NCBI RefSeq assembly: GCF_002156875.1
Contig: NZ_NCSY01000001.1
Span: 1 to 64,000 of the forward strand
DNA length: 64,000 bases
DNA from: Bacillus sp. EAC
GTDB taxonomy: Bacteria > Bacillota > Bacilli > Bacillales > Bacillaceae_G
Direction of reading: 5' to 3'
Shown here: positions 1 to 64,000 of the stretch, one piece after another
How the letters are laid out: every line of letters starts with the position of its first letter
How positions within the stretch are numbered: position 1 is the first letter of the stretch
Program-made: the position numbers and the translations under genes
The notes under the pieces: model-generated
The model's database searches: none
What the model was told of the DNA's origin: nothing
The model's input: the letters and a program-made list of their open reading frames with translations, nothing else

Positions 1-563
1 TTTTGCTCTTTCGAAACTACATCCTTTGGTAAAGATTCTAGTATGACACCTGAGATAATTAATAATCCAATTAAGATCCAAAATGGTAATCTAAGTGGTT
101 GAATAGGAAAATATTGTAACATGAAAGCCGCAATTGCTGGTCCAAGACCAAAGCCAACTAGTACAGTAACTCCTGAATATTTAATGGCTTTACCAATTTT
201 TTTGGGATCTGATTGTCTAATTAGAAAAGCCACAGACGTACCAGTAAACGAACCATACGCAATTCCCTCTAAACTTCTTCCAACATATATCATCCACGCT
301 TCAGTACTACCAATCATGAGTAAAGTTGAAACTATTGAAATCAAAATACTAATGTTAAGAACTTTTTTCAGTCCCCAAGCACTTCCTTTAGCCCCCACAA
401 CAAGTAGAGTCGGTAAGAGGAATGCAGCATAGATTGCAAACAAAATCGTAATTTGCAAACTGTTTAATTGATAATATTCGCTATACAGCGGAAATAATGG
501 TGTTACAAAAGTTGCCCCGCAAGACATTAATAATATAATTAATAACATTCTTTTCACATTCAT
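1..563 (-). CDS. MFS transporter, 5' part only (runs off the window)
   Basis: The minus-strand frame stays open from ATG 563 to the window edge and gives the first 187 residues of a membrane protein. It begins MNVKRMLLIILLMSCGA and shows about five to six hydrophobic segments, with the short charged loop after TM2 typical of the major facilitator superfamily. AAAGGA lies just upstream of the ATG. It is probably a drug or metabolite exporter; substrate unknown. The leader is about 350 bases and contains a long palindrome (940-988) overlapping a plausible promoter. A TetR gene lies upstream in the same direction, so repression of this exporter by that TetR is a reasonable inference. The C-terminal half is outside the window. 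Confidence 0.8.
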   Translation of the reverse strand, partial: MNVKRMLLIILLMSCGATFVTPLFPLYSEYYQLNSLQITILFAIYAAFLLPTLLVVGAKGSAWGLKKVLNISILISIVSTLLMIGSTEAWMIYVGRSLEGIAYGSFTGTSVAFLIRQSDPKKIGKAIKYSGVTVLVGFGLGPAIAAFMLQYFPIQPLRLPFWILIGLLIISGVILESLPKDVVSKEQ

Positions 564-939
564 TTTCCTTTCTAAGACATAATTTTAATTCTTATCTTTT
601 ATAACCTTATTAACAATTTACCCTATAATTGCCATTCGTTTCTCTTTCGGGAATGTTCATTCTTAAATATACAAACTTATACAACTCCGCGATTAATAGA
701 AAGGATATATTTACTTTTCCACAATATCACGATTTGTGAAGAATCGCAGTTAGGTAACTTGATTAATATAAAAATTTCAGTCTGAATACTTGCTCCAATA
801 ATTGTATTTTTAATTAACGCTTGTTTCGAAATTTTGTTATATAAAACTATAATTATATTAATTTTCGATACTTTTATTGTTTACTAGTTCTAATCTTCAG
901 TACAATTATTAACCTCCATCGACCTTTATATTTATAACA

Positions 940-988
940 TATCGAGAACGAACGGTAAAGAATTATTTTTTACCGTTCGTTCTCGATA
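940..988. promoter_or_regulatory. Long perfect inverted repeat overlapping a promoter; likely TetR operator
   Basis: Two 20-base arms (940-959 and 969-988) are exact reverse complements around a 9-base loop. Each arm reads TTTACCGTTCGTTCTCGATA towards the outside. On the minus strand TTTACC, 17 bases and TATAAA form a plausible sigma-A promoter pointing at the MFS gene. On the plus strand the mirror copy is TTTACC, 17 bases and CATAAT. No T-tract follows, so this is more likely an operator than a terminator. The TetR gene at 1169-1744 is the obvious candidate ligand (inference). Confidence 0.6.
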
Positions 989-1011
989 GTTCATAATCAA
1001 TAAGTAGGAAT

Positions 1012-1040
1012 AAAAAAAGTTAACTGCTTTTAGTTAACTC
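1012..1040 (-). terminator. Rho-independent terminator after the TetR gene
   Basis: Short stem AGTTAAC/GTTAACT (1018-1039), followed on the minus strand by seven T. It separates the TetR gene from the palindrome and MFS gene further downstream. Confidence 0.6.
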
Positions 1041-1168
1041 GTTTTCTTTCACAAAAAGATTGTAGAAATCTGTTGGAATTTAATAATTTTTTTTTTCAAT
1101 TGTATGTAACCCTTTTCAGTCATTTTTTCAAAAAGACTTTAAAAGTAATGTCATCAAACTAAAAATAA

Positions 1169-1744
1169 TTAATCTAATACTGAGAGTGTCGTATCAATCA
1201 CATTTTTTAGTTTATTTTTATCGTTAGTTGTTTTGACTAATACTCGTAAACCTACAAAAGAATTATGAAAAAACTGAGATAGTTTTTCTATATCATGGTG
1301 ATTAGAAATTTCTCCTGATTTTTGTCCACCTAACAGTATTTCAAGGATCATTTTTTCTGTTTTAGAAAAATTTTGTTCAATTTTTTCTGCTACTTCTTGA
1401 TCATGTAAAGTCAACTCAACCGCACTATTCACAGTCAAACAACCAATTGACTTTTCGTTATCTTTTGAAATGGCCATTTCTAATAAACCTCTAATAGCAT
1501 CTTTCGCAGTTGGTGATTTCTTAACTTCTATATCCATTTTTTTCTTCATATTGTTATCATAATGTTCCAATGCTTTAATAAATAAGGTATGTTTGTCACC
1601 AAATGTATCATATAAACTTCTTCGGTGAATCCCCATATGAGTAACAAGATCTTGCAATGAGGTTTTTTCGTAACCTTGATACCTAAATAGTTCAGTTGCT
1701 TTTTGTAAAACTTCTTTTTCATCATATTCTTTATGTCTGGCCAC
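1169..1744 (-). CDS. TetR/AcrR family transcriptional regulator
   Basis: This 191-residue protein has an N-terminal helix-turn-helix at about residues 10-55 (GYEKTSLQDLVTHMGIHRRS, then LYDTFGDKHTLF), the classic TetR_N signature. The all-helical C-terminal half is the expected ligand-binding and dimer domain. The start is a GTG at 1744 preceded by AGGAGGT, so it is well supported. The gene is followed by its own terminator, then by a 20-bp-arm palindrome and an MFS exporter gene on the same strand. Local control of that exporter is therefore likely, with induction by a small lipophilic or toxic ligand, as is usual for the family. The ligand cannot be read from the sequence. Confidence 0.9.
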   Translation of the reverse strand: MARHKEYDEKEVLQKATELFRYQGYEKTSLQDLVTHMGIHRRSLYDTFGDKHTLFIKALEHYDNNMKKKMDIEVKKSPTAKDAIRGLLEMAISKDNEKSIGCLTVNSAVELTLHDQEVAEKIEQNFSKTEKMILEILLGGQKSGEISNHHDIEKLSQFFHNSFVGLRVLVKTTNDKNKLKNVIDTTLSVLD

Positions 1745-1875
1745 GCTAGTACCTCCTTTTGAAAGATTATAGCATATTTAAAATTAAACAATGAATAATC
1801 AGTATTTGTTCTTTTGCTAAGCGGTATATTTGTTTATTTGTTTTGCCCTTTTCGATCAATCCTATAAACCCGTAT

Positions 1876-1903
1876 AAAAAGACACTACCGGAGTGTCTTT
1901 TTT
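1876..1903 (-). terminator. Terminator of the fumarase gene
   Basis: Stem GACACT/AGTGTC with loop ACCGG, flanked by A5 on one side and T6 on the other. It lies just after the fumC stop and could work in both directions. Confidence 0.85.
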
Positions 1904-1931
1904 CCTAAGTATTTCTCTTCTTTCTAAATAC

Positions 1932-3320
1932 TTATTCAACCGGCTTTATCATATTTTCTGGTCTTACAATTCGGTCGAAATCTTCTTCTGATAAATAACC
2001 TGTTTTTAATGCAGCTTCTTTGAGTGTAGTGCCTTCTTTATATGCTAACTTAGCAATCGCAGCTGCTTTTTCATAACCAATATGAGGGTTTAATGAAGTT
2101 ACTAGCATAAGTGATCGATTTAAGTTTTGTTCAATAACTTCTATATTTGCTTCGATCCCCTTCACGCAATGATCATCAAATGAGGTAATTGCGTCTGAAA
2201 GTAATCGCACCGACTGTAAAAAATTATAGATAATCACTGGTTTAAAAACGTTCAATTCGAAGTTCCCTTGACTCGCAGCAAATCCAATTGTCACATCATT
2301 TCCCATAATTTGTGTAACAACCATCGTCAGTGCTTCTGATTGAGTTGGATTCACTTTCCCTGGCATAATTGAACTTCCAGGTTCATTTGAAGGGATTGTT
2401 ATTTCACCTATACCACTTCTTGGACCACTCGCCATCCATCGTACATCATTAGCAATTTTCATTAAATCTGCTGCCAATCCTTTTAAAGCTCCATGAGTAT
2501 AAACGATTTCATCATGACTTGTTAATGCTTGAAATTTATTTTCTGCAGAAGTGAAACAGAATCCGGTTAACGAACTAATTTCCTCAGCCATCATCTTACC
2601 AAAACTAGGATGTGCATTGATCCCTGTTCCTACCGCTGTACCACCAATAGCAAGCTCAGCAATAAATTTCATACTATCCACTATCATTTGCTCATTTTTT
2701 TCAAGCATTCGATGCCAACCACTAATTTCTTGACCTAAAGTTAACGGGGTTGCATCCTGTAAATGTGTTCGACCTATTTTAATTGTATTTTTATATTTAT
2801 CCACTTTTTCTTTAAAAGTATTTTTCAATTTACTTAAAGCAGGTAACAATTGCTCATTTAATGAAAGGGTGCACGCAATATGCATTGCAGTCGGAAATGT
2901 ATCATTAGAACTCTGAGACATATTGACATCATCATTAGGATGAATTATCTTTTCACTACTATTCACTTCTAAGATTTGATTCCCACGATGAGCGATCACT
3001 TCATTAACATTCATATTAGTTTGTGTACCACTTCCAGTTTGCCAAACAACAAGTGGAAAATGATGGTCATGTTTTCTTTCTAAAATTTCATTTACGGCCT
3101 CTACAATTGCGTCTGCTTTTTCACTATCCAATTTACCTAGTTTTTTATTTGTTATTGCTGCACTTTTCTTAATTAATGCCAAAGCATAAATTAATTGAAT
3201 GGGCATTTTCTCTGAGCCAATTTTAAAATTTTCAAAGCTTCGTTGTGTTTGTGCTCCCCAAAGTTTATCTACTAGTACTTTTATCTCGCCAATTGAATCT
3301 TTTTCAATACGATAATTCAA
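1932..3320 (-). CDS. fumC: Class II fumarate hydratase
   Basis: At 462 residues this is the usual length of class II fumarase, the iron-free homotetrameric enzyme that converts fumarate and L-malate in the TCA cycle in the cytosol. The superfamily signature [13 protein letters not shown] is present near residue 315. Other conserved blocks are [14 protein letters not shown] (about 95-110), the [13 protein letters not shown] segment and [10 protein letters not shown]. The start is a TTG at 3320 behind GGAGGCGG; no ATG fits better. The gene is monocistronic with its own terminator. Nothing at the active site looks damaged. Argininosuccinate lyase and aspartase share the fold, but the MNVNEV and SSND blocks fit fumarase; aspartase is the nearest alternative. 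Confidence 0.93.
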
Positions 3321-3881
3321 TTTTCCGCCTCCTAATTTGTATACACTAGTAAAAGATAATAATATTTAAAAGTATATTATGAAAGTAAATACTATTTTTA
3401 TGTCTTCCATATTCCGAAAATCAGTATCTTACTACACTTATTCTGCATTTTAATCAAACTTTTACTTAAGTTATTTTAAGTGATAACTACGATGAATAAG
3501 AATCTCTTAAGTTTGAATACCTCCTATACCTTTTAAAGTATAAAAATTTTTTTATTAATTAAACTTCACAAAATATATCATTTGCTAAATTTGAACATTT
3601 TACTTTATGCTATTTAACCAGTTACATTAGATTATTGATATTACCAAAATCGTTCCCTTAATCTGCACGATCAATCAAGCCTCCACATCGAATCTCACAA
3701 TTGGGTTCTAAGATGTCTCGTTATTTCATAAGAGTCTCCCTAATCTTATTTTCAAAACTGTTATAAAAAAAATTTAAAATTTTATAGAGTGTGAGTGTTT
3801 TTTGAGAATAGTTGGAGTGTGTATAATCCATACTAACGTTATGAAAAATGTACATTTAATTATTAGATGAGGTGATTAAGA
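3321..3881. other. Divergent intergenic region, fumC / ohr
   Basis: AT-rich region of about 560 bases with no convincing gene. A TATAAT hexamer at 3822-3827 is a plausible -10 box for ohr. A TACATTTAATTATTAG stretch at about 3851-3866 vaguely resembles the TACAATT half site of OhrR, but the dyad is poor. Confidence 0.4.
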
Positions 3882-4301
3882 ATGGTCGTATTATTTACGT
3901 CGAAAGCTACTACTTCTGGTGGTCGCGAAGGAAGTGTTAAATCAGATGATGGCTTGATAGATTTACAATTAACTACGCCAAATGCAAATACTAATAAGGT
4001 TGGATCTAATCCTGAACAACTATTTGCAGCTGGATATTCAGCATGTTTTGATGGTGCATTAAACTTTATTGCTAAGAAAAACAAGCAAAAAATTGAGTCA
4101 TCTATTACAGCAGAAGTTAGCTTATTAAAAGATGAAACAGATAACCCTTTTTCATTAGCAGTTACGCTAAATGCACAAATTAAAGGTGTTCCACAAGATG
4201 TTGCAGTAGAACTTGTGAAAGAAGCGCATGGTTTTTGTCCTTATTCGAAAGCATTAAAAGGCAATGTTGATGTTAAGTTGAAAGTTAAAGTTATCGAATA
4301 G
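3882..4301 (+). CDS. ohr: Organic hydroperoxide resistance protein (Ohr, OsmC family)
   Basis: The 139-residue length matches Ohr, a cytosolic thiol peroxidase that reduces organic peroxides to alcohols using lipoyl- or dithiol-type donors. Both redox cysteines are present in their usual settings: SACFDGAL (residue about 54) and HGFCPYSKA (about 118). The SNPEQLFAAGYSACF block is diagnostic and separates Ohr from the OsmC branch. The start ATG follows GATGAGGTGATTAAGA, a good ribosome binding site. It is the only plus-strand gene in the stress block and is convergent with the dioxygenase gene, sharing a bidirectional terminator with it. No ohrR gene is adjacent; the MarR gene at 6061 belongs to the quinone-sensing MhqR type. 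Confidence 0.93.
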   Translation: MVVLFTSKATTSGGREGSVKSDDGLIDLQLTTPNANTNKVGSNPEQLFAAGYSACFDGALNFIAKKNKQKIESSITAEVSLLKDETDNPFSLAVTLNAQIKGVPQDVAVELVKEAHGFCPYSKALKGNVDVKLKVKVIE

Positions 4302-4420
4302 TTTCAATAGGAACAAGAAATTTCCCGAAAACTTGTTACAAATTAATTAACAATCTGAAATTGACTAAAAAATTTTAATTCATTGCCTATAAAAAATTCC
4401 TATTAATTTTTAAAGGTAAA

Positions 4421-4458
4421 TAAAAGAGCTAATCGACATATGTCGATTGGCTCTTTTA
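4421..4458. terminator. Bidirectional terminator between ohr and the dioxygenase gene
   Basis: Near-perfect 38-base palindrome with arms TAAAAGAGC-T-AATCGACA and the complement, with one T-G pair. It ends in T-rich sequence on both strands and lies between two convergent genes. Confidence 0.85.
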
Positions 4459-4531
4459 TAATTATTTATTCTCTTTCCGAAAAGATATCTGGATCCAATG
4501 AAAGTAAAGTATTCAAACCAGTTCTTTCTTA

Positions 4532-5470
4532 TCAGTCAAGTTCTCTTACTTGTATTGGTAGCAAAATTTGCTCTATTTTTGCTCTATGGGGTTCATACTG
4601 TGATGGCAACATCAATTTTTCACCCATAGTTTTTTGGGATTCATCATGAGCAAATCCTGGAGGATCAGTCGCAATTTCGAATAGAATTTCACCATGTTCT
4701 CTAAAGTAAATGGCATTAAAATAATTTCTGTCTTGAACAGGTGTGACACCATATCCATTGGATGAAATGTATTTTTGCCAATCCAATTGATCCTTGTCAT
4801 CACTTGCTCGCCATGCAATGTGGTGTACTGTTCCAACACCCATTTGCCCACTTCCACTACTAGTTAATTTTACGTCGATAATATTTCCAATATCCGCAGT
4901 TGAACGATATCGCGCAAAATCTCCCTCTATACCAACTATTTCAAGTCCCATTACTTTTTCTAACAATTCAGCTGTTTTGTTAGGCTGGGTAGAAAATAAA
5001 GTTGCACCACCAAAACCTTTGATAGCAACTTCAGGTGTAACTTCACGGAATGTCCAAGTATTGATTTCACCTTCTTCCCTTTCAACAATTTCTAAGTGAA
5101 GACCATGAGGATCATCAAATTGCAAATATTGTTCTCCAAAGCGATTCATGATTGTAAAAGGAACATTGAATTTTTCTAGTCTTTTTTTCCAAAATTCCAT
5201 AGCCCCATTTGGAACTACATATGAAGTAACTCCTACCTGACCATCTCCAATTCTTCCCTTGTGAGCTCTTGCCCAAGGGAAGAACGTAATAATTGTTCCT
5301 GGTTTTCCACCTTCATTTCCAAAATAAAGGTGATAAGTACCTGGATCATCAAAATTGACTGTTTGCTTAACCATACGCAACCCTAAAATTCCTGCATAAA
5401 AATCTACATTTTCCTGAGGAGCTCCTACGATTGCTGTGATATGGTGAATACCCATTGTTTTCTTACTCAT
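4532..5470 (-). CDS. Ring-cleaving dioxygenase, VOC superfamily (MhqO/MhqA type)
   Basis: The 312-residue protein consists of two vicinal-oxygen-chelate modules. It begins GIHHITAIVGAPQENVDFYA, a hallmark of the Bacillus MhqO/MhqA hydroquinone dioxygenases. Candidate metal ligands are the His in GIHHIT, the His in VHHIAWR (about residue 217) and the Glu in EHGEILFEIATD (about 260). These enzymes are Fe(II)-dependent, cytosolic, and open substituted hydroquinones or catechols during quinone stress. The ATG at 5470 follows AAAAGGGG. Downstream partner of the DoxX and MhqR-like genes, with the same order and theme as mhq loci in Bacillus. The exact substrate is inferred from the family. Confidence 0.88.
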   Translation of the reverse strand: MSKKTMGIHHITAIVGAPQENVDFYAGILGLRMVKQTVNFDDPGTYHLYFGNEGGKPGTIITFFPWARAHKGRIGDGQVGVTSYVVPNGAMEFWKKRLEKFNVPFTIMNRFGEQYLQFDDPHGLHLEIVEREEGEINTWTFREVTPEVAIKGFGGATLFSTQPNKTAELLEKVMGLEIVGIEGDFARYRSTADIGNIIDVKLTSSGSGQMGVGTVHHIAWRASDDKDQLDWQKYISSNGYGVTPVQDRNYFNAIYFREHGEILFEIATDPPGFAHDESQKTMGEKLMLPSQYEPHRAKIEQILLPIQVRELD

Positions 5471-5598
5471 TTTTCGACACCCCTTTTAAATTAAAGTTCT
5501 AGTTATTAAAAGAAACTTGATAACTTTATTTGTGCCTAGACTATAAATAAAAACGATTTAAATTATTTTGCATTTAAGAATTATTAATTCGATATACT

Positions 5599-5997
5599 TT
5601 AGAATAAAAATGTATCTAAAGCATATTTACCAGGACCGGTTAAAACTACACTAATTGCAACTACTAGTAAAGTTAGGTTATATTCATATCCATTTGATGT
5701 TGCCCATATTCCGTTTGGCGCATGAACCTTAATAATTGCCATTGCCATAGTTCCTGCAATCAAAATTCCTGCTACAGGTGTTAAAAGTCCAAAAGCAAAC
5801 AGTATTCCGCCAATTAATTCTGCTAGCCCCGCGATTAGCGCTATTGTTACTCCTGGTTTCATGCCAATCGATTCAAACCATCCACCAGTACCTTTCAATC
5901 CGTATCCACTGAACCAACCAAATAATTTTTGAGCACCGTGCCCAATGAATAATAAACCAATTACTAAACGAATCATTAATAAACCAACATTTATCAC
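5599..5997 (-). CDS. DoxX family membrane protein (MhqP-like)
   Basis: A 132-residue protein with four hydrophobic segments. The DoxX signature is at residues about 14-40, beginning LLFIGHGAQKLFGWFSGYGL, with GLAELIGGILFAFGLLTP in the middle. DoxX proteins accompany quinone or thiol-stress enzymes, and in Bacillus the homologue mhqP sits beside mhqO under MhqR control. The start is a GTG at 5997 after AGGAGGATTTAAC. A perfect 20-base operator (6020-6039) lies right upstream, so this gene and probably the dioxygenase gene form an MhqR-controlled unit. The molecular activity of DoxX is not settled. Confidence 0.88.
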   Translation of the reverse strand: MINVGLLMIRLVIGLLFIGHGAQKLFGWFSGYGLKGTGGWFESIGMKPGVTIALIAGLAELIGGILFAFGLLTPVAGILIAGTMAMAIIKVHAPNGIWATSNGYEYNLTLLVVAISVVLTGPGKYALDTFLF

Positions 5998-6019
5998 GTT
6001 AAATCCTCCTAAAATATAT

Positions 6020-6039
6020 TTATCTCGAATTCGAGATAA
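6020..6039 (-). promoter_or_regulatory. MhqR-type operator, perfect 20-bp palindrome, upstream of doxX
   Basis: TTATCTCGAATTCGAGATAA is an exact palindrome and matches the known MhqR operator core ATCTCGAATTCGAGAT. It lies between the marR stop and the doxX start. Confidence 0.85.
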
Positions 6040-6060
6040 TGTAGTAAAAAAAATTAAAAT

Positions 6061-6483
6061 TTAAACTTTATTTCTTACTTTTTTCATAAGCTTCACAAAA
6101 GTATAAGTCTCATCTAAATCTAATGAATCAAACATGCTATTAATTAAATCGTGGTATTTCGGCATAATTTGGTTCATCAATTCATTTCCATCATCAGTTA
6201 ATTCCACATGTATTACTCGGCGATCATCCGGACATGGAATTCTGCATAATAAACTTCTTTGTTCTAGCTTATCTATTACATAAGTCATCGAACCACTTGA
6301 GACCAATATGGAATTTCCAATTTGTTGTATTGTTTGTTTCTCTTTTTGATATAGTACCTCTAAAACAGAAAACTCAGTTATACCTAAGTTGAATTTTGCG
6401 ATTTCGTCTTTTATTTGGTCATGAATTGCTTTAGATGTTTGCATTAAGAGTAGAAATGGTTGATTTTTACATTTCTTCTCCAT
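6061..6483 (-). CDS. mhqR: MarR family regulator, MhqR-like
   Basis: A 140-residue MarR-type winged-helix repressor. The recognition segment TIQQIGNSILVSSGSMTYVI and the wing with CPDDRRVIHVELTDDGNELM are clear. The start is placed at ATG 6483, ten bases after AGGAGG; the TTG nine bases earlier would sit on the Shine-Dalgarno. MhqR proteins repress dioxygenase, DoxX and azoreductase genes, and are inactivated by quinones and other electrophiles. Identity as MhqR is supported by adjacency to the DoxX and VOC dioxygenase genes and by two copies of the MhqR operator around it, one on its own promoter. That implies autoregulation. A single cysteine occurs at residue 5 and two more at about 80-85. 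Confidence 0.87.
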   Translation of the reverse strand: MEKKCKNQPFLLLMQTSKAIHDQIKDEIAKFNLGITEFSVLEVLYQKEKQTIQQIGNSILVSSGSMTYVIDKLEQRSLLCRIPCPDDRRVIHVELTDDGNELMNQIMPKYHDLINSMFDSLDLDETYTFVKLMKKVRNKV

Positions 6484-6521
6484 TAATTTCAACCCTCCTA
6501 AAAATTATTTCGAATTAAAAT

Positions 6522-6567
6522 ATCTTGAATACGAGATAATATTAATACTTATTATTTTTTTTGTCAA
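6522..6567 (-). promoter_or_regulatory. mhqR promoter with MhqR-type operator
   Basis: On the minus strand TTGACA (6562-6567), a 17-base spacer and TAATAT (6539-6544) form a strong sigma-A promoter. The operator ATCTTGAATACGAGAT (6522-6537) starts immediately downstream of the -10 box, in an ideal place for autorepression. Confidence 0.8.
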
Positions 6568-6951
6568 TAGCCTTTTATATTTTGTGTTAAATAAAAATTT
6601 TTAAGCTAGCTCACAACTTTATGTTTAAAACACCACCTATTAAGATAAATGGTAGAGAGTTCACTATTTGAAAAGAAGTATGCGATTTTCACAAGTAAAA
6701 TTCTATAGTATCTAAATGTATCGCAATAGAAGTTGGTAAGAATTACTAAGATTACTATTAGTACTCCTGAGTTGTTGTATCTGTATTAAATCGTTTATTA
6801 TGGGAATGAGCGGTTTTTTATTCGGTTTTCTCTCTTATATAATTGAGTAAAAGCAATAAGCTATTTTGGGATGTTTTTGATACCATCCTCTTTAAGTAAA
6901 AATAAATTAGTACATTAAATAATATCATCTAGAATAGAGAGAAGTGAAATG
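6568..6951. other. Intergenic region between divergent mhqR and LysR genes
   Basis: About 380 AT-rich bases with no gene seen. It must hold the promoter of the LysR gene; no strong hexamer pair stands out. Confidence 0.4.
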
Positions 6952-7875
6952 ATGGAATTAAGAGAATTGGAATACTTTATAGCTATTTGTGAGGAATTAC
7001 ATTTTACAAAGGCTGCAGAGAAATTAGGAATTTCACAACCTGCTTTAAGCCGTCAAGTGAGAGCCCTAGAAGATAGATTAGGGGTTCGTTTATTTGATCG
7101 ATTAGGTAAAAAAATTGCCATTACTGAGGCAGGTAAGATTCTAAAAGAAGAATCCGAAAAAATATTCACTAATATAAAATATATCTATGAACAAATTGGA
7201 GAGCTTCAAAAAGTAAAAAGGGGTAAACTGATCATTGGTGCAATGTCGGAAGAGTTAAGTCAGCTTGCGTCTGTAATTTTCCTAGAGCTTCATCGAATGC
7301 ATCCCTATTTACAAATGAAGATCATTATGTCTGATAATATTGAGGATAGAGTTATTCAAAATGAAATCGACATAGCATTGACACACATGTCTTTAGAGAA
7401 TGAACTGTTATCAAATATCCCTTTATATAATGAAGAATTTTATTTAGTTGTTCCTTTTGACCATCTTTTAGCTGAAAGAGAAAAAGTTGATTTTGAAGAG
7501 ATTAAGGACATTCAACTTGTCCTAAGTCCTATAAACCACAATTGCCGAAAATTAATTGATGATGCCGCGACATCTATGGGATTTGTCTTCAAGCCAATCA
7601 TAGAATTAACTGATGTTAATTCCATTTTGAGTATAGTAAAAGCAGGAATTGGAGCTACCATACTTCCCAATACTCTTCTCACTTCGGAGAATTCTGAAGC
7701 CCTTAAAGTAATTAAAATAGTGAATCCTGTAATTACTAAGGAAATTGCCATTGTACATCATAAAGAAAAGTATATTGGATCTGCTGCTAGAAATTTTATG
7801 GACTTGTTGGTTGCATATGTGAAATTGACAAGTCTTGAAGTAGGAGGAACTGATAATATTTTGATTAATTCATAA
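6952..7875 (+). CDS. LysR family transcriptional regulator (LysR-1)
   Basis: A 307-residue LysR-type regulator. The N-terminal winged helix (residues about 1-60, MELRELEYFIAICEELHFTK, then ISQPALSRQVRALEDRLG) is followed by the linker helix and a periplasmic-binding-like effector domain. Two in-frame ATGs stand side by side (6949 and 6952); the second is chosen because homologues begin MEL. It is the only LysR gene of the three here on the plus strand. It shares the block FDRLGKKIAxTEAGxxL with LysR-2 (22546) and LysR-3 (38974) but is more diverged. The targets are unknown; the divergent mhqR gene is under MhqR control, so LysR-1 need not act there. A strong terminator follows. Confidence 0.9.
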   Translation: MELRELEYFIAICEELHFTKAAEKLGISQPALSRQVRALEDRLGVRLFDRLGKKIAITEAGKILKEESEKIFTNIKYIYEQIGELQKVKRGKLIIGAMSEELSQLASVIFLELHRMHPYLQMKIIMSDNIEDRVIQNEIDIALTHMSLENELLSNIPLYNEEFYLVVPFDHLLAEREKVDFEEIKDIQLVLSPINHNCRKLIDDAATSMGFVFKPIIELTDVNSILSIVKAGIGATILPNTLLTSENSEALKVIKIVNPVITKEIAIVHHKEKYIGSAARNFMDLLVAYVKLTSLEVGGTDNILINS

Positions 7876-7885
7876 AAGTTCATCT

Positions 7886-7925
7886 AAAAAACTCCCCTTC
7901 CATTAAGCGAAAGGGGAGTTTTTTT
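7886..7925. terminator. Bidirectional terminator, LysR-1 / subtilase
   Basis: Stem AACTCCCCTT/AAGGGGAGTT flanked by A and T runs on both sides, between convergent genes. Confidence 0.9.
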
Positions 7926-7939
7926 CAACGTTATTATTT

Positions 7940-10900
7940 TTAACGTTTATTAGACAATTTTATTCTGTGAACACTGCCACCTTGAGTTCCGACAAACAAA
8001 TATTCTTCGTCTGGAGAAAGTTCAATTGCTGTAGCATTTCTATTCTCGAGGCCCTCGGATAAATTAGACCAAGTTTTTCCTCCATCCACACTTTTTAACA
8101 GACCGCGACCTCCCTTAAGCAATCCATATTCATAAAAGGAACCCGTGGCTGCATAAACGATATTATTGTTATTAGGCGAAACTATAATATCATTTACATA
8201 TATGTTGAGCTCATCAACACCCGCACCTTTTGCTTTTTCTATTGTTTTCCCCCCGTCATTGCTTAGATATAAATGGTTTCCACCGATCACTAAATGGCTC
8301 GGATTGTGTGAGTCAATAGCAATACTGCTTACCGGTATGTTTTGAATTTTTTGGAATGATTGACCCATATCATTGGACAAGAATAGACCGTCATTTCCAC
8401 CTGCCCAAATCCGGTTAGGATTGTTAGGATCAGCGGATACTAAAGCTGTAAATTTGTGTTCATGCTTAATTTTTTTCCAATTCTCCCCAGCATCTTTACT
8501 GATATATATACCTGTTTCTCCGCTCGCTGGGATAACATATGAGATCATGATTTGTTTCGAGTCAGCTGGGTTAATCAGCATGGCAATTGGGACTCCGCTA
8601 TCTTCAAATTTCAAATCCCATTTTTCTCCACCATCATTACTTCGGTATACGTTCATAGTCCCAAATGCACTAAAGCGTATCTTGTAAACGACATTAGCCT
8701 CTGTTGGAGAAGTAGCGATTTGATACACTTGTTCTCCTACTCTTCCTTCACCTTCCGCCGCTCCCCATTCTAATGTTGCGGAATCAACCTTGCTTTGAAT
8801 TGGTAACGCTGTCATGTACGTGTTGGAGTCAGTCCCGGCAAGTAACTGATATCCTTTAGAGTTCCGAGTAATAGCCAGGCCGTAAACCGTTGCTCCAGGA
8901 ATACCGATTCGTTTATATGATTCACTTTTATCCTGAGTTCCATATATCCCTGCCTGTTCAGAAGATACATATATTGGTCGAATCCCTTTAGGAGAAGATT
9001 TTGGCCCAATGGCGAAATCGACTTCATAGGAGTTAGACCCAGGAAGCGGTTTTTTCCAAGTTTCCCATGTTTTTCCTTTGTCGCGACTCACCATTATTCC
9101 ATCATAACCAGTCCCTACATAAATATCGCCTTCCAGAATCTCTAAGTGAGATACATTATTAAATGGTATTTGAGAGTGAGTAAGTTCTTTCCAATCTTTA
9201 CCTTTGTTATATGAAGCGTACAATCCGCCACCAAAAGTGCTAACAATTAGCATACTTTCATTGCCTTCGATCTCTTTTGTACTTCTAAAAGGAAAAGGTG
9301 GCTGATACAATAGCTCAGATAAAGATGATCCAGAGAATACATCTTTAAATAAGTAAACGCCATCATAACCTGCTGAAATATATAGGTCGTTATTCAGAAG
9401 AATTGCATTATTAAGAAATCCCCACCATCCAGGTAGCTTCTCCCAACTCATTCCTCTGTCCAAGCTAACATAAACTTCGTTACTCGAAACAGCAACCAGT
9501 TTTTGCCCACTTTTATCAATTACTAAATCAGATATCTCGATGTTCGGAAAAGATAAAGTGTTCCATGTTTTTCCCCCGTCTTTGCTTGCTACTATTTTAC
9601 CAATATAAGTTGGATCACTATTTTTAGAATTAATAGCCACATACATATTTTTTTCATCGGTAGGATCAGCCAATAGATCAGCAGCTACTCCTCCTGCTAC
9701 AGGGAAATTTCTATACTCATGCCAAGTTTCTGACCTATCTTCAGTACGGAACAATGATAGAGTCGATGAAGGTAAAACTGTCATGTCCTTAGGATTTTTC
9801 AAGTCAAAATTCATCAGTCCTGCATTAGAGTAAGGGCCAATAGATTTCCAGGTTGAAGCGTGTTCATTATCTGTAGGTAATTTTTCCAGAAAACCAGAAC
9901 CTATTATTGTAGATTCCTCATTAGCTGAATTTTTGACTGTGGTACTTGCATCAATCCGATATATTCCCACTTCATTTGTTTGAACTTGCAACTTCCACCA
10001 GCGATCATGATCTAAGACAGCAGTCACTTCATTTGTTTTTCCACTTGGAGTTCGTACTGTTACTTTAGGAGCTTGTGTCAGATCAACCGGGCTGAAAATA
10101 TAGGCAGTTGTTTCACTCACAGTTGATCCAATTGGATCAGGTGATGCAGTAATTCGGAAATGCCTTGCAATTAATTTGTATGGCACGCGTAAATGCTGCG
10201 AATCTTTTGCAGATTGGATATTTCCTTCTACCCAACCTGAGATATCCGTATCTTGATTCGGTCGATTCATGTTAATATTCACTTCAACATTGACCTGTTT
10301 ACCTGGTTCAATATGAATATGAGATGGATTCATAGTAACGGCCGCCCCGGATTTTGTATCGTCTTTAATAGTGAGATCCATATCAACTGGTACATCGCCT
10401 TTATTATTCAAAGATAATGAAGCATTTCTATGAATCTCCGAATCTTTCAAATCAGCAAATCCTAAATTTAATGCATTAGGAGAGGCTATAACCTTGGTTT
10501 CCGCTGCAGCCTTTACGTCCAGTCTTCCTGTTCCTTGTGTAAGCAAATCATATGATGCCAGCGGTTTTGCGGTTTCTTTTAAAGCGCTAGAAATTTCGCT
10601 AGCATTCCATGACGGCTTAAGTTGTTTCAGAAGTGCAGCTGCACCCGCCACATGAGGAGCAGCCATGCTTGTCCCGCTTAATTTTGTATAACCTGAATCA
10701 TTACTTTCTGTCTTGATAAATGTCGAATTGATTTCAACGCCTGGAGCGACTAAATCAGGCTTTGCTCGAAATTCGGAATGACCACGCGAACTAAAGTTTG
10801 CAATTTGATCCGTTATGTCTTTTCCTGAAATCGTAATTTTAACAGGTCCTTTAGCTAAATAAGACTTTAATTCCCCAGCTTTTGATCCATTAATTTGCAT

Positions 10901-12319
10901 AGCGACTAGCGATTCTAACTGGCTGTCTAAAGTTGAACTTGTCAGGAATTGATGTTGTGGTTGTAACTCATCAAAAGAGTTAGTTGTATATTGAGATGGA
11001 ATAGTATCTCCTAATTTAAAAACAGGTCCAGTTTGCTCAGGCGTGAAAAAAATCGCAGAGACTGCCCCTTTTTCTTGTGCTGTAATCGCCTCTGTCCGTC
11101 CATCTGAACCTAATGGTAATTGAATTAGTACAATTTTTCCTTTTACATCTAACCCATTATAGCTTTCCATTCCACCTTCTCCAACATCCACCAGATCACG
11201 AGTAATTGCTGTATCAGGTAGATTAGCAGAAAACCCAAGGCGAGTAACGGATAAATTCTCTTCAAGTGGTGCAACCATCTTCGCGTCAGGTACTTTGATA
11301 CCGCTTACACTTGCACCAACAGCAAGTACCCCCTCAGCAATAGCTGGAGCACCAATGGTACCATAATCAGGTCCTGCATTCCCTGCTGCAGCGACAACAA
11401 CTACACCAGCATCAACGGCATTTTGGGCAGCTTGGGAGATTGGATCACTGCCATCCCCAGGTCCACTTATGCTCATATTAATGATATCAGCCGGGAATGG
11501 ATTGTCCGGAGAAATAGACGCTTCAATTCCTGCAATGATATCAGATGTATTTCCTATACCGTTTTCGTTTAAGACTTTATAAGCTGTAATCGAGGCGTCT
11601 GGTGCCACACCCGTCAATTTTCCATGCGCAGCAATGATTCCCGCGACATGAGTACCATGTCCATAGTCATCCATAGGATCATTATCATTATTGACAAAAT
11701 CATATCCCCCAACTACTTTATGCTCTGAACCGAACGCCCCACCGAGGTCAGGGTGGTCATAGTCCACACCAGTGTCAATGACAGCGACTGTGACTCCTTT
11801 CCCAGTAACTTCTTGATTTTCATTGTCATGCTTAGACCAGACATCAGGGGCACCGATTAAAGGAACACTGTTGACTAAGTCTGCGTGATATTCCTGATCG
11901 GGATAAATTGCCTTTACACCTGGAAGGGAACGCAGTTCATCAACTTTGTTTTTGGGTACTTGTAATGAAACTCCGTTAAATATGAACGTATATTCGTTAG
12001 ATTTGTTGAATGGAATCTTCTTTTCTATTATTTCTTGTATTACTTTCCAATGAGACTGTTTCAAATTCTCAGTTTGTTCTTTTATCTTTCTTACTATTGT
12101 TTTGGAAACAGTTCCAATATGTTCTAATTGAGGCATGGTTTGAATGGCAGGAGCTCCTTCCATTTCGACCACAACACGTGTCATCGCATCATTGGGACTA
12201 GATCCTTGCGCCTCACTTATTGGAGCATCAAAAATAAATTTAGCATTAGATATTACTAGGGCTGAAGCAACTATACAAGTCGCAGTTCTTCCCTTGTACC
12301 ACTTAGTTCGTTTTTTCAT
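7940..12319 (-). CDS. Secreted S8 subtilisin-like protease with C-terminal Asp-box propeller
   Basis: The protein has 1459 residues from ATG 12319, which follows GAGGTGATGCAAAAG; a TTG 21 bases earlier lacks a site. Order of parts: signal peptide (about 1-38), I9-type propeptide (about 45-145), subtilase domain with Asp182 (VAVIDTGVDYDHPDL), His221 (GHGTHVAG) and Ser551 (SGTSMAAPHVAGAAALL). A PA-like insert lies at about 360-480, then beta-rich linkers. From about residue 840 to the end there are about 11 degenerate BNR/Asp-box motifs such as SKDGGKTW, SRDKGKTW, SNDGGEKW and SVDGGKTW. Vpr-type subtilases are typically near 800 residues, so about 600 residues are extra. The propeller may bind substrate, glycan or surface (inference). 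The coding region is more GC-rich than its neighbours. Confidence 0.9.
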   Translation of the reverse strand: MKKRTKWYKGRTATCIVASALVISNAKFIFDAPISEAQGSSPNDAMTRVVVEMEGAPAIQTMPQLEHIGTVSKTIVRKIKEQTENLKQSHWKVIQEIIEKKIPFNKSNEYTFIFNGVSLQVPKNKVDELRSLPGVKAIYPDQEYHADLVNSVPLIGAPDVWSKHDNENQEVTGKGVTVAVIDTGVDYDHPDLGGAFGSEHKVVGGYDFVNNDNDPMDDYGHGTHVAGIIAAHGKLTGVAPDASITAYKVLNENGIGNTSDIIAGIEASISPDNPFPADIINMSISGPGDGSDPISQAAQNAVDAGVVVVAAAGNAGPDYGTIGAPAIAEGVLAVGASVSGIKVPDAKMVAPLEENLSVTRLGFSANLPDTAITRDLVDVGEGGMESYNGLDVKGKIVLIQLPLGSDGRTEAITAQEKGAVSAIFFTPEQTGPVFKLGDTIPSQYTTNSFDELQPQHQFLTSSTLDSQLESLVAMQINGSKAGELKSYLAKGPVKITISGKDITDQIANFSSRGHSEFRAKPDLVAPGVEINSTFIKTESNDSGYTKLSGTSMAAPHVAGAAALLKQLKPSWNASEISSALKETAKPLASYDLLTQGTGRLDVKAAAETKVIASPNALNLGFADLKDSEIHRNASLSLNNKGDVPVDMDLTIKDDTKSGAAVTMNPSHIHIEPGKQVNVEVNINMNRPNQDTDISGWVEGNIQSAKDSQHLRVPYKLIARHFRITASPDPIGSTVSETTAYIFSPVDLTQAPKVTVRTPSGKTNEVTAVLDHDRWWKLQVQTNEVGIYRIDASTTVKNSANEESTIIGSGFLEKLPTDNEHASTWKSIGPYSNAGLMNFDLKNPKDMTVLPSSTLSLFRTEDRSETWHEYRNFPVAGGVAADLLADPTDEKNMYVAINSKNSDPTYIGKIVASKDGGKTWNTLSFPNIEISDLVIDKSGQKLVAVSSNEVYVSLDRGMSWEKLPGWWGFLNNAILLNNDLYISAGYDGVYLFKDVFSGSSLSELLYQPPFPFRSTKEIEGNESMLIVSTFGGGLYASYNKGKDWKELTHSQIPFNNVSHLEILEGDIYVGTGYDGIMVSRDKGKTWETWKKPLPGSNSYEVDFAIGPKSSPKGIRPIYVSSEQAGIYGTQDKSESYKRIGIPGATVYGLAITRNSKGYQLLAGTDSNTYMTALPIQSKVDSATLEWGAAEGEGRVGEQVYQIATSPTEANVVYKIRFSAFGTMNVYRSNDGGEKWDLKFEDSGVPIAMLINPADSKQIMISYVIPASGETGIYISKDAGENWKKIKHEHKFTALVSADPNNPNRIWAGGNDGLFLSNDMGQSFQKIQNIPVSSIAIDSHNPSHLVIGGNHLYLSNDGGKTIEKAKGAGVDELNIYVNDIIVSPNNNNIVYAATGSFYEYGLLKGGRGLLKSVDGGKTWSNLSEGLENRNATAIELSPDEEYLFVGTQGGSVHRIKLSNKR

Positions 12320-12755
12320 CTTTTGCATCACCTCTAACAAAAATTACATTTATGGACAGCGGAATTAATCCGTTAAAAAAACAGATGAATTAGACTTTTC
12401 TAAATGTTAAGGTTATTATATGGTGATATAATTTTCTGGTAAATGACATTCTTGTTATGATAATGATTCATTTTAGTTATTAATAAAAACGAATAAAATA
12501 CAAAACTATATCGCGAAAATAAATATAAAATTATTTTTATAAACTTTTTTGTGAAAAACAAATTTAGTTTTTTAAATTGAAAAGTTCTCTATTTAGATGA
12601 AGAATTACTAAAATGTCATTTTGTTACAACTTTATTTAAGGATTTGTCCTCTTGGTGTCTGAAAAACTTTATCAAATCATTTTGTTCAAATTGTTAAAAT
12701 CACAGTTATTAAGATGAGTATTAAAACCTTATGTTTAATAAATTCAAAGAATATT
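12320..12755. other. Upstream region of the subtilase gene
   Basis: About 430 very AT-rich bases. It must contain the subtilase promoter; I see no gene and no clear operator. Confidence 0.4.
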
Positions 12756-12788
12756 AAAAAACCTGCTCCGATTTGAGAACAGGTTTTT
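12756..12788 (-). terminator. Terminator after the NagZ-like gene
   Basis: Stem AACCTG/CAGGTT with T-rich tail on the minus strand, just past the stop codon. Confidence 0.8.
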
Positions 12789-12813
12789 AATTTTCCTAGG
12801 ATAGCTCAGCGTA

Positions 12814-14523
12814 TTAATTACTCATATTATTTTTAGCAATTTCTGGATTATAAATTGAATAATGATCCAATTTTATATTTTGATTCTTTAAAGGAAAAAC
12901 AAATTTAAGCAAATTGGAACCAATAGAATAAGTGATTATTTTTTCGTTATTTGAAGTAGAATACTCTGAACTTGGAGACCCAAAATAATATTTTATATCA
13001 TTTATAGATAATTCTTTTAAATGAGGATCAAAAGATCGTAATTCAAATATTTTATGGCCTTTTTCATATCCAATTACTACGTATCTCTTAGGATAGGTGC
13101 TAAATGTTCCTTTAGCAGCGGCAACATAACTACTACTCGCTTCTTTTCCCCATTTTTTCCTTATTGCTTCTATATTCGTATTAAGGACATTAAATTGGGC
13201 ATTTATGATTTTTCCATCTTTAGCTTTTGTTGCAATATTCATAAGAAGAGAGTTATTGATATTACTAGTCTCATTGTTATTAGCAATAGTTTGTTTAATT
13301 TGTTTATTTAAATTTGAAACATTTACAGGTGAAACCTTATTATTACTAAGTTTATACTTTTGTTTCAATGTCAAAATCTTATAGACACTTTTATTTATTG
13401 TATCCTCTGAGATTTTGTGATTCTTAACTGCTGTGTATAAACTGTTGTAAATTGTTCTAACATTTTCTTTTCCATGCCCAATTAGAATAATATTACTACC
13501 AGCATTTATTGACATTACTGCCGCATTACCTAAATTATAGTGTTTACCAATAGCTCCCATTGACATATCGTCAGTTATAACTACACCATTAAATCCATAT
13601 TGCTTTCGTAATAGATCAGTTATCACAGTTTTTGACATTGAAGCAGGATACTTAGAGTCTACTTTCTTTACTAATATATGCGCTACCATCACCATATCCG
13701 CATGATTCTTGATTGCATTATTGAAAGGAATTAATTCAAATTTTTTTAAACTTGATAAATTTTTATTTACTATAGGTAGTTCTAAATGCGAATCTACGGA
13801 AGTATCTCCGTGCCCAGGGAAATGTTTAATGACAGGAATAGTATTGCCTTTACGTATTCCCTCCATCATACTCTCACCCATTTTAGAAACTACACTTGAA
13901 TTTGAACCAAATGAACGATCTCCAATTACTGTGTTTTTAGGATTACTTTGTATATCTAATACTGGTGAAAAGTCAGTATTGAATCCAAATGAAGATAACT
14001 CTTTAGAGATCATATTCCCAATATTAAATGCGTATTTTGCATTATTTTTATTTCCAATTGTTCTTGCAGAAGGAGTATTTAAAACTGTTGAAGGCATTCG
14101 ATTTACCCTACCGCCTTCCTGATCGACAGAGATAAATAAAGGAACCTTGTTAGTTTTATTAAGTGTTTTTATATCATTTGTTAGATTTACCAATTGACTA
14201 GGACTTTTTATATTAGTACCAAAAAATATAAAGCCTCCTAATTTATAATTTTTAATCAGATCACTTGCATTAATTGATGTTGTTCCATCAAAGCCAGCAA
14301 TAATCATTTGTCCTATTTTTTCTTTTAGTGTTAATTTATTAACTTCATCTTGTATTGAGTCTGATTTTGAAACGATTATACTGTTTTTAGCATTTGCTGA
14401 GGCATTCAAAAGTTTTTCATTATCTTTAATATGTTTGTTTTCGGCGCGAACTTCTGAACAGCCTGATAATAATAGGAAACTGCTAATCGCAATCATCGAT
14501 ATTTTTCTAATATTTCTTTTCAT
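12814..14523 (-). CDS. Lipoprotein beta-N-acetylhexosaminidase, GH3 (NagZ-like) with DUF4309-like tail
   Basis: This 569-residue protein starts with a lipoprotein signal, lipobox LLLSGCSE, so it is anchored outside the membrane. Residues about 60-390 form a GH3 domain. The NagZ-specific loop KHFPGHGDTSVDSH (about 235-250) supplies the catalytic His, and the Asp in GVVITDDMSMGAI (about 317) is the expected nucleophile. GH3 NagZ enzymes release GlcNAc from muropeptides during peptidoglycan recycling. Residues about 420-569 resemble DUF4309 (as in YjgB): KWGKEASSSYVAAAKGTFST, then YVVIGYEKGHKIFELRSFD. That tail is not part of ordinary NagZ. It is monocistronic with its own terminator. Confidence 0.87.
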   Translation of the reverse strand: MKRNIRKISMIAISSFLLLSGCSEVRAENKHIKDNEKLLNASANAKNSIIVSKSDSIQDEVNKLTLKEKIGQMIIAGFDGTTSINASDLIKNYKLGGFIFFGTNIKSPSQLVNLTNDIKTLNKTNKVPLFISVDQEGGRVNRMPSTVLNTPSARTIGNKNNAKYAFNIGNMISKELSSFGFNTDFSPVLDIQSNPKNTVIGDRSFGSNSSVVSKMGESMMEGIRKGNTIPVIKHFPGHGDTSVDSHLELPIVNKNLSSLKKFELIPFNNAIKNHADMVMVAHILVKKVDSKYPASMSKTVITDLLRKQYGFNGVVITDDMSMGAIGKHYNLGNAAVMSINAGSNIILIGHGKENVRTIYNSLYTAVKNHKISEDTINKSVYKILTLKQKYKLSNNKVSPVNVSNLNKQIKQTIANNNETSNINNSLLMNIATKAKDGKIINAQFNVLNTNIEAIRKKWGKEASSSYVAAAKGTFSTYPKRYVVIGYEKGHKIFELRSFDPHLKELSINDIKYYFGSPSSEYSTSNNEKIITYSIGSNLLKFVFPLKNQNIKLDHYSIYNPEIAKNNMSN

Positions 14524-14681
14524 AATTTCACCTCTTTGAATTCCTAATAAACTAATTGATGTCCCTTTGACTTTGCTTTCGAGTAAATAATAGCAAATGG
14601 ATGTTTCGAAAATATAAACATTTTGTATTTTTTAATTTACATTTGTTAGAAAAGTCAATTACAAGAAAATAATCATTCATT

Positions 14682-15920
14682 TCAGAGATTTCTTGGATGC
14701 GGATATGAAACCCTGCTAATACTAGGTGAAATTACTATTTTTTTGAATACTTTTTTATGACGATAAAATACAAAAGTTGCAAGTATAATACTGATGATCG
14801 CAATTATAAAGTCTAACCAAAATACAGCAGTCACATCGATATTTTTTGCTAATTGTCCTGTAATAAATGGGATTACTATGAATGCAGAACTTGATGCGGT
14901 ACTTACATAAGCCGATATTGTTGCTTTGTTTTTAGGGAAGAATTCTACTATTACTGTAATACACAATTGAAATAAACCTGCCGTTGTAAAACCGATAAGA
15001 AAAGAACATATTACTACCAAAATAGGTTGGTGGCTAAATAATAATATCAATAAAGATAAAGAAGTTAAGAAAGGATACAAAATTAAAATTACGATTGGAC
15101 TTACAAACCGATTGATAACTATTGCAATTATTAAAACGGAAATAAGAGATCCAATGTTGAAATAACTCAATAACTGAATAGATTCAGTTCTAGTCATATC
15201 AAGAATACTAAGACCATATGTGGGGAGCCAAACTTGTACAACCATAAATAATGTTGTAGTTGTAAATCCCATAAAAATGGTAGCTAGGCCTTCCTTCCAA
15301 ATAGTTGGTTTTATTTTGATTCGATTTTCTTCATTGATGTAATCTTCATCACTTTTAATAGTATTCTTAGGAAAACGAACTGAAGATAAGAAACTTCCGT
15401 TAATAAAAAAGATAAAAGCAAGTACAAAAAATGAATATCCGTAATAAATATTATGATTAATAATATATGAAATTATGATTGGCAGAATCATAGCCCCAAT
15501 TGATATAAATGCTTTAATTAATACTGTAGATAATCCTGAATTTTTTGGAAATGCTTCAATAAGTGCAGGATATGCTCCTGAGTCTAATATCGAATTACTT
15601 ACCCCAGCAATCATGGCAATAATAAAAGCTATTTCATAAGTAGGTGCTAGTGGTATTCCAATTAAAAATATTAAATATAGAAATGAAGCTGTTACAACAA
15701 GTGGCTTTCTGCCGAATTTGTCTGAGAGCCTACCTGATACACTTAAAGTGATTAATTTACCTATTCCAATACCTGAAACTAAGATACTTATTCCAGAATT
15801 ATCCGTATTTAATTGTGTTGTTAGAAAACTCATATTAGATGAAAAAATGATATTAATCATACCTAATAGGAAGTAATCCATATATAACCCTATAGTCATA
15901 CCTACATGTTGAGTTTTCAT
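14682..15920 (-). CDS. MFS transporter, probable MhqR target
   Basis: A 412-residue, 12-helix major facilitator superfamily protein. The GRLSDKFGRKPLVV loop between TM2 and TM3 is the family signature. ATG 15920 is chosen because GGGGGAT lies eight bases upstream; the TTG at 15932 overlaps that site. A strong sigma-A promoter with a perfect MhqR-type operator lies about 355 bases upstream on the same strand, with a second weaker operator nearer. Electrophile-induced export is therefore a reasonable inference. The transported compound is unknown. A decayed copy of its N-terminal coding region lies at about 20515-20760. The last 15 residues are hydrophilic. Confidence 0.87.
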   Translation of the reverse strand: MKTQHVGMTIGLYMDYFLLGMINIIFSSNMSFLTTQLNTDNSGISILVSGIGIGKLITLSVSGRLSDKFGRKPLVVTASFLYLIFLIGIPLAPTYEIAFIIAMIAGVSNSILDSGAYPALIEAFPKNSGLSTVLIKAFISIGAMILPIIISYIINHNIYYGYSFFVLAFIFFINGSFLSSVRFPKNTIKSDEDYINEENRIKIKPTIWKEGLATIFMGFTTTTLFMVVQVWLPTYGLSILDMTRTESIQLLSYFNIGSLISVLIIAIVINRFVSPIVILILYPFLTSLSLLILLFSHQPILVVICSFLIGFTTAGLFQLCITVIVEFFPKNKATISAYVSTASSSAFIVIPFITGQLAKNIDVTAVFWLDFIIAIISIILATFVFYRHKKVFKKIVISPSISRVSYPHPRNL

Positions 15921-16118
15921 TGGATCCCCCAATTAAATGTTATACTTTCGATTTTTAGTATTTCTAGTTAAAAACTAGCTAAACTTTTTTTATTAGGTCA
16001 AGAAAATACTTTTGTTTGGCAAATTTGTCCATTCTAGGTCAATTAGCTATGATTCTTGAATATTGTTAATGGTCTATAAACAGAATAATGAATCAATATA
16101 GTTCTAGATGTGCAAAAA

Positions 16119-16134
16119 ATCTTCAATTCGAGAT
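16119..16134 (-). promoter_or_regulatory. Second, imperfect MhqR-type operator upstream of the MFS gene
   Basis: ATCTTCAATTCGAGAT matches the MhqR core ATCTCGAATTCGAGAT at 14 of 16 positions. It lies in the MFS leader, about 140 bases downstream of the perfect operator. Confidence 0.55.
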
Positions 16135-16275
16135 ATATTTTTAAAAAAATCCATTATTAATATTCCCATTATTACCTGTAAGGTGAATTTTTACGATTAT
16201 AAATTCATTAAAAAACTTTTATATTTATTGTATTAATGCCTTATTCTATTGTAAAAATGATTTCTTTTGGAAAAA

Positions 16276-16322
16276 TATCTCGAATTCGAGATAATGATAA
16301 TACTTATCAATCTTGTTGTCAA
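16276..16322 (-). promoter_or_regulatory. Sigma-A promoter with perfect MhqR-type operator
   Basis: On the minus strand TTGACA (16317-16322), 17 bases and TATCAT (16294-16299) are followed at once by TATCTCGAATTCGAGATA (16276-16293). The arrangement is the same as at mhqR (6522-6567), and the sequence around the two promoters is similar well beyond the operator. The next gene downstream on this strand is the MFS transporter. Confidence 0.8.
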
Positions 16323-16575
16323 TAACAAGTAATATTATAAATTTATAGATCTATTTCTAAGTGAAATAAAGGTTTACAGCTTTTCAACTTATATCATTTT
16401 AATCCTTGTTTTATTTTATTAAATTTTTACGCTTATTTTTAACTATCCCTTCACCTAACTATAATTTTCCTTTTAAGAGTTTTTAGATATCATTTTAATA
16501 ATCAAAATAGTTACTGTGAAGGGATTTTATTAATACTGGGTTCAATTCTTTATTAAATAGGTTTAAAAATTATCT
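16323..16575. other. Intergenic region downstream of ger operon 1
   Basis: About 250 AT-rich bases between the gerC-like stop and the MhqR-type promoter. No hairpin terminator for the ger operon is obvious. Confidence 0.35.
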
Positions 16576-17715
16576 TTATTCTATTTCTTCTCTATCAGTG
16601 ACTGTAACCTTTACTTTAATACTGCCAAGAGATTTCGATGTTAGTGGAAATTCATTTTTTTTTGTCATTAATTTCCATGATTTATAGTTATTTCTAAACA
16701 TTTCTTCTTCTAAATGAAATACATCCAACTTTTTACTTATTCCTTTTGAAAAAGTCGTACGGATTTCCTTTTTGATTTCTTTTTCAGCTTCATTTTGTAA
16801 AACTTTATTGCTGACTTTGGCGTTTAACTGAGTTACAGTTGCATGTACTTTAATATTCATATTAAATTTTGGAACACCTGATTTGTTAACCTTAGAATGA
16901 ATCTTAATAATTGGGTCTTCAATTGGAAGCAATGCTTTTATTTTTGGATTCTTTTTGTTAAGAGATAGAGGTGTACGTTCTGTATTCCGATCAACCCACC
17001 GTAATCCTTTTAAATCATCTTTGGATAACCATTGTGGTTTTTTTGCTTTATAAAACAAAAAAGCTCCATTTACATTCATCATTGGCATATTTTTGTCATC
17101 TTTTTTCCACAGTTGATCATTTAAACCAAGTGTTGGTATGATAATTGACGCACTAGGTTCATTTATAAGTGAAGCGAATTCAACTAATTTCATCGGTGAT
17201 ATTAAAGAATGTTGTTCATAATTTCCATTCGGTAAATGTAATAAAGTCATAATTGGTGAATTAGGTAACATAGGTTCAACTGCAAAAATTTTATCTATTG
17301 GTTCTTTTGTAGTATAAATCCAAGGGGTAAGTCTTGCATCTACAAATCGCTCAAAAGTATCCAAGGATTCCTTTACATGTTTTTTACCTAAGGCTGATTC
17401 TTTAAACACTATCGAACTAATCTGACCAAATATTGTCCTTTGTTGAGTGCTATTGTATAAGTCGTTCCAAGCCATTGCAAATGTTGTTCCTTTTCCTTTA
17501 CCAATCCAAATATTAGGACCTTCAGCTCCACTACTTGCTTGTTCTGATTTACCAATCGTTGCAAAATCCAAAACTTGGACATATATAACGAATTCATTAT
17601 TTACATAATCTACTCCAAGAGCTGAAACATATGTTATTTGACTTAATTGTTTTAGATCCCAACATCCGGTTAAAAGTAAAATAGGAGCAATTAGTAGTAT
17701 TAACCTCCGTTTCAA
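16576..17715 (-). CDS. Germinant receptor lipoprotein, GerC family (ger operon 1)
   Basis: A 379-residue lipoprotein (signal KRRLILLIAPILLLTGCW, Cys18). The family features include the early ITYVSALGVDYVNNEFVIYVQV strand pair and the C-terminal helical domain ending KVKVTVTDREE. GerC subunits sit on the outer face of the spore inner membrane as part of the A-B-C receptor that senses nutrient germinants. The start is a TTG at 17715 behind AGGGGG; it overlaps the gerA-like stop by 4 bases, so translation is coupled. It is the last gene of an operon ordered B-A-C. Confidence 0.9.
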   Translation of the reverse strand: MKRRLILLIAPILLLTGCWDLKQLSQITYVSALGVDYVNNEFVIYVQVLDFATIGKSEQASSGAEGPNIWIGKGKGTTFAMAWNDLYNSTQQRTIFGQISSIVFKESALGKKHVKESLDTFERFVDARLTPWIYTTKEPIDKIFAVEPMLPNSPIMTLLHLPNGNYEQHSLISPMKLVEFASLINEPSASIIIPTLGLNDQLWKKDDKNMPMMNVNGAFLFYKAKKPQWLSKDDLKGLRWVDRNTERTPLSLNKKNPKIKALLPIEDPIIKIHSKVNKSGVPKFNMNIKVHATVTQLNAKVSNKVLQNEAEKEIKKEIRTTFSKGISKKLDVFHLEEEMFRNNYKSWKLMTKKNEFPLTSKSLGSIKVKVTVTDREEIE

Positions 17716-19139
17716 TTTGACTTATCCCCCTGTTGACGGCCAAGTTTCGTATATAAAAATTTTGGACTCTTTCTCATAAATGTTTTTGGAAGCTGAATTA
17801 AACCTTTTATGTAGTCACTGTCACTTGGATTATTAAATGAAGACATGTACGGCACTCCAAAGGATTTTAACGTCGAGACATATACTAATATTAGAAAAAG
17901 AGCAAGCACTAAACCTGGCAAACCTAAAATACAGGCCATTAAAATACTTATAGCTCTCATTAAAATAACAGCACTTCCAAAAGATTGGTTTACAATTAGA
18001 AACTGAGATATCAATGTAATTGCAACAATTACAACTACATTCGGAGAAGTAAGTCCTGATCGAATCATAGTTTCTCCTACAATTAACGCTCCTACCACAG
18101 TCACAGTTTGACCTGTTGATTTCGGCAAACGCAAACCTGCCTCGTACAGAATTTCAAAAAGAATAGTCATTATAATTACCTCCATCCCTGGAGAAAATGG
18201 TATCCCTTTACAATTAATTGAAATTGTTGCAAGTGCTGGAAACGGTATCTGATCTTGATGAAAAGATACCATTGCAATGTAAAAACCAGGAAGTAAGACT
18301 GAAATTAATAATCCTAAATATCTTAATAATCTTTCAAGTGTCACAAAATAATAAGGCATGTACAAATCTTCAGCGGATTTTAGTAAAAATTGTAAATTAA
18401 TTGGTGCGATTAATGCCGCTGGAGCACCATCTATTAATATACAAAAGCGGCCTCGTTGCAGTGACTCCACTATCATATCTGGCCTAGTATTATAAGATAA
18501 TGACGGGATAATCGAATATGGTGAATCTGATAGTAACTCCTCAAGAGGAGAAACCCCATTTAGAATGTCTACTTCTATTGAATTAAGTCTGTTTCTTGCT
18601 TCCGCTATAATATTTTCATTTATTACATCTGAAAGATAGAGTAATGAAACGCTAGTTTGACTTCTTTTACCGATCGTAAATATTTCATTGCATAAAGTAG
18701 TACTACGAACTCGTTTTCGAAGTAATGCCACATTTGTTTCTAGAGATTCTGTAAATCCGTCACGAGCACCTTTTATTGAAACCTCATATGTGGATTCCTC
18801 AGGTTGACGTTGTGGAATTTTTGAAATATTTAATGAACATAGCTCACCAGTTTCTTCAAATAATAAAATTAATTCACCAGAAAAAACTTTCAATGTAATT
18901 TGGTGATTAGTATCTTTTTCACTACAAATGATGGGAATTAATTGTAAAGTATTATTTTGGAGATTAGGTAAAACAAACTGGTTCATATGTATGGTATCAA
19001 TCATTCCACTAGAATAGACAAAAAGCACACGTTCACTTTTAGAAATATTATTTAAGGTATGAACTTTTATTTGAACATCTGCACAGTTGCTGAATAGCTT
19101 TCTTATTTTTTGTTCATTTATTTTTGAAATGGGACTCAC
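17712..19139 (-). CDS. Germinant receptor subunit, GerA family (ger operon 1)
   Basis: A 475-residue GerA-type protein. Residues about 1-240 are hydrophilic and include the conserved segment EVSIKGARDGFTESLETNVA with LLRKRVRS. The next half carries four to five membrane spans with LERLLRYLGLLISVLLPGFY and LPKSTGQTVTVVGALIVGE, both typical. The short tail is cytosolic. The GTG start at 19139 overlaps the gerB-like stop (ATGA-type coupling). GerA subunits form the ion-channel core of nutrient receptors in the spore inner membrane, so expression in the forespore under sigma-G is expected. I could not identify a convincing sigma-G promoter for this operon. Confidence 0.92.
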   Translation of the reverse strand: MSPISKINEQKIRKLFSNCADVQIKVHTLNNISKSERVLFVYSSGMIDTIHMNQFVLPNLQNNTLQLIPIICSEKDTNHQITLKVFSGELILLFEETGELCSLNISKIPQRQPEESTYEVSIKGARDGFTESLETNVALLRKRVRSTTLCNEIFTIGKRSQTSVSLLYLSDVINENIIAEARNRLNSIEVDILNGVSPLEELLSDSPYSIIPSLSYNTRPDMIVESLQRGRFCILIDGAPAALIAPINLQFLLKSAEDLYMPYYFVTLERLLRYLGLLISVLLPGFYIAMVSFHQDQIPFPALATISINCKGIPFSPGMEVIIMTILFEILYEAGLRLPKSTGQTVTVVGALIVGETMIRSGLTSPNVVVIVAITLISQFLIVNQSFGSAVILMRAISILMACILGLPGLVLALFLILVYVSTLKSFGVPYMSSFNNPSDSDYIKGLIQLPKTFMRKSPKFLYTKLGRQQGDKSN

Positions 19140-20221
19140 CCACCTTTTGGTTTTACTTTAAATTTTAAAACAAAGAGTACTAATAAAATTGACATGAAAA
19201 AGATAACAGGTACAAAAATAGGGATATAATTATATTTAAAAAATGAATGAAGATTTAAATCCGTAATTGGAATACAGATGACAGCTAATAAAGCAAAACT
19301 TAAAGTCCATAACAATTTTTTTTGCGTACGTTTTGATCTAATATTTAAAATATCTATACATAAGTACAAGGTTAAGGCAATTCTAATAAAGGAAACTGAC
19401 ATAAATTGATAAACAGCGATAAAGTCTACATGTTGAATAAATTGACCTATTCCTAGAAGTCGCCATTGCTCATAAACAGGGTAGCGCATTTTTTCTGATA
19501 ATTGAGGACCAAATAATGAGATGGAATAAAATAATGGAAAAAGTGTTGATAGTAATATTAAAAATCCTAAAATAAATAATTGCCAGAATTTTACTCGCTT
19601 TTTGATGTGATGTTGGACTAGTAATAAAAACAAGATTTCAATATATCCTCCTGCAATAAAGAAGCTCCCTTTAAAAATAGGATTCCAACCATTTTGCAAA
19701 ATCGGTTTCATCCAATTTATGTGCATAAATTGGATATTTGCTCCATCAAGAAAAAGTTCAAACAATAGAATAAAAGGAAAAAGAAATACTGATATAACAG
19801 CAATGGATGTTATACCCGCTTGAGCACAATATGTGCAGATAATTAATAAACATACTTCGATGACAATTATTGGTGTTTTCGGTAAATATATTATCGTGAT
19901 CCAATCTGAGATGTTTTTTAAAGCAATGTATGAATTTATCAATAGAAAAGCTAATAATGGGATTACAATGATAGAATAGGCTAAATTTCCATATCGTTGT
20001 TTGATCAGTAAGGTGATGGATTTTTGTTCTGTTTTTATCATGATGTAATATAAAATGCAAAGCCAGACTATTAGAGCTGGAAATGCAATAACTACAGATA
20101 TCCACGAATCTCGACCTGCTGTGTCAAGTAAGACTGGAATCAACAAAAAATGGTGCATAAGTATACTGGAAAATAGTACGAGGATTAATGCTCCACTAAT
20201 GAAAATTTTTTCATTATTCAT
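19136..20221 (-). CDS. Germinant receptor permease subunit, GerB family (ger operon 1)
   Basis: A 361-residue integral membrane protein with about ten hydrophobic helices, matching GerB (spore germination permease, APC superfamily), which carries the germinant-binding pocket. The start is ATG 20221, eight bases after AGGAGG; a TTG six bases earlier is too close to that site. Here the gerB-like gene comes first, whereas operons 2 and 3 in this window are A-B-C. The stop overlaps the gerA-like GTG. The germinant cannot be predicted from the sequence. Confidence 0.92.
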   Translation of the reverse strand: MNNEKIFISGALILVLFSSILMHHFLLIPVLLDTAGRDSWISVVIAFPALIVWLCILYYIMIKTEQKSITLLIKQRYGNLAYSIIVIPLLAFLLINSYIALKNISDWITIIYLPKTPIIVIEVCLLIICTYCAQAGITSIAVISVFLFPFILLFELFLDGANIQFMHINWMKPILQNGWNPIFKGSFFIAGGYIEILFLLLVQHHIKKRVKFWQLFILGFLILLSTLFPLFYSISLFGPQLSEKMRYPVYEQWRLLGIGQFIQHVDFIAVYQFMSVSFIRIALTLYLCIDILNIRSKRTQKKLLWTLSFALLAVICIPITDLNLHSFFKYNYIPIFVPVIFFMSILLVLFVLKFKVKPKGG

Positions 20222-20301
20222 GAGCAATACCTCCTTTTTCTACTTGTAATTTATTTCATGAACATGTATATATTTTCCATTGATACAATAAACTATGCAT
20301 C

Positions 20302-20350
20302 AAAAAACTGCAGCCTTACCATCCAAGAAAAGTGGTAAAAGCTGCAGTTT
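20302..20350 (-). terminator. Hairpin upstream of ger operon 1
   Basis: Stem AAACTGCAGC/GCTGCAGTTT extended by TTACCA/TGGTAA, then TTTTTTG on the minus strand. It insulates ger operon 1 from the decayed region to its right. Confidence 0.75.
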
Positions 20351-20514
20351 ATTTTTATAGTTATCAGAATTAAAATCATCTACTTTATTAATTTATATAA
20401 TTAGCTTTTACTTTCGTGTGCTTCAAACAATTCAAGCATGTATTGAATGCATAATCAATATGCTCCACCGTGCTCACTTGCAATTTATAATACGTAATAT
20501 ACACTTACTTCTGC

Positions 20515-20760
20515 CAGAAATAATAGACGCTATTTCATTTAGATGCTATTGGTATTCCAATTTTAAAAATTAGATATAGAAATGAAGTTGATACCATAAG
20601 TTGATTCCTGCCTATATATTTGAAAGCCTACCTGACACACTTAATGACATTAATTCCCAATTCCAATATCTGAAGCCAAAATACATATTCCTATATTTTC
20701 AATATTTAATTGTGTTGTTAGAAAACTCATCTTTAATCAATATATATAGAGGTCATAGCA
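20515..20760 (-). pseudogene. Decayed N-terminal fragment of an MFS transporter
   Basis: This stretch aligns by eye with about 15610-15900, the start of the MFS gene. Shared runs include GGTATTCCAA, ATATAGAAATGAAG, AGCCTACCTGA and the TTAATTGTGTTGTTAGAAAA block. Frames are broken and small deletions are visible. No C-terminal part remains. It is most likely a relic of a second MFS gene, either a duplicate or an old paralogue. Confidence 0.75.
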
Positions 20761-20772
20761 ATCGCCTAATGT

Positions 20773-20814
20773 AAAGAGGCTATTAGTAAAAATTGAATTT
20801 ACCGATAGCCTCTA
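20773..20814 (-). terminator. Terminator after DinB gene 1
   Basis: Stem AGAGGCTAT/ATAGCCTCT with an inner TAAA/TTTA pair, about 80 bases past the DinB stop. Confidence 0.7.
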
Positions 20815-20893
20815 AGTCCACATTAATTCTGTTGTTCTATTTTAATTCGTTTTGAAAGTAGCAGTTAAATTGATCATTTTTTCCTTTTTTTTA

Positions 20894-21349
20894 TTATTTT
20901 AATACCTTAATCATGCTTGTTATGACACCTATGTGTTCAGATACATGTGATACATTATAAAAAAGTAACTCACCAATTGTATTTCCATTTAGAAAATTTT
21001 CATTTACAGGAGTATCAAGCTTATCTTTCAAAGTCTGGTTGATATATTCAAGCTGTTCCTCTAACTGTTCAATTATTAAATCCAATGTAGGCGGTTCTTC
21101 TTTCCAATCAATTGGTTTTGTACCATAAGCAAAAAATGTTTGATAGTTTTCTGGAAGAAGTTTTTGTTGATTAGTAAGGTGCAGAACAAAGTTTTCTGAC
21201 GAATAAAGAATATGACCAATCTGCCAATGTATACTATTATTAAAACCTTTAGGTACATCATCTCTTTTGTTTTCAGGACATTTTTTAATTAAATCAAATA
21301 ATTTTTTATATTTTTTATTTAATAAATGAAATACAAAAGAATTACTCAT
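20894..21349 (-). CDS. DinB family protein (copy 1)
   Basis: A 151-residue four-helix-bundle protein of the DinB/YfiT superfamily. The likely metal-binding histidines are in WQIGHILYSSE (about residue 45) and NVSHVSEHIG (about 135-140). The start is ATG 21349 after CTGGAGGCATAAA; upstream in-frame codons lack a site. DinB proteins are metal-dependent and often act as thiol transferases or stress proteins; the exact reaction is not predictable. It follows a NimA-like flavoprotein gene on the same strand, 62 bases away. The same pair recurs at 24571-25698, but the DinB members have diverged far more than the flavoproteins, and this copy is more AT-rich. Confidence 0.82.
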   Translation of the reverse strand: MSNSFVFHLLNKKYKKLFDLIKKCPENKRDDVPKGFNNSIHWQIGHILYSSENFVLHLTNQQKLLPENYQTFFAYGTKPIDWKEEPPTLDLIIEQLEEQLEYINQTLKDKLDTPVNENFLNGNTIGELLFYNVSHVSEHIGVITSMIKVLK

Positions 21350-21411
21350 TTTATGCCTCCAGAAATTTAGTAGAATTTTACTAAGGTACAGCAACCTTGT
21401 ACTTACCACCA

Positions 21412-21960
21412 CTATGCTCGGTCAGAGTGAATCGTTTTCCCTTCATGGAATAGTCGGTCTAATATTACTTCTTTCTCTTTGGCTGACACGGTGTCCGCAA
21501 CTAATTTATAAATTCCTGTTTTGCCACCTAGAGGGGAAACATATCGCTCCACATGACTTTTCCCTAAAGGGCGGTCGTAATAGCCTGGTACATATTTGTC
21601 CAGCATGACCTGCATGGCTTCTGTTGCCTCAGTTAAATCGGTTACTGGATATATTGTTCCTTCAATTATTACACTCATATAAGCGGTATCAGTACCAGCG
21701 GGTATAGGACTAGTAATTGTCCCATAACTCTCTCCTATTGTGAAACAAGCAAGTGGGTTCTTCTCAATGTAAGTGATTTTTCTTCCTTCTGCTGCCCCAT
21801 GAAAATAGATGGCATTATTCAACCAAACGAAATTGAGAGGAATGACATATGGGACGTCTTCTAAGGATAAGCCGAGAAATGCAGTTTGAGCATGTTCTAA
21901 AAAGTGATGAATTTTACCACTATCAGTACACTTTCGTTCTTGATTGCGAAGTTGAAACAT
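21412..21960 (-). CDS. Pyridoxamine 5'-phosphate oxidase family (NimA-like) flavoprotein, copy 1
   Basis: A 182-residue split-barrel FMN-binding protein. The [20 protein letters not shown] block followed by [18 protein letters not shown] is typical of NimA-like members of the PNPOx family, some of which reduce nitro compounds or quinones. The start is ATG 21960 after AAAGGAGATGGTATTG; the longer frame to 22098 is dismissed because the paralogue at 25150 begins at the same point. It is nearly identical in sequence layout to that paralogue and ends [11 protein letters not shown] against [11 protein letters not shown]. The physiological substrate is unknown. Confidence 0.87.
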
Positions 21961-22217
21961 CAATACCATCTCCTTTAATGTTGTTTTCAAGTACTTGTAG
22001 CAAATAGTGCGAAGTTTAAAACCCGAGAAATTTTCAACTTCAGTCGTCGTAGTTAACTGTCCTCTAAGTTCTGGACCTACAATCACAAGGTGACTCATAT
22101 TGCACGAGTTAAGTAAATTGCTTCAGTTAACCTGGCAGGGCATATACCAACTAAAACTGGTTATACATTTTTGTTCCACCTATTATGGATACACATATAT
22201 AATCCTCCTTCATTAAC

Positions 22218-22330
22218 TTGAAGTTAATTGTAAAAAAAATGACCAATTTGAACCATAGAATTTAAATAGTTAAAACTAGAAAAATTTCATGGAATTTGTA
22301 ATTTGTACTATATGTATCCCAACGTTCCAA
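22218..22330. repeat. Intergenic repeat, copy A
   Basis: One of three related non-coding blocks (others at 35811-35905 and 40177-40255). Shared pieces are GTTAATTGTAAAA, then AATTTAAATAG, TAAAACTAGAA and ATTTCATG. On the minus strand it contains CTAG-N6-CTAT, a possible LysR-type dyad. It lies upstream of the NimA-like gene copy 1. Confidence 0.65.
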
Positions 22331-22410
22331 TAGTAACTATTTATTGAGCACTATTCGGTCAAAGTATGATGCCGACTATCGAAAAGCCTGGTATAACTTC
22401 ACTTCACGTC

Positions 22411-22444
22411 AAAAAAGCGACATTCCCGATGGGATGCCGCTCTT
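22411..22444 (-). terminator. Terminator after LysR-2
   Basis: On the minus strand GCGGCATCCC, loop ATC, then GGGAATGTCGC with one bulge, followed by six T. It sits about 100 bases past the LysR-2 stop. Confidence 0.75.
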
Positions 22445-22545
22445 CAATTTAGGCTTACAGAAGCTGGAATTGTACTACTGTCCTTTCCACCAGTAAAAAC
22501 TTCTAAGTCATAGCTCATTAACTTATCGAATAATTTTACTAAACA

Positions 22546-23460
22546 TTATTTATATAAATCATTTAATAGACTTTCTATACGATTATATTTTTCTATGTAT
22601 GAATTCAATAAATCTTTAAAAATATTAGCTGCAGCTCCGATATGCTTTTCCTTATGATGGATAATGGTTACTTTTCTTTGAAGAGCTGGTTTGATCCGTA
22701 TTGCTCTTAATTGACCATTATCCTCTAAATTAAAAAGTGTTTTTGATAGGATCGTAGCTCCTCTACCTTCCTTAACTAGACTTACAATCGATTTTGTATC
22801 TGTCGATTCAATAATTGGTTCTATCATTATCTCTTGTTTTCCACATATACCATCAAACCATTTTCTAAAACTATGATCTTTTGGGTTTAATATTAAAGGT
22901 ATATCTTCAATATCTTTTAATTCTAGATAGTTCCTGTTAGCAAATAAATGACCTGAAGGTACTACTAGATAAAATTCCTCATCATATAAAGGAATAATAT
23001 TTAATCGGTCATCCTCTTTAGGCATGATTGTTAATGCCAGGTCAAACTCGTTTTGCTTTATTTTTTCAACAACATCATCTAATACAAAAAACTGCAATTG
23101 TATTTGTGGATACATGGAATGAAACTCTAGTAATGCCATTGAGGCTATATGACTTAAATCACCTGAAAGTGCACCAACTATTAACTTACCTCTATTTAGT
23201 TTTTGTAACTCCATTAGTTGATCATTAGCGCTTTTGATCGTATTGAAAATTTTTTGCGAGTGTTCTAGTAAAACCTTGCCTGCTTCAGTAAGTGCTATTT
23301 TTTTACCTAATCTATCAAAGAGTCGAATACCAAGTTCATCTTCTAAGGCTCTGATTTGATAGCTTAAGGTAGGTTGGCCAATTCCTAACTTATATGCTGT
23401 CTTTGTAAAATGCATTTCCTCACAAATTGCCATAAAATATTCTAATTGTTTCAACTCCAT
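22546..23460 (-). CDS. LysR family transcriptional regulator (LysR-2)
   Basis: A 304-residue LysR regulator, with a helix-turn-helix at residues about 1-60 (MELKQLEYFMAICEEMHFTK, then LGIGQPTLSYQIRALEDELG) and an effector-binding domain after residue 90. The MEL start at 23460 is preferred because both paralogues align there; the frame is open to 23541. It is very close to LysR-3 (38974-39891): long stretches such as FHSMYPQIQLQFFVLDDVVE are identical. The gene lies between the two NimA-like/DinB cassettes, so control of those cassettes is a natural guess. The usual AQPTL of the recognition helix reads GQPTL here. Confidence 0.9.
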   Translation of the reverse strand: MELKQLEYFMAICEEMHFTKTAYKLGIGQPTLSYQIRALEDELGIRLFDRLGKKIALTEAGKVLLEHSQKIFNTIKSANDQLMELQKLNRGKLIVGALSGDLSHIASMALLEFHSMYPQIQLQFFVLDDVVEKIKQNEFDLALTIMPKEDDRLNIIPLYDEEFYLVVPSGHLFANRNYLELKDIEDIPLILNPKDHSFRKWFDGICGKQEIMIEPIIESTDTKSIVSLVKEGRGATILSKTLFNLEDNGQLRAIRIKPALQRKVTIIHHKEKHIGAAANIFKDLLNSYIEKYNRIESLLNDLYK

Positions 23461-24363
23461 GTTTTTCACCAACTTTGTCTTATTCATCATCTGTTTAGTC
23501 GACTGACTTTCATTGTTTTTGTGAATAAAAAAACTCCCCACTAATAATAAATTTAATTAGAACCATATGAAGTTACCGAATATACCTTGTTTTCCAATAG
23601 CAAGCCTCCTTAAACATTAATGATAGACTAGGCTTAATATTAGGAGTTTTCTGAATTTATAACAATACAAGATTTTCGATTAGAATGATTTATATTTTTG
23701 ATGAAACAAAATTCATAGATTCTTGTACAAAATTCAGTGTCATTTGATTTAGTGGTCATATTCATGTGGTAATTAGACAAAAACATTAAATTGTGGGTTA
23801 CAAAAAAAATTACATTATTTGAAAATGTGATAAATCTAGTAAATCATTTGTCTTTTTGTATTGTGAAGTTATTCTATTTCTTATAAATAATTAGATAGAT
23901 AAAAAAAATTATAAACCTTTTGAATTAAAGATATTTCGAATAAAATAGGATAAAAGAAATAGAGCTTAGTTCAGGGTGGAAAGTGTCACATTCATACCAT
24001 GATCTATAAAAGACATAATGCAAGACCTTTGAAACTATCATCCATGTATGCAACTTGCCGGTATACCCATAATATACCTACAGCTTGGTAAACAACTCTT
24101 ACCAGCTAAACAATTCAAGAAAAACTCAGGGATTGAATCTTGATTATGAAAAGTCTTCTAATCGGAACAAAATCTGCTAGTTTACTATAATGAAATGAAG
24201 CAAATTTTTCTGACAAAAGTGAAAAGTTCTTCGTTTAATTTACAAAAAAGAGCTTACAATAAATGCTTCGAAAAAAAATTCATGGCAGGCCAAAGCTAAT
24301 CCTAAGGCATTGATAGCAGTATTCAACGATCTATTTTTTTTTCGATTAAACCGTCTATAAAAT
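23461..24363. other. Large intergenic region with no supported gene
   Basis: About 900 AT-rich bases upstream of LysR-2. It contains no frame with a convincing start and site. The part at about 23950-24320 has slightly higher GC and may be very old decayed coding sequence, but I could not assign it to a family. Confidence 0.4.
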
Positions 24364-24398
24364 AAAAATGCAGCCCAAATTATTACAAGGCTGCATTA
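24364..24398 (-). terminator. Terminator after DinB gene 2
   Basis: Stem AATGCAGCC/GGCTGCATT with a T-rich tail on the minus strand, about 170 bases beyond the DinB stop. Confidence 0.75.
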
Positions 24399-24570
24399 CT
24401 TTCTATATTTTTTTGTAATCTACCGTGTGAGACGAGAATAAGCGTCCAATCGGATTCGTTATCGAAGTCGGATGATGTAGAAATCGCCATCCCTACTATT
24501 TTAAAAGCCATTGTACCTTCACTATTTGACGAACACTTTCAAAAGAGGGGCTTTTTTATTCACTTTGTTA

Positions 24571-25044
24571 CTAAGACAATAATTTTTTGTATACGGTGAT
24601 GATTCCGAAATGTAATCCTTCATGATATAAGTTATAACGGATCATCTCCTCAGGAGTATTCAAATCGAGTCCCGTTGACGTTGTAAGGGTCGGTGCCCTT
24701 TCGTTCAAGCGGCCAGTCAACGCCTCTCGAACTCTCTCATGTTGTCCTTTCAAAAGGCTCTCCAGTTCCGCTAAAGTAGGCAATGGGACCGAATCATCAA
24801 TATCGTCCAGCGGCGACTTTCCGTTTGGAAAGCGTTCCAAAAACCCTTCAGGGAGATTCATAGAAAGATTTAATTTTAAAAACGCTAAAAATTCAGTAAC
24901 AGTATAAATGTGACCTAGCTGCCAACGGATAGTATTGCGGAAACCTAGTGGTATTCGATCTGCTAACTCCTCAGTTACGCCCTCCATAGCTTCTAACGTT
25001 TGGCTTCTAATGAATTCTAGTTGGTCAAAAAGATTTTGTTTCAT
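24571..25044 (-). CDS. DinB family protein (copy 2)
   Basis: A 157-residue DinB/YfiT-type four-helix protein. Likely metal ligands are His45 in WQLGHIYTVTEF and the two histidines of LYHEGLHFG near residues 140-144. ATG 25044 follows AAAGGAGAGATAGAA. The gene is distinctly GC-richer than copy 1 and than the surrounding intergenic DNA. It forms a two-gene unit with the NimA-like gene upstream (spacing about 105 bases). A bacillithiol-transferase-like role is possible for the superfamily but not shown here. Confidence 0.85.
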   Translation of the reverse strand: MKQNLFDQLEFIRSQTLEAMEGVTEELADRIPLGFRNTIRWQLGHIYTVTEFLAFLKLNLSMNLPEGFLERFPNGKSPLDDIDDSVPLPTLAELESLLKGQHERVREALTGRLNERAPTLTTSTGLDLNTPEEMIRYNLYHEGLHFGIITVYKKLLS

Positions 25045-25149
25045 TTCTATCTCTCCTTTACTTTTAAATATTGCTCATTTTGAGGCTAATTATATGGTTT
25101 AAACTCTTACAGGAAATTTGATCATCACTTGAAATTGTGCATTACTCTG

Positions 25150-25698
25150 TTACGCACGTTCATTTTGAATGGTCCGCCCTTCATGAAACATACGATCAAG
25201 GATTATATCTTTTTCTTTAGCCGACACGGAGCTTGCGTTTAATTTATAAATTCCGGTCTTACTACCTAATGGGGAAACATATCGTTCCAAATGGGGTCGC
25301 CCCAGCGGTCGATCATAATAGCCAGGCACATATTTGTCCAGCATGACTTGCATAGCTTGCGTTGCCTCGTTTATATCAGTTAAGCGAACCAAGGATCCTT
25401 CGATGATAACACTCATATAGGCTGTGTCAGTTTTTGCTGGTATCGGACTGGTAATTGTCCCATAATTCTCGCTAACGGTGAAGCATGCCAGAGGGTTATT
25501 TTCGATGTAAGTGACTTTTCTCCCTTCTTCTGCTCCATGAAAATAGATTGCGTCGTTCAGCCAAACGAAATTGAGTGGAATGACATATGGGACGTCTTCT
25601 GAAGATAAGCCAAGGAATCCAGTCTGGGCATGTTCGAGAAAGTGCTGGATTTTAACGGTATCAGTACAAGTACGTTTCTCATTACGAATGGGAAACAT
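25150..25698 (-). CDS. Pyridoxamine 5'-phosphate oxidase family (NimA-like) flavoprotein, copy 2
   Basis: A 182-residue paralogue of the protein at 21412-21960, sharing most positions including [20 protein letters not shown] and the [13 protein letters not shown] segment. The start is ATG 25698 after AAAAGGAGATGATTTTG. The predicted fold is the FMN-binding split barrel, with use in reducing small electrophiles inferred only from the family. As in copy 1 it comes before a DinB gene on the same strand. The high similarity of the flavoproteins against strongly diverged DinB partners suggests duplication plus gene conversion, or different selection on the partners. Confidence 0.87.
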
Positions 25699-25938
25699 CA
25701 AAATCATCTCCTTTTATCTATTTTTAATCGTTCCATGGCGTTTCATAAGAATAATCCAATACAGTGGTCATATTTTTCGTTACGGTCCAATGCGAAGTAT
25801 TCCAAATAGATTTCTTATTACTGAAATATAAAATTTGTTGTGAGGGATTCTAGATGCCAATATCTTAAGCATTCTAGAAGGATAGTACGCTATTCAATGA
25901 CTTTAACTATGTAATAGTCAACGTCGCTACTTGGATTA

Positions 25939-27045
25939 TCATTTCGAATTTCCAGTATTAATCAGGTCTACTTTTACTTTTATTTTAAAATTCATGTTAG
26001 AGTAAGTTTCGTTCCAGTTCAAATTGTTCCAGTTTTCATATGATAATCGATTACGAACTAACGATCCGATTCCGATAGGATCTGTCTGATATTTTTGCAA
26101 TTTGATTAACAGCTTTTTGGAATTGGTTTTTATATAATTTTCAACCTGTTTTTCCAATTGTCTTTGATTCTTATCATTACTTATATCCATTGTACCTGTG
26201 TATTCAAGGACGCTTCCTTTAATATCTAGATTTACTTCACCCGTCATATTCTTTCTATTGCTTGTTTTCACTTTTTTATTATTTTTTGAATTGATATCAC
26301 TTAAAAAAAGCTGAACATTATTTCCTGATTCTTCATCATTCATACTAATCATTAGACTCCCATTTTTTATGTCCCCGCTTAATAAATTAAGGATCTGTGT
26401 TTCAATTAAAGTTAGTCGTGTAACATATTGATCTCCTTTAAAAGTACCCAAGCCCTTCAATTCAATGTTCTCGCCTTCATATGAAAAAACTGGTAAAACC
26501 GGGTCAATTCCATCGTCGTAATAATCTCTTAAAAAACGGTATTTATTAGTATTTAAAACTTTATTTTGAGTGCCCAATTTTTCGAAGAAGCTATAAAGGT
26601 ATTCGGCATTATCTGGAACAGAGGGGATTTTTTTTTTAAGAAGTTCTTCACCTTTTCCCTCGACAATCGCAAATTTAACACGAGTTCCGAATTCTGGATC
26701 CCTTGTAAACGTCTCAATAATATTTATAAGTCCTTTTTTTGACAGTTCCTCCCCAAAGAGTATCGCACTTTGTCCTCCAACTATCTTTAAATTTGTTAAA
26801 TTTTGAAGTTTGATGAAGGTGTCATGAGATGATTTCCCATCAGCAGTTAGAGTCTGAGTACCAGCCTTTCCTTCTTTAGAAACAGTAGGAAATAGGACAG
26901 TTGTTTTAATTGGATTTTCTTTATTATCAGACATATCGAAAGCAACAGATTCAAGAATTGCTAATTCTTCAATAATTTTACTTCCTCCGCACCCTGTTAG
27001 AAACAAACAACATATTGCGATCATTACAATCATTTTATTTTGCAT
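25939..27045 (-). CDS. Germinant receptor lipoprotein, GerC family (ger operon 2)
   Basis: A 369-residue lipoprotein with signal MIVMIAICCLFLTGCGG; the Cys follows a normal lipobox. Family features include AILESVAFDMSDN near the N terminus and LQKYQTDPIGIGSLVRNRL before the C-terminal strand. The start is ATG 27045 after AGGGAG and overlaps the gerB-like stop by 11 bases; the frame is open to 27105 but has no site there. It is the third gene of an A-B-C ger operon. No clear terminator follows. Confidence 0.9.
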   Translation of the reverse strand: MQNKMIVMIAICCLFLTGCGGSKIIEELAILESVAFDMSDNKENPIKTTVLFPTVSKEGKAGTQTLTADGKSSHDTFIKLQNLTNLKIVGGQSAILFGEELSKKGLINIIETFTRDPEFGTRVKFAIVEGKGEELLKKKIPSVPDNAEYLYSFFEKLGTQNKVLNTNKYRFLRDYYDDGIDPVLPVFSYEGENIELKGLGTFKGDQYVTRLTLIETQILNLLSGDIKNGSLMISMNDEESGNNVQLFLSDINSKNNKKVKTSNRKNMTGEVNLDIKGSVLEYTGTMDISNDKNQRQLEKQVENYIKTNSKKLLIKLQKYQTDPIGIGSLVRNRLSYENWNNLNWNETYSNMNFKIKVKVDLINTGNSK

Positions 27046-28129
27046 GTTCTGTCTCCCTATTAATCCGATTTTTAATAATTTGAGTAAAAAGGATGCATAA
27101 CACAAAGATCGGTAATGCCCAAGCTATACCAATTGCACAATAACCAAGCCACATTAACCACTTTTCGACATTCACCAAGGAATCTGGGATCAATGCGAGG
27201 ATAAAACCACTTGCTAGTATTATGAATATCCAGAAATTTGGCTTTATACTTTTAATCATATTTCCAAAAATTTGCTGAGCTCCCCAGAAATAGATAACAA
27301 TTATTGCTAATAACTTGAAAGCAAAAACGGAAAAGCAAAGATTTTCTGCTCGTGAAAGGAAAGCAACTTCTGTATATTCAAACAAAGTCATAACAGGGAA
27401 TATATCATTTAATATTTGTTTGAAGCTAAAAAAGCCAAAGCATATAAAAGTGATAAGTAAATAAGTTACGGTGGACAGAAAATTTCCAATAAAAAGAGCC
27501 TTTGTCCATTTTTTTTCTACCATTGGGAAAAAAAGGATGGAAACTTCAATCCCCAAAAATGCTGTATAAACATGAACTGCCCCCTTAAAAAAATCTGTAT
27601 CTCCTTTAAAAAAGAAAGTCGTATAACGTGCAAAATCAAATTCAGGAATCAGATAAAATAGCAAAAAAAGCATGGGTTGCACGAAGGCGCATAAAACCAC
27701 AATTGCCTTAGTCATCTTGTAGATTCCACCTCTTAATAATTGAAAACTAATCAATATAAAGAAGGCGATAAAAAGTGAGACAGGTAAAGCTGGAAAAAAC
27801 ATCATTTTGAATATGAAGATATAAAGCCTCATAATCATGCTTGCAATTCCAATCCAAACACCAATGATAAACAAATAGAAAGGCACCATGACCCATTTAG
27901 GAACCGTAGCCTCAATGATTTCAAAAATTGACCTACCATTACCTAGCTTATAAATTATAGCAATCATCGAAATATTAATATTAACAAGTATGGCAATGAA
28001 AATAATACTTATCCAGCCATTTGTTCCGAAATATTCGGCAACTAATCGAGGTAAACTATACAAGACAAGACCATTTTGAATCGTATAAATTAGTATTGAT
28101 AATTGAAGTGGATGGAGTCGTTCCTTCAT
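27035..28129 (-). CDS. Germinant receptor permease subunit, GerB family (ger operon 2)
   Basis: A 364-residue ten-helix GerB-type permease beginning MKERLHPLQLSILIYTIQNG. The start at 28129 is favoured (GGTGAT upstream, and the usual GerB N terminus); the ATG at 28162 would overlap the gerA-like gene by 23 bases and lacks a site. As the APC-fold subunit it is the likely binder of an amino acid or other germinant. It is placed between the A and C genes. Confidence 0.9.
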   Translation of the reverse strand: MKERLHPLQLSILIYTIQNGLVLYSLPRLVAEYFGTNGWISIIFIAILVNINISMIAIIYKLGNGRSIFEIIEATVPKWVMVPFYLFIIGVWIGIASMIMRLYIFIFKMMFFPALPVSLFIAFFILISFQLLRGGIYKMTKAIVVLCAFVQPMLFLLFYLIPEFDFARYTTFFFKGDTDFFKGAVHVYTAFLGIEVSILFFPMVEKKWTKALFIGNFLSTVTYLLITFICFGFFSFKQILNDIFPVMTLFEYTEVAFLSRAENLCFSVFAFKLLAIIVIYFWGAQQIFGNMIKSIKPNFWIFIILASGFILALIPDSLVNVEKWLMWLGYCAIGIAWALPIFVLCILFTQIIKNRINRETEHAK

Positions 28130-28139
28130 ATGATCACCA

Positions 28140-29696
28140 TTAATTCCTCTCTTTTTCACCATCGTTTTGCATCATAGATTGTGTAGCTTGCCCCTTCTTT
28201 ATTTTATAAAAGGGCCCTCTCACAATACTATCCATCCAATCTTTGAAAAAGGTTGGAGAAATCGGCATAAAATAAGGTGATGATAAATTTGTTAACCCAG
28301 TTAAGTGGATGATTAATATTCCTAAAGCGAAAAAAATCCCAATATTCCCTAACAGTCCTGCCATTAAAATAAAAAAGAATCGAACCATTCTAATGGAAGC
28401 ACTCATAATATAACTTGGTACAATGAATGATGCAATGGCCGATACAGCTACAACAATTATCAAGATATTACTAGTAATCCCAGCTTCAACTGCTGCTTGG
28501 CCAATCACAATACCGCCTACAATTCCTATTGTTTGACCAATTTTTGTAGGAAGTCTCGCACCCGCCTCCCGTAGTAGTTCAATTACTATTTCTAAAAATA
28601 TAGCTTCAACGATTGGGGGAAAAGGTACTCTACTCCTTGACTGCATAATGCTTTGAAGTAGGGAAAGTGGAATCATTTCGTAATGGTAAGTACATATAGA
28701 GACATAAAAAGCTGTGAGTATTAATGTAATAAATAAAGCCATGTATCGCAGAATCCTAACCCCTGTTCCTATGATCCAAGGCTGATTATAGTCATCTGCT
28801 GATTCAAAAAAATCGAAGAAACTAGATGGGGTACAAAAAATATTAGGACTATCATCTACAAGTCCAATTACTTTTCCCGCATATAATTTTGTGACAGCTA
28901 TATCTGGTCTTTCTGTGGTATAAAATTGTGGGAATGGCGAATTTTGATGATCATCAATTATTTGAATTAAAACATTGGAGTCTGTTATGGAATCAATTTT
29001 AACTGATTGAATCCTCTCTTTTAGGTTTTTCACGACATCCGCATTTGCAATACCCTCTATATAAATGATAAGCACTTTTGTTTTTGAAATTTCACCAACA
29101 GATAACTTAATCATTTTTAAGCGAGGACTTCTGACTCTTCTTCTAATCAGCGAAACGTTCGTATTTAATACTTCATTAAAAGAATCATGTGGCCCATTTA
29201 TGACAGTTTCTGATTCAGATTGTGAAATGGAACGTTCCTCAAAGCCTGATACATTTATTAAATATGTATTGCCCCTAGTGAACAATGACACATTACCTTC
29301 TAATATTCCATTTATTACTTTTTCTTGATTGTCTTCACGTTTAAAGAGTGACTGTTGAAAAGTTTTATCGAAATTACTGAATGACATTTCTCTTAAGGGT
29401 GAGAGTATTTCCCACTCTAATGTTTGTGAATCTACTAATGAGCTAAAATAAATAATGTGAATTTCATCCTGATTAAATGAGCGATGAACAAGGTCAAAAC
29501 AATTCTCTAATTCTTTAAGTGTCTTTTCGTAAGTAGCTACTTTAAGAGTCTTTTCAACAGTATCTGAAATTGTTTTTTCATAAGAAGCTACTTGTTTATT
29601 ACTATCCAAACGACGCGTATTATGTAGATTAATAAAACCTGTAGCCTTTTGTAAGAGAATCTTAATCTTTTTGATTATTGTTCGAAACCGACCCAT
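28140..29696 (-). CDS. Germinant receptor subunit, GerA family (ger operon 2)
   Basis: A 518-residue GerA-type protein. The N-terminal cytosolic part (about 1-290) is longer than in the other two copies and rich in Lys. INGPHDSFNEVLNTNVSLIR is the conserved block before the first span. The membrane half has RILRYMALFITLILTAFY and LPTKIGQTIGIVGGIVIGQ. ATG 29696 follows AAAAGGATGG. It is the first gene of the operon and is preceded by a candidate sigma-G promoter (29752-29780), which fits forespore expression. Confidence 0.93.
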   Translation of the reverse strand: MGRFRTIIKKIKILLQKATGFINLHNTRRLDSNKQVASYEKTISDTVEKTLKVATYEKTLKELENCFDLVHRSFNQDEIHIIYFSSLVDSQTLEWEILSPLREMSFSNFDKTFQQSLFKREDNQEKVINGILEGNVSLFTRGNTYLINVSGFEERSISQSESETVINGPHDSFNEVLNTNVSLIRRRVRSPRLKMIKLSVGEISKTKVLIIYIEGIANADVVKNLKERIQSVKIDSITDSNVLIQIIDDHQNSPFPQFYTTERPDIAVTKLYAGKVIGLVDDSPNIFCTPSSFFDFFESADDYNQPWIIGTGVRILRYMALFITLILTAFYVSICTYHYEMIPLSLLQSIMQSRSRVPFPPIVEAIFLEIVIELLREAGARLPTKIGQTIGIVGGIVIGQAAVEAGITSNILIIVVAVSAIASFIVPSYIMSASIRMVRFFFILMAGLLGNIGIFFALGILIIHLTGLTNLSSPYFMPISPTFFKDWMDSIVRGPFYKIKKGQATQSMMQNDGEKERN

Positions 29697-29751
29697 TAAA
29701 GTACCATCCTTTTAACAAAATATAATTTGTATTATTTACCATCAACACTAC

Positions 29752-29780
29752 AAATATGTATTTATGCCCTTTCAAAATAC
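29752..29780 (-). promoter_or_regulatory. Candidate sigma-G promoter of ger operon 2
   Basis: Minus strand GTATT, 17 bases, CATATTT. This fits the sigma-G consensus (GHATR / CATWHTA) with one mismatch in each box and lies 56 bases upstream of the gerA-like start. Confidence 0.5.
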
Positions 29781-29882
29781 ATAGAAAAATAGTTCATTAA
29801 TATAATGATTTTCAGATTTGCTCATCACTTCTTGAAGGATCAGTGCAAATAAGTACATGAGGTTTACTCTAATTTAACAAAT

Positions 29883-29911
29883 AAAAAAAGACTGCTTGAC
29901 GCAGTCTCTTT
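29883..29911 (-). terminator. Terminator after the YesM-like kinase gene
   Basis: Stem AGACTGC/GCAGTCT with loop GTCAA and seven T on the minus strand. Confidence 0.85.
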
Positions 29912-30054
29912 GATTTTCAACTAACACATCGTGAGTCAAAATGTAGTTGATATGTATGGTTCAAATTTGAATATTTTTTGAAAATCTAGTGAAAATTAGT
30001 TTTCATATTCAACTTGAACTTCTATATTAAAAAAGATCCTAATCATATCACTTT

Positions 30055-31764
30055 TTAGGATTTTATTCGAATCGTAACTTTAGTACCTTTACCTATAATA
30101 GACTGAATAGTTATCCCATAACTTTCACCATAGTAAAGTTTAATTCGTTTATCTACATTATTAATTCCTACACCGCCAAGTTTTGATATTTTCATTTTGT
30201 TAATCGAATTCAATTTATTTGTATCAAAACCAATTCCATTATCTTGAATGAAAAATAAAATGTGCTCAGCATCTTTTTCTATGTGTATCGTTATTTCACC
30301 ATTATCATCGGATTCTCGTATTCCATGATAAATAGCATTTTCGACAATAGGCTGTAATAAAATTTTGGGAATCTTCACATCATTTAAAATAGGGTTATAG
30401 TTAATAGAATATGATAATTTTTCTCCATATCTTTCTTTTTGAATAAATAAATACTGTTCAACATGCTCTATTTCATTTTGAATTGTTGTAAATTCATTTC
30501 CACCACTCAAAGAAAGTTGAAAAAATTTAGCGAGTGCTTTTGTTATAGATATTACACGTTCTTTTTCTTCAAATTCTGTCATCCAGACAATTGTATCAAG
30601 TGTATTATATAAAAAATGTGGGTTAATTTGACTATGTAATACACTTAATTCGTGTAGTCTGATATTTTTTTCTTTTTCCTCTATTTCAACTAATAAATTC
30701 TTTATTTCTAAAACCATCTTATGAAAATGTTTCGATAAACTAAAAACTTCAACACTTGCATTTGAACTTTCGGTGAAATCTATATTAAAATCACCTTTTT
30801 CTACAACCTTCATTAATTGCTCAAGTTGATAAATTGGTTTAGTAATTCGTTTGGCGAGCAAAGTAGAACTCATTATAATAATTAAAAGCATTATAATTCC
30901 AACTACAATTATCGTAATAAATAACTGGTTTCTAAATTTGGATAACTCATCCAAGAAACTTATTCCTATTATTATCCAATCTGCATTTTTTACCTTATAA
31001 TGTTCAGTTAAAACGTTTTTGCTCCTGGTATAGCCTTCTTTCATTTCTTTGATTTTTACAAGGTATTCTCTTTTTTGTTTATTCCCAAAATAAGAGGGAT
31101 CTTTATGATAAATAACTTCTTCTTTTGAATTTAAGATAAATGCAAACCCTTTTTTACCTAAATATATTTCCTTTAAATAATCTTCAAGGACCTTATATTC
31201 AATATCAATTAATAAAACGCCTAAACTTCGATTATCTTCCCCTATTACTTGACGGGTCATTGAAATTACCCAATTATTTTTTTTCGATGGAAATTTTTGC
31301 AATCGAAGCGAAGAATGGAATGGAATATTATCACTCTTTATTGTCGAAACATACCAAGATTCTTTCATTATATTGGTATTTATATCATTTAATAAATCCC
31401 CTTCATTTGAAAGAACTTTGCCATCTTTACTTACAATTAAGATCGATTTTATATATGAATCTGACGATTTAACAACTTTTAGAAAGCGCAAGGCATTTCT
31501 TTCGCTTTTCTTATTTCCATTTTTAATAAAGTTTTTCACTTCATTATTCTCTATTATTAAATCAGAAACATTCTTTAGTTTATCTAAATACATTTCGATA
31601 TAAGTGCCACTTTTTTTTACTGATGATTTCGTAGTTTGAATGGATTCTTTTAATATTAAATTTGAAACAACATAATACAATAAACTACCAATAACCAACA
31701 ATGTAAGTAGACTAATGATTACATAGGTAAGAGCAATTTGTACTTTCAATCTTTTTCTTTTCAT
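30055..31764 (-). CDS. Sensor histidine kinase, YesM-like
   Basis: This 569-residue membrane kinase has TM1 (about 12-33), a Cache-type extracellular domain (about 35-270), TM2 (about 280-303) and a HAMP domain (about 305-360). A His_kinase block follows, with the phosphorylated His in LHSQINPHFLYNTLDTIVWM, and an HATPase domain at the end (PILLQPIVENAIYHGIRE, then DNGIGF). This is the LytS/YesM family layout, in which the kinase usually senses sugars or related ligands. The ATG overlaps the response-regulator stop by 4 bases, so it is co-translated with the regulator at 31761. No transport genes are adjacent, which is unusual because YesMN pairs are commonly next to the ABC transporter they control. 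Confidence 0.9.
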   Translation of the reverse strand: MKRKRLKVQIALTYVIISLLTLLVIGSLLYYVVSNLILKESIQTTKSSVKKSGTYIEMYLDKLKNVSDLIIENNEVKNFIKNGNKKSERNALRFLKVVKSSDSYIKSILIVSKDGKVLSNEGDLLNDINTNIMKESWYVSTIKSDNIPFHSSLRLQKFPSKKNNWVISMTRQVIGEDNRSLGVLLIDIEYKVLEDYLKEIYLGKKGFAFILNSKEEVIYHKDPSYFGNKQKREYLVKIKEMKEGYTRSKNVLTEHYKVKNADWIIIGISFLDELSKFRNQLFITIIVVGIIMLLIIIMSSTLLAKRITKPIYQLEQLMKVVEKGDFNIDFTESSNASVEVFSLSKHFHKMVLEIKNLLVEIEEKEKNIRLHELSVLHSQINPHFLYNTLDTIVWMTEFEEKERVISITKALAKFFQLSLSGGNEFTTIQNEIEHVEQYLFIQKERYGEKLSYSINYNPILNDVKIPKILLQPIVENAIYHGIRESDDNGEITIHIEKDAEHILFFIQDNGIGFDTNKLNSINKMKISKLGGVGINNVDKRIKLYYGESYGITIQSIIGKGTKVTIRIKS

Positions 31765-32531
31765 TTATCCTTTATTCTTTCTTTAAATTGATTGGGTGAA
31801 ACTTCATATCTCTTTTTGAATGAAGTACTAAAATAATTTGGGTCATCAAATCCGACTTTTTCACTAATTTCATATATTTTTAAATCGGAACTTAATAATA
31901 ATATTTTTGCTTTTTCTAACCGAGTACTAATTACAAATTCTTTAAAAGAAATTCCAAATAATTGTTTAAATAAACTACTACAATATCCAGTACTTATATT
32001 TAATTCAGATGCTAAATATGGTAATGAAAATGAAGGATCTGAAGCATTTTCTTCTATTAATTGAATAATTTTATCTTTATAATTATCTTCCCCACTTATA
32101 GCGTTTTTTTCCATTATTCCTTCTACAAGTAAATTCACTTCTTCTTTTTTTAATCTTAATTTTAACTTGTCTACTAATTTAGATAAAAGTTCTTGAATAT
32201 CATTTTTTGAAACTGGCTTTAAGATATAATCATCAATTCCAATTTTCAATGCAGTTACCGCATACTCATAGTAATCATAACCAGTAATAACCGCTATCAA
32301 TACATTTTCATTTATGTACTTTATTTTTCTTGCAAACTCTAAGCCATTAAGTTTAGGCATATTAATATCCAATAGGACTATATCAGGCGTATATTTATCA
32401 AATTGCTTTAATGCTTCATTTCCATTTGAAGCTTCATATACTTCCGTTATTGATAATTCTTCAAAATTAACAAACTTTTGAATACCTTGTCGGATAATTG
32501 GTTCATCGTCTACAATTAACAATTTATACAT
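31761..32531 (-). CDS. AraC-type response regulator, YesN-like (copy 1)
   Basis: A 256-residue response regulator. Receiver domain residues 1-120 carry the acidic pair in VDDEP, the phospho-acceptor Asp in DIVLLDINMPKL (about 55) and the Lys in DDYILKPVSK. The C-terminal AraC double helix-turn-helix is at about 155-256 (SVGFDDPNYFSTSFKKRYEV is diagnostic, apart from one or two changes from the family motif). The start is ATG 32531 behind AAAAAGGAGGAAAGC, not the upstream in-frame ATG at 32567. It is the cognate partner of the overlapping kinase gene. A second, closely related regulator lies immediately upstream at 32799-33644. Confidence 0.92.
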   Translation of the reverse strand: MYKLLIVDDEPIIRQGIQKFVNFEELSITEVYEASNGNEALKQFDKYTPDIVLLDINMPKLNGLEFARKIKYINENVLIAVITGYDYYEYAVTALKIGIDDYILKPVSKNDIQELLSKLVDKLKLRLKKEEVNLLVEGIMEKNAISGEDNYKDKIIQLIEENASDPSFSLPYLASELNISTGYCSSLFKQLFGISFKEFVISTRLEKAKILLLSSDLKIYEISEKVGFDDPNYFSTSFKKRYEVSPNQFKERIKDK

Positions 32532-32730
32532 GCTTTCCTCCTTTTTATGAAAAGGGATTATTTGCATTTCGAATAGTTCAAATCATAAAATAATCTAACT
32601 TTATTAGTTTTTAACAAAATCGATTAAATATCCGTCACCTTTTTCTTCTAATTGATCAGTTGGAATAAATCACAAAAAAATAAAGGTATGTTGAATTAGA
32701 TTAAAAAATGGTTTTGTTTTGAGAGACAAC

Positions 32731-32767
32731 AAAAAGAAGCTATGATTAAAATTCATAGCCTCTTTTT
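32731..32767 (-). terminator. Terminator between the two response-regulator genes
   Basis: Stem AAAAAGAGGCTATGA with its complement, then T-rich sequence on the minus strand. It makes the two regulator genes separate transcription units. Confidence 0.85.
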
Positions 32768-32798
32768 GTTATCATTTTTAGCAAGCATTTTTTTAGTA

Positions 32799-33644
32799 CT
32801 ACAAGTTCATCGGATTAGATTCATCCATATTACTCGAATTCATTTCCATTACAAAGTCCAATTCATTTGAAATGGCTCTATCCCTTATTGTTTCTTTAAA
32901 TTTATTTGGAGAAACTCCATATCTTTTTTTGAATGAAGTACTAAAATAATATGGGTCTTCAAATCCGATTTTTTCACTTATTTCATATATTTTCAAATCT
33001 GAACTTAGTAATAATATTTTTGCTTTTTCTAATCGATTACATATTACGAATTCTTTAAAAGAAATTCCAAATATCTTTTTAAATAAACTACTACAATATC
33101 CAATACTTATATTTAATTCATTCGCTAAAAATGATAAAGAAAACGAAGAATCCGAAACATTTTCATCTATTAATTTAATAATTTTATCTTTATAATTATT
33201 TTCTCTTATTATAGGATTCTTTTGCATTATTCCTTCTAAAAGGCAATTTACTTCTTCTTTTTTTAATCTTAATTTTAACTTGGACACTAATTTAGATAAA
33301 AGTTCTTGAATATCATTTTTTGAAACTGGTTTTAAAATATAATCATCAATTCCAATTTTTAATGCAGTTACCACATATTCATAATAATCATAACCTGTAA
33401 TTATTGCTATTAATACATTTTCATTCATGTTCTTTATCTTTTTTGCAAACTCTAAGCCATTGAGTTTAGGCATTCTAATATCCAATAGAACAATATCAGG
33501 TATATATTCACAATATTGCTTTAACGCTTCATTTCCATTAGAAGCTTCATATACTTCTGTTATAGATAATTCTTTAAAGTTAATAAACCTTTGAATACCT
33601 TGTCTTATTATTGGCTCATCGTCAACAATTAGCAATTTATACAT
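32799..33644 (-). CDS. AraC-type response regulator, YesN-like (copy 2, no partner kinase)
   Basis: A 281-residue paralogue of the regulator at 31761; most positions agree and the DNA-level similarity includes the region before the start. The receiver (VDDEPIIRQG, DIVLLDIRMPKL) and the AraC domain (GFEDPYYFSTSFKKRYGVSP) are intact, and it has a 25-residue Ser/Asn-rich extension at the C terminus. ATG 33644 follows AAAAAGGAG. No kinase gene follows; a terminator separates it from copy 1. It may cross-talk with the single YesM-like kinase, or it may answer to a kinase elsewhere (inference). Confidence 0.9.
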   Translation of the reverse strand: MYKLLIVDDEPIIRQGIQRFINFKELSITEVYEASNGNEALKQYCEYIPDIVLLDIRMPKLNGLEFAKKIKNMNENVLIAIITGYDYYEYVVTALKIGIDDYILKPVSKNDIQELLSKLVSKLKLRLKKEEVNCLLEGIMQKNPIIRENNYKDKIIKLIDENVSDSSFSLSFLANELNISIGYCSSLFKKIFGISFKEFVICNRLEKAKILLLSSDLKIYEISEKIGFEDPYYFSTSFKKRYGVSPNKFKETIRDRAISNELDFVMEMNSSNMDESNPMNL

Positions 33645-33803
33645 GCTTTACTCCTTTTTATGAAATAGGAATATTTGCATTTCGAATTTCACATAACTTA
33701 GTTGTTTAGTAATTAATTTTTATCATTTTTTTTAATAATAAATTGGTTAAGATTAATAATTATTTCTTAGAGGCTAAACACACCGTTTTCTTCTTAATGT
33801 CAA

Positions 33804-33842
33804 AATAAAAACCCCTAAAGCTGTAGTAGCATTAGGGGTTAA
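33804..33842 (-). terminator. Terminator after the epoxide hydrolase gene
   Basis: Stem AACCCCTAA/TTAGGGGTT followed by TTTTTATTTT on the minus strand, about 330 bases beyond the stop of the gene upstream. Confidence 0.8.
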
Positions 33843-34172
33843 TTTTTGAAACTAATGTTTACTTAATGATGTCTAGACTTCGCCTTTAAGATTTTCTTAC
33901 CTTTATGTTCGGTCTAACATCGTGAATGTAAAAACGAATGTGCTCACTATAAGGTCAATCATAATCATTCTCCGGACAGCCCCCACAGAGTTGAACGCGC
34001 CGCTGAATGACATTTATTAGTGAGCTTTGAGGCTTGCATTAGTCTAATCTTTAATCCAATATATACTGCGGAAACCGCCAATAATTTATCATTTTTTTTT
34101 CATTGAATTAATCAATGTCAATCGTGTTGTGGAATGACGAGCAACCGGGTGCGCATTTTCCACCGACTTCCT
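33843..34172. other. GC-richer intergenic segment, possible remnant
   Basis: About 330 bases between epoxide hydrolase and its terminator. The stretch at about 33895-34010 is more GC-rich than normal spacer and on the minus strand reads like coding DNA with an internal stop (IQRRVQLCGGCPENDYD, then a stop). I do not recognise the family. Confidence 0.3.
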
Positions 34173-35366
34173 TTATCGCAACGTCTTTAATGCCGTGCGG
34201 AGTTCAGAAATCAGATATTCTGGTTGTTCCCATGCTGCGAAGTGTCCGCCTTTAGGAAGTCTGTTGTAGTGGATAAGATTCGGGTATGCTTTCTCTGTCC
34301 AGCTTTTCGGTGCAACATAAAGCTCATCCGGAAATACACTGACTGCAACTGGGATCTTGACACCTTTGACGCCGAAGAAGGAGATTCCGGCAACCGTGTT
34401 CTCCCAATATAGACGAGATGCAGAAACAGCTGTGTTCGTTAACCAGAATAGTGTGATATTGTCAAGAACATCGTCGCGCGTAAGTCCTTCATCTACTCCG
34501 GCAAAAGATCTTGAGATTAAAGCAAGGCTCTTCCAATCGTGGTCAAGCATAAAGGCTGCCAAACCGACCGGAGAATCGACTAGCCCTGTCAATGTTTGCG
34601 GGCGAGTTCCCATCAATGACGCGTACGCGAATTTATTTTCAAGCACTTGCTCAGCCGCTTTTTTCTCTTCATCTGAGAGTCCAGACGGTAGCGGGTTTCC
34701 TGACCAAATTGCCGCATCAACATCAGGCGGAATCACGGCGGCCATGTTAGTGTGAATGCCTATAAGTCCTTCTAGTTCCTGAACACCCATGAAATCAACG
34801 ACAATCGCACCCCAGTCACCGCCCTGAGCCGCATACTTTGTATATCCAAGGCGAGTCATCAACTCTCCATACGCACGGGCAATGTGTTTAGGATCCCAGC
34901 CTGTTGTAGTCGGTTTTCCTGAGAACCCGTACCCAGGCATCGATGGAATCACCAGATGGAATGCATCTGATGCACTTCCACCATATTCCGTAGGATTAGT
35001 TAGAGGTTCAATAAGCTTCATCTGCTCAATAATAGAACCTGGCCATCCGTGCGCAACAAGTAGTGGCATAGCATTTTCGTGCTTTGAACGAACATGAATG
35101 AAATGAATGTCCAGACCATCGATCTCAGTAATGAAATGCGGCAAGGCGTTCAACTTCTTCTCGATCTTGCGCCAGTCATAATCAGTCGCCCAATAGCGTG
35201 CTAGTTCCTGCATCGTCGAAAGTTGAGTACCTTGGGATTGATCCAAGACCGTTTCCTTCTCAGGCCATCTAGTAGCGTTAATGCGTCTTCGCAATTCGAT
35301 AATTTCCTCTTCTGGAATATTAACATGAAACGGACGAATGGTGTTTTTGACTTGTTGTTGTGTCAT
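34173..35366 (-). CDS. Epoxide hydrolase family alpha/beta hydrolase
   Basis: A 397-residue protein with an N-terminal epoxide-hydrolase domain (VNIPEEEIIELRRRINATRW) and an alpha/beta-hydrolase core. The oxyanion segment is HGWPGS; the nucleophile Asp lies in QGGDWGAIV (about residue 165); PSMPGYGFSG is conserved, and the catalytic His is in GGHFAAWEQPE near the C terminus. It is expected to open epoxides to diols, probably as a detoxifying enzyme. The start is ATG 35366 after AAAAGGAGATTTAAAA; the frame runs up to 35492 without a site. GC content is visibly higher than in the neighbouring genes, suggesting recent transfer. A decayed relative lies about 1 kb away at 36260-36465. Confidence 0.92.
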   Translation of the reverse strand: MTQQQVKNTIRPFHVNIPEEEIIELRRRINATRWPEKETVLDQSQGTQLSTMQELARYWATDYDWRKIEKKLNALPHFITEIDGLDIHFIHVRSKHENAMPLLVAHGWPGSIIEQMKLIEPLTNPTEYGGSASDAFHLVIPSMPGYGFSGKPTTTGWDPKHIARAYGELMTRLGYTKYAAQGGDWGAIVVDFMGVQELEGLIGIHTNMAAVIPPDVDAAIWSGNPLPSGLSDEEKKAAEQVLENKFAYASLMGTRPQTLTGLVDSPVGLAAFMLDHDWKSLALISRSFAGVDEGLTRDDVLDNITLFWLTNTAVSASRLYWENTVAGISFFGVKGVKIPVAVSVFPDELYVAPKSWTEKAYPNLIHYNRLPKGGHFAAWEQPEYLISELRTALKTLR

Positions 35367-35810
35367 TTTTAAATCTCCTTTTAATTGGTATTGGATTTTG
35401 ATTTTGTGTTGGCCGAACCAACAATAACGGCGATTTGAACGCCTTGGAGTTATGCAACGAAAAGTTCTGTTGGCCCTCCATAATAAGTTCACGTATTAAC
35501 TATTCTTTAAAGGTTCAATTTAGGTGAATCCAAACTATGGTTTTTAGGATCATGTTTTGCCAACTAAATCACGGTATTAGCTACATAACTTACCTCAGGA
35601 AGCGCTCCTCAATTGGATTTCCATTTTCAATCAACAATCAAAGGATTCCTCAGCAGAATGAGTATAAGACATACGACGATTAACCGATTGCTCGAACATT
35701 TCACTAAAGCGTTTTAATTATCCAAAGGAACATAAATATTCCCTTTAATCTTGAGTAGTTTCTCGTGATGATTATCATGTCTTACCGACGGAATTCTTTC
35801 CGAAATATAA

Positions 35811-35905
35811 GCTCTTAGTTAATTCTAAAAGAAATAGCTTTTATGAAACATGGAATTTAAATAGATAAAACTGGAATAAAATCATGTAACATATGTATTC
35901 CAATT
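35811..35905. repeat. Intergenic repeat, copy B
   Basis: Related to copies A (22218-22330) and C (40177-40255). Shared runs are GTTAATTCTAAAAGAAATAG, GGAATTTAAATAGATAAAAC and AATAAAATCATG. The minus strand holds CCAG-N6-CTAT where copies A and C have CTAG-N6-CTAT and ATAG-N6-CTAT. It lies about 445 bases upstream of the epoxide hydrolase start. Confidence 0.7.
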
Positions 35906-35976
35906 ATCTAACGGATAAATATTGGGTTTACTTTAGTGATGATAAGTTATTGTTCGATATGGAGGAGAATTTACAA

Positions 35977-36036
35977 ATGATAAGATTTCGTTTATTTTTA
36001 CGATTATTTTTTATGTACATTGAAATATCTTTTTAG
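35977..36036 (+). CDS. Possible 19-residue small protein
   Basis: The frame MIRFRLFLRLFFMYIEISF is preceded by GGAGGAGAATTTACAA, a very good ribosome binding site, and followed 40 bases later by a 44-base perfect palindrome. The peptide is basic and hydrophobic. It is not assigned to any family and could be a leader or a membrane micro-peptide. The chance of coincidence is real because the region is AT-rich. Confidence 0.4.
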   Translation: MIRFRLFLRLFFMYIEISF

Positions 36037-36076
36037 CTTTTTTACTACATAATTAATGTGAAGTTATGGAACAGCA

Positions 36077-36120
36077 AAGAAGAGGCTGTGGTATGAATTC
36101 ATACCACAGCCTCTTCTTTA
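36077..36120. terminator. Very strong palindromic terminator
   Basis: A perfect 44-base palindrome whose half is AAAGAAGAGGCTGTGGTATGAA. It would fold into a 22-bp hairpin in either direction. The only candidate upstream gene is the small frame at 35977. Confidence 0.75.
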
Positions 36121-36259
36121 AACCATCTTAAAAGTCATTTTTTAATTACCAAACCTTCATTTATCTCAAATAGTTGGAAATCTTCTTATGTTGGAATATT
36201 TATATTATTCATTTACTCTATTTTCAAAAGTATGAATATGATTATTATCTAAACGATAA

Positions 36260-36465
36260 TATTTGAAGTGCATTCTTGTGTTTTGAACGGACGGATATAA
36301 TGAATGTTCAGCCCAGCTATCTCGCTGAAGAATTGAGGTAGCGCGTTAATTTTTGCTGCGGCTATTGGCCAATTGTAATCAGTAGCCTAATAGAATGCTA
36401 GTTTGTTCATTGTTGATACCTGTATGCCTTGCGATGCAACTGGCACTGTTTCATTGTCTCTAAAT
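36260..36465 (-). pseudogene. Decayed 5' part of a second epoxide hydrolase gene
   Basis: This aligns by eye with about 35065-35270 of the intact epoxide hydrolase gene (shared runs include TGTTTTGAAC, GGTAGCGCGTTAA-like, TAATCAGTAGCC, ATGCTAGTTTG). Stops and small gaps break every frame. It corresponds to about the N-terminal hundred residues. Confidence 0.7.
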
Positions 36466-36507
36466 TTCAACTTGTGAAAAGAATAAATAAAAATCCTATA
36501 TTTATTT

Positions 36508-37971
36508 TCAAGTTTGTAAATCATTTATTTCAAAAGCTACTCGAATACCAGCTTCAATTGCACCTTGCATCCATCCAGGCATTGTTGATGTATGCTCTCC
36601 TGAAAAATGTACTCTACCTTCGGGTGTAGCAATATAAGGCCCAAGTTCCTTCAATTGATCTGGTTTTAACATCGAAACTGCCCCAGCCGCATAAGGATCC
36701 AGTGTCCAACTATAAGTGAATCCTGAAACAAAAGCTGAATATACTTGATTACCAAATAAATATGAAAGATCTTGTAAAGCTTGCTGAATCTGTTCATTTT
36801 CAGACAGACTGTCCCAATATAAAGCATCGTCCTCCCAGGTATAGCTAGCTACGATTGTTCCAGGGCCATCGGAACCTAAACAACTGCTAGGATAATAAGT
36901 AAATCTTATTGGGAGATCAGTAATTGACATGCCTCCATATAAGCCGTCTTTTTCCCAAAATCTTGAATTAAATTGCAAACCTATCTTTGTTGATGCCATA
37001 TAATGAATTGTTCTAATAGCTCTCCATTTGTTATATGAAAAAGAACTATGAGGTATGACATCTACAAAATTAAGAACAGAGAAAGGTACAGTAATAATAG
37101 CCAAATCTGAAGAAGTTTGAAATGTTTCATTACTTTTTATATTTAATGTATGAATCACTACTTGATCTTTATCTTGAACTATTTTTGTCATCTTTTGCCC
37201 ATAAAAAATATTACTCTTTAATTGAGTAAGAAATGACTTTGGTAGCTGATCATTACCACCTGTAATTTCATAAAAAGTAGGGTTGGAAAAAAATATCATA
37301 AATTCTCTAAATATTGCTGTAAATGCCAATTCCGGAAAACCCCTTGTACCCAAATTAACTTTAATTGATTCAACTGCACCTTGTGATAACGAAACGCCAA
37401 TGGGGTTATATTTTAAAAATTGTTCCATAGAATATTGATCATAATTATTTATTATTTTTTCCCAATTTACTCCAGGGTTTTGATTAATAAAGTCTATAAT
37501 CGGGGTAATAACTAAATTTAAAAGTTGATCAGAATTTAGACCTCTTTCCGAAGCAGCTACCGGAAAACCTAATATATCTGGATTTTGATCATATTTCTCC
37601 TTTGTCGTTTTAACACCATTCACATAAAACAAATCATTAGATGTAGTATTAATAAATTTATTTGTCGGTAAATTAAATTTATTAATATATTCAATAACAA
37701 GTTGATGTGTTTCAGGGATGCGCATTGCTCCATAATCCATGTATTGATCATTAGTAAATGCTTTACGCTCTGTATATACTCTCCCACCTACACGATTATT
37801 TGCCTCTAGTATTATAACTTGATGACCTGATTCCTTTAATAAAGAAGCAGCTACCAATCCAGACAAGCCAGCACCAACAATTGTAATTCGTTTTGGAGAA
37901 GTTGCTTTTTGTAATCCATTACGTATTATTGAAATCAACTGATCATTAGATAGACTATTGATTGAACTCAT
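36508..37971 (-). CDS. Flavin-dependent amine oxidase (YobN/L-amino-acid oxidase type)
   Basis: A 487-residue FAD enzyme. The dinucleotide-binding motif ITIVGAGLSGLVAASLLKES is at residues about 29-48, followed by EANNRVGGRVYTERK, and the C-terminal FAD block GRVHFSGEHTSTMPGWMQGA near 450. This is the monoamine-oxidase/L-amino-acid-oxidase superfamily; B. subtilis YobN is a likely relative. It oxidatively deaminates amines or amino acids to give an imino/oxo product, ammonia and peroxide. ATG 37971 lies downstream of AGAGTGGG, a moderate site. It has no signal peptide, so it is probably cytosolic. Immediate neighbours do not form a pathway with it. Exact substrate unknown. Confidence 0.88.
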   Translation of the reverse strand: MSSINSLSNDQLISIIRNGLQKATSPKRITIVGAGLSGLVAASLLKESGHQVIILEANNRVGGRVYTERKAFTNDQYMDYGAMRIPETHQLVIEYINKFNLPTNKFINTTSNDLFYVNGVKTTKEKYDQNPDILGFPVAASERGLNSDQLLNLVITPIIDFINQNPGVNWEKIINNYDQYSMEQFLKYNPIGVSLSQGAVESIKVNLGTRGFPELAFTAIFREFMIFFSNPTFYEITGGNDQLPKSFLTQLKSNIFYGQKMTKIVQDKDQVVIHTLNIKSNETFQTSSDLAIITVPFSVLNFVDVIPHSSFSYNKWRAIRTIHYMASTKIGLQFNSRFWEKDGLYGGMSITDLPIRFTYYPSSCLGSDGPGTIVASYTWEDDALYWDSLSENEQIQQALQDLSYLFGNQVYSAFVSGFTYSWTLDPYAAGAVSMLKPDQLKELGPYIATPEGRVHFSGEHTSTMPGWMQGAIEAGIRVAFEINDLQT

Positions 37972-38089
37972 AAGAACCCACTCTTTCTTTGTATTTGGTA
38001 TATAAAATTTTATTCTCGCCTAAACATAATTAGAATGTTTAAGGGTTCTCAGGTGTTTTTTTAGCTATGCTAGTCTCCAAAACGGCAGG

Positions 38090-38340
38090 CCGAATCTTTC
38101 ATTCAAAAAAAAAACACCAATATTTAAGTTAACGATGTTACAACAAACAATATATGCCATCTCATATATTCTACGATTGCTCCACCAACAACAGGTCATT
38201 TTGCTAGACCTAGCAATACTGAAGACAAAATCAAAGCAATGTCTTTATCTTGTAGCTTTATAGGAATATAACCGTTGATTAGTATGAATAACTTGGCTAG
38301 TACTTCTGCACTTAGCTTGTTTGTTTACCAAAAGATGCAA
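38090..38340 (-). pseudogene. Remnant of a DHA2-type MFS drug transporter (tentative)
   Basis: On the minus strand one frame reads ALILSSVLLGLAK, a stop, then PVVGGAIVEYMRWHILFVVT, which recalls the GPxxGG block after TM5 of EmrB/QacA-like exporters. Further stops and a poly-A run break the frame. No intact gene is present. Confidence 0.4.
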
Positions 38341-38482
38341 TTTCCTAAATAATAAAAATCTATTAAAATTTCAAATCCTTCATCAAGTTCGTATGTACTT
38401 TACGGTTTTACTTTAAATGCTTTCACTTGCTTATTCTGAACCAAAAATATTAAAGTAAGAAAAGAAGTAGGGAGGCGATACA

Positions 38483-38731
38483 ATGCTTAAAAAAGGAAAA
38501 TGCATGTATTGTGCTGAAGAAACACACTTAGCTCCTGTAGAAATTTGGAACATACCAGGTAAGTTCAAATACTATTGCCAAACTCATTACTTCCAAGTAC
38601 TAATTTCCGATGAACGAGATAAGCAGGCATTTATTGATTACTATAGGAATGAAGCGACAAGAAGTTGGCTTTGTACCGATGGCTTAAAATTATATAATCG
38701 ATTAACACAAAATAACCCTGCATCCACTTAA
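38483..38731 (+). CDS. Small Cys-rich protein, probable zinc-binding
   Basis: An 82-residue protein of unknown family. Cys7, Cys10 and, after about 40 residues, Cys-x3-His (YYCQTHY) look like a single zinc-binding site (CMYC...CQTH). The rest is acidic to neutral with no membrane segment. ATG 38483 follows GGGAGGCGATACA, a strong site. It is one of the few plus-strand genes, monocistronic, and ends inside its own terminator. Nucleic-acid or protein binding is possible but unsupported. I do not recognise it. Confidence 0.75.
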   Translation: MLKKGKCMYCAEETHLAPVEIWNIPGKFKYYCQTHYFQVLISDERDKQAFIDYYRNEATRSWLCTDGLKLYNRLTQNNPAST

Positions 38732-38743
38732 GGATACAGGGTT
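38714..38743 (+). terminator. Terminator that overlaps the stop codon
   Basis: Stem AACCCTG-C-ATCC with its complement AGGAT-A-CAGGGTT. The stop codon of the preceding gene is in the loop, so the last codons are part of the hairpin. Confidence 0.8.
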
Positions 38744-38775
38744 TTATGACTTTATTGGTTGTCTAAAAAATAATA

Positions 38776-38940
38776 TTACTGAACGCTTTCTTTTAATTTT
38801 TTTCGAAGTTCCTTCATTATTTTTTCATTTTTCTTTTCAATCTTTAGCTCGATTTCAGCTAATGCATATCGATCACTTGATATAATTTTTTTATTTTCTT
38901 CTACTAATTCATAAAAATTTCTTCTTTTAATTCTTCCCAT
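38776..38940 (-). CDS. FbpB-like small basic protein
   Basis: A 54-residue protein starting MGRIKRRNFYELVEENKK. It is basic, helical and Lys-rich. The pattern of an Arg/Lys N terminus, F-x-ELV-x-ENK, D-x-x-A-L and I-E-x-K matches the Fur-regulated basic protein family (FbpA/FbpB), which in Bacillus acts with the sRNA FsrA during iron sparing. The start is ATG 38940 after AAGGGATGAG. It follows LysR-3 by 33 bases on the same strand, so it may be co-transcribed. No convincing Fur box was found nearby. An RNA-chaperone role is by analogy only. Confidence 0.65.
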   Translation of the reverse strand: MGRIKRRNFYELVEENKKIISSDRYALAEIELKIEKKNEKIMKELRKKLKESVQ

Positions 38941-38973
38941 ATATTTCTCATCCCTTGATTACCATTTTTTTAA

Positions 38974-39891
38974 TTAATCATTAACTATTCCATCTATCAG
39001 GGTCTCTTTAAGACCAACTTTATCTATATATGAATTCAATAAATTAATAAAAATATGACCGGCAGCTCCGATACGCTTTTCCTTATGATGAATTATTGTT
39101 ATATTTCTTTGAAGTGCTGGGTCAAGCCTTATTGCTCTTAATTGGTCATTATCTTCTAGATTATAAAGTGTTCTAGATAGAATTGTAGCTCCTCTACCTT
39201 CCTTAACTAATCTAATGATCAAGCTTGTATCGGTCGATTCAATAAATGGTTCTATCATTATTCCATTATTTCTACATAAAGAATCAAACCATTTTCTAAA
39301 ACAATGGTCTCTAGGGTTTAATATTAGTGTTATATCTTCAATATCCCTTAACTCTATATAATTTCTGTTAGCTAATCTATGCTCGCAATGTACGACTAAA
39401 TAAAATTCCTCATTATATAATGGAATAAGATTTAACCCGTCACTTTCAGAAGGCATGATTGTCAATGCTAGATCATATTCGTTTTGTTTTATTTTTTCAA
39501 CAACATCATCTAATACAAAAAACTGCAATTGTATTTGTGGATACATAGAATGAAACTCTAGTAATGTCATAAAGGCAACATGACCTAACTCGCCTGATAG
39601 TGCACCAATTATTAACTTCCCTCTACTAAGTTTTTGTAATTCCTGTAATTGATTATTAGCACTTTTGATTGTGTTAAAAATTTTATGTGAGTGTTCAAGT
39701 AAAATCATTCCTGCTTCAGTTAGTGCTATTTTCTTTCCTAATCTATCAAAAATTCGTATACCAAGTTCGTCTTCTAAGGCTTTGATTTGATAGCTTAAGG
39801 TGGGCTGGGCAATTCCTAATTTATCTGCTGTCTTTGTAAAATGCATTTCCTCACAAATTGCCATAAAATATTCTAATTGTTTCAACTCCAT
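38974..39891 (-). CDS. LysR family transcriptional regulator (LysR-3)
   Basis: A 305-residue LysR regulator, almost the same as LysR-2 (22546-23460) in the DNA-binding half (MELKQLEYFMAICEEMHFTK, then LGIAQPTLSYQIKALEDELG). The effector domain differs more (for example SESDGLNLIPLYNEEFYLVV). The start at 39891 is chosen by alignment; 39918 is also in frame. The promoter region carries the third copy of the intergenic repeat, and an FbpB-like gene follows. The effector and targets are unknown. Confidence 0.9.
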   Translation of the reverse strand: MELKQLEYFMAICEEMHFTKTADKLGIAQPTLSYQIKALEDELGIRIFDRLGKKIALTEAGMILLEHSHKIFNTIKSANNQLQELQKLSRGKLIIGALSGELGHVAFMTLLEFHSMYPQIQLQFFVLDDVVEKIKQNEYDLALTIMPSESDGLNLIPLYNEEFYLVVHCEHRLANRNYIELRDIEDITLILNPRDHCFRKWFDSLCRNNGIMIEPFIESTDTSLIIRLVKEGRGATILSRTLYNLEDNDQLRAIRLDPALQRNITIIHHKEKRIGAAGHIFINLLNSYIDKVGLKETLIDGIVND

Positions 39892-40176
39892 GTTATTCAC
39901 CCACTTTGTCTTGTTCATTATCAGTTAGTATGTAATCGACTACTTTTCTAATAATAAGATGTCCACCATACAGTCAAATATGGCGAACACCTTTCAACTT
40001 TTTATTGTATTCTCTAGTTTAAAAAAGTACTTTATTAATCGAACTTTCCCAAAAAAATATATAGTTGATAAAGAAAATTTCCATTTTATTTATTTCTTCT
40101 TCCTTTAAATTAATTTGTTGAGTTACATTTTGCAAAGGTAATGTAGTTTAAAGTGTTTACTTTCCAAAATATAAAC

Positions 40177-40255
40177 TCTTTGTTAATTGTAAAAGAAATA
40201 GCCAACATCCAACATATAATTTGAATAGGTAAAACTATAATAAAATCATGTGTTT
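40177..40255. repeat. Intergenic repeat, copy C
   Basis: Third member of the repeat family (see 22218 and 35811). Shared runs are GTTAATTGTAAAAGAAATAG, AATTTGAATAGGTAAAACTA and ATAAAATCATG. On the minus strand ATAG-N6-CTAT is a clear dyad, 285-365 bases upstream of the LysR-3 start. Confidence 0.7.
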
Positions 40256-40470
40256 TGAAATGATTATCCGATTGTTATGATTAAAGTAGTTACATTGTGC
40301 TAATAAATGTGCAAGGTTTACGTGAAACCTTAGTAGACTAAGACAACAAGTTGGCGCATGGAATAGAGAGTTCATTAGATTGCCGGCACTGGTTTAGGGG
40401 CCTTTCAATGCAAGCCTAGTACATTAATAATCTAATGTCTCAAAAAGGATGCCGCTCTTTTGGTTTAGAG

Positions 40471-40737
40471 CCTAGGTTATATCGATTCAGTTACTTCTTA
40501 AGGAGCCTGGTTACTCTGGCTCAAATCCTGCTCAGCATCTCATTGGTAATAGTGCCGGTCATAGCAGTTTTGTCTTTAGCCTTTATAGTTGCGTGTCCTT
40601 CTTGTCCGATATTCTTGAGACCAGTGTATTCTACGTTGATTCAATCTATAAAGATTTTCCCGATGATCGCGGCTCGTCGGCTACAGATGCTTTGCTAGAT
40701 AAAATAAACCCTATAAAAAAAGAACATATTCTAAATT
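40471..40737 (+). pseudogene. Open fragment with coding character, family unknown
   Basis: After a stop at 40471-40473, the plus-strand frame 40474-40737 stays open and reads like a soluble protein (NPAQHLIGNSAGHSSFVF, then YKDFPDDRGSSATDALLDKI), ending at TAA. There is no start codon with a site. Local GC is higher than in the flanks. It is most likely the 3' remnant of a lost gene. I do not recognise the family. Confidence 0.4.
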
Positions 40738-40752
40738 AATGAATATGTTCCT
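40715..40752 (-). terminator. Terminator after asparagine synthetase
   Basis: Stem GAACATATTC/GAATATGTTC with seven T on the minus strand, about 65 bases beyond the asnB stop. Confidence 0.85.
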
Positions 40753-40818
40753 TACAAATAATATCTTTTTCATGAACTTCCATTTAATAAGTAAAATGTT
40801 AACTAAAACTTTTTTAAT

Positions 40819-42714
40819 CTATTTATAAACAACTACATTTTTTTCTTCAAACTTATATTTCTTTTCAATAAATACTTGGTGCCATAACATAAATTGCAAG
40901 ACAGTCCATATTTTTCTACTATTATCCTTCTTATTTAAACGGTGCTCTTCTAGTAATTTGTAGAGATAAAATTTATCAAATATATATTCTGTTTGACTTT
41001 CATGCAAAAGATTATTTGCCCAATCATATAATTCGTCTTTAAGCCATTGATTAATCGGAACAGGAAAACCAAGTTTCTTTCGATCTATTACATGATTAGG
41101 TACTATTCCTCTCATTGCTTCTCTAAATAGATATTTTGTTGTTCCGTTGAAAATTTTTGAAGAGACAGGTAATTTAGACGCAACTTCAAATACTTCCTTA
41201 TCCAAAAATGGTACTCTTAACTCTATAGAGTTTGCCATTGTCATTTTATCCGCTTTTACTAAAATATCTCCTCTTAGCCAAGTATGAAGATCAATAAACT
41301 GCATTTGATTGACGAGAGGTTCTTTTTTAACAAAGTTATAGTGTGGTTCTAAAATTGAACTATATTTCACTGAGCCATCATGATTTAAATAAATCTTTTT
41401 CTTTTCAGCCTCTTCAAATATCTTTGCATTCCCAATATACCTTTCTTCTAACGGAGTGCATCCTCTTTCAATAAAACTTTTCCCTTTCATTCCATCAGGC
41501 ATAATTGTGGAGAAATATTTTAGCACGGTTTTTAATTTAGTTGGTACATTTTCAAACATTTTTAAAGAACTAGGTTCTTTATAAATATTATAACCACCAA
41601 ATAATTCATCGGCTCCTTCGCCTGATAATACTACTGTTACATGTTTTCTTGCTTCTTTCGCTACAAAATATAATGGAATCGCTGAAGGATCGGCTAATGG
41701 GTCATCTAGATGCCAAATAATCTTTGGTAATTCCTCGATATATTCATTTGGAGTTATAAACCGATGTATATTCTCAACATCTAGAGCTAAAGCTGTCTCT
41801 TTTGCAACATCGATTTCACTATAACCTTTATTTTCAAATCCAACTGAAAATGTTTTTAGATTAGGATTAATTTGACGAGCAAGTGCAACAATTGCCGTTG
41901 AATCAATACCACCTGATAAAAATGAACCTGCAGGAACATCACTTCTCATGTGCATAGCTACAGAATTAGTCAGTACATCTCTAATATCTTTCATTACTTT
42001 CTCTTTGGAATGATTCACTGGTGAAAATGATGGTGCCCAGTAAGTTTTTAAACTTATTTGTTGATTTAGTTTTTTTATGAAATAAGTACCCGGTTCTATT
42101 TTTTTTATTTCACTATAGATTGTATTTGGTTCAGGTACATATTGAAAAGATAAATAATGTTGTAATGCTTCGTCATTTAATATTAATGAACGTCCTTCGA
42201 TATTTTCTACAACTTTATTAATAACTTTACTTTCAGAAGCAAATACAATATCATCATCTGTTTCATAATAGTATAAAGGTTTTATTCCGAACTGATCACG
42301 TGCGCCAAATAAGGTCTTTGTCATTGAATCCCATATTAAAAATGAGAACATTCCACGCAGTTTATTTAAAACTTTTTCATTCCATTCGATAAAACCGTAT
42401 AGTAATACCTCAGTATCTGAATTAGTTTCAAAATGATATCCTAATGTTTCAAGTTCTTTCTTTAACTGTTTATGATTATATATTTCTCCGTTAAATACGA
42501 TCCAAAATCTTTCATTTTCCGAATTTAAAGGTTGATGCCCATTTTCAACATCTATAATGCTTAATCGTTTAAATCCAAGTGATAGATAATCGTCATGATA
42601 ATATCCTTCATCATCTGGTCCTCTATGAGTAAGTATATTATTATATTCTTTGAATAATTTTTTATTTACTTCGTATTTCTTCTTTGATGATAATATTCCT
42701 ACGAATCCACACAT
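40819..42714 (-). CDS. asnB: Asparagine synthase (glutamine-hydrolysing)
   Basis: A 631-residue class II glutamine-dependent asparagine synthetase, close to the 632 residues of B. subtilis AsnB. The catalytic Cys2 follows the start (MCGFVGI) once Met is removed. The glutaminase domain contains NGEIYNHKQL and the ATP-PP domain the loop SGGIDSTAIVAL near 265. It makes asparagine from aspartate, ATP and glutamine in the cytosol. The start is ATG 42714 after AGAGGTAGATAAA; the frame runs another 38 codons upstream without a site. A secondary role in amidating cell-wall precursors is known for some relatives but cannot be told from sequence. Monocistronic. Confidence 0.93.
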   Translation of the reverse strand: MCGFVGILSSKKKYEVNKKLFKEYNNILTHRGPDDEGYYHDDYLSLGFKRLSIIDVENGHQPLNSENERFWIVFNGEIYNHKQLKKELETLGYHFETNSDTEVLLYGFIEWNEKVLNKLRGMFSFLIWDSMTKTLFGARDQFGIKPLYYYETDDDIVFASESKVINKVVENIEGRSLILNDEALQHYLSFQYVPEPNTIYSEIKKIEPGTYFIKKLNQQISLKTYWAPSFSPVNHSKEKVMKDIRDVLTNSVAMHMRSDVPAGSFLSGGIDSTAIVALARQINPNLKTFSVGFENKGYSEIDVAKETALALDVENIHRFITPNEYIEELPKIIWHLDDPLADPSAIPLYFVAKEARKHVTVVLSGEGADELFGGYNIYKEPSSLKMFENVPTKLKTVLKYFSTIMPDGMKGKSFIERGCTPLEERYIGNAKIFEEAEKKKIYLNHDGSVKYSSILEPHYNFVKKEPLVNQMQFIDLHTWLRGDILVKADKMTMANSIELRVPFLDKEVFEVASKLPVSSKIFNGTTKYLFREAMRGIVPNHVIDRKKLGFPVPINQWLKDELYDWANNLLHESQTEYIFDKFYLYKLLEEHRLNKKDNSRKIWTVLQFMLWHQVFIEKKYKFEEKNVVVYK

Positions 42715-42885
42715 TTTATCTACCTCTATTTTTATATTTATCACTTGCTTAACTACTTTATAAGAATAGTGTTTAGATGTTTCAAAACAATAAACAAATG
42801 AGGTAAAGATGTAAACTTTTTGAAACATGCTGTTATATCTATTTAATGGTATTATTTATAACTTTTTATTATTCAAATTAAAAAA

Positions 42886-43932
42886 CTATTTTTTAATAGT
42901 TAGTATGTACGTCACGAAATTATTTTTATTATTCATAACTTTTACTTTTGTAACAAGTAATTTTTTTCCAGTTGGACTCCAAGATATCGGACCTGATATT
43001 TCATCTAAATCTGTTGAAAGCTGTGTAATCTTTTTTGAATCAACATCTACCATAAATAATCCTCTTTCACCTTTACCCGTAAAAACAATCGGGAATGCTA
43101 CTTTTTTTGAATTCGGCGACCAGCTTAAACCAAAAATTTGTGTACCTTTTGCCAATGTCGTTGTTTTTCTACCTTTTGCATCGGTAATAAATAATTCTCT
43201 TTTCGTTTGAGAAATTTTACGAACAATCGCAAACTTCTTTTGATTTGGTGACGGAATCACCCATTCAACATTTGATCCACCAAATTTTTTCTTTAACGAA
43301 TATTCAATATCTGAGTTTGGATTTACTTTTGTTATCTTACCATTAAGGTTTGCGTTATAGATTTGATGATCAATTGTTTGATAATTAATCTCTTTGTTAT
43401 TTAGCCAGCGACCTTCTGTAGAAAATGCAAAAAGTTTATCAACATCAGAAACCTTTATCTTTTTCTCATTCATTAAATCAATAATATAACCAGTTCCAGT
43501 TGTACCATCGCTCGATTGTTTGTAAAAAATATGTTTTTTATCTGGTGAAACGATTGGTCCTATCTGTCCATTCTCTTCACCAGATATAATTTTTGATACT
43601 TTTGTATTTAAATCAAACGAGTAAAGATTAATGTGGTATGTATATTGACCATTAAATGTCATTGCTGTTTTCGGGAGTTCTGTATTTTTCTGTTCGACTA
43701 ATATGGTGTCTTTATTTAACCAATCTGTGCCTTGAATACCCTCATAACGGACGATATTTTTTAAAGCTAATTCATTAGTCACCACATCTTCTTTCCCAGT
43801 TAGCACGGTTATTTTTTTATTATTTTTCTCGATGATCACATTTTTATTTTGCTGCTGTAACCAACAACCCGATAATATAAAGACAGAAGTTACAGTCAAA
43901 ATCATCCAAAGGGATAGCTTCTTTTTTTTCAT
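42886..43932 (-). CDS. Lipoprotein with TolB/PD40-like beta-propeller
   Basis: A 348-residue lipoprotein (signal with lipobox FILSGCWL). The rest has repeated propeller-like units: GPIVSPDKKHIFYKQ, VIPSPNQKKFAIVR, GLSWSPNSKKVAF, GPISWSPTGKKLLVTKV. These SPxxKK repeats are typical of TolB-type PD40 propellers. It is exported and tethered to the membrane, and may bind a protein or ligand. ATG 43932 is eight bases after AGGTGA; the upstream ATG at 43944 overlaps that site. It lies alone between asnB and ger operon 3. Confidence 0.82.
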   Translation of the reverse strand: MKKKKLSLWMILTVTSVFILSGCWLQQQNKNVIIEKNNKKITVLTGKEDVVTNELALKNIVRYEGIQGTDWLNKDTILVEQKNTELPKTAMTFNGQYTYHINLYSFDLNTKVSKIISGEENGQIGPIVSPDKKHIFYKQSSDGTTGTGYIIDLMNEKKIKVSDVDKLFAFSTEGRWLNNKEINYQTIDHQIYNANLNGKITKVNPNSDIEYSLKKKFGGSNVEWVIPSPNQKKFAIVRKISQTKRELFITDAKGRKTTTLAKGTQIFGLSWSPNSKKVAFPIVFTGKGERGLFMVDVDSKKITQLSTDLDEISGPISWSPTGKKLLVTKVKVMNNKNNFVTYILTIKK

Positions 43933-44098
43933 CAAGTCATTCACCTACTACTTACACAACTCAAATTTTGTATTCTAAATATTTCATTAAGATATCCATT
44001 TTATAAAGTTATATGCTTTTTGCAGATAGTCATTTTGAATATATGAAGTTGCCATTTTGGTGTTAATTTGTCATAAATTGTACGTTGTTTTGACATTT

Positions 44099-45355
44099 TT
44101 ATTGAATTAATCCAGTCCCTTTTATTTCTACTTTGGATTGAATAGTAAAACTCAGTTTAGGATATTTCTTGTCCCATAAATCCATGTTTCTATTTTCACT
44201 ATCCCTTGACATATATCTTAGTCCAAAACCTATTGGATCTATTTCTTTTTTCTTTATTTTAGAAAGCAAGTTAGTAGCTTCAGCTTCAATTTTATCTTCT
44301 ACTTGCTTTCTTAGATCAGCTATTTCACTTTCACTAATTGTTGCCAAACCAGTAATTTTTTCTTCAATATCAGCTTTAATCTTAATCATATACTTTGCTT
44401 TTATACCTCTATCCTTATCTATTAGTTTGTATTTTGACTTGCCGTTTTCCAAATTGATAACGTATATTCCATTCTTATTTCTTAAATTTAGGTTACCGTT
44501 ATAGATTCCAGTTGTTAAGAGTCGAAATGTTTCTGATTCGTTTGAACTGAGCTCCATTAACATTTTATATTTATTAAATAGTGCAATTTGATCAACCGCT
44601 AATTGAGTTTTTTTCTTTTCTACAATTGGCATTGCAATATTTATACCTTCTTCAGTTTCTCTTCTATATGCATCAAAAAGAAACAAAGAATCAATATATG
44701 GAGATTCAGTTTTACTAAAATCAAAAAATGATTTCAAAAAATTTCCAGATACCATTTCTTCTGCAGGCTTAAAATTTAGCACTTCAAATGCATTTGGTTT
44801 AGCCATACTTAAATACGATGTCATTTGGATATCCGGTCTTCTTACAAAGAATTCCAATAATGGTTGTATATTACTTTTGGCTAAGTTTTCACCAATTAAA
44901 ATCGAATTATTATGGCCGTATACTAATTCTTTATCGATTTGTGACTTCATTAAACTAAGACCTTCTGTGATTGAATCTGAATTTGATGAAAGAATAACAA
45001 AATCTGATTCTGGTTCTTTCGGATCCCCCTTGGGAATTGCTACTTTTATCATAACTTTATATTTTTTGTCGGATGTATCAGATTGATCGATACCTATCGA
45101 AGTTACAAATGCTCTTTTATCAATATCCTTAAAAGTACAGCCAGATAATATAAAAGTTGTAAGGATAATTAAAAAGTTAAATACTAAGAAGCGTGTCTTT
45201 TTTTTATGGAAACATATATCAATAAGATAACTAATAAAAAATTTGAGATAGCAGAGTAATTGAAAAATATTATAAAATATTTTATTATTTCTTGTTCTTT
45301 TATTAGAAGCTGTATGATTGTTGTTAAACAAATAAAGAAGGAAATTAATATCCAT
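44099..45355 (-). CDS. Germinant receptor lipoprotein, GerC family (ger operon 3); start uncertain
   Basis: A GerC-type lipoprotein. The signal KKKTRFLVFNFLIILTTFIL leads to SGCTF, and the family blocks FVTSIGIDQSD and KKKEIDPIGFGLRYMSRD are present. The in-frame ATG at 45355 lies 172 bases inside the gerB-like gene and would put about 72 residues before the lipobox Cys. No ATG, GTG or TTG exists close to the signal peptide; only a TTG lies eight codons after that ATG, and codons such as ATT occur near 45220. Either the long start is used, or initiation is at a rare codon, or a base error or mutation is present. Third gene of an A-B-C ger operon. Confidence 0.85.
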   Translation of the reverse strand: MDINFLLYLFNNNHTASNKRTRNNKIFYNIFQLLCYLKFFISYLIDICFHKKKTRFLVFNFLIILTTFILSGCTFKDIDKRAFVTSIGIDQSDTSDKKYKVMIKVAIPKGDPKEPESDFVILSSNSDSITEGLSLMKSQIDKELVYGHNNSILIGENLAKSNIQPLLEFFVRRPDIQMTSYLSMAKPNAFEVLNFKPAEEMVSGNFLKSFFDFSKTESPYIDSLFLFDAYRRETEEGINIAMPIVEKKKTQLAVDQIALFNKYKMLMELSSNESETFRLLTTGIYNGNLNLRNKNGIYVINLENGKSKYKLIDKDRGIKAKYMIKIKADIEEKITGLATISESEIADLRKQVEDKIEAEATNLLSKIKKKEIDPIGFGLRYMSRDSENRNMDLWDKKYPKLSFTIQSKVEIKGTGLIQ

Positions 45356-46269
45356 TTATACATTCCTCGATAATTTAAATTTAGTGTTTTAAAAAGCTCT
45401 AACGAAGTATGCCAGCAAAGTATGATATATATTAAGGAACAGAAAATTTGTACATAAAGTATTATGTAAATCACTCTTTCAACAAATAGATATTCAAATT
45501 GCATACTGTCGACTGTTGTTAGCCAAACAAAAACTTCTTTACTGACACCTTTTAATCCCAAGTATCCAATTGGTATAAAATAACTACTCAATAGTATAAA
45601 TATGCCAAATAAAAAGATCCCTATGATATATCTTTTTTTTATAAAATTGATGTTTATTTTCTCATTAAAAATAATTAAGTTTGAAAAACCAGTAAATATA
45701 AAGAGGGCAGCAGTAAATGAGTTGAATTTAGGAAGATGCTTAATGTAAGTAACTGATTGATAGATAGAATCTTTGAAAATATAAGGATCACTCAAAAATC
45801 TGGCAGTAATAAATAATATTATTGGGATATGTAATAATACGATTACTTCAGTGACGTATAATAAAGATTCTGTTTTAAGTAGTATTGTAAAAATGATCAA
45901 TGCTAGAAATATAAAATAAGTTACCATTAAAGGGGTTTGTGGGTTAATAAATAATTTGACAACTTGAATTAATGCGATAATATACAGTGCTCCCGTCAAA
46001 TACCAAAAAATTAAACTATAAATTACATACCACTTTCTAACCCAATTAGGTACCACATATTTCAATATTTGATTAATATTTTGTTCAGGAAATTCAACAA
46101 AAATCTTTTTTAAAATATAAATAAAAAGTCCACCAACTATAATTGCTAGACCAATACTCAAAATACTACCGTTTAAACTATTCTTATACATTATTTGAGG
46201 CACAAAGATCGTTATACTTAAAATCGCATTTAAATAAAAAAGATATGTAATATATCGTTTTCCTAGCAA
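45184..46269 (-). CDS. Germinant receptor permease subunit, GerB family (ger operon 3)
   Basis: A 361-residue ten-helix GerB-type permease (APC superfamily). The start is a TTG at 46269 eight bases after GAGGTG; the next in-frame ATG is too far inside. It follows the gerA-like stop by 19 bases. The tail runs into the reading frame of the gerC-like gene. The helices are especially rich in Ile and Phe. The germinant is unknown. Confidence 0.9.
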   Translation of the reverse strand: MLGKRYITYLFYLNAILSITIFVPQIMYKNSLNGSILSIGLAIIVGGLFIYILKKIFVEFPEQNINQILKYVVPNWVRKWYVIYSLIFWYLTGALYIIALIQVVKLFINPQTPLMVTYFIFLALIIFTILLKTESLLYVTEVIVLLHIPIILFITARFLSDPYIFKDSIYQSVTYIKHLPKFNSFTAALFIFTGFSNLIIFNEKININFIKKRYIIGIFLFGIFILLSSYFIPIGYLGLKGVSKEVFVWLTTVDSMQFEYLFVERVIYIILYVQIFCSLIYIILCWHTSLELFKTLNLNYRGMYKWILISFFICLTTIIQLLIKEQEIIKYFIIFFNYSAISNFLLVILLIYVSIKKRHAS

Positions 46270-46288
46270 AAATAAAACACCTCGTTAC

Positions 46289-47578
46289 TCAACTATTATT
46301 AAAAAGTGAAAAATATGGCTTACCCAAGGATCTTAAATTACTTAAATAACAAAGAATGCCTAATACACTTACTATGACTCCAACCATTCCAAATAAGGAT
46401 GCAAAAATTATAATTGGATATCTAACAATCCTAATTGCTTGGTGCATAGCATTAATTGGAATACTAAATAGAGATATTGCTACAAGTGAAACAACTATAA
46501 TCATTATGTCCCCTACTAAACCAGCCTGTGAAGCAGTTTGACCTAATATTAATCCCCCTACAGTTGTGGCAGAAGAACTTATTGATTTGGGTAGTCTTAA
46601 ACATGCTTCGATTAAAAACTCTGACATTAGCATTAAAAAAAGTATCTCAATATATGAAGGCAGTGGTACTGACATTCTACTTCCTGCAATAAGTAAAGCG
46701 AATTGAACTGGAAGAACCTCCGGAGAATAAGAGATAACAGCAACATAAATTGCTGGTAGTAATAAAGTAATTAAAAATGCCACATATCGTATGAAAATAA
46801 GGAACTTTGCTACTATAGAAAGCTCAACTACATCATCCATTGATTTAAAAAAATCCAAAAAAGATGCTGGACCAATAAGAGCCCATGGTGTCCCCTCAAC
46901 AAAGATGATAATTTTTCCAGTTGAAATACTTTTTACAACTCGATCTGGACGTTCAGTTGTTAGAAAAAGCGGAAATAACGTCCACTTTTTATTAATTAGT
47001 AATTTTTGTAGCTGCCCACATGACTGTAAGACATCAACATTTATCCTTTTTATTTTTTCTTTGAGGTTTTTGTATACGCTTATATCAATTAAGTCCATAT
47101 CGTATAAAATAAGTATATTTGTCTTTGATTGATTGCCTATAATATGGTTCTCAACCTGTAAAGTACTCTTTCTATATCGATTTCGAATCATATTTAAAGA
47201 GATATCAATTTTCGCATTTAAGCCGTCTTTTGGACCCTGTAATACATTTTCCTCGGTAGATTCACTTACTGTACTTGAACTGAAATTACTTAATGTAACA
47301 GAATAATTTAGTTCATCTAAATTTATGATTACGTTGCCATTTAGAATCTTTTCAACCATAATGGCCTCATCTGAAACTATTTCCCAACCCTTTAATGTTT
47401 CAAGGTAATTTTTATATAAACTAAATGAATCATCTTCATAAAAAGGTGTAATAAGTAATTCAGTAATCTTATTTTCATCGCAAACGGAAAGTAAGTAATA
47501 AAAAGTTATAATTCTATCATACTTTTTAAGACTACGTTTTTGAAAATCACTATTATTTTGAATTGACCTAAACTTCAT
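46289..47578 (-). CDS. Germinant receptor subunit, GerA family (ger operon 3)
   Basis: A 429-residue GerA-type protein, shorter than the two others here (475 and 518), mainly at the N terminus. LQGPKDGLNAKIDISLNMIR and the span block LLPAIYVAVISYSPEVLP are typical, with LPKSISSSATTVGGLILGQ. ATG 47578 follows GAGGTGAAAAAG; the frame extends upstream to 47698 with no site. It is the first gene of the operon. No convincing sigma-G promoter was seen. Confidence 0.9.
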   Translation of the reverse strand: MKFRSIQNNSDFQKRSLKKYDRIITFYYLLSVCDENKITELLITPFYEDDSFSLYKNYLETLKGWEIVSDEAIMVEKILNGNVIINLDELNYSVTLSNFSSSTVSESTEENVLQGPKDGLNAKIDISLNMIRNRYRKSTLQVENHIIGNQSKTNILILYDMDLIDISVYKNLKEKIKRINVDVLQSCGQLQKLLINKKWTLFPLFLTTERPDRVVKSISTGKIIIFVEGTPWALIGPASFLDFFKSMDDVVELSIVAKFLIFIRYVAFLITLLLPAIYVAVISYSPEVLPVQFALLIAGSRMSVPLPSYIEILFLMLMSEFLIEACLRLPKSISSSATTVGGLILGQTASQAGLVGDIMIIVVSLVAISLFSIPINAMHQAIRIVRYPIIIFASLFGMVGVIVSVLGILCYLSNLRSLGKPYFSLFNNS

Positions 47579-47774
47579 CTTTTTCACCTCATAATTAATT
47601 TGTACTAATATCGATTTTGATATTCTAAGTAAAGGAATATTAGCTTTGTAACTTATTATCATCAACTCTAAAGCAATAGGTTGAATATTGCCCGCCAACT
47701 ACTGTGAAGGATGACACAAAATACCAGACAATATTGAAAAAGATACTGACACCGATCATAATTACACTTAAGAC

Positions 47775-47810
47775 AAAAAAGCGACTGTTCATTTAGAACA
47801 ATCGCTTTTT
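47775..47810 (-). terminator. Terminator after the histidine phosphatase gene
   Basis: Stem AAGCGA-C-TGTTC with its complement and six T on the minus strand. It isolates the phosphatase gene from ger operon 3. Confidence 0.85.
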
Positions 47811-47838
47811 GTTTTTTAGTATGTTATTTCAAATATGA

Positions 47839-48438
47839 TTAAGATAATACTGGAGATGCATCGCTTAAATTACTAAAATTATGATTTATAATTTCTACAA
47901 GTTTAAATTCTTTGTTCTCATATTCAAATTTCAATATACAACAATTGCCAATTCTGTCTTGTTGTGTAATGGAACTAGTATGTTCCCAACATCTCATGAA
48001 ATTTCTACAAGCTGCTCCATGTGATACAGCTAATACCACTTCATTATCTTCTTCCATTATATTTTGGCAAGTAGTTGCAATTCTTTTTTGCAATTCTATT
48101 TGATCCTCTCCACCAAACTTAACAAAGAAGTCACCATAAGGCAGTTGTGGATTTAAATCTTCACTTTCACCTTCAAAAGTTCCAAAATTCCATTCCTTTA
48201 ATCCTTTTAATCTTGAATAAGGCAAATCAGTCACAATTTCTAACGTATCACTTGCTCTTTCAGATGTGGAACAATAGGCATGGTCGAAAACAATATTGTG
48301 ATCTTTAAAATATTTTGCAGCAGTTTCTGCTTGTTTAATACCTAATTCCGTTAGTGGTGAATCACACCAACCTTGTACTTTTCTTCTTTTATTAAATAAT
48401 GTTTGTCCATGTCTCATTAGATATAACGTCTTTTTCAT
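47839..48438 (-). CDS. Histidine phosphatase (phosphoglycerate-mutase-like) family protein
   Basis: A 199-residue protein with the catalytic RHG motif at residues 9-11 (YLMRHGQTLFNKRRKVQGW), followed by the expected SPLTELGIKQAETAA and the second His in AVSHGAACRNFM (about 140). The family uses a phospho-His intermediate and includes cofactor-dependent mutases and broad phosphatases; the short length and poor match to mutase-specific loops favour a phosphatase. It is cytosolic and monocistronic. Substrate unknown. Confidence 0.88.
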   Translation of the reverse strand: MKKTLYLMRHGQTLFNKRRKVQGWCDSPLTELGIKQAETAAKYFKDHNIVFDHAYCSTSERASDTLEIVTDLPYSRLKGLKEWNFGTFEGESEDLNPQLPYGDFFVKFGGEDQIELQKRIATTCQNIMEEDNEVVLAVSHGAACRNFMRCWEHTSSITQQDRIGNCCILKFEYENKEFKLVEIINHNFSNLSDASPVLS

Positions 48439-48672
48439 TTCTTTTCCCCCTCATTGATTCTTAAAAGAACATTTAAATATCAAACTTTCGGGTATACTAC
48501 AATTTGACCATTGCAAGTTCGATTCCATTATATATCATCTTACTTTCTTATATTATCAATATATTATTTATAAACGTTATCATATTCCTCTTAAATATTT
48601 GCCTATTACTCTTATTTAACGTACAAAATGACAAGTAATTCCTAAAAGTAACTACTTAGTATACTAAGAAAT
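48439..48672. other. Intergenic region with no gene seen
   Basis: About 230 AT-rich bases upstream of the phosphatase gene and past the amidase terminator. It must contain the phosphatase promoter. Confidence 0.35.
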
Positions 48673-48713
48673 AAAAAACAACCATACTTCTAATAAGAAA
48701 TAGGTTGTTCTTT
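48673..48713 (-). terminator. Terminator after the amidase gene
   Basis: Stem AACAACC/GGTTGTT with an imperfect inner part and six T on the minus strand. Confidence 0.75.
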
Positions 48714-48772
48714 ATAATGTGAGCTTCTTGAACGAAACACTAATAATTTGGTAATAATATATATTAAGTTAG

Positions 48773-49489
48773 TTAATTTTTATCCTTCAAAAAATCAATT
48801 ATCCCATCAACAATTGAATTTGTTGTGTTTGTTTGAAATTCTTCTGAAGTCATGCGTGCCTCATCAGTAGAATTTGAAATGTATCCAAGTTCAAGTAAGA
48901 TAGCTGGCCTTGTGTTCTCTCTTAATACATAGTAATCGCCAAAACTTACACCACGATCTCGTGCATCCAAACCATTTTTAAATAGTTGATCGTGTATTAA
49001 CGCTGCTATAGGCTCGTCCGATTTTTTATTATAATAACTTGTTATCCCTTCAACTTCATTTGTAAAAAAGGCATCAAAGTGGATACTAACAAATAAGTCT
49101 GCATTGTTGTCCTCAGATATTTTCACACGATCTGCAAGAGAAACTTTCACATCATCATTACGGGTTAATATAATATTTGCACCCGTTTTTTTTTCTAATT
49201 CATTTTCAAGATTTTTGACCATTGCTAAAGTTACATCTTTTTCATTTGTTCCATTCTGACCACTTGCACCTATATCTTTTCCACCATGACCGGCATCAAT
49301 TACAATTGTTTTACCTGTCAATATCTTTTCAGTAGTGCTATTATCTTTATTTCCTGTCGATGCTTGTGCGGAATTTTCTTTATTTATAGATATTCCATTA
49401 TCTTTAAGTTTAAAGATTAAAATTACCATTATAATTGATATCATTACTAATAATAAATTTCTTCTCCTCTTTTTTTCCTTTCGTCTCAT
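48773..49489 (-). CDS. N-acetylmuramoyl-L-alanine amidase (Amidase_3), membrane-anchored
   Basis: A 238-residue protein. A highly basic start (RRKEKKRRRN) and one hydrophobic segment (about 11-27) anchor it to the membrane. The zinc amidase domain covers about 58-237, with the first His and Glu in IDAGHGGKDIGASG and GTNEKDV, the second His in LFVSIHFDAF and the catalytic Glu in AILLELGYISN. It cuts the bond between muramic acid and the stem peptide. ATG 49489 follows GGGGGGAAATTCG. The gene lies just downstream of the deacetylase gene and has a weaker version of the shared 11-bp repeats upstream. No separate wall-binding domain is present. Confidence 0.9.
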   Translation of the reverse strand: MRRKEKKRRRNLLLVMISIIMVILIFKLKDNGISINKENSAQASTGNKDNSTTEKILTGKTIVIDAGHGGKDIGASGQNGTNEKDVTLAMVKNLENELEKKTGANIILTRNDDVKVSLADRVKISEDNNADLFVSIHFDAFFTNEVEGITSYYNKKSDEPIAALIHDQLFKNGLDARDRGVSFGDYYVLRENTRPAILLELGYISNSTDEARMTSEEFQTNTTNSIVDGIIDFLKDKN

Positions 49490-49572
49490 CGAATTTCCCC
49501 CCTAAAATTACTATCTATCATTCAGATATTTAATAGTTTAATTCTTAATAATGAAGACAAAATCAACTTTAA

Positions 49573-49594
49573 ATAAAGTTGAAATGAAGATTGA
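49573..49594 (-). promoter_or_regulatory. Weaker 11-bp direct-repeat site upstream of the amidase gene
   Basis: Units ATAAAGTTGAA (49573) and ATGAAGATTGA (49584) with 11-bp spacing resemble the boxes at 50607, 52227 and 56848. The expected -10 position holds only TTTTGT, so this site is less certain. An overlapping short hairpin could also be the deacetylase terminator. Confidence 0.45.
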
Positions 49595-49600
49595 TCAATT

Positions 49601-50533
49601 TCAAAGACGTCGATCATTCCAAAAATTTAATTGAAAATGTTCGTTCGGGTTATATACCTTAAGTGCATACCCTTTTGCTTTTAAAAAGCTAATTATTTCA
49701 GGAAGTGCTTCCAATGTTGTTTGCTTTTCATGTAATAAAATGACTTCTTTATTTTTGGTTGTTTGCTTCTTCACTTCATTTAAAATGTTGGAAGGATTCG
49801 CAGTATTCTTCCAATCATTTGTATCTACATTCCAGTCCCATATTTTTAATCCTGCGTTAACTGAATCATTGCGAAGTTTTTGGCTCATGCTCGGTCTAGA
49901 TCCATATGGAGCACGGACCAATCGAGTATTTTCACCAGTCAATTTATTAATAATTGATAAAGTTTGTTGCATTTCTGAAACAAAAAGACCTTGTTTGTAT
50001 AATCGATCATAGTTATGAGTCATACTGTGAGCCCCAATATAATTACCGTCTTGAACTGCCCTTTTTACAACATCTCGGTGTTCATTCAAGTTTTTTCCTA
50101 TCATAAAGAAAGTCGCATGTACTTTTTCATTCTTTAATACTTCTAGAATTTGGTTTGTCAGCGCACTCGGTCCATCATCGAATGTCAGATAGACTACTTT
50201 CTGATCTTGTTTAATTTGTTGTTTGATATTTGGTTGAATTAAATTATTTACTTTCTTCTGTTCATTAGGTTCGTTTTGACTAGTTTCTTTTGGTTTACCT
50301 GGTTTCTCATTTGTTGAGTTAATAGCATTACCAGCTGTGTTATGCTTGGCTCTGTTTTTAGAAGTCTTTATTTGTACCTGTTCGCTTTCGGCACTTTTTG
50401 CTACATTTTCAACAGCAAATCCCTTCAATTTACCAATTAAATAGTAAATAAGCGAGAGTAGAAGAAAGACTGCACATAAACTTAAAAATGCTCTTTTTAA
50501 CACCCTTTTTTTCTTTCTTTTACGAGATTTCAT
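49601..50533 (-). CDS. Polysaccharide deacetylase (NodB domain), membrane-anchored
   Basis: A 310-residue protein with a strongly basic N terminus and one transmembrane segment (about 15-32), then a Lys/Asn-rich linker (about 40-110). The NodB domain (about 112-300) shows the metal-binding Asp pair in TFDDGPSALT, the H-x4-H pair in GAHSMTHNYD and RAPYGSR. Such CE4 enzymes remove acetyl groups from peptidoglycan or chitin oligomers, often giving lysozyme resistance. ATG 50533 follows AAGGAGAG. A strong 11-bp repeat box controls its promoter. It is separated from the SBP gene by a terminator. Substrate unproven. Confidence 0.9.
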   Translation of the reverse strand: MKSRKRKKKRVLKRAFLSLCAVFLLLSLIYYLIGKLKGFAVENVAKSAESEQVQIKTSKNRAKHNTAGNAINSTNEKPGKPKETSQNEPNEQKKVNNLIQPNIKQQIKQDQKVVYLTFDDGPSALTNQILEVLKNEKVHATFFMIGKNLNEHRDVVKRAVQDGNYIGAHSMTHNYDRLYKQGLFVSEMQQTLSIINKLTGENTRLVRAPYGSRPSMSQKLRNDSVNAGLKIWDWNVDTNDWKNTANPSNILNEVKKQTTKNKEVILLHEKQTTLEALPEIISFLKAKGYALKVYNPNEHFQLNFWNDRRL

Positions 50534-50590
50534 CTCTCCTTCACCGTACTCTCCACTCCTTGAATATCTTTATAAATCCTCTTATTAATA

Positions 50591-50649
50591 AAGATAAAGG
50601 TTCCAAATAAAGATGAGATAAAGATGAAATGAAGATTGATGAAGATTGA
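50591..50649 (-). promoter_or_regulatory. 11-bp direct-repeat operator and promoter of the deacetylase gene
   Basis: Units ATAAAGATGAG (50607), ATAAAGATGAA (50618), ATGAAGATTGA (50629) and ATGAAGATTGA (50639). On the minus strand they end 10 bases before a TATCTT -10 box (50591-50596). The tandem spacing of about one helix turn is typical of OmpR/PhoB-family regulators. Confidence 0.75.
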
Positions 50650-50723
50650 TAAAAATTAACAAAAAAGACCAAAATTCCGTTTGTTACTGTTTCTAAAGAT
50701 TGAAAAATCGTAATTTGGATATG

Positions 50724-50749
50724 AAAAAGAGACCACTTTAATGGTCTCC
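50724..50749 (-). terminator. Terminator after the solute-binding protein gene
   Basis: Stem AGACCA/TGGTCT with loop TTAAAG and five T on the minus strand. Confidence 0.8.
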
Positions 50750-50768
50750 TAGAAATTTCTATATTCTT

Positions 50769-52175
50769 CTACTCGTTTAGGTAGGTCATTACTCTGTTTT
50801 GTATAATATCCGCCACACTTTCCGCGGATTTTTGCCCCTTAAAATAGCTATTGGCTTCTTCCTCTATGATTGTTCTGATTTTCTCATTCCATCGAACTTG
50901 TGTATTCGCCTCAGAAATCATTTGTTTCAAAGGTTCAAGTGAAGCTTCTGAAACTGTTACAGTGCTGCCCTTTCCTCCATTACCTTTTATATTATCTACT
51001 TTTCCTTCTATTACATCGCTAAATTCCTTCTCATTTGCCGCGATATTCACAGGAAACATACCACTTATAGATTGAGTTTGAACCTCATAAGAAAGTAAGA
51101 ATTTCAGGTAATCCCATGCTTCCATTTTGACAGTTGAATTTGCATTCATCGCATACTGATCGTAACCAGAGAAGGTAACACCCATCTCTTTTTCAGAAGA
51201 ATGCGGAAAATCGTAAATGGTCGCACCATTCTGATAGTAAATAGCTGAACGCATCGCATAATCTTTTGCAGAATAGATTGGTGAGCTTGTAAAATACGTT
51301 GTTTTCTGCACACCGAGCTGGTAATCCGATAAAACGCCGTCGTCATACATTTTTTTTACTCGTTTGAGTAAATCAATAAATAACGGAGAATCAAATCTGG
51401 CTTCCTTTTTCTCGGTATCAACAAGTTTGTCGTAGTTTTCATTTGAGAATACCAAGGGATTTAAGATACCTTCAGGTGTAACTTGCATCACAGTATCAAG
51501 TGTCCCTTTTGACTTTAGCTCCTTGCTTATTTCTGTAAATCGACTCCATGTCCAGTTTTGGTGGTCATCTATTTGGAGACCTGTTTTTGAAATCGCTTCC
51601 TGATTCGCAATTAATGCACCTAATGAAAAATGCGTGGGCAAAACGTAAAGACCACCGTTTATTTTAGAATGTTCAAGAATGTTCATGTAATATTGACTTT
51701 TCTCAAAAGACGTATCTTTTTCAATGTATTGATTGAGATCAACAAAGGCATTTTTAGCAATGTATCGATCGATTGGCAAACTTTGATCGTTCAAGATGAA
51801 TAAATCTGCACCTTTTCCAGATAACACTTCTGTCGTCGTCTGTGAAACGTATTTCTCAAGTTGAAGAAGAGATATCCCTCCACCGCCAGAAGCAAAGCTT
51901 TTCAGTTCGATTGTAATATTTGGATGTTTTTTTTCGTATTCCTTCGCTGCCAATACAAAGTCTGGGTGTTTCCCTAAGACTGAGATGGTTATCGTTTTTT
52001 TCTCATCCTTACTTACCTTTAACGAAAGATCTTCTCTATTCACAATATTATTACTATTTTTCGAATGATTTTGTTCTGAGATATTGTTATCATCTTTTTG
52101 TGTTACGCCACTACTACAAGCGAAAAGACTAAACATAGTTATTAAACTCATCATTAAAGACATTATTCTTTTCAT
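50769..52175 (-). CDS. ABC-type sugar solute-binding lipoprotein (SBP family 1)
   Basis: A 468-residue lipoprotein (signal with lipobox LFACSSG, Cys20). The body has the features of family-1 solute-binding proteins: TISVLGKHPDFVLAAKEYEK in the first strand-helix pair and the ELKSFASGGGG segment. The length agrees with oligosaccharide or glycerol-phosphate binders. ATG 52175 lies behind AAAGTGAGATGAGTAA. Together with two permease genes (54977-56770) it would form a carbohydrate importer; an ATPase is not encoded nearby. It has its own 11-bp-repeat promoter and a terminator on each side, so it can be expressed at a different level from the permeases. The ligand is unknown. Confidence 0.87.
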   Translation of the reverse strand: MKRIMSLMMSLITMFSLFACSSGVTQKDDNNISEQNHSKNSNNIVNREDLSLKVSKDEKKTITISVLGKHPDFVLAAKEYEKKHPNITIELKSFASGGGGISLLQLEKYVSQTTTEVLSGKGADLFILNDQSLPIDRYIAKNAFVDLNQYIEKDTSFEKSQYYMNILEHSKINGGLYVLPTHFSLGALIANQEAISKTGLQIDDHQNWTWSRFTEISKELKSKGTLDTVMQVTPEGILNPLVFSNENYDKLVDTEKKEARFDSPLFIDLLKRVKKMYDDGVLSDYQLGVQKTTYFTSSPIYSAKDYAMRSAIYYQNGATIYDFPHSSEKEMGVTFSGYDQYAMNANSTVKMEAWDYLKFLLSYEVQTQSISGMFPVNIAANEKEFSDVIEGKVDNIKGNGGKGSTVTVSEASLEPLKQMISEANTQVRWNEKIRTIIEEEANSYFKGQKSAESVADIIQNRVMTYLNE

Positions 52176-52210
52176 TTACTCATCTCACTTTCTTTTTTTC
52201 ACTTATTGTA

Positions 52211-52248
52211 AGAATACCCGCCTTAAATAAAGATGAAATGAAGATGAA
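52211..52248 (-). promoter_or_regulatory. 11-bp direct-repeat operator and promoter of the SBP gene
   Basis: Units ATAAAGATGAA (52227) and ATGAAGATGAA (52238) with a partial third unit. On the minus strand they end 10 bases before TATTCT (52211-52216). Confidence 0.75.
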
Positions 52249-52325
52249 ATGAATTTTTTTAAAAGATTAATAAAAACTTTATCATAATAACTGATCGGCT
52301 AATTTTATGAACATTAGCCTAAAAT

Positions 52326-52353
52326 AAAAAATCGCCCTTTTTAAAAGGCGATT
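52326..52353 (-). terminator. Terminator after the OmpR-type two-component genes
   Basis: Stem AATCGCC/GGCGATT with T/A-rich middle and T6 on the minus strand. Confidence 0.8.
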
Positions 52354-52393
52354 CAACAGAAGAAAAATATACTTAATTTTTCCAAACACGTTT

Positions 52394-54217
52394 TCACTTA
52401 TTTTTATTTAAGCAAAAGTAAAATAATACGCCATCCGATGTATTCATGACACCATACTTCGCATCATGTAGTTCTAATATATTTTTTGAAATGGCAAGAC
52501 CTAGCCCAGTACTACCTTCTGTTCGTTGCCTTGAGGTATCTCCGCGATAGAAACGGTCCCAAACCCTATCTAATTGGTCTTTGGGAATATGTGACCCTTT
52601 ATTTTCAACGTATACTTTCACTTGCTCATCCTCTATTTTCGTTGAAATATAGATATGTTCATGATCAGGGGTATAGCGGATGGCATTTGTCATATAGTTC
52701 GTAATGACTTGTTCAATTCGATGTTCATTTGCGAATACTTCGATTGATACTAAATCTTTATGAATCGTTAGTTTCTTTTTCTCAATTTCTAAAGATAATT
52801 GACTACAAATCTGTTCAATCACTTTATCAATAAAAAATGATTCCATTTTCATTTTATACGTTCCAGATTCGTATTTTGCAAGTTCAAGCATATCAACGAT
52901 TAATAAGTCCATCTTGTCTACTTCTTTTTCCATCGCTTCAAAATAGTAGTCCTTCTTATGACTAGCAACACCGTCTTTTAAGATTGAAATACAACTTTTC
53001 ATAATACTGAGTGGGGTCTTCAATTCATGAGAAACACCTGAAATGAATTCTTTTCTTGTATTTTCTAATTGTTTTTCTTTCTCAATATCTTGTTGTAGTT
53101 GTGTAATATGTGAATGTAGCGTATTCGAAAGTAAATTTATATTCTGAGATAAGTCGCCAATTTCATCTTTCGAACGATATTCTATTCGTTCTGAAAAATC
53201 TAAGTGAGCAATTTTTTTAGTTGAATCGTTAATTCTTAATAATGGTCTTGCAATTTTTATTGAATAGTAAACGGATGCTAAAATTGTAAGTAGTAAAACA
53301 AATGCAATTATATAGACAAAATAGTCTTTTACCATTTGTACTGCTTCATCTACTGGTTGTAAGGAGGCCATTGCATAAATATAATTTATTTCACCCTTTT
53401 CATCCTTAAGTGGATCAATAAACAATTTATACTTTATGCCATTTTGTTCATAATCAAGCGTTTTGAACGTTTCGTACTTATTTTGTTCATCAAACAATAA
53501 ATTGGTCTGAAATTCATTGATACGATCCATAAATAAACTATTACTATATATGATGCTCGAAACGTCATTCCGATTAGGAATTCGTACGTCTCGCACGACT
53601 CCCTTTAATCGATTGATATGAAAATTAGTATTATATTTTTGAGTTAAATCAACTATCTCTTTTAATTTATAATTTTTATTATCAGGTTGAATCTCTTTAT
53701 CGATGTTAGTCCAAATAAATTGATTTACCCAGTATGTGTTATTCTGTAACGAATATAGATAAAATGGGATAATTCTATTATTTTTTTCAATCGTAAAAAG
53801 ATCAACAGAATCGCCTTTTGAAATAGTAGGAGGATTTTTCAACACATCTTCGGTTTTTATTAATTGATACAGTGGTATCTTTAATATTTGTTTTGTATTC
53901 TTTTTATTTGCTTCTATCTTAATTTCCGCATAAAAATCATTAGCTGACTTTATATTCCCATTTTGATCTAATGTTGTTATCCATGTATTTTGAGTGCGAT
54001 AAAAGTCTTGCTCTAATTGCTGGATTGTTTGAAGGTTGCCGCCCTTTTTTTGGTATTGTTTCTCAAAAGATTCGATACTTGATTTCAGATCATTTACTTT
54101 TCGATTTGCATAGTATTGTTTAAAAAAGATTGTTTGACCAATATAAATGGATCCTGTGATTAGTAAGCACAAAGTTGTTGTTAATAAAAACAGTTTTAAG
54201 ACAATCCCAAATTTCAT
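52394..54217 (-). CDS. Sensor histidine kinase of an OmpR-type two-component system
   Basis: A 607-residue kinase: TM1 (about 8-28), a large extracytoplasmic sensor domain (about 30-295), TM2 (about 300-320), HAMP (about 320-372), an HisKA domain with the phosphorylated His in FISGVSHELKTPLSIMKSC, and an HATPase domain with TNAIRYTP, the G2 box GSTGLGLAI and DRFYRGDTSR. The 265-residue sensor part is unlike short PAS-type ones and could bind a protein, such as the SBP, or a glycan (inference). The ATG overlaps the regulator stop by 4 bases. It is located between the ABC permease and SBP genes, which points to control of sugar uptake and wall genes. Confidence 0.92.
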   Translation of the reverse strand: MKFGIVLKLFLLTTTLCLLITGSIYIGQTIFFKQYYANRKVNDLKSSIESFEKQYQKKGGNLQTIQQLEQDFYRTQNTWITTLDQNGNIKSANDFYAEIKIEANKKNTKQILKIPLYQLIKTEDVLKNPPTISKGDSVDLFTIEKNNRIIPFYLYSLQNNTYWVNQFIWTNIDKEIQPDNKNYKLKEIVDLTQKYNTNFHINRLKGVVRDVRIPNRNDVSSIIYSNSLFMDRINEFQTNLLFDEQNKYETFKTLDYEQNGIKYKLFIDPLKDEKGEINYIYAMASLQPVDEAVQMVKDYFVYIIAFVLLLTILASVYYSIKIARPLLRINDSTKKIAHLDFSERIEYRSKDEIGDLSQNINLLSNTLHSHITQLQQDIEKEKQLENTRKEFISGVSHELKTPLSIMKSCISILKDGVASHKKDYYFEAMEKEVDKMDLLIVDMLELAKYESGTYKMKMESFFIDKVIEQICSQLSLEIEKKKLTIHKDLVSIEVFANEHRIEQVITNYMTNAIRYTPDHEHIYISTKIEDEQVKVYVENKGSHIPKDQLDRVWDRFYRGDTSRQRTEGSTGLGLAISKNILELHDAKYGVMNTSDGVLFYFCLNKNK

Positions 54218-54894
54218 ACAGTTTCCTCAAACTTATATCCTGTTCGAATGATCGTTGAAATCAGCTTTGATTTACTGCCTAATTTCGTCCGTAAATTACG
54301 TATGTGTGTATTAATAGTTCGATCATCACCATTGTAGTCATAGCCCCAAACCTTTTGAACGAGTTGTTCCCTTGTAATAACGATCCCCTGATTTTGCATT
54401 AAATAAGTTAATATTTCAAATTCTGTATGGGTTAAATTGATATTTTCACGATCAACTTGGACTTTCCGTGAAGAAAAATCGACCGAAATACCATGTTTGG
54501 ACAATGTATCCTTCGAGGTATCATTCGTTTTATATCTACTTTCAAGCAATCGTTTAACTCTAGCCAGCAAAATTGGAGGACTATAAGGTTTTGTCACATA
54601 GTCATCGGCACCTAACTCAAACCCTAGCAGTGTATCATCCTCATCAGCACGTGCAGTTAACATGATAATTGGTACATTTGAAGTTTTACGTATTCTTCTA
54701 CAAACTGCCCATCCATCGACTTTCGGCAACATAATATCAAGAATAATGAGATGAAAATCTATTTCTTGATACAATTCCAATGCTTGTTCACCATCGATTG
54801 CTTCAATTACTTCATGACCTTCACTTACTAAATAATCTTTCACTATTTCACGTAAAATCGTTTCATCTTCTACGATTAAGATTTTGTACTGCAT
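54214..54894 (-). CDS. OmpR-family response regulator
   Basis: A 226-residue regulator. The receiver is residues 1-120 with EDET near the start, phospho-acceptor Asp53 in HLIILDIMLPKVDGW and Lys102 in DDYVTKPYSP. The C-terminal winged helix (about 130-225) shows LTHTEFEILTYLMQNQGIVI and DRTINTHIRNLRTKLG. It is partner of the overlapping kinase gene. This subfamily binds tandem direct repeats spaced by 10-11 bp, exactly the type found at three promoters around it. It sits 83 bases after the permease genes and may be partly transcribed with them; it has no repeat box of its own. Confidence 0.93.
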   Translation of the reverse strand: MQYKILIVEDETILREIVKDYLVSEGHEVIEAIDGEQALELYQEIDFHLIILDIMLPKVDGWAVCRRIRKTSNVPIIMLTARADEDDTLLGFELGADDYVTKPYSPPILLARVKRLLESRYKTNDTSKDTLSKHGISVDFSSRKVQVDRENINLTHTEFEILTYLMQNQGIVITREQLVQKVWGYDYNGDDRTINTHIRNLRTKLGSKSKLISTIIRTGYKFEETV

Positions 54895-54976
54895 GATCTT
54901 TCCTCGCTCTCTTTCTATACTCTCCCATACTTATATTTTAACCAACATGGAATTTTATTAATTCTCAATGGATCCT

Positions 54977-55888
54977 TTAATCCTTCGCACCTGATAGCTG
55001 AATTCCTTTGATTAAATATTTTTTTGCGATTCCAAATATAAATAACATTGGTGCCATATATAGAATGGATGCTGCGAATCCAATCCCTCTTGTATCTTGG
55101 ATGATTTGAGATAAATAAAGTGACAATGGGAATTTTGAAGGATCATCTAAAAAAATAAGAGGTTGTTCTACCATGTTCCAATAATCTGCAAATAATAAAA
55201 CGACTAGCGCTGCAAGTCCTGGGCGAATTAGCGGCAATATGATTTTTTTAAAGATCGTAAAGTGACCAGCTCCATCTATTTTTGCAGCTTCAATATATGA
55301 ATATGGAATCGTCATGACGAATTGTCTGAGCATAAACACGCCAAACGCACCAAATACTCCAGGAAAGATGATAGCACCAAAGCTATTTAAAAGTCCTAAT
55401 TTATCAGCAATAATATAATTTGGTACAAGTGTTACTTGAAAAGGCATCAGCATGGTTACCATATAAATTAAAAATAATGTGTCCCTTCCTTTGAACTTTA
55501 GTTTTCCAAACACATATGCTGCAAGTGATGCAACAATTAGTTGACCTAGTATGATTGGGAATACCATTAATACTGAATTTCCATAAAATTTCATATTTGA
55601 TTGTTCTTTGTCAATAAATGATTGTTTCTTATTAAAGAATGCTTTATATTGCTGAAATGAAAACCTATCAGGAAGCAACTTCAGATTGACGAACTGATCA
55701 TTTTTTGCTGCATTATTATCTTGTTGAATATCATTTTCTGAAGGATAATGACGGCTAATTTCATTTTCCGTCATAAAAGAATTGGATAACGTAAAAACGA
55801 CTGGGAAAACCATTACAGCTGCCATTATTAATAAAAAAGAAGTTAAAATCCATTTGGGAATTACACGATTACTTTTCATCCTCTTCAC
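54977..55888 (-). CDS. ABC sugar-type permease 2 (MalG-like)
   Basis: A 303-residue inner-membrane permease with six spans. The EAA loop reads EAAKIDGAGHFTIFKKIILP (about 198-217), which docks the ATPase. An extra 40-residue hydrophilic loop (about 40-90) follows TM1. The second-position permease of carbohydrate transporters is of this type. It follows permease 1 by 9 bases, so both form one unit. No ATPase gene is adjacent; a shared MsmX-like ATPase could serve, as for many Bacillus sugar importers. Confidence 0.9.
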   Translation of the reverse strand: MKRMKSNRVIPKWILTSFLLIMAAVMVFPVVFTLSNSFMTENEISRHYPSENDIQQDNNAAKNDQFVNLKLLPDRFSFQQYKAFFNKKQSFIDKEQSNMKFYGNSVLMVFPIILGQLIVASLAAYVFGKLKFKGRDTLFLIYMVTMLMPFQVTLVPNYIIADKLGLLNSFGAIIFPGVFGAFGVFMLRQFVMTIPYSYIEAAKIDGAGHFTIFKKIILPLIRPGLAALVVLLFADYWNMVEQPLIFLDDPSKFPLSLYLSQIIQDTRGIGFAASILYMAPMLFIFGIAKKYLIKGIQLSGAKD

Positions 55889-55897
55889 CTCTCATTC

Positions 55898-56770
55898 TTA
55901 ATTCATAAACTTACGATATCGACGTTCAATTGCGAAGAAAACAAACACTAGAATTAAAATACATAAAACCATTAACGACGCAGCAGCGGTTAGTTTTTGT
56001 ACATTTAATGACGCAAACATATTGTTCATATAGTGTTGAATCATATAAATTCGATCAAACGGATAATCTCCTGCGATTAGATAGGTTTCACGGAATACTT
56101 TGAATGAGTTAATAATGCTCATTAAAACAACAAAAAACATCGTAGGTGTTAAGTAAACCAAAGTAATCTGTCTAAATTTAAATAAACGACCTGCGCCTTC
56201 CATATCGGCTATCTCATAGTAATCTTTAGGAATATTTTGAAGTCCTGCTAAAAATAGAATCATGTTATAACCAATGTTTTTCCATAAATAAACAACAGAC
56301 ACAACAGCGATCGACCAATCCGATTTCATCCAATCGATTTGGGCAAACCCCATATTTACCAACCATGAATTAAATGTACCGTTCCAATCAAATAATAATT
56401 GCCATAGCATTACAATCGAAGCGACTGGTACAACAATTGGTAAGATAAATGAACTGATAATGACATTTTTAAATAATACTTTTTGATGCAAGCAAAGTGC
56501 GAGTACTAAAGAAATGCCGATTACTAGCGGGACATTGATCGCCGTAAACCAAAATGTATTTGAAGCTGCTTTCAAAAATGAAGCACTTGCTAATAGCTCT
56601 TTATAATTGAAAAGACCAACAAAAGAACCACCAACCGCTCCATCTTTAAATGAATAAATCGTACCCATTACAAAAGGGATTAGATAGAAAAGGGAAAAAC
56701 CTATCAAACTAGGCAATAAGAAAAATGTTGCAACTCTTCCATCGTTATTTAATTGTTTACGAATGTTCAT
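55898..56770 (-). CDS. ABC sugar-type permease 1 (MalF-like)
   Basis: A 290-residue permease with six spans (first: FFLLPSLIGFSLFYLIPFVM) and the EAA loop YYEIADMEGAGRLFKFRQIT near residue 187. It is the first gene of the permease pair and directly follows a three-unit 11-bp repeat promoter (56832-56877). ATG 56770 lies only a few bases after a moderate site. With the SBP at 50769 it would make a carbohydrate importer. Substrate unknown. Confidence 0.9.
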   Translation of the reverse strand: MNIRKQLNNDGRVATFFLLPSLIGFSLFYLIPFVMGTIYSFKDGAVGGSFVGLFNYKELLASASFLKAASNTFWFTAINVPLVIGISLVLALCLHQKVLFKNVIISSFILPIVVPVASIVMLWQLLFDWNGTFNSWLVNMGFAQIDWMKSDWSIAVVSVVYLWKNIGYNMILFLAGLQNIPKDYYEIADMEGAGRLFKFRQITLVYLTPTMFFVVLMSIINSFKVFRETYLIAGDYPFDRIYMIQHYMNNMFASLNVQKLTAAASLMVLCILILVFVFFAIERRYRKFMN

Positions 56771-56831
56771 GCACCCACTACTTTCTATAATTGAGATTTA
56801 CAAAACGCCTAATATATTCTGCTCGGAAAGA

Positions 56832-56880
56832 AGTATAGCCTACTGAGATAAAGATGAGATAAAGATGAAATAAAGATTTA
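56832..56880 (-). promoter_or_regulatory. 11-bp direct-repeat operator and promoter of the permease genes
   Basis: Units ATAAAGATGAG (56848), ATAAAGATGAA (56859) and ATAAAGATTTA (56870), exact 11-bp period. On the minus strand they end 10 bases before TATACT (56832-56837). Confidence 0.8.
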
Positions 56881-57010
56881 GCGAAAAAGTAATTGTTTTA
56901 GTTGTTTGTTAACTTAAAATAGTCAGAATACATTTTGGCTGCGTTGAAAGGGTTAAATATCTTTCAAATTATTCAAAAAGAGCAATGTAAAAAACCTTTT
57001 AAAAATTAGC

Positions 57011-57045
57011 AAAAAAAAAAGACCACATATATGTGGTCTATAAAA
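57011..57045 (-). terminator. Terminator after protease 2
   Basis: Stem AGACCACAT/ATGTGGTCT with ten T on the minus strand. Confidence 0.9.
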
Positions 57046-57133
57046 AATAACTAATTACAGTAGATTTCTTTCTAATTAATTAAGTGAATAATACAAGCCA
57101 GGCTCTTTAAAAAGCTGTCTTATATCAAAAAAA

Positions 57134-60100
57134 TTAACGTTTGACTGTAACTTCTTCCGCTGTAGTTGTTACTTTGAACCCATCCTTTGTAATTACATCT
57201 GCAGAAATAGTATACGTACCATCCGGAACATTTGCTTCAGGAGTCCATTTCATACGTAAAGTATGTTCATTAGTTACATCTTTCGTTTCAATTATGTTAC
57301 CTTTTGAATCTTTAATATTAATCTTCCAATCTACGCGATTATTTGCATAACCTGTAATTTGAGCTGGATTATTTTCGTTTACATTATATCCAGATACGTA
57401 AAACCAACTAAGAACCATGCCATAATCAATGTAAGATGTGTCACCCCAAACTCCGTAGCTTTGATTGTATGCATAATCATAACCCAATACAACGACACTT
57501 TTCGGCTCAGATGACACAGTGATCGATGTTTCTCCTACCTTTGTTTCATAATAATCACCATTTACAAACACGATGGCACCTTTGTATCCGGTACTATTTG
57601 GAGTGTCTGCAGCATCAAATGAAATTTCGTATTTCCCATTTTTTGGTTGCACTTGAATATTTGAAATTTTTACTGCAGTCGAATCCACCTTAACCGGAAG
57701 CTTTACATATTGTGGCTTCGCATTTTTATAATCCATCACAGTTTTAATTACATAATTGTAATTACCATCAGGAACTAGCTCACCTTTCTCGTTTGTCTCG
57801 TTCCATGTATATTGTGGTGCAGAGTATTCATCAAACTTATAGTAGAAATCACCGCTAAACATGCTATTTTTTGTAAATTTATATGGAGTACCATCAGCAG
57901 TAAATTCACTAAAGTTCCCTAACCATTTAACTTTACGTCCAGATGCATCTTCAATGTACATGTCAGTTTCTTTTAAATTTCGAAATACTTGAAACGATGG
58001 GAATACACCTGGTGCAAACGTATTTGGTGAAATAGTCATATGATCAACGTTAAATCCATTTCCATCAAATCCTAATGGACCATCTGACACATCATCCCAA
58101 AGTACAGTATATCCTAAATAAACCCCGTCATTCCATGGAGCAGGATCTATATTTTTTGGCTTTGTCCAGTCACCTAAAAAGCCCATATAAGGCATTGTTA
58201 GAGGGACAGCTTTATCTTTATTCACCCCAGATGGTACAAGACGAACAAAACCTTCCAAAAATTCTTCTTCTTTCATGTTAGATGGAAGATCTATTTTAAC
58301 GTCAATCGATTCATTTTCTCCTGGCTTTACTGTTACAACAGTACCCTTCGTATCTGTTACAACTTTATTGTTAACTTTGATATTTGCTCCGTTTACGCGT
58401 TTACTTTTTAATGCTAGGTATTCATGTGATTCATCTACTTTTCCATCATTGTTATAATCAAACGTTTTGTTCTCTGTTTCATCAGTTAAAAGATCAACAT
58501 AAACTGTATATTCTATGTCATTTACACTACTCTTCTTATTATCTTTATTTGCTTCTAGTAATGATTCTAAATTTAAGCTAAAGTCCACATTTTTATTATT
58601 TATTTCTTTAAGCGCTACTGCACCAGCTTGCTCGAGTGGTGTTTTTTTCCTAGTAATGATTGCAGGAGTATTAATTGCATTTTGAATTTGCATTAAACCA
58701 GAACCTTGAATACGTGGAGAATAAGGTATGGCATTATTCGTATTAGGGTCCATTAAAACATTTGAAGTATTCATTAAGGCAATTTTTGATTTTAATACAG
58801 TTTCCTCTGAATGTTTTAGTCCTTTTTTATATAATGACTGTAATAAAAGAGCAGCTCCACCGGCTACATGAGGTGTTGCCATTGATGTACCACTATACAC
58901 ATCATATTTGTTTCCAGTTACTGTCGAATATATATTTCCACCTGGTGCAGTAATTTCTGGTTTGAAATCTAATGTATAAGGTGCGCCATAAGATGAGAAG
59001 TAGGACATATTATTTTTAAATTCATTATCAACATATGTACCACTTGAAATTTGCATACTTACTTTTTCTCCACTAGATAGTTTAGATATTAAGGCATTAC
59101 CTACAGATTTAGAAGTTGTAACTGACGTCAAGAAGTATGGTGAAAAGTCAATATCAGCAAAGTCGGGTAAGCTTGAACCTGGTACTTGGATCAGTGCAAC
59201 TGCCCCATTTCTCGATGCCTGTTGTTGAAATTCAACATTTCCAACATAGCCGTATGGAGGAATCGGTTTCGTTACAACTATTTTTCCATTTACATCTTTT
59301 CCTTTGTAATCAATAGACCGTCCTTCACCAACGTAAACAAATTCATAATTTTTCCCTTTTTCTAAAACATTAGTTAGACTGTTACCAGCTTGATTTTTAT
59401 ATGGGAAAATATCACCGGATGTTGATTTCAAAGCATCCATATGAACTTTTGAATTTTCAAAAGATGATACAGATAATGCATAAGGACTGACACCGGGTGA
59501 CCCTACAGTTCCAATATCTGGGTTCTCTGCATATGGTTTCAATGACCTTTCTATTAGATTATTTTTCGTACTATAAGCTGCATTTCCACCTGCAACCACA
59601 ACTAAAGTACCCTGTTCAGTTGCTTGTCGAATCGCTTTTTGTACTGGGTCATCTTCTTCGCTTACCCATCCTGAATCACTACCTAAACTCATATTAATAA
59701 CATCAGCACCCATCGTAACTGCGTGCTGGATTCCAGCGATTATATCATCCTCGTATGCCCCACCACCGTTATCCGAAAATACTTTTTCCGCTAACAGTTG
59801 GACACCTGGAGCAATACCTTTCACACCATCATTCGTTTCGTCACCATTTGCACCGATTGTTCCTGAAACGTGAGTACCGTGTGCACTTCCATATGATCCA
59901 GGAATAACATCTGTATCATTATCAGCCCAATCGTATCCTGTCGGAACTTTGTCACTATACCAAATTTCGTTCACATTTGTTTCTGTAAATTTTCCTTGTA
60001 TCTTATCTTTTGTCCACTTTTCTTGTTGTTTCCCTTTATCAGTAATTGTCAAATCCTTATGTGTCCAATCAATACCTGAGTCGACAACTCCAACTACTAA

Positions 60101-60700
60101 TCCTTCTCCTTGATATCCGTATGATTCCCAAACTTTTTGAGCTTGTACTAATTCTTTGCTCGCTGCCATTGAAGGTTGGAAAACTCTAGCAATATGTATA
60201 TTCTTTACGCCTTCAACCGATTTGATTTCATTCACATTTTTATATTCTGTTTCAGTACTAAATCCATTGAAACCAGTAAAGAAACGATGTTTAACATGGA
60301 TATTTTCTTTTGTTTTGTTAAGTTTAGTAATGACTTGATCTTGCATGATTTTAAACTCTTTCTCTTTCGTTTGCTCAGACATTGATGTCGAATCTACTGG
60401 ACTATCAACCTCAACTATTAATCTTACTTTCTCATCTGGTTTAAACTTATTTACTTGTTTCTGGTTTGACTCATACAAGTCTTTATAAGCAACGTGATCG
60501 TTATCACTAGATTCATTTTTACTTTGACCAACTAATAATCCTTTTTTTATATAATCACTGATATTTCGATTTGTGTTTGTTTCATTAGATGAATCAGGTT
60601 GATTCATTCCTCCTTCTGCGAAAACAGTTGTTGAAAATAGTAAAACTGATAGACCAACAGAAGAAATCACTTTGTAAGGAAATACTTTTCTTTTTTTCAA
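57134..60700 (-). CDS. Vpr-like secreted S8 serine protease with Ig/fn3-like C terminus
   Basis: About 1188 residues from TTG 60700, which follows GGGTGGAGAG; a GTG nine bases earlier falls on that site. Layout: signal peptide (about 1-28), I9-type propeptide (about 95-175), subtilase domain with Asp (VVGVVDSGIDWTHKDL, about 207), His (GSAHGTHVSGT, about 274) and Ser (SGTSMATPHVAGGAALLLQS, about 605). A PA-like insert lies at about 440-550, then several beta-sandwich modules; FlgD/fn3-like pieces such as NEKGELVPDGNYNYVIKTV and EANVPDGTYTISADV end the protein. It is secreted, for protein degradation. It is not similar to the 7940 protease outside the catalytic core. No repeat-box promoter was found. 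Confidence 0.9.
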   Translation of the reverse strand: MKKRKVFPYKVISSVGLSVLLFSTTVFAEGGMNQPDSSNETNTNRNISDYIKKGLLVGQSKNESSDNDHVAYKDLYESNQKQVNKFKPDEKVRLIVEVDSPVDSTSMSEQTKEKEFKIMQDQVITKLNKTKENIHVKHRFFTGFNGFSTETEYKNVNEIKSVEGVKNIHIARVFQPSMAASKELVQAQKVWESYGYQGEGLVVGVVDSGIDWTHKDLTITDKGKQQEKWTKDKIQGKFTETNVNEIWYSDKVPTGYDWADNDTDVIPGSYGSAHGTHVSGTIGANGDETNDGVKGIAPGVQLLAEKVFSDNGGGAYEDDIIAGIQHAVTMGADVINMSLGSDSGWVSEEDDPVQKAIRQATEQGTLVVVAGGNAAYSTKNNLIERSLKPYAENPDIGTVGSPGVSPYALSVSSFENSKVHMDALKSTSGDIFPYKNQAGNSLTNVLEKGKNYEFVYVGEGRSIDYKGKDVNGKIVVTKPIPPYGYVGNVEFQQQASRNGAVALIQVPGSSLPDFADIDFSPYFLTSVTTSKSVGNALISKLSSGEKVSMQISSGTYVDNEFKNNMSYFSSYGAPYTLDFKPEITAPGGNIYSTVTGNKYDVYSGTSMATPHVAGGAALLLQSLYKKGLKHSEETVLKSKIALMNTSNVLMDPNTNNAIPYSPRIQGSGLMQIQNAINTPAIITRKKTPLEQAGAVALKEINNKNVDFSLNLESLLEANKDNKKSSVNDIEYTVYVDLLTDETENKTFDYNNDGKVDESHEYLALKSKRVNGANIKVNNKVVTDTKGTVVTVKPGENESIDVKIDLPSNMKEEEFLEGFVRLVPSGVNKDKAVPLTMPYMGFLGDWTKPKNIDPAPWNDGVYLGYTVLWDDVSDGPLGFDGNGFNVDHMTISPNTFAPGVFPSFQVFRNLKETDMYIEDASGRKVKWLGNFSEFTADGTPYKFTKNSMFSGDFYYKFDEYSAPQYTWNETNEKGELVPDGNYNYVIKTVMDYKNAKPQYVKLPVKVDSTAVKISNIQVQPKNGKYEISFDAADTPNSTGYKGAIVFVNGDYYETKVGETSITVSSEPKSVVVLGYDYAYNQSYGVWGDTSYIDYGMVLSWFYVSGYNVNENNPAQITGYANNRVDWKINIKDSKGNIIETKDVTNEHTLRMKWTPEANVPDGTYTISADVITKDGFKVTTTAEEVTVKR

Positions 60701-61417
60701 ACTCTCCACCCTTTCAAACGATTAATTGATAAGCGGGTAGTCTTTACAAGAAAACTAGAGGATTATTTAGAGAGAATAAGTCTAAAGTATTTGAAGTTTA
60801 TTACGAGAGGGACATCCCCATAAAAGTTACAAATAACAAAGAATTTAAGATTTTTTTAAGTAAATAAACCAAAATTATGTAGTACATAATTTCAACTTCC
60901 TTACGATCCCTTTATATAATCGCCCCTTTCGACTTCTACATTCCCTATTTCAAACTTAATCAAAATATTACAAAGTCTATTAAAATTTTCCACTTATTTT
61001 TCAATCAATCTTTGAAAATAGATCGGGAACTATATACATATTGTAGTTGTACTGGGAAACACTGTAAATTGGGGGAATTATTAGTTGTTTCATAGTAAAA
61101 ATAGACAATTTTCTTACTATGTAATGCCGAAATTCGGAGAAATAAATAGAAACATAGAAAATATTCTGTAAGTAGTTTATTAATATAAATATAAAGAATA
61201 GGAAGGTACGTATAACTTGGGGGAAACAGTAAATTAGTACTAAATACTTTACGGTTTTTTTGAGTAAATTGTCTACTTTTATACATTAATTATGACTTCA
61301 AACATAGTAGATTTAACTAGTGAAGCTGATTGCTATTAAACTCAACTATAAATTAATACTATTAAAACACTCTTGTAACTATCAGTTAAAACCATTGCTC
61401 CAGGAGCCTGAAATTAC
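60701..61417. other. Upstream region of protease 2
   Basis: About 700 AT-rich bases. A 93-residue frame at 61005-61286 lacks a ribosome binding site and looks fortuitous. No convincing promoter motif was singled out. Confidence 0.4.
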
Positions 61418-61644
61418 TAGTATTCTCTTAAACCCTGGCAAGTTTTGCTAGTTACACGTAGTAATGGTTGGTTTCAAGTAGATGGAAAACTAGCACCATT
61501 CATCAAAACGTGTGAAGTAATAACTATTACGCATAATGTCAAACATAGAAATCGAGCACCAAAAGACAGTTGATTTGTTCTCTTGGCAAACAAAGGAAAA
61601 ACTAAATGGTATGTTCTTGTAATTGATGAATGGTTAATAAATTA
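61418..61644 (+). pseudogene. Broken small gene, family unknown
   Basis: On the plus strand a frame runs from a stop at 61418 to TAA at 61642-61644 with one internal stop (after APKDS). It reads LLVTRSNGWFQVDGKLAPFI and, later, GKTKWYVLVIDEWLIN, which has the look of a real protein. There is no start with a site. It is most likely a decayed gene. I do not recognise the family. Confidence 0.4.
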
Positions 61645-61772
61645 AAAACTAGAGTATCGAGTCAATCGATTTGATGCCCTATTTTTAATTTTTAAACCAA
61701 TGGATTAATCAACAAAAATATATTGTAATTTGAAAGAACTTTTTTTAATTAAATATTTTATAGTAGTAAGTT

Positions 61773-62594
61773 TTAACTTTTCCTGAATCTTCCCATCACT
61801 TCAAGTGTTTGTGAGATGTTCACAAAAGCATTTGGGTCAATCGTCTTAATAGTATGTTTTGTTTCATTCAGCTCGAATCTTGTAATGACAGTTATCAGAA
61901 CTTTTTTAGGATTATGTGAGTATGCGCCTTCTGCGTTATGTACTGTAATTCCCCTATAATGTAAATGAAAAAGGGCATCTATTAATTCGTCTCCTTTTTC
62001 AGTAACAATTCTTAAAGTTAATTTGTTTTGTGTTGTATAAACCATATCGACAGCACGACCTGCTACATAAATGGCGATAATGGTATATAAAGTAATATTC
62101 CATCCAAATACAAAGCCGGAAGTACCGACAACCAGTAGATTCATACAAGCACTCAAAAAACCAACCTGCATATTCTTCTTTTGTGATAGGATTAGGCTGA
62201 CAATGTCTGTTCCACCTGTTGATCCCCCACTTCTAATAACAACTCCGACAGTAATTCCATAAAGTGCCCCACCGATCATTGAAGAAAGAAGAATATCATT
62301 GCTTAACGCATGGATGGGGAAAAATTTCAAACTAAAAGATAAAACGACAACTGAATAGATCGTTAATAAGATAAATTTTTTTCCTAGATACTTAATTCCC
62401 AAAAGGAACAATGGAATATTGATTATGATAACAATCCAACCAGTATTGACATTTAAAAAATGGTGAATAAAAAAAGCAATCCCAGTAACTCCTCCAGATG
62501 CCAATTTATGTGGGATAAGAAAAGTATTATAAGCAAATCCAAAAAGCATACTGCATAAACCTATCAAGACGATTTGATATATTAATCGCAACAA
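61773..62594 (-). CDS. YitT family membrane protein (DUF161 + DUF2179)
   Basis: A protein of about 273 residues. The N-terminal two thirds have five to six membrane spans with SGGVTGIAFFIHHFLN and RSGGSTGGTDIVSLIL, the YitT/DUF161 signature. The C-terminal soluble part (about 195-270) with YTTQNKLTLRIVTEKGDEL and RGITVHNAEGAYS is a DUF2179 domain. The start is TTG 62594 seven bases after GAGGTG; the GTG at 62603 is inside that site. The function of these widespread Bacillus proteins is not firmly known. Monocistronic. Confidence 0.88.
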   Translation of the reverse strand: MLRLIYQIVLIGLCSMLFGFAYNTFLIPHKLASGGVTGIAFFIHHFLNVNTGWIVIIINIPLFLLGIKYLGKKFILLTIYSVVVLSFSLKFFPIHALSNDILLSSMIGGALYGITVGVVIRSGGSTGGTDIVSLILSQKKNMQVGFLSACMNLLVVGTSGFVFGWNITLYTIIAIYVAGRAVDMVYTTQNKLTLRIVTEKGDELIDALFHLHYRGITVHNAEGAYSHNPKKVLITVITRFELNETKHTIKTIDPNAFVNISQTLEVMGRFRKS

Positions 62595-62682
62595 AATAAG
62601 CACCTCTAATAGTTTCTATCTTTTTGATAGTATGCATAAATAAACTACTTTTATTAAACTTCATTTTGATTAAAACAGAAAC

Positions 62683-62712
62683 AAAAAAAGAACAGACCCT
62701 TTGTCTGTCTTC
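62683..62712 (-). terminator. Terminator after the aldo/keto reductase gene
   Basis: Stem GACAGAC/GTCTGTT-type with seven T on the minus strand. Confidence 0.8.
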
Positions 62713-62768
62713 TGAATGATTCTCTTTTAGAACTTCTATAATTCTTCAAAAATAAAACTTATTTTTTA

Positions 62769-63749
62769 TTACTTATAGCCTATTATTGTATGAGGTACAT
62801 AAGGTTCTTCGAGGAACGTCACTTCTTCATCTGTTAATTTTATAGTAAGAGCAGCTACTGAATCTTCCAGATGTGACAATTTAGTTGCACCTATAATTGG
62901 AGCTGTTATAGGGTTCTTTTGAAGCAACCAAGCAAGTGCGATTTGAACTCTCAGTACACCACGTTTTTCTGCGATTGTGGCAACCCGTTCGATGATTAAT
63001 CGATCAGTTTCCGCTGTTGCGTCATATTTATCCTTCGCAATTTGATCCGTTTCGGAACGATATGTAGTTTCCTTCCAATCACGGGTCAATCTCCCACCAG
63101 CAAGAGGACTATATGGAATGACTCCGATTTTTTCTTCCTTACAAAGAGGCAGCATTTCCCTTTCTTCTTCTCTATAGATTAGGTTTAAATGGTTCTGCAT
63201 CGATACAAAACGTGTCCATCGGTTTTTCTCAGCTACATGTAACGCTTTCAGAAATTGCCAAGAATGCATTGCAGAAGCACCTATATATCTTGCCTTCCCT
63301 GCCTTCACAACGTCATGTAATGCTTCCATTGTCTCTTCTATTGGGGTATTGTAATCCCATCGGTGAATTTGATATAGATCTATATAATCTGTTCCTAGTC
63401 TTTTAAGGCTCTTATCAATTTCACTCATGATAACCTTTCGGGAAAGTCCGCCACCATTTGGTCCTTTTTCCATAGGGAAATATACTTTTGTTGCGAGAAC
63501 AATCTCGTCTCGATTTGCATAATCCTTTAGAATACTTCCAACGATTTCTTCACTAGTACCGTCCGAATAAACATTTGCTGTATCAAAAAAATTCACACCT
63601 AAATCAAGAGCTTTTTTAATTATTGGACGACTGCGGTCTTCATTAAGTACCCATGGATGAATCCACCTTTCTGCTACTCCAAAGCCCATACAGCCAAGAC
63701 AAATCCGTGATACATCCAAACCGGTTTTTCCAAGTTTCACATATTCCAT
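62769..63749 (-). CDS. Aldo/keto reductase
   Basis: A 326-residue NADPH-dependent oxidoreductase with the (beta/alpha)8 fold. The catalytic tetrad is present: Asp and Tyr in FFDTANVYSDGTSEE (about 53-64), Lys in LATKVYFP (about 90) and His in LYQIHRWD (about 130). The cofactor-binding C-terminal block is ITAPIIGATKLSHLEDSVAA. ATG 63749 follows GAGGAGCAATGAA. It reduces aldehydes or ketones in the cytosol; relatives belong to the YqkF/IolS-like group. Exact substrate unknown. Monocistronic, with a terminator downstream. Confidence 0.9.
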   Translation of the reverse strand: MEYVKLGKTGLDVSRICLGCMGFGVAERWIHPWVLNEDRSRPIIKKALDLGVNFFDTANVYSDGTSEEIVGSILKDYANRDEIVLATKVYFPMEKGPNGGGLSRKVIMSEIDKSLKRLGTDYIDLYQIHRWDYNTPIEETMEALHDVVKAGKARYIGASAMHSWQFLKALHVAEKNRWTRFVSMQNHLNLIYREEEREMLPLCKEEKIGVIPYSPLAGGRLTRDWKETTYRSETDQIAKDKYDATAETDRLIIERVATIAEKRGVLRVQIALAWLLQKNPITAPIIGATKLSHLEDSVAALTIKLTDEEVTFLEEPYVPHTIIGYK

Positions 63750-64000
63750 TTCATTGCTCCTCACTTTCAAGAAATGTAAAAGAACTACTTAATATCTTTA
63801 AGTATGAATAGAAATACAGTACTTTCAATTGTCAAATGACAGCGAACTGTTAATTAATGAACAAATCATTTAACTTTGTTAATTTTGCTTTCATATCGCC
63901 TCCGTTCATTCGCTACATTCATTAATATAAATGAATACGAATAAATAGAACGGTGGTATCACTATTCAACGTTGGATTTGTTTACAAAAAAAATACCCTG
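63750..64000. other. End of window, no gene seen
   Basis: AT-rich sequence upstream of the aldo/keto reductase gene; no complete frame with a site. Confidence 0.35.

What the first reader, a model, noticed from the sequence alone, without database searches (positions are those of the whole stretch)
49489..56880. A local regulon of sugar uptake plus cell-wall enzymes marked by identical 11-bp repeat promoters
Three promoters (permeases 56848, SBP 52227, deacetylase 50607) carry tandem ATAAAGATGAR units with 11-bp period, each ending exactly 10 bases before a TATNCT-like -10 box. A fourth, weaker copy precedes the amidase gene. An OmpR-type regulator and a kinase with a large external domain are encoded inside the cluster, and this family binds 10-11-bp direct repeats. 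The joint control of a sugar-type ABC importer with a peptidoglycan amidase and a polysaccharide deacetylase is unusual and suggests sensing or recycling of wall or exogenous glycan. I know of no named Bacillus system with this make-up.
Basis: partly seen in the sequence, partly recalled or inferred. Interest (0 to 1): 0.8.

Follow-up and report, generated by a model that had tools for sequence, protein, structure and literature searches.

The report
Wall-modification regulon with 11-bp promoter repeats
A sensor-regulator pair found in scattered Bacillales appears to mark its target genes with a fixed promoter code of 11-base repeats; the targets are mainly enzymes that chemically modify the cell wall, and the sugar importer seen in this window is a lineage-specific extra.

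Summary
Tandem 11-bp units (sense strand TCTTYATYTCATCTTYAT) lie exactly 10 nt before a -10 box at permease, SBP and deacetylase genes, with a weaker copy at the amidase gene. The link to the local OmpR-type pair is strong. In 299 genomes of the window's order the exact promoter pattern occurs in 20 of 22 that carry the kinase (E 1e-120 or better) and 1 of 277 others. Outside the training genus it marks deacetylase (29/37), amidase (26/43) and regulator (29/64) genes, against 9/947 other upstream regions. The interpretation needs revising. The shared core is kinase, regulator, and peptidoglycan deacetylase and/or amidase; about half the family adds O-acetyltransferase-like cassettes. The sugar importer is accessory: near the kinase in 15 of 64 clusters, incomplete or missing in three of seven Gottfriedia clusters. 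I read this as an activator-type regulon that modifies peptidoglycan, most likely against muramidases or other wall damage; that signal is inferred, not shown. Eight paper searches aimed at it listed no description.

The parts
56848..56880 (-). three 11-bp direct repeats (TCTTTATTTCA TCTTTATCTCA TCTTTAT in sense direction) of the permease promoter
   Evidence: conserved upstream of permease A in 6 of 6 Gottfriedia clusters that have the gene, one of them truncated
56832..56837 (-). -10 box TATACT, 10 nt after the last repeat unit
55898..56770 (-). importer permease A (BPD_transp_1)
54977..55888 (-). importer permease B (BPD_transp_1)
54214..54894 (-). OmpR/PhoB-type response regulator (Response_reg + Trans_reg_C)
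   Evidence: 90% or more identical in 7 of 13 Gottfriedia genomes, own included
52394..54217 (-). sensor histidine kinase: two hydrophobic segments, about 265-residue external Cache-like domain, HAMP, HisKA, HATPase_c
52227..52248 (-). repeats of the SBP promoter (TCTTCATTTCATCTTTAT in sense direction)
52211..52216 (-). -10 box TATTCT of the SBP promoter
50769..52175 (-). solute-binding protein (SBP_bac_1), best solved relative CbpC
50607..50648 (-). repeats of the deacetylase promoter (three clear units and weaker ones beyond)
50591..50596 (-). -10 box TATCTT of the deacetylase promoter
49601..50533 (-). PgdA-type polysaccharide deacetylase (CE4/NodB) with an N-terminal hydrophobic segment
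49573..49590 (-). weaker repeat pair of the amidase promoter (TCTTCATTTCAACTTTAT), 10 nt before TTTTGT at 49557-49562
   Evidence: relatives have similar sites, some closer to the consensus
48773..49489 (-). N-acetylmuramoyl-L-alanine amidase (Amidase_3) with an N-terminal hydrophobic segment

Best explanation
The kinase and regulator form a two-component system whose regulator binds tandem 11-bp units (TCTKYAY every 11 bp) placed where a -35 box would be, and activates a narrow regulon of cell-wall enzymes. Across the family the targets are a peptidoglycan GlcNAc-type deacetylase, an N-acetylmuramoyl-L-alanine amidase, in about half of the family an SGNH protein encoded with an OatA-like or MBOAT acyltransferase, and often the regulator's own gene. 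In part of the other half, including this window, a CUT1-type sugar importer has been added. A small secreted protein, D182, is a further target in some species. Most likely the external Cache-like domain senses wall damage or wall fragments made by muramidases, and the output changes the glycan strands (N-deacetylation, O-acetylation) so that such enzymes cut less well. The importer would then collect released sugars. Shown by comparison: the promoter code, its fixed spacing, its targets, and its co-occurrence with the kinase. Inferred: direct binding, activation, the signal, and the role of importer and D182.
For: Phylogenetic profile: exact pattern with a fixed -10 in 20 of 22 kinase-bearing and 1 of 277 other genomes; 38 of 43 exact sites lie within 10 kb of the kinase; the reversed control pattern has 1 hit in the 299 genomes. 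Gene assignment in a 34-genome search: 27 of 27 assigned exact sites precede regulator 13, amidase 5, deacetylase 3, SBP 2, SGNH 2, permease 1, D182 1; one exact site was not assigned. An unlinked exact site about 0.95 Mb from the pair in G018 precedes another Amidase_3 gene. Held-out weight matrix: deacetylase 29/37, amidase 26/43, regulator 29/64, D182 4/4, SBP 5/9, permease A 5/11, SGNH 3/16; genes usually inside operons 0 (kinase 0/66, permease B 0/12, MBOAT 0/13); other genes 9/947. TANNNT at exactly 10 nt in 72 of 93 sites, next best of distances 4-16 is 18. Within six ORFs of the kinase: amidase 45 of 64, deacetylase 43 of 64. The best solved relatives of the deacetylase include 5N1J, which is B. 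cereus BC1974; its B. anthracis counterpart BA1977 is described as a GlcNAc deacetylase involved in lysozyme resistance (PMC6115787, passages seen). SGNH with an AT3 or MBOAT membrane partner is the architecture of known cell-wall O-acetylation systems (PMC6174289, passages seen).
Against: No binding or expression data exist here. Amidases cut rather than protect, so a pure defence reading is incomplete. The SGNH/MBOAT cassette could acetylate another wall polymer (the passages name such a case). The external domain has no PDB sequence relative, no Pfam family over cut-off in the four sequences scanned and no known ligand. Two kinase-bearing genomes (G013, G016) lack the exact pattern, though their kinases fit a paralogue better; one motif-bearing genome (G108) lacks the kinase at the cut-off used. 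Four of 15 assigned one-mismatch sites precede no regulon gene, two of them in kinase-bearing genomes. The recognition-helix T/S change that goes with TCTT/TCTG half-sites happened once on the tree, so it is not independent proof. In the window's genus the motif and its target genes are absent together, so that comparison alone cannot separate regulator from targets. The pattern was refined on loci that share species with the genome set, so its sensitivity is partly in-sample.
Confidence: 0.6

Rival explanations
1. Glycan or muropeptide scavenging: the system senses exogenous or own wall sugars, and the deacetylase and amidase prepare fragments that the importer takes up.
For: An importer with its own copies of the promoter; several SBP relatives in PDB are sugar or oligosaccharide binders by name; one OB_MalK-bearing, MsmX-type ATPase elsewhere in the genome could drive it.
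Against: Permease A is near the kinase in 15 of 64 clusters and in none of the 32 of the other helix type; the pair persists where SBP or permeases are missing from the cluster; the deacetylase is of a wall type; no catabolic enzyme is among the window proteins scanned.
Confidence: 0.2
2. A growth-linked wall-remodelling system like WalRK, tuning autolysis and glycan maturation rather than answering attack.
Against: Patchy presence, 22 of 299 genomes, argues against a housekeeping role; the target list adds deacetylase and SGNH/acyltransferase genes.
Confidence: 0.15
3. The repeats are bound by another OmpR-type regulator (the HtrA-linked paralogue, WalR or PhoP), and the local pair is only a neighbour.
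For: Other OmpR-type regulators exist in every Gottfriedia genome searched, and direct repeats of this length are usual for the family (recalled).
Against: A 52-55% paralogue regulator is listed in 12 of 13 Gottfriedia genomes and its kinase in 13 of 13, but 21 of 22 exact 18-mer hits lie in the clusters of the seven genomes with the local pair; the order-wide profile follows this kinase; the motif sits before the regulator's own gene in 29 of 64 held-out upstream regions.
Confidence: 0.04
4. Amidase plus deacetylase make muramic delta-lactam or a similar modified wall, as CwlD and PdaA do in spores (recalled).
For: The same two enzyme classes are paired; the amidase's best NCBIfam score is CwlD.
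Against: Scores fall below the CwlD (138 of 222 bits) and PdaA (104 of 298) cut-offs, and the deacetylase fits the PgdA-type model better (260 bits).
Confidence: 0.05

Closest known systems
sigmaV-RsiV lysozyme response (B. subtilis, C. difficile, E. faecalis)
   Same: Switches on a peptidoglycan O-acetylation or N-deacetylation enzyme (PMC10202637, passages seen).
   Different: Uses an ECF sigma factor and anti-sigma proteolysis; here the regulator is a two-component pair with a direct-repeat promoter, and an amidase is a main target.
WalRK
   Same: OmpR-type regulator and kinase with HAMP and an external domain; controls wall hydrolases (listed abstracts).
   Different: Both proteins score far below the WalK and YycF model cut-offs; the pair is patchy; different target set.
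PhoB/PhoP-type activation from 11-bp direct repeats in place of a -35 box
   Same: Regulator family, 11-bp period, 10 nt to the -10 box (the PhoB comparison is recalled, not from a call).
   Different: Different half-site (TCTKYAY) and regulon; below the PhoB equivalog cut-off.
BC1974/BA1977 peptidoglycan GlcNAc deacetylase
   Same: 5N1J (BC1974, per PMC6115787) is among the best solved relatives of the window's deacetylase.
   Different: I saw no statement that those genes lie with a two-component pair (0 mentions of 'two-component' in PMC6115787); their neighbourhoods were not examined.
OatA and PatA/PatB O-acetylation
   Same: SGNH protein with AT3 or MBOAT membrane partner in related clusters.
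   Different: Here the SGNH protein and the AT3 protein are separate genes; the acceptor polymer is unknown; absent from the window.

Membership tests
OmpR/PhoB-type response regulator | receiver plus winged-helix output domain | tested here: met
   PF00072 and PF00486 over cut-off
OmpR/PhoB-type response regulator | direct-repeat operators of 10-11 bp | tested here: met
   shift-11 self-match excess in target promoters, Gottfriedia included: 29 of 161 with a score of 15 or more, against 0-2 for shifts 8-10 and 12-14; binding itself not testable
WalRK | equivalog scores of kinase and regulator | tested here: not met
   WalK 232 of 725 bits, YycF 209 of 340 bits
WalRK | near-universal presence in Firmicutes | tested here: not met
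   22 of 299 genomes of the order at E 1e-120 or better
PhoB/PhoP phosphate regulators | PhoB equivalog score | tested here: not met
   213.6 of 296.2 bits
sigmaV-RsiV lysozyme response | ECF sigma factor with RsiV-type anti-sigma at the locus | tested here: not met
   the cluster encodes a kinase and response regulator; none of the ten window proteins scanned matches a sigma or anti-sigma family
sigmaV-RsiV lysozyme response | induction by lysozyme | not testable with these tools
   needs expression data
PgdA-type CE4 deacetylase | NodB domain | tested here: met
   PF01522 115.6 bits
PgdA-type CE4 deacetylase | curated PgdA2 equivalog cut-off | tested here: not met
   NF045822 259.9 of 400 bits, so a relative, not a proven equivalog
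CUT1-type sugar importer | two permeases and an SBP, with a shared ATPase elsewhere | tested here: met
   PF00528 twice, PF01547; one OB_MalK match in the genome; substrate unknown; the CUT1 label is recalled
BceRS-type transporter-coupled sensing | kinase without external domain that depends on its ABC transporter | tested here: not met
   about 265-residue external domain; the pair occurs without the importer nearby
Cache-domain sensors | Cache/PAS-like external fold | tested here: inconclusive

The most novel reading that the evidence does not exclude
This is a dedicated two-component counterpart of the sigmaV lysozyme response: an uncharacterised external domain recognises muramidase damage or muropeptides and, through one strict promoter code, co-induces N-deacetylation, O-acetylation and stem-peptide removal of peptidoglycan, with a secreted protein of unknown fold (D182) and, in one part of the family, a wall-sugar importer as further outputs.
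Probability: 0.35. Interest if true: 0.8.

Novelty: new variant of a known kind. Interest (0 to 1): 0.6.

Why it matters
Peptidoglycan N-deacetylation and O-acetylation are the two classic changes that blunt lysozyme, and in B. subtilis, C. difficile and E. faecalis an enzyme for one of them is under an ECF sigma factor (passages seen). Here a compact two-component regulon with a readable promoter code appears to control enzymes of both kinds plus an amidase in scattered Bacillales (22 of 299 genomes sampled). The code is specific enough to predict members genome-wide: it pointed to an unlinked amidase gene and to the unknown secreted protein D182. That makes signal, binding and wall chemistry directly testable in harmless soil species.

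Tried and rejected
Recognition helix against half-site covariation looked striking (0 of 29 NT loci against 20 of 29 with S carry TCTG units), but the helix change maps to a single branch of low support, so I do not count it as independent evidence.

Seven extra 18-mer hits with 0-2 mismatches (two in G000, one each in G006, G007, G010, G012, G004) were fetched: none has TANNNT 10 nt downstream and several fall inside ORFs. I do not count them as regulon members. One of them, in TCS-less G012, is an exact 18-mer. The reversed control gave 7 hits over the 13 genomes, and that gave 4 in the 14 kinase-bearing and 2 in the 20 other genomes (one mismatch allowed in both).

The generic repeat tool found nothing in L092; its sites are more degenerate and appeared with the matrix.

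A 46% deacetylase homologue in TCS-less G004 shows, by eye, no repeats in the roughly 240 bases printed before its start; a single control.

Full-length kinase fold searches were filled by catalytic-domain matches. The D182 structure was not obtained, because the machine was busy and the last job went to the sensor. A plain Foldseek search with the sensor model was not run; only the second-look aligner was.

Papers: 10 of 10 searches used. Eight were aimed at this pair or its regulon, one at BC1974, one at MsmX. I saw listings and starts of abstracts, plus passages of three papers. None seen describes this pair; the library lacks most subscription journals. From memory, a 2008 study predicted regulator motifs in B. 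cereus; I could not check it.

Rows dropped: of 71 loci, L172-L174 (26-27% identity, Chitinophaga) were not annotated, and L170 has no full-length kinase. Alignment A1 has 53 kinases and A3 43 (L126 left out after a stop-codon error). One search counts 64 loci. One search left out the seven Gottfriedia training loci and G018, a duplicate of L163. One search used 14 of the 22 kinase-bearing genomes and 20 others. One search assigned 42 of the 45 hits (three G245 hits had no locus). Near-identical Paenibacillus strains inflate some counts.
Full report
OBSERVATION. The window holds seven co-directional genes on the - strand, from permease A (56770) to amidase (48773). Read in the direction of the genes they are TCTTYATYTCATCTTYAT, and the last unit ends 10 nt before the -10 hexamer in the four promoters, the amidase hexamer (TTTTGT) being poor. 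In the whole genome the only other place with 2 or fewer mismatches is C25:262098-262130, just before a 182-aa secreted protein (D182) without a Pfam family over cut-off.

GENUS-LEVEL TEST. The named records place the window's nearest relatives in Gottfriedia. Of 13 genomes of the genus, 7 carry the regulator at 90% identity or more. The exact 18-mer has 22 hits in the 13 genomes: 21 in the clusters of these seven, one inside an ORF in TCS-less G012. A paralogous pair (regulator 52-55% identical, listed in 12 of 13; kinase about 40%, in 13 of 13) lies beside an HtrA-like protease, named so by eye, in the window's genome; it does not explain the motif. The promoters are conserved in position and spacing. 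The importer varies while the pair stays: G006 has no SBP in the cluster, G002 has only pieces of SBP and permease A and no permease B, and the 9.5 kb fetched from G008 hold no importer, deacetylase or amidase gene but a repeat promoter before the regulator and D182 next door. Whether those genes lie elsewhere in these genomes was searched only for the deacetylase (absent from G008 at E 1e-40).

WIDER FAMILY. The kinase has relatives in many Bacillaceae, Lysinibacillus-type genera, Paenibacillus, Brevibacillus and Thermoactinomycetaceae (71 loci, 68 annotated). Of 64 loci with a typed recognition helix (32 with T, 32 with S), 45 have the amidase and 43 the deacetylase within six ORFs of the kinase. 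Permease A is in 15, all of the T type; SGNH (15) and MBOAT (12) are all of the S type. The two types meet at one branch of the kinase tree, which has low support.

PROMOTER CODE OUTSIDE THE GENUS. A matrix from 23 Gottfriedia sites, set at the 99th percentile of 947 other upstream regions, marks deacetylase 29/37, amidase 26/43, regulator 29/64, SBP 5/9, permease A 5/11, SGNH 3/16 and D182 4/4, but kinase 0/66, permease B 0/12, MBOAT 0/13, DHHW 0/12 and DUF4358 0/12, genes that usually lie inside operons. TANNNT stands exactly 10 nt downstream in 72 of 93 sites; the next best of the distances 4-16 has 18. With the fixed-spacing pattern, 14 of 14 chosen kinase-bearing genomes give 28 exact hits and 20 other genomes none; with up to one mismatch 43 against 2 (reversed control 4 and 2). 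Each of the 27 exact hits that could be assigned precedes a regulon gene. Of 15 assigned one-mismatch hits, 7 precede deacetylases, 3 SGNH, 1 amidase and 4 nothing recognised. Two targets are far from the pair: D182 (on another contig) in the window's genome and an Amidase_3 gene in G018 about 0.95 Mb away.

ORDER-WIDE PROFILE. Of 299 sampled genomes of the order 22 have the kinase at E 1e-120 or better and 21 have the exact pattern; 20 have both (Fisher p 7e-28, not corrected for relatedness). 38 of the 43 exact sites lie within 10 kb of the kinase; the other five are D182 sites in three Gottfriedia genomes, the G018 amidase and G108. The two kinase-only genomes, G013 and G016, have kinases closer to the HtrA-linked paralogue. 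The one motif-only genome is G108, whose site precedes an unrecognised frame. In the divergent G196 and G306 (kinase 41-42%) the site precedes near-identical proteins; that of G306 is a LytR-CpsA-Psr family member, a family known for attaching wall polymers (recalled). The pattern was refined on loci that include some of the same species, so sensitivity is partly in-sample; specificity (1 of 277) is not.

VERDICT. The regulon is well supported by comparative evidence and not limited to this window. The sugar-uptake framing is secondary. Binding, signal and biochemistry are inferred.

Noticed in passing
L047 (G000:C25), roughly 10-20 bases upstream of the repeats before D182; also L043 (G008): A perfect 20-bp palindrome AACTAACGCATGCGTTAGTT lies just upstream of the repeats; a second regulator may act there (by eye).
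   Followed up: no
window 57134-60709: A 1191-aa subtilase (S8, fn3_5) lies next to the cluster and is found beside it in three of the six relatives fetched; the four upstream regions printed show no repeats by eye.
   Followed up: partly
L048:3303-7051 (G000:C11 near 389-392 kb): A paralogous pair (regulator 55%, kinase about 40% identical) beside an HtrA-like protease (named by eye); its kinase is found in 13 of 13 Gottfriedia genomes and its regulator in 12 of 13.
   Followed up: partly
L041, L042, L043 (G002, G006, G008): Importer genes are incomplete or missing from the cluster while the two-component pair is kept.
   Followed up: yes
   Followed up: partly
L155 and L167 (Lysinibacillus): Two or more D182-like matches near the pair, suggesting duplication.
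   Followed up: no
L115, L119, L122, L127, L149 (Paenibacillus): An HlyD-like protein of about 370-390 aa recurs near the importer genes in these five clusters.
   Followed up: no
L110:7950-9170: A PGA_cap-type protein lies between permease B and the regulator in Peribacillus alkalitolerans.
   Followed up: no
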